Made by a program: the position numbers and the translations under genes. Under the pieces are notes generated by a model. It saw only the letters and a list, made by a program, of their open reading frames with translations. It was not told where the DNA came from and made no database searches. A stretch of DNA of 9,709 nucleotides from positions 1 through 9,709 of the forward strand of contig JAJYRV010000053.1 in assembly GCA_021793935.1 (NCBI GenBank). The letters run 5' to 3'. This document shows, piece after piece, positions 1 to 9,709 of the stretch. This DNA comes from Actinomycetes bacterium (lineage in GTDB: Bacteria > Actinomycetota > Actinomycetes > Actinomycetales > Beutenbergiaceae). Position 1 is the first letter of the stretch; every line of letters starts with the position of its first letter.

Positions 1-127
1 CGATATTCTCCAGACCAATCTCACCAAGACGGTCCAACACCGCCTCCTGACCATCCTCATCAACCCACGGGATCAACGAGAACATCTGGATCGACACCTC
101 ATCAGCCGGAACCGTCACACGATCCGG
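1..127 (-). repeat. Tandem repeat unit 2, partial (start of second TIM barrel)
   Basis: The first 127 bp of a second repeat unit, cut by the window edge. Positions 1-127 are base-for-base identical to 1063-1189, a period of 1062 bp, which is exactly 354 codons and keeps the frame. Identity stops at the same codon where the unit begins: the preceding codons differ (Pro-Asp here, Glu-Gln in copy 1). How many further copies follow cannot be seen. The absence of even silent changes points to a recent duplication or to ongoing gene conversion. Confidence 0.93.
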
Positions 128-3100
128 ATCAGGCTCCTCGCCCTCGGTGCTGAACTCATGCGACCACTCAGTAGTGGCACCCTCAGCAAGGACGTAACCG
201 TCCTCAGCCTCCGCCGTGACCGTCACCAACCCCTGACCAGGGTACGTACCGGCATCGATGACCTCGCCATCAACCAAATACTGCACACCCTCAACCTCAG
301 GAACAGTGAACGTATCATCCTCGGTACCCGGCTCATCAGTGAACGTCACATCCTTAGGAGTAACCTCCACCGGCTCCGAAGGCTCACCCGGTTCACCAGC
401 CTCCAGGCCAGTCAGATACTCAAACCCGGTCACGGCGAACTCTTCACCTTCTTCAGCCATGTCGTACTCCATCACGTAGTACGCGATCGGAGCATCCTGA
501 GCAGCAACCAAAATGTCCTGCAACGGCACATCACCTTCACCAAGATTGGCAAAGTCCGGACTCTCCCCACCAAGATCAGTGGCGTCCTTAATGTGCAACA
601 GTTCAATCCGATCACCGTGCTGCTCGATGAGCTCTGCCACATCAACCCCAGCATGCGCCGCCCAAGCCACATCGACTTCAAACGTCACATACTGCGGATC
701 AGTCTCAGCAACCAGGATCTCCCACGCAGACATCTCCTGACCATCGTGCTCATACGTAGTTGTGAACTCCTGGTCATGGTTATGACCAAAGAACTTCTCA
801 AACCCCGCATCAACAGCACGCTCACCAAGACGATTCATCGCCTCAGCAGTAGCCAACGTGTCCTCATAGGAATCAATACCCGGGGCCGGGAAACCACCCG
901 AACCCACATACTCCTGGCCCACCGTACCCACAAACTCCAACGTCTCATCGAAACCATCTTCATCAACGTCAAAGTGCGAGGACGGCACACTCAACCCAGC
1001 AGCATCAGCCTGCTCACGGAACTCCTCAGCAGAAAACCCACTGAAGTTCCCACCATAAGGCTCGATATTCTCCAGACCAATCTCACCAAGACGGTCCAAC
1101 ACCGCCTCCTGACCATCCTCATCAACCCACGGGATCAACGAGAACATCTGGATCGACACCTCATCAGCCGGAACCGTCACACGATCCGGCTGCTCAGCAA
1201 CCAGGAACTCGAGGGAGTCCAGGTCCACTCCTCCGGTGGTGCCCACGACGACTGAGCCAGAGCCTTCCGGCCGTTCGTCAATCGAGGCAGATACGGTTTG
1301 CCAGTCGTCGCCGTCCGTGAAATCGAACGTCGCGAATGGGGAGGAGTCATCGTCCCACGTCAGGGAGATCGTGCCTTCACCACGTGCGCGAACGTCAACT
1401 TGGTTGATGTCCTCGCCCGAGGGGGCGTGTGTCATGGCCATCGGCTTGAAGGTCAAGGTTTCGCCCTCTTCCAGTCCGCCGATGTATACACCAGCACTGG
1501 CAGAGGAATCGGTCTTACGGGATCCGCCAGTCGATGCGTCGTACCACTCAGCTTCCTGCAAGGCAGGCTTAAGGGTGAGGGTCTCCTCGCCCGTGACCGA
1601 GGGAACGTCGCCCTGCGGCTGATCCTCGTACTGGACGACGAGCGTCCCGAAGATCTTTTCGCCCTCGCCGTGGTTCTCGGCGCTTGCCTGAGTATCGATG
1701 GTGAACTCGCAACCAGTACCGGTTTCGAGCGGGTGAGCGTGTTCATCATGGCCAAGACCGAAGGTCCAGGACATCCGATCACAATCTGGGACATCGCCGT
1801 CTTCGGCATCCGTGACGGACACGCTGAAGTCGACCGAATCGCCCCAGCTGAAGATGGAACCGTCGTCGACGTCGATACTCAGCTCGGGGGCGGTATTACC
1901 AACGGTGATCTCCTGAGCGGCAAGTCCAACGCGTCCGTCAGAGTCTGTTGCGTGAAGGACGGCGGTGAACTGACCGAGCTCGTCATACGTGTGGGTGACT
2001 TCAACGCCTTCGGCGTCAATCTCACCATCACCGTTGAAATCCCACGTGTAGGTGATCTCATCGTCGTCGAGATTGATGGAATCGGAGGCATCAAAGGTCA
2101 CCTCGAGGGGCGCCTCGCTACCCGCGATCGGGTCGGCGTTGATGACCGCCCGAGGAGTCTTGTTGCCTTCCTCGGAGTAGTCGATCCGGTACACGCCGGC
2201 CTCGGGGTTCTCGCGGAAGAAGCCCTTTCCGTATTCCAAAATGTACAGGCTGCCATCCGGCCCGAACTCCATGTCGATGATTCCAGACCACTCATCTGCA
2301 GCCTGCTCGAAGAGCTCGTCGTTGGGCAGGAAGTTGTAGATTTCCGTGACCTTGCCATCGGTGGAGATCTCGTCCATCTCGAAGGCGGCGACGTAGTCCT
2401 GCGAGAACTCACCCATGAAGGCCATGCCGTCCCAGAATTCCGGGAACTGAGTCACGGACTCATTGGAGTCGTCGTAACGGAAGACGGGGCCACCCATCGG
2501 TGCCTGGCCGCGCCCCTCGGTGAAGGTGACGAGACCGTCCCATTCCTCGGGCTGATCGCCCGGGTCGTTTCCGTACCAGATCTGCGGCTCGGTGGTGGCG
2601 GGCAGGTCGACCACGCCTGTGTTCCACGTGGAATTGTTCACCGGAGCGGCGCAGTCGAAGAACTCACCTGGTTCCTCGTTCTCGAAGTCCCACTCGTTGT
2701 AGGCCCCGCCATCGTTCGGCCCGTGGCAATACGGCCAACCGCCAGCGATCGGCTCAGATGCCACCTGCCATTCGACGTAACCCATCGGCCCGCGCTCATC
2801 GCTGTGGTTCGGAGCATCCGGACCGTACTCGCCCCATGCGAGGGCGTCAGCAACGGGGTCATATGTCATCCGGAAGGGGTTTCGAAGGCCGAAGATGTAG
2901 ATCTCATCCCGCACCTTGTCTTCCGGGTATGCTTCCGGATCGTCGAGGGAGTCGAAGAAGTTCCCCTCCGGAATGGTGTAGGTCGTGCCCTCACCCGGCT
3001 CAGCGCCTTCCTCGATCTCGTCAAGCACCGAGATTCGCAGGATCGCACCCCGCAGGTCGTTGCTGTTACCCGCGCCGCGGCGGGAGTCGAGACCCGGGTT

Positions 3101-3877
3101 CATGCCTGGTGCGTTGTTGATCGGCGTGTACGCATCGGATCCCGGCGCGTCAGCGGGAGTGTTGTCCCCCGTCGACAGGAACAGGTTGCCGTCGTTGTCG
3201 AATGCGATGTCGGCACCGACGTGGCAGCACTGCCCGCGCTGAGCGGTGACCTTGAGGATCTCCTCCTCAGAATCGAGGTCGAAGGTCCCCTCTTCTGGGT
3301 CGAACTTGAAGCGCGACAACACGTTATAGCCGAGCCACTGATTCCAGTAGCTCTCATCTTCGCCTTCTGGCAGTTCCTCCGGCGCGCTCCCCTGTGGCGT
3401 CTGCTCAGGGTATGCAATCCCGTCATCGGTCTCGCCGGACATGTGAGTCGGGGCATACATCGTGTACACCCAGTTGTTCTCTTCGAAATCCGGATCGAGG
3501 GCGATCCCTTGCAGGCCGTCCTCCGAGTTCCGGTACACGTCCAGCTCCGCCACCTTTTCGGTGAGACCGGTCGCTGGATCGGTCAAGCGCACGACCCCGT
3601 CACGTGCGGTGTGCAGGATCTGTTTATCCGGCAACACCGCCATCCCGATCGGTTCGCCCGTGTCGCCGGTAATCTTTACCTTGTCGTAGTTGTTCCAGTC
3701 GAGTGCGGGATCGTCCGCGGCAAGAACGCTCGCGGATCCCTCGGGGTCACTTTCGCCCCCGTGGCCCGGATGTGCACTCGCTCCGGTGATCGCCAGTGGC
3801 ACTATCAGTGCAGCGGCAGCCGTAACTGCTGCGGCACTTCGGGCCGGCCATCGACCGACCCCTGTCCGTCTGACCAC
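1..3877 (-). CDS. Secreted multidomain PQQ-type sugar dehydrogenase with PKD, CBM6-like and tandem TIM-barrel repeats (C-terminus cut by window)
   Basis: One uninterrupted minus-strand frame of 1292 complete codons begins at GTG 3877 behind a strong ribosome site and continues past the left edge. Residues 1-35 look like a signal peptide (basic start, Ala-rich core, ASA before His36). Residues ~55-565 match the glucose/sorbosone dehydrogenase beta-propeller: CCHVGADIAF holds the likely catalytic base His219, followed by STGD, and GLRNPFR lies near 327. A PKD domain follows at ~572-657 (YTWDFNGDGEID), then a second Ig/PKD-like domain to ~768 and a CBM6-like domain at ~769-895. From 897 a 354-residue unit is tandemly repeated: a sugar isomerase-like TIM barrel (HNHDQEF, FEVDVAWAAH, LLHIKD, VMEYD) plus an Ig-like linker. 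It is presumably extracellular or wall-attached and acts on sugars or glycans; substrate unknown. Very acidic. Any C-terminal anchor lies outside the window. The domain calls are by motif recognition; the frame is certain. Confidence 0.92.
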   Translation of the reverse strand, partial: MVRRTGVGRWPARSAAAVTAAAALIVPLAITGASAHPGHGGESDPEGSASVLAADDPALDWNNYDKVKITGDTGEPIGMAVLPDKQILHTARDGVVRLTDPATGLTEKVAELDVYRNSEDGLQGIALDPDFEENNWVYTMYAPTHMSGETDDGIAYPEQTPQGSAPEELPEGEDESYWNQWLGYNVLSRFKFDPEEGTFDLDSEEEILKVTAQRGQCCHVGADIAFDNDGNLFLSTGDNTPADAPGSDAYTPINNAPGMNPGLDSRRGAGNSNDLRGAILRISVLDEIEEGAEPGEGTTYTIPEGNFFDSLDDPEAYPEDKVRDEIYIFGLRNPFRMTYDPVADALAWGEYGPDAPNHSDERGPMGYVEWQVASEPIAGGWPYCHGPNDGGAYNEWDFENEEPGEFFDCAAPVNNSTWNTGVVDLPATTEPQIWYGNDPGDQPEEWDGLVTFTEGRGQAPMGGPVFRYDDSNESVTQFPEFWDGMAFMGEFSQDYVAAFEMDEISTDGKVTEIYNFLPNDELFEQAADEWSGIIDMEFGPDGSLYILEYGKGFFRENPEAGVYRIDYSEEGNKTPRAVINADPIAGSEAPLEVTFDASDSINLDDDEITYTWDFNGDGEIDAEGVEVTHTYDELGQFTAVLHATDSDGRVGLAAQEITVGNTAPELSIDVDDGSIFSWGDSVDFSVSVTDAEDGDVPDCDRMSWTFGLGHDEHAHPLETGTGCEFTIDTQASAENHGEGEKIFGTLVVQYEDQPQGDVPSVTGEETLTLKPALQEAEWYDASTGGSRKTDSSASAGVYIGGLEEGETLTFKPMAMTHAPSGEDINQVDVRARGEGTISLTWDDDSSPFATFDFTDGDDWQTVSASIDERPEGSGSVVVGTTGGVDLDSLEFLVAEQPDRVTVPADEVSIQMFSLIPWVDEDGQEAVLDRLGEIGLENIEPYGGNFSGFSAEEFREQADAAGLSVPSSHFDVDEDGFDETLEFVGTVGQEYVGSGGFPAPGIDSYEDTLATAEAMNRLGERAVDAGFEKFFGHNHDQEFTTTYEHDGQEMSAWEILVAETDPQYVTFEVDVAWAAHAGVDVAELIEQHGDRIELLHIKDATDLGGESPDFANLGEGDVPLQDILVAAQDAPIAYYVMEYDMAEEGEEFAVTGFEYLTGLEAGEPGEPSEPVEVTPKDVTFTDEPGTEDDTFTVPEVEGVQYLVDGEVIDAGTYPGQGLVTVTAEAEDGYVLAEGATTEWSHEFSTEGEEPDPDRVTVPADEVSIQMFSLIPWVDEDGQEAVLDRLGEIGLENI
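128..1189 (-). repeat. Tandem repeat unit 1: TIM barrel plus Ig-like linker (354 codons)
   Basis: First complete copy of a 1062-bp in-frame repeat inside the sugar dehydrogenase gene, protein residues 897-1250. It begins PDRVTVPADEVSIQMFS and ends GEEPD. Offsets ~11-264 form a xylose-isomerase/AP-endonuclease-2-like TIM barrel with plausible metal-site residues: the HNH near residue 1032, Glu/Asp of FEVD near 1067-1069, His1095 of LLHIKD and Glu1137 of VMEYD. Offsets ~279-346 form a small Ig-like domain (VTFTDEPGTEDDTFTVPEVE) of the kind that separates domains in actinobacterial surface proteins. Codons ending in a pyrimidine are mostly T-ended here, while the gene upstream is mostly C-ended. 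Confidence 0.9.
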
Positions 3878-3880
3878 AAT

Positions 3881-3889
3881 CTCCTCCTT
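3881..3889 (-). promoter_or_regulatory. Strong ribosome binding site deciding the GTG start
   Basis: Read on the minus strand this is AAGGAGGAG, near-complete complementarity to the 16S anti-Shine-Dalgarno. The AGGAGG core sits 5 nt before GTG 3877. It fixes the start, and the resulting N-terminus is a credible signal peptide. Confidence 0.85.
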
Positions 3890-3905
3890 GACATTTCTGG
3901 ACGCC

Positions 3906-3920
3906 GGAACGGTTCCGTTC
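3906..3920. promoter_or_regulatory. Inverted repeat in the leader of the sugar dehydrogenase gene (possible operator)
   Basis: GGAAC-G-GTTCC (3906-3916) overlaps GAACGG-TT-CCGTTC (3907-3920). The element lies 29-43 nt upstream of the start codon and about 100 nt downstream of the predicted promoter. It could bind a dimeric repressor or form a short RNA hairpin just ahead of the ribosome site. The half-site spacing does not fit the actinobacterial LexA box. No regulator gene is visible in the window. Confidence 0.3.
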
Positions 3921-4029
3921 TCGCGACGACATTGAGCCGTCATCTTCGGCTGTTCCAGCTTTTTTGGGCCTCTGCTGCGAGAGCCACTTGCGTGAAGACA
4001 ATCGGCAGTGCCGTGCCTCACACCCAATA

Positions 4030-4057
4030 ACCGTAACAACCCTTTCGTTCATGTCAA
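4030..4057 (-). promoter_or_regulatory. Sigma70-type promoter for the secreted sugar dehydrogenase
   Basis: On the minus strand a perfect -35 box TTGACA (4057-4052) is followed by a 16-nt spacer and TACGGT (4035-4030), preceded by TGT as an extended -10. Transcription would start near 4022, giving a leader of about 145 nt before GTG 3877. The promoter lies between this gene and the polyprenyl synthase upstream on the same strand, so the dehydrogenase gene is probably transcribed independently. Confidence 0.6.
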
Positions 4058-4130
4058 GGCAAAAGTCAGAATCATCGAACCGCGCTTACGTAAATTTGAT
4101 ACCTCGTCGGCGGGGGTTTTCATCCCACTT

Positions 4131-5267
4131 TTAATCCTTCCCGACGCCGCCGTTTACGCATACCATTGCGGTTTCCACGCGCCCACTTACCATCTCCCAC
4201 ACCTCCATAAGTTCCGTTGCAACAGGGTTCAAGGAAACCGACTCCTCGATGACCTGGCGCGCGGTCGCCAGCTCGATGCGCGCCTGCTGCTCCACTTCGG
4301 CCGGGGCCCCCGACGAGGCGAGGTGCTGGCGAATCATCGACGCGGTACTCGCGTCCATGTCGGGTCGCCCCACCAGGTGGCCGATGTGTTTCCATACCGG
4401 GAGCCGACGAGCGTGGAGCATGAGGGTCGTTGCTTTCCCCTCTCGGAGATCGGACACCTGACTTTTTCCCGTCAGCTCCTCCGGGGCGAACACTCCGAGC
4501 AGGTCATCTGCGAGCTGGAACGCCTGCCCCAACGACCGCCCCGCCGCATCGAGACCATCCAGCGCACCGCCCGGGGCCCCGGCCACCAGCCCCCCGGCCC
4601 GCAGCGGGGCTTGAAATGAGTAAAACGCCGTCTTCGCCGCCGCGGTCTGCAACGCGCGCTCGATCGAGACTTCCCACAACCCGTGCGCAGCGACGACATC
4701 ATCGAGCTCTCCCGCGACGCTGACGAAGATCGTGGACCACATCAGATCGGCGAGCGCGCTGCGAACATCAGCCGGCGCCTCGATCGCCGCAATCAGGCGA
4801 TGGGCCAATGCGATGGCGAGGTCACCCGCGAGGACCGCCGAGGCTTCAGCGAGATGGTCCGCCGAACGATCCTCTGCGCCTTGTTCCAGCGCAGCGCTTC
4901 GCATACTCGCCGATAGGTTCGGGGCGCCACGACGGTGGGTGTCGTGGTCGATCAAGTCGTCGTGAATCAGAAAACCCGCATGCAGGAGCTCGAACGCCGC
5001 ACCAAGATGGGCAGCAGACGTCGGTTCAACGCCTCCAAAACTGTCGTGGACTGCCGTGACGAGGCGGCCGCGAAAATTCTTTCCGCCCCTGGCCGTGAGG
5101 CCCAGCTGGTCCCACAGCAACTCGTATGCCGGCCCGAAGCCGACGGCCCGTTGTGATTGTTCACGCAGAACTCCCGCGACAATCTCGTTGACGTCGGGAC
5201 CTGCTTCCATCGGTACCGCGCCGGTGAATTGCGGCAGCCAGCCGCCTCTGTGCGCTTCCTTGCCCAT
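4131..5267 (-). CDS. Polyprenyl diphosphate synthase (geranylgeranyl diphosphate synthase type)
   Basis: A 378-residue trans-isoprenyl diphosphate synthase that would condense isopentenyl diphosphate onto an allylic primer in the cytoplasm to give a C15-C20 or somewhat longer prenyl donor. The first Asp-rich motif is DDLID (103-107) in HDDLIDHD, without the two-residue insertion of proteobacterial CrtE, followed by RRG at 112-114. GDL is at 148-150. The second motif is DDLLG (254-258), where classical enzymes have DDxxD, followed by TGKS and DLREGK (273-278); this form is common in actinobacterial GGPP synthases. ATG 5267 is chosen because AAGGG lies 7 nt upstream; Met20 (5210) is an alternative. 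It is divergent from the operon carrying a UbiA prenyltransferase, so it is a likely source of that enzyme's donor. Product length cannot be fixed by eye. I see no convincing promoter upstream and no terminator after TAA 4131. Confidence 0.92.
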   Translation of the reverse strand: MGKEAHRGGWLPQFTGAVPMEAGPDVNEIVAGVLREQSQRAVGFGPAYELLWDQLGLTARGGKNFRGRLVTAVHDSFGGVEPTSAAHLGAAFELLHAGFLIHDDLIDHDTHRRGAPNLSASMRSAALEQGAEDRSADHLAEASAVLAGDLAIALAHRLIAAIEAPADVRSALADLMWSTIFVSVAGELDDVVAAHGLWEVSIERALQTAAAKTAFYSFQAPLRAGGLVAGAPGGALDGLDAAGRSLGQAFQLADDLLGVFAPEELTGKSQVSDLREGKATTLMLHARRLPVWKHIGHLVGRPDMDASTASMIRQHLASSGAPAEVEQQARIELATARQVIEESVSLNPVATELMEVWEMVSGRVETAMVCVNGGVGKD

Positions 5268-5314
5268 GTCGCTGCCCTTTCAAAAACCGCCTATGGTCGA
5301 GCTTGACTCCCGCG

Positions 5315-5342
5315 TTGCCTACACCGCCACTTTTGTTAGACT
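5315..5342 (+). promoter_or_regulatory. Probable promoter of the ino/ebo-type operon
   Basis: TTGCCT (5315-5320), a 16-nt spacer, then TAGACT (5337-5342) with a TGT extended -10. Spacer length and the TTGT-TA arrangement at the -10 match the promoter predicted for the sugar dehydrogenase gene. The start would be near 5349, leaving about 140 nt of leader before ATG 5490. It lies in the 222-bp divergent region 5268-5489 shared with the polyprenyl synthase. Confidence 0.45.
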
Positions 5343-5414
5343 ACGCAGTCCTTGCAGCGCTAAGCAGCGGAAGATCTGCTCCCTCTACGTTCTGCTATTG
5401 TGAAACGACTAGCG

Positions 5415-5430
5415 GAACTTGTCCAAGTTC
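5415..5430. promoter_or_regulatory. Perfect 7-bp inverted repeat in the operon leader (possible operator)
   Basis: GAACTTG-TC-CAAGTTC is a perfect palindrome of two 7-bp arms around 2 nt, located about 66 nt downstream of the predicted transcription start and 60 nt before ATG 5490. Its size and symmetry suit a dimeric repressor roadblock. It shares GAAC...GTTC outer arms with the element at 3907-3920, but the inner spacing differs (8 versus 6 nt), so a common regulator is only a guess. As RNA it could form a hairpin, but there is no T tract to make it a terminator. Confidence 0.4.
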
Positions 5431-5489
5431 ACCGCGATCAACGCCGATCGGTCTCTACAGCGCGGTCGGAGAGTAAAGAGGTGAGGGAT

Positions 5490-6674
5490 ATGAGCACGAG
5501 GACACAACCCGGCGATGCGGTCGCTCGGGGTCGAACGGGAATCTGGTTTATCGGCGCACGCGGTTCAGTTGCGACAACCGCAACAATCGGCTCTCTCGCA
5601 GTCACTGCCGGACTCGCCAACGACACCGGGCTCGTCAGCGAACTCGCACCGATCAACACGGCGGCCGATCCGATTCGACTGGCCGATCTCGTCATCGCGG
5701 GCTATGACCCGTCTGACGTCTCGCTCGTCGACCGGGCCGAGTCGCTCGCAGAGTCCGGTGTCTTCCCACCCGCGCTCGTCGCAGCGTTGAGAGCCGAGCT
5801 TTCCGCCGTCGACGAGCGGGTCAAATCTCCCCCGCAGGGCGCATCTCATCGGGAGACCGCCGAGGCGATCGAGCAGGACCTGCGCAACTTCCAGCACGAG
5901 CATGACCTCGCGCGCGTCGTCGTCGTTGATGTGAGCCACACCGAACCACCGGTCGAGTCTGCACCTGAACTAGCGCACCTGCACGCGCTGGAAACGGCCC
6001 TCGACGCGGGCGAATCCCCGCTGCCAGCAAGCTCATTGTACGCCTATGGCGCTTTCAAGGCTGGCTGCCCGCTCGTCGCTTTCACCCCGAGCCCCGGTCC
6101 GGCGCTAGGGGCGCTCACTGAACTCGCCGAGCGGTGCGGCGTCCCCTGGGCGGGCAGGGACGGCAAAACGGGGGAGACCCTTGTGAAAACGACCCTCGCC
6201 CCAATGTTCGCTACCCGGGCACTCAAGGTCCGCTCGTGGGCCTCGTACAACCTCCTGGGCGGCGGTGACGGCGAGACTCTGGCCGACCCGGTCGCCGTCA
6301 CGAGCAAGACGGCAACAAAGGGCGCCGGCGTGGATGCGATCCTCGGCCACCATGTCGATGGTCCCCTCCGGATTGACTACGTCGAAGACATGGGTGATTG
6401 GAAGACGGCGTGGGACCACGTGTCTTTCGAGGGATTCCTCGGCACCCGGATGACGATGCAGTTCACGTGGCAGGGCTGCGACTCTGCGCTCGCCGCGCCC
6501 CTCGTGCTCGACCTGGTGCGCCTCATCGCGCGCGCCCATGAGGTCGGCGAAGTGGGGCCCGTGGCTGCCCTCGGATTCTTCTTCAAGGACCCGATTGGCG
6601 CCGCCGATCATTCCCTCAGTGGGCAATGGCAGGCGCTGAGCGAGTGGTGCGAGAAGCTGGCGCTGACGCGATGA
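5490..6674 (+). CDS. Inositol-3-phosphate synthase family protein (cyclitol phosphate synthase)
   Basis: A 394-residue NAD-dependent isomerase of the myo-inositol-1-phosphate synthase family, which cyclises glucose-6-phosphate. The Rossmann entry GIWFIGARGSVATT is at 17-30. The segment GRDGKTGE (222-229) and SYNLLGGGDGE match family landmarks. Four lysines fall where the family keeps its catalytic or phosphate-binding lysines: Lys273 and Lys277 in SKTATKG, Lys305 in MGDWKTAW and Lys366 in FFFKDP. The spacing and text differ clearly from the housekeeping Ino1 of Mycobacterium as I remember it, so this looks like a separate paralogue, similar to the S. coelicolor SCO3243 type. ATG 5490 is chosen for AAAGAGG 8 nt upstream; an in-frame GTG at 5400 has no ribosome site. 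Its stop overlaps the prenyltransferase start (ATGA at 6671). Inferred role: making the cyclitol head group for the pathway. The exact substrate is unproven. Confidence 0.88.
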   Translation: MSTRTQPGDAVARGRTGIWFIGARGSVATTATIGSLAVTAGLANDTGLVSELAPINTAADPIRLADLVIAGYDPSDVSLVDRAESLAESGVFPPALVAALRAELSAVDERVKSPPQGASHRETAEAIEQDLRNFQHEHDLARVVVVDVSHTEPPVESAPELAHLHALETALDAGESPLPASSLYAYGAFKAGCPLVAFTPSPGPALGALTELAERCGVPWAGRDGKTGETLVKTTLAPMFATRALKVRSWASYNLLGGGDGETLADPVAVTSKTATKGAGVDAILGHHVDGPLRIDYVEDMGDWKTAWDHVSFEGFLGTRMTMQFTWQGCDSALAAPLVLDLVRLIARAHEVGEVGPVAALGFFFKDPIGAADHSLSGQWQALSEWCEKLALTR

Positions 6675-7540
6675 CAGAACTTCGTGATATCGCCGAACTC
6701 GTCCGCCTCCCTGCTGCGCTGACTGTGCCTGGCGACACCCTGGCGGGCGCAGCCGCTGCGGGAACGCTCTCGGGCTGGCGCCCGGTTGCCCTCGCTGCGT
6801 CGTCGATGTGCCTCTACTGGGCCGGGATGGCCCTGAATGATTTTGCCGATCGTGAGCTCGACCGGGCGGAGCGGCCCGAGCGTCCGATCCCCTCGGGCCG
6901 AGTCGCTCCATCGACGGCTCTGGGGGTAGCGAGCGGGTTGACCCTCGCAGGGATCGGGCTCGCCGGGATGACCGGACGCGAAGCTTTTACTTTCGCGCTG
7001 CCCCTCGCAGGATCTGTCTGGGCGTATGACCTCTTGGCCAAGCCGACCCTCGCTGGACCGCTCGTCATGGGGTCGGCCCGCGCGCTTGATGTGCTGCTCG
7101 GCGCCGCGGCAGCTCCCCGGCGGGCACTACCAGCGGCGCTCCTCATGGGCATACACACGACGGCGGTAACAGGCCTGAGCCGCGGCGAGGTGCACGGCTC
7201 CTCCAAGAAATCCGCCGCCGCAGCTCTCGCAACGACTGCAGCCGTCACCGCAGGCGCCGCCACCTCCGCCTTCCGTGCCACCCGGCGCGGCCCCGTTCCT
7301 CGCCTCGCGGGGGCGGCCTTTGCTGGGGCGTACGGCCTTGCCGTCGGCCGCGCCCAAGCGAACGCTGCCTCAACACCGGACGCGCAGTCGGTGCGGACGG
7401 CCACACGTCGGGGCATCCACGGCATGGTCCCTCTTCAATCCTCACTCATCGCCCAATCGGGCCGAACGCTCGTGGCCGCTGGCCTGGCAGCGGTCACCCC
7501 GCTCCTGAGAGCTGCGGCGAAGGTGGTGTCCCCCACATGA
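6671..7540 (+). CDS. eboC: UbiA-family membrane prenyltransferase, EboC/SCO3242 type
   Basis: A 289-residue, Ala/Leu/Gly-rich integral membrane protein of the UbiA superfamily, which transfers a prenyl chain from a diphosphate donor to an acceptor at the membrane. The first Asp-rich motif is intact: NDFADRELDR (56-65) followed by RPIPSGRV. The second motif is degenerate: YDLLAKPTLAGP (119-130) followed by ARALDVLLG (136-144) instead of a clear DxxxD. The C-terminal RRGIHGMVPLQSS is typical of the EboC-like branch as I recall it. The start at 6671 overlaps the preceding stop by 4 nt, with no good ribosome site, so translational coupling is likely. The stop likewise overlaps the next gene (ATGA at 7537). 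The neighbouring polyprenyl synthase is the likely donor source and the Ino1-like product a candidate acceptor; both are inference. Confidence 0.88.
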   Translation: MTELRDIAELVRLPAALTVPGDTLAGAAAAGTLSGWRPVALAASSMCLYWAGMALNDFADRELDRAERPERPIPSGRVAPSTALGVASGLTLAGIGLAGMTGREAFTFALPLAGSVWAYDLLAKPTLAGPLVMGSARALDVLLGAAAAPRRALPAALLMGIHTTAVTGLSRGEVHGSSKKSAAAALATTAAVTAGAATSAFRATRRGPVPRLAGAAFAGAYGLAVGRAQANAASTPDAQSVRTATRRGIHGMVPLQSSLIAQSGRTLVAAGLAAVTPLLRAAAKVVSPT

Positions 7541-8409
7541 CCCTGCGACTGTCCTACGGAACGAACGGTTTCAGCGATCACCGGCTCGGCGAGGCACTCA
7601 CCATCATCGCAGAGCTCGGCTACGTCGGTGTCGCGCTCACCCTCGATCATCACCACTTAGATCCCTTTTCGCCGAGCATTCGATCCGATGTCGCGGCGGT
7701 GCGCCGCCAGTTGGAGGAGCTGGAGCTCGCTGTTGCGGTCGAGACGGGCGCTCGCTATCTGCTCGACCCGCGCCGGAAGCACGAGCCGACCCTCGTCTCG
7801 GAAGAGGGACGCGATATCCGGATCGATTTCCTGCGCCGCGCAATCGATATCGCCGCTGACATCGGCAGCGACGTCGTCCACCTCTGGTCCGGCGTTCTAC
7901 CGGCGGGCACAACGGCCGATACGGGGTGGGAACGGCTACTCGAGGGCATGTCGCAGATCCTTCCCCACGCTGAGGAAAAAGCGGTGGACCTCGCCTTCGA
8001 GCCCGAGCCGGGCATGCTCATCGAGCGGCTTGCCGACGTGCAAGAACTTCGCGAGCGACTCGGCGAGCCCGCCCGCCTCCGCTTCACGATCGACGTGGGG
8101 CATGCCTTGTGCAACGAGGACGAATCACCCGAGGATGTCATTCGCGCCGGCGCTGATCATCTCGTCCATATTCAGATCGAAGACATGCGGCGCGGAGTAC
8201 ACGAACACCTGCCATTCGGCGAAGGCGAACTTGACCTCACCGCTGCGATCAGCGCGCTCCTGGAGATCGACTACCAGGGCCTTGTGTCCGTCGAGCTCGG
8301 CCGGCACGGCCCGACCGCGCCGACGACCGCTGCGGACTCGATCCGCGCGCTGCAGATGGCGATCGCGTCCGCGCAAGACCAGCATGAGCGACTACTAGGG
8401 AGGCAATAA
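7537..8409 (+). CDS. Sugar phosphate isomerase/epimerase (AP endonuclease 2-like TIM barrel) of an ebo-type operon
   Basis: A 290-residue cytoplasmic TIM barrel of the xylose-isomerase-like/AP endonuclease 2 superfamily. Candidate metal ligands appear in order: Glu145/Glu147 in LAFEPEPGM, Asp176 and His179 in FTIDVGHAL, His201 in HIQIEDM, His212/His214 in GVHEHLPFGEG, and Glu243 in SVELGRHG. It would isomerise, epimerise or dehydrate a sugar or cyclitol; the substrate is unknown. It occupies the operon position of EboE, the TIM-barrel protein of cyanobacterial ebo clusters, but is shorter than I recall for EboE, so I leave the symbol off; the S. coelicolor SCO3241-type isomerase seems closer. 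The start at 7537 overlaps the prenyltransferase stop, with AAGGTGG 9 nt upstream. The next gene begins 1 nt after its stop. Confidence 0.87.
   Translation: MTLRLSYGTNGFSDHRLGEALTIIAELGYVGVALTLDHHHLDPFSPSIRSDVAAVRRQLEELELAVAVETGARYLLDPRRKHEPTLVSEEGRDIRIDFLRRAIDIAADIGSDVVHLWSGVLPAGTTADTGWERLLEGMSQILPHAEEKAVDLAFEPEPGMLIERLADVQELRERLGEPARLRFTIDVGHALCNEDESPEDVIRAGADHLVHIQIEDMRRGVHEHLPFGEGELDLTAAISALLEIDYQGLVSVELGRHGPTAPTTAADSIRALQMAIASAQDQHERLLGRQ
8398..8403 (+). promoter_or_regulatory. Ribosome site fixing the GTG start of EboA
   Basis: GGGAGG lies 7 nt before GTG 8411, inside the last codons of the TIM-barrel gene. It supports the GTG start, which is the first possible start after the preceding stop. 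Confidence 0.75.
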
Positions 8410-8410
8410 C

Positions 8411-9091
8411 GTGACTACCCCGACCGGACCCGTCACCGATCTACTCTCCGACCAGGCGCAGCAACGGCTCACGGAGATGGTCGAAGCCATCGAGCAGGAA
8501 CCCCGGGCTATCGATACCCTCTTTCCGGCCGCCGCTCGGGAGGTCGGCCGCGGCGCCATCGATGAGTCCGATCCCGGCGGGATGCTGGGCCCAACGCTGG
8601 ACGACGCCGTTCGGGGCGTACTGCTCACCGCGCTACGCCGATCCGAAACCGACCCCTCACAGCTCTTGCGCCGGGTGTCGGATCTATATCGCTTCGGTGA
8701 TAGCGACGAGCGGCGCGCGATCCTTCGCAATCTGCACGAGCTCGGCCTGAGTGCCGACGCGGCGCCCCTCGTGGAGGACGCGGTGCGGACCAATGATACT
8801 CGGCTGATCGGCGCGGCGATGGGCACCTGGGCCGGGCATCACCTGGCTGTCTCCCCGTGGCGCCACGGAGTTCTCAAATGCCTCTTCACCGGGGTTCCGC
8901 TGGCCGCGGTGGACAACCTGAAGGCGCGTGCCGATGCCGAACTCGCCCGGATGGTCGCCGACTTCTGCCGTGAACGCGTCGCTGCAGGTCGCGACATCCC
9001 ACCTGACGCGGCTCGCGTTTTTGCGCTTTTCCCCGACGTTCTCGAGCAGTACCCCGACGTCGCCGCCGCGGGCGGTTCGGCCGACCTTTGA
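8411..9091 (+). CDS. eboA: EboA domain protein
   Basis: A 226-residue soluble, mostly alpha-helical protein without signal peptide or membrane segment. Family landmarks are clear: LYRFGDSDERRAIL (92-105), EDAVRTNDTRLIGAAMG (122-138), WRHGVLKCLFTGVPL (150-164) and ADAELARMVADFCRERV (174-190). EboA has no known catalytic activity. In cyanobacteria the ebo operon is needed for export of the scytonemin monomer to the periplasm, and homologous genes in Pseudomonas (edb) affect a nematode repellent. The helical-repeat look suggests a binding or scaffold role, which is inference. The start GTG 8411 has a good ribosome site and lies 1 nt after the preceding stop. This is the gene that most firmly identifies the operon as ebo-type. 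Confidence 0.9.
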   Translation: MTTPTGPVTDLLSDQAQQRLTEMVEAIEQEPRAIDTLFPAAAREVGRGAIDESDPGGMLGPTLDDAVRGVLLTALRRSETDPSQLLRRVSDLYRFGDSDERRAILRNLHELGLSADAAPLVEDAVRTNDTRLIGAAMGTWAGHHLAVSPWRHGVLKCLFTGVPLAAVDNLKARADAELARMVADFCRERVAAGRDIPPDAARVFALFPDVLEQYPDVAAAGGSADL

Positions 9092-9114
9092 CCACCACGA
9101 TTAGGAGCAACCAC

Positions 9115-9709
9115 ATGCGCATCTTCGACCCTCACATCCACATGACCTCCCGCACGACGAACGATTACGAAGCCCTCGCTGCCGCCGGGGTCCGGGCCCT
9201 CGTTGAGCCTGCCTTTTGGCTCGGGCAGCCCCGCACGAGCGTGGATTCGTTCATTGACTACTTCGACAGCCTGCTCGGCTGGGAGCGCTTCCGCGCCTCG
9301 CAGTTCGGAATCGCCCACCATTCGACCATCGCGCTCAACCCGAAAGAGGCGAATGACCCGCGCTGCGTGGGAATCCTCGACGTTCTCCCCCGCTACCTGG
9401 CCAAGGATGGCGTCGTCGGCGTGGGCGAGGTCGGTTTCGATTCCATGACCGACGCCGAGGAGGACGTGTTTCGCCGTCAGTTGGAGCTCGCGATCGAGCA
9501 CGGACTTCCGGCGATGGTCCACACTCCTCACCGAGACAAAGCGGCGGGGACGAAGCGCACTTTGGATCTCGTGCAGCAGACGAACATCGAACCGGGCATG
9601 GTCGTGGTCGACCACCTCAACGAAGTGACGGTCGAGATGGTCAAGGAGTCTGGGTGCTGGATGGGCTTTTCCATCTATCCAGACACGAAGATGGACCCGC
9701 ACCGGATGG
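9115..9709 (+). CDS. eboB: TatD-like metal-dependent hydrolase, EboB (C-terminus cut by window)
   Basis: The first 198 codons of an amidohydrolase-superfamily protein run off the right edge. The metal-site motifs of TatD-type enzymes are present: DPHIHM with His7 and His9, Glu105 in GVGEVGFDS, His136 and His139 in MVHTPHRDK, and His167 in VVDHLNE. The final Asp expected later in the barrel is outside the window. TatD itself is a nuclease, but the EboB branch sits in metabolic operons and probably hydrolyses a small molecule or phosphoester; its substrate is not known to me. ATG 9115 has AGGAG 7 nt upstream and lies 23 nt after EboA, so it is in the same operon. EboD- and EboF-like genes, if present, would be expected further right. 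Confidence 0.88.
   Translation, partial: MRIFDPHIHMTSRTTNDYEALAAAGVRALVEPAFWLGQPRTSVDSFIDYFDSLLGWERFRASQFGIAHHSTIALNPKEANDPRCVGILDVLPRYLAKDGVVGVGEVGFDSMTDAEEDVFRRQLELAIEHGLPAMVHTPHRDKAAGTKRTLDLVQQTNIEPGMVVVDHLNEVTVEMVKESGCWMGFSIYPDTKMDPHRM

Follow-up and report, generated by a model that had tools for sequence, protein, structure and literature searches.

In the loci that we examined, a shared core of EboA, EboB, EboC, EboE and EboF is accompanied by either EboD or an Ino1-type gene, and never by both. The Ino1-type gene almost certainly takes the place of EboD, the sugar-phosphate cyclase of other phyla, to which it is unrelated. Among 118 loci, 97 contained Ino1 only, 10 EboD only, none both and 11 neither, with six of these last 11 cut by a contig end. 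EboD is a cyclase of the 3-dehydroquinate-synthase type, and it and Ino1 come from unrelated families, both of which form a carbocycle from a sugar phosphate. The window, the whole 9,709-nt stretch of actinobacterial DNA analyzed here, carries the left-hand portion of an ebo cluster in its Ino1 form. The preliminary description of this DNA rightly placed an Ino1-like gene in an ebo cluster and did not notice that it takes the place of EboD; no description of this exchange was found in the open-licence literature searched.

Gene content and order of the cluster

All six genes of the preliminary description were found in the window as open reading frames with Pfam or NCBIfam profile matches. The prenyl diphosphate synthase (4131..5267, minus strand; PF00348, 136.5 bits, cut-off 27) carries both Asp-rich motifs (DDLID and DDLLG) in its translation and lies divergent to the Ino1-type cyclase of the myo-inositol-phosphate synthase family (5491..6674, plus strand), in which both Ino1 Pfam domains are present (PF07994, 144.3 bits; PF01658, 112.6 bits). 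The Ino1 gene most likely starts at ATG 5491 rather than at GTG 5400, and a ribosome-site-like AGAGGTGAGG precedes this ATG. Because the start is placed there, the divergent intergenic stretch read from the sequence (5268..5490) is 223 nt long; promoters would be expected in it. Further along the plus strand follow a UbiA-superfamily prenyltransferase, EboC-like and of the SCO3242 family (6626..7540, start possibly ATG 6671; PF01040, 69.3 bits), a xylose-isomerase-like TIM barrel, TIM1 (7537..8409; PF01261, 148.1 bits), EboA (8411..9091; NF035938, 151.7 bits, cut-off 50) and EboB, a TatD-like metallohydrolase truncated where the window stops (9115..9709; PF01026, 50.3 bits, cut-off 27), which starts at ATG 9115 with TTG 9088 as the alternative. 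The tight plus-strand spacing described earlier was also upheld, with overlaps of 4 to 49 nt and gaps of 1 to 23 nt depending on the starts chosen. EboA did not reach the stricter model NF035937 (57.8 bits against a cut-off of 320), and its predicted structure is a confident all-helical, HEAT/ARM-like fold (mean pLDDT 94.7). The window EboB gene had no match to an EboB-specific model and is 85% identical to the copy in locus L001. No Rfam family matched within the window at gathering score.

The order Ino1-EboC-TIM1-EboA-EboB-EboE-EboF was exact in 68 of the best 80 of 373 confirmed genome loci, which, being the best-scoring ones, are Actinomycetota close to the window, and in 12/14 loci from a phylum-wide draw; loci deviating from it mostly showed shorter versions of the same order. 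This seven-gene arrangement is conserved more than chance would give. EboE was present in 80 and EboF in 79 of the best 80 of 373 loci, as counted with an EboE query lacking its first 41 residues (mis-called start). Related loci thus run on into true EboE and EboF, which would fall past the window end. The window TIM barrel is not EboE: in related loci, canonical EboE has a gene of its own that follows EboB (in L046, NF035939, 408.7 bits, cut-off 250). Ino1 beside EboA was conserved in 73 of the best 80 of 373 loci and in 12/14 drawn loci; of the seven exceptions among the former, six run into a contig end and one (L019) is rearranged.

The prenyl diphosphate synthase, which had been proposed as a part of the same set, did not hold up as a conserved cluster member, being found in only 6 of the best 80 of 373 loci and in 3/14 drawn loci. 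Five of these six belong to Ruania, Georgenia and Oceanitalea and one is a distant copy in L013, and only L001-L005 of the best 80 of 373 loci have the gene at the position seen in the window. It lay within 10 kb in 4/18 loci against 0.26 expected, or in 3/15 against 0.22 for the draw alone, where all neighbour expectations given here are rough Poisson values that treat loci as independent. It is therefore a minority neighbour, yet nearer than chance. On the left of the window, a secreted-type multidomain protein with a GSDH (sugar dehydrogenase) domain and PKD, CBM6-like and TIM-barrel parts (2..4039, minus strand, leaving the left window end; PF07995, 90.3 bits; PF18911; PF01261) has relatives that are frequent neighbours, in 56 of the best 80 of 373 loci and near 10/18 loci (17 genomes) against 0.34 expected on the same rough basis. 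This protein is accessory and lies outside the ebo core.

Exchange of Ino1 and EboD

EboD was found neither in the window nor in the 97 Ino1 loci. It was also absent genome-wide from 17 Ino1-form actinobacterial genomes, whose best matches scored 142-194 bits per genome; left-out true EboDs scored 516-562 bits. The draw was of Actinomycetota only, so the EboD side consists of 10 plasmid loci, taken from the 23/55 plasmid records included; the Ino1 search of these loci covered the plasmids, and one of the loci (Gloeothece) showed EboB and EboD alone. TIM1 travels with Ino1, occurring in 95/97 Ino1 loci (absent from L032 and L057) and in 0/10 EboD loci, where no TIM1-like gene was detected at E 1e-4. 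Locus L083 keeps TIM1 without Ino1, in a genome that carries another, full cluster. Genome G283 has a cluster lacking Ino1 and TIM1 and an Ino1-TIM1 pair on another contig; its Ino1 falls in another clade, and the pair may therefore not serve this cluster. Residues E155, D186, H189, H222, H224 and E253 of TIM1 are invariant in 40 rows.

The closest solved relative of the window Ino1 is Archaeoglobus fulgidus Ino1 (1u1i, 220.7 bits), and the mycothiol Ino1 model TIGR03450 was missed by far (24 bits against a cut-off of 638). Residues aligned with the Archaeoglobus active site, which we take to be N255, K274, K278, K306 and K367, are kept in 96/96 sequences, counted over the 97 Ino1 loci with the truncated L006 left out. 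Cluster Ino1 thus has its fold family and active-site residues in common with Archaeoglobus and mycothiol Ino1, whereas in the tree, for which proteins over 500 residues were reduced to their last 450, it forms a separate clade with strong support. Another Ino1 is encoded elsewhere in 16/17 Ino1-form genomes: 13 have a copy matching TIGR03450 at 603-740 bits (above the cut-off in 11) and three more a copy matching PF07994 at 313-317 bits. When 296 drawn actinobacterial genomes were searched with a cluster-Ino1 profile, 13 scored 529-613 bits, five of which had contributed no row to the profile, and the next score was 356; all 13 were EboA-positive, with Ino1 less than 4 kb from EboA. These data indicate that cluster Ino1 is a dedicated paralogue.

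In the tree, the 31 actinobacterial rows fall into a single clade and only two changes of label are required, so that many of the 97 loci represent one event and independent exchanges are few. Moreover, the exchange follows phylum lines, and shared ancestry could therefore explain part of the exclusivity. The Ino1 form was also found in Gemmatirosa and in 3/4 haloarchaeal loci (Halocatena, Halobaculum and Natronococcus), which extends the ebo cluster to haloarchaea, whose membranes consist of prenyl ethers; EboA and EboE had no match in the haloarchaeal loci.

A possible pathway and its alternatives

The ebo cluster is widespread and needed for export of the scytonemin precursor in Nostoc. The exchange of two unrelated ring-forming enzymes within a shared set is independent support for a cyclitol head group and makes the substrate of EboD testable. 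The pathway can moreover be approached from Ino1, whose enzyme family is soluble and well understood. The prenylated cyclitol suggested in the preliminary description fits these results and is not new, as an isoprenoid-cyclitol compound was already proposed for EboD-form clusters by Yurchenko et al. 2016 (PMC5133447) and a cyclitol lipid carrier by Klicki et al. 2018 (PMC6282210).

We give about even chances to a scheme in which Ino1 and TIM1 do the job of EboD within a full chain from prenyl-cyclitol lipid synthesis to metabolite transport. Ino1 would form an inositol phosphate from glucose 6-phosphate, and TIM1 would isomerize or epimerize the ring. EboC would then attach a prenyl chain to a hydroxyl of the ring, acting like digeranylgeranylglyceryl phosphate (DGGGP) synthase, an ether-lipid enzyme that forms a prenyl ether on a hydroxyl. 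DGGGP synthase (6m31, 74.2 bits) is the closest solved relative of EboC, the match being weak and confined to its N-terminal half. The window gene passes the 'SCO3242 family prenyltransferase' model NF045897 (358.5 bits, cut-off 260) and not the EboC equivalog model NF035940 (148.1 bits, cut-off 250), and its residues N71, D72, D75 and D79 are invariant in 25 rows. EboF may remove or split the phosphate, EboB and EboE may tailor the product, and EboA, as a helical-repeat protein, may keep the enzymes assembled at the membrane. The resulting lipid would help to bring a metabolite specific to the cluster across the membrane, a role that Nostoc mutants led others to propose.

It is possible, though doubtful, that a single class of prenyl-ether cyclitol lipid is the product of all bacterial and haloarchaeal ebo clusters and acts as a general small-molecule carrier. 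Its C6 inositol-type ring would then derive from glucose 6-phosphate, in some lineages through EboD in a single step and in others through Ino1 and TIM1, recruited at least twice. If so, the published guess of sedoheptulose 7-phosphate for EboD would be wrong and the ebo head group would be a relative of inositol. The two forms may instead, as a similarly tentative reading, share a prenyl-lipid scheme and differ in the head group, C6 inositol-type with Ino1 and C7 valiolone-type with EboD, so that the exchange is a change of product. Others have put EboD among the sedoheptulose-7-phosphate cyclases, and its profile prefers 3-dehydroquinate synthases (210 bits) and the C7 cyclase 4p53 (183 bits) to the C6 cyclase 2d2x (143 bits); the sequences therefore do not favour a C6 product common to both forms. 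Members of the Ino1 family use glucose 6-phosphate and retain the phosphate, and the extra TIM1 comes with Ino1 only, both of which would suit different head groups. However, EboA, EboB, EboC and EboF are recognizable in both forms, and in an Ino1-form locus EboE scores above its equivalog cut-off. This sharing of the remaining enzymes suggests that the ring accepted downstream is the same in both forms.

Two further readings do without a prenylated cyclitol. EboC might prenylate an aromatic host metabolite, with Ino1, TIM1 and the sugar genes alongside as bystanders in inositol supply or salvage. The EboC homologue Ubi-297 farnesylates 8-hydroxyquinoline-2-carboxylic acid and quinaldic acid in vitro and converted 6/14 acceptors (PMC9235831), and sugar genes abound in the best 80 of 373 loci (TIM2 in 55, SPI in 55, Gfo in 46 and RbsB-like in 41). 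Ubi-297 was tried on aromatic acceptors only, in a set described without any cyclitol, which leaves room for an aromatic acceptor; a dedicated Ino1 paralogue beside EboA and never with EboD is nevertheless unlike a bystander, and we consider this reading unlikely. A still less probable reading takes the locus for an operon that breaks down sugar or inositol acquired from the environment, with an ABC importer, dehydrogenases and isomerases, in which the ebo genes are merely co-regulated. An importer, Gfo/Idh/MocA proteins, sugar isomerases and a secreted sugar dehydrogenase do lie close by in many loci, and the neighbouring Gfo/Idh/MocA protein is levoglucosan-dehydrogenase-like (360.6 bits, against a cut-off of 650). 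But Ino1 and a membrane prenyltransferase are enzymes of biosynthesis, the sugar genes at the flanks differ in position and strand whereas the seven-gene core stays constant, and seven actinobacterial plasmid loci carry the core, several with quite different neighbours.

Comparison with known ebo systems

Ubi-297 belongs to an ebo cluster, and the paper on it counts Saccharomonospora among the hosts and lists EboD as one of the set (PMC9235831), whereas the two Saccharomonospora loci in our set (L048 and L051) have Ino1 and no EboD match. In Nostoc punctiforme, the ebo genes are required to bring the scytonemin precursor into the periplasm (PMC6282210). Unlike in that system, no scytonemin pathway was seen in the window, but ScyD/ScyE-type genes likewise adjoin the Ino1-form cluster on three Streptomyces plasmids. 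The canonical cluster eboABCDEF of Bacteroidota, Cyanobacteria and others (PMC5133447) has EboA, EboB and an EboC-like protein in common with the window and EboE and EboF in common with its relatives, and both forms are tight operons. In contrast, the Ino1 form has an Ino1-type cyclase and TIM1 and no EboD, and its gene order is ICTABEF rather than ABCDEF, ABFDEC, DECABF and others.

Gene content and conservation of the cluster in Actinomycetota

On the plus strand, the window carries an Ino1 gene (best start read from the sequence, ATG at 5491), an EboC-like UbiA prenyltransferase gene of the SCO3242 family, TIM1 (7537-8409, a PF01261 TIM barrel), EboA and the 5' portion of EboB, truncated at the window end. 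A prenyl diphosphate synthase gene (4131-5267, minus strand) diverges from these genes, and left of the cluster lies a gene for a secreted-type sugar dehydrogenase/PKD/TIM-barrel protein (2-4039, minus strand). Every gene of the preliminary description, namely the minus-strand prenyl synthase and the plus-strand Ino1, UbiA-type, TIM-barrel, EboA and TatD-like genes, was confirmed. The top NCBIfam match of the prenyl synthase was the family 2 encapsulin cargo polyprenyl transferase model, at 162.7 bits, below the cut-off of 450. An exact 127-nt direct repeat (1-127 and 1063-1189), one copy of which is the very start of the window, may reflect an assembly-graph edge at the contig end or genuine tandem TIM domains.

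An EboA bait search of genome contigs gave 373 confirmed places, the best 80 of which were kept as named loci, Candidatus Ruania gallistercoris L001 being nearest to the window. Neighbouring genes up to 10 kb away were scored by tblastn with proteins of the window and their relatives as queries. In these best 80 of 373 loci, EboA, EboB and EboE were each found in 80, EboF in 79, TIM1 and EboC each in 77, and Ino1 in 73, with the order Ino1-EboC-TIM1-EboA-EboB-EboE-EboF exact in 68. Six of the seven Ino1-less loci (L010, L024, L025, L053, L068 and L070) start at a contig end within the cluster; in the seventh, L019 of Streptomyces carpinensis, a different open frame occupies the Ino1 position, an unrelated long frame (L019:5893-9081) that enters a shortened EboC, through either rearrangement or misassembly. 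The secreted sugar dehydrogenase was found in 56/80 loci and the prenyl synthase in only 6/80, so that the suggested conservation beside EboA held for Ino1 and failed for the prenyl synthase.

To counter best-hit bias, 296 genomes drawn across Actinomycetota were searched with an EboA model, which was positive in 14 genomes at 15 places. Fourteen places were retrieved, the 15th belonging to the genome of L054; Ino1 was present in 12/14 of these drawn loci and the gene order was exact in 12/14. The exceptions were L093 and L083, the latter being the second cluster of a genome in which Ino1 is present in the other one. In a further locus, a single 471-aa frame (L059:5716-7131) fuses TIM1 and EboA, a type noted in PMC5133447, where an actinobacterial EboA is fused to a xylose-isomerase-like protein; TIM1 and EboA may work together.

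Exchange of EboD for Ino1 and TIM1

An EboB tblastn query matched 55 plasmid records, of which 23 were retrieved. EboD was present in 10 of these loci (Azospirillum, Gloeothece, Aureibacter, two Deinococcus, Roseivivax, Mycetohabitans, Ketogulonicigenium and two Salipiger), with just EboB and EboD seen in Gloeothece, and Ino1 in 11 (seven actinobacterial, Gemmatirosa, and the haloarchaea Halocatena, Halobaculum and Natronococcus). The plasmid loci of Haladaptatus (L105) and one Streptomyces (L115, with EboB-EboE-EboF only) gave no match to either gene. Across 118 loci including the window, 97 had only Ino1, 10 only EboD, none both and 11 neither. A TIM1-like gene was found in 95 of the 97 Ino1 loci (absent from L032 and L057) and in 0/10 EboD loci. 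The sugar-isomerase gene beside EboB in Ketogulonicigenium gave no match to TIM1.

EboD is also missing elsewhere in 17 genomes with the Ino1 form, because the best match per genome to an EboD profile scored only 142-194 bits, versus 516-562 bits for left-out true EboDs; presumably, these low-scoring hits represent 3-dehydroquinate synthases and related enzymes. The cluster is a real, conserved ebo relative without the defining EboD. There is good support for a pattern in which Ino1 plus TIM1 takes the place of EboD; the functional replacement we infer. In the EboD-form clusters of Deinococcus (L099 and L110), which gave no EboA match, a small hypothetical gene precedes EboB and is perhaps the EboG mentioned in PMC5133447.

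The haloarchaeal plasmid loci L098, L104, L105 and L106 each contain EboB, EboC, EboF and two TIM1-like genes, and neither EboA nor EboE was matched in them. The Halocatena TIM1-like genes are 28-34% identical to TIM1 of the window, and a PQQ-type sugar dehydrogenase lies near the Natronococcus locus.

Origin and predicted chemistry of the cluster enzymes

As to whether Ino1 is dedicated to the cluster, 13 of these 17 Ino1-form genomes carry a TIGR03450 match away from it (603-740 bits, 11 above the cut-off of 638), three more have a further PF07994 copy there (313-317 bits), and G272 has the cluster copy only. When the 296 drawn genomes were scanned with a profile built from 25 cluster Ino1s, 13 scored 529-613 bits, and the next score was 356 bits; eight of the 13 had contributed a row to the profile and five had not. 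All 13 are EboA-positive, with Ino1 and EboA at most 4 kb apart. In the 14th EboA genome, G283, an Ino1 of a different clade (342 bits) lies on another contig, and Ino1 and TIM1 are neighbours even there, since a TIM1-like gene (48% identical) directly adjoins it (L118:8249-10414). No other ebo genes were found in the 19-kb stretch around this pair, and the ebo cluster of this genome lacks both genes.

A single clade (support 99/97) united the 31 actinobacterial cluster copies in a tree of 49 Ino1 proteins; those of the three haloarchaeal clusters joined a haloarchaeal Ino1 of Halomarina outside any ebo cluster, and the position of Gemmatirosa was unresolved. Because the label "in an ebo cluster" requires three changes on this tree, at least two via well-supported branches, Ino1 may have been recruited into ebo clusters at least twice, a single gain with losses being a possible alternative. 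Most of the 97 Ino1 loci derive from one event.

The nearest solved relative of the window Ino1 is Archaeoglobus Ino1 (1u1i, 220.7 bits). The solved-structure list includes active-site variants of that enzyme in which two altered lysines are visible, and the window has lysine at both positions. Five residues, which we take to be the active-site set of Archaeoglobus Ino1, and one aspartate are retained in 96/96 cluster Ino1 proteins of at least 330 residues. Judged from these residues, the cluster Ino1 is likely a working cyclase, whose substrate we infer. The same list contains 6k96, a five-membered-cyclitol-phosphate synthase, a reminder that the Ino1 family is able to change product.

EboC best matched digeranylgeranylglyceryl phosphate synthase (6m31, 74.2 bits) among solved structures, followed by chlorophyll a synthase (43.8 bits). 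All 25 EboC proteins compared, taken from both forms and from haloarchaea, share an unchanged first Asp-rich motif. TIM1 groups with sugar epimerases/isomerases, including IolI (1i60, 66.9 bits), with Glu, Asp and His positions conserved. EboA is predicted with high confidence to be all-helical and HEAT/ARM-like (mean pLDDT 94.7), which agrees with the scaffold of helical repeats proposed in PMC6282210.

Neighbouring genes and comparison with known ebo systems

Against a background of 74 PF00348 and 91 PF07995 matches in 17 genomes (104 Mb), a prenyl synthase lay within 10 kb of EboA at 4/18 places (0.26 expected) and a sugar dehydrogenase at 10/18 (0.34 expected); restricted to the drawn genomes, the counts were 3/15 (0.22 expected) and 8/15 (0.29 expected). 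The four prenyl synthases differ in place and strand, so each seems a separate arrival, and their proximity lends modest support to a prenyl substrate. The sugar dehydrogenase, omitted from the preliminary description, is the stronger cluster neighbour, and its recurrence as a secreted protein suggests that something is oxidised outside the membrane.

The prenylated cyclitol put forward as an undescribed product is plausible, but the idea is not new: PMC5133447, which named the ebo cluster, already proposed an isoprenoid-cyclitol compound and suggested sedoheptulose 7-phosphate as the EboD substrate, and PMC6092422 repeated the idea. The window adds independent support for such a product, short of proof. 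An EboC homologue farnesylates quinolines (PMC9235831), and SCO3242/SCO3243 appear in transcriptome literature. The word inositol is absent from the main text of PMC5133447 and from PMC6282210; no report of the Ino1 form was found in open-licence literature, and one may exist elsewhere. In PMC6282210, the scytonemin monomer stays in the cytoplasm of ebo mutants, and a cyclitol lipid carrier was proposed. On the Streptomyces plasmids L100, L111 and L117, a ScyD/ScyE family gene directly precedes Ino1 and a multicopper oxidase gene lies downstream, an arrangement of the Ino1 form that recalls how the EboD form is linked to scytonemin.
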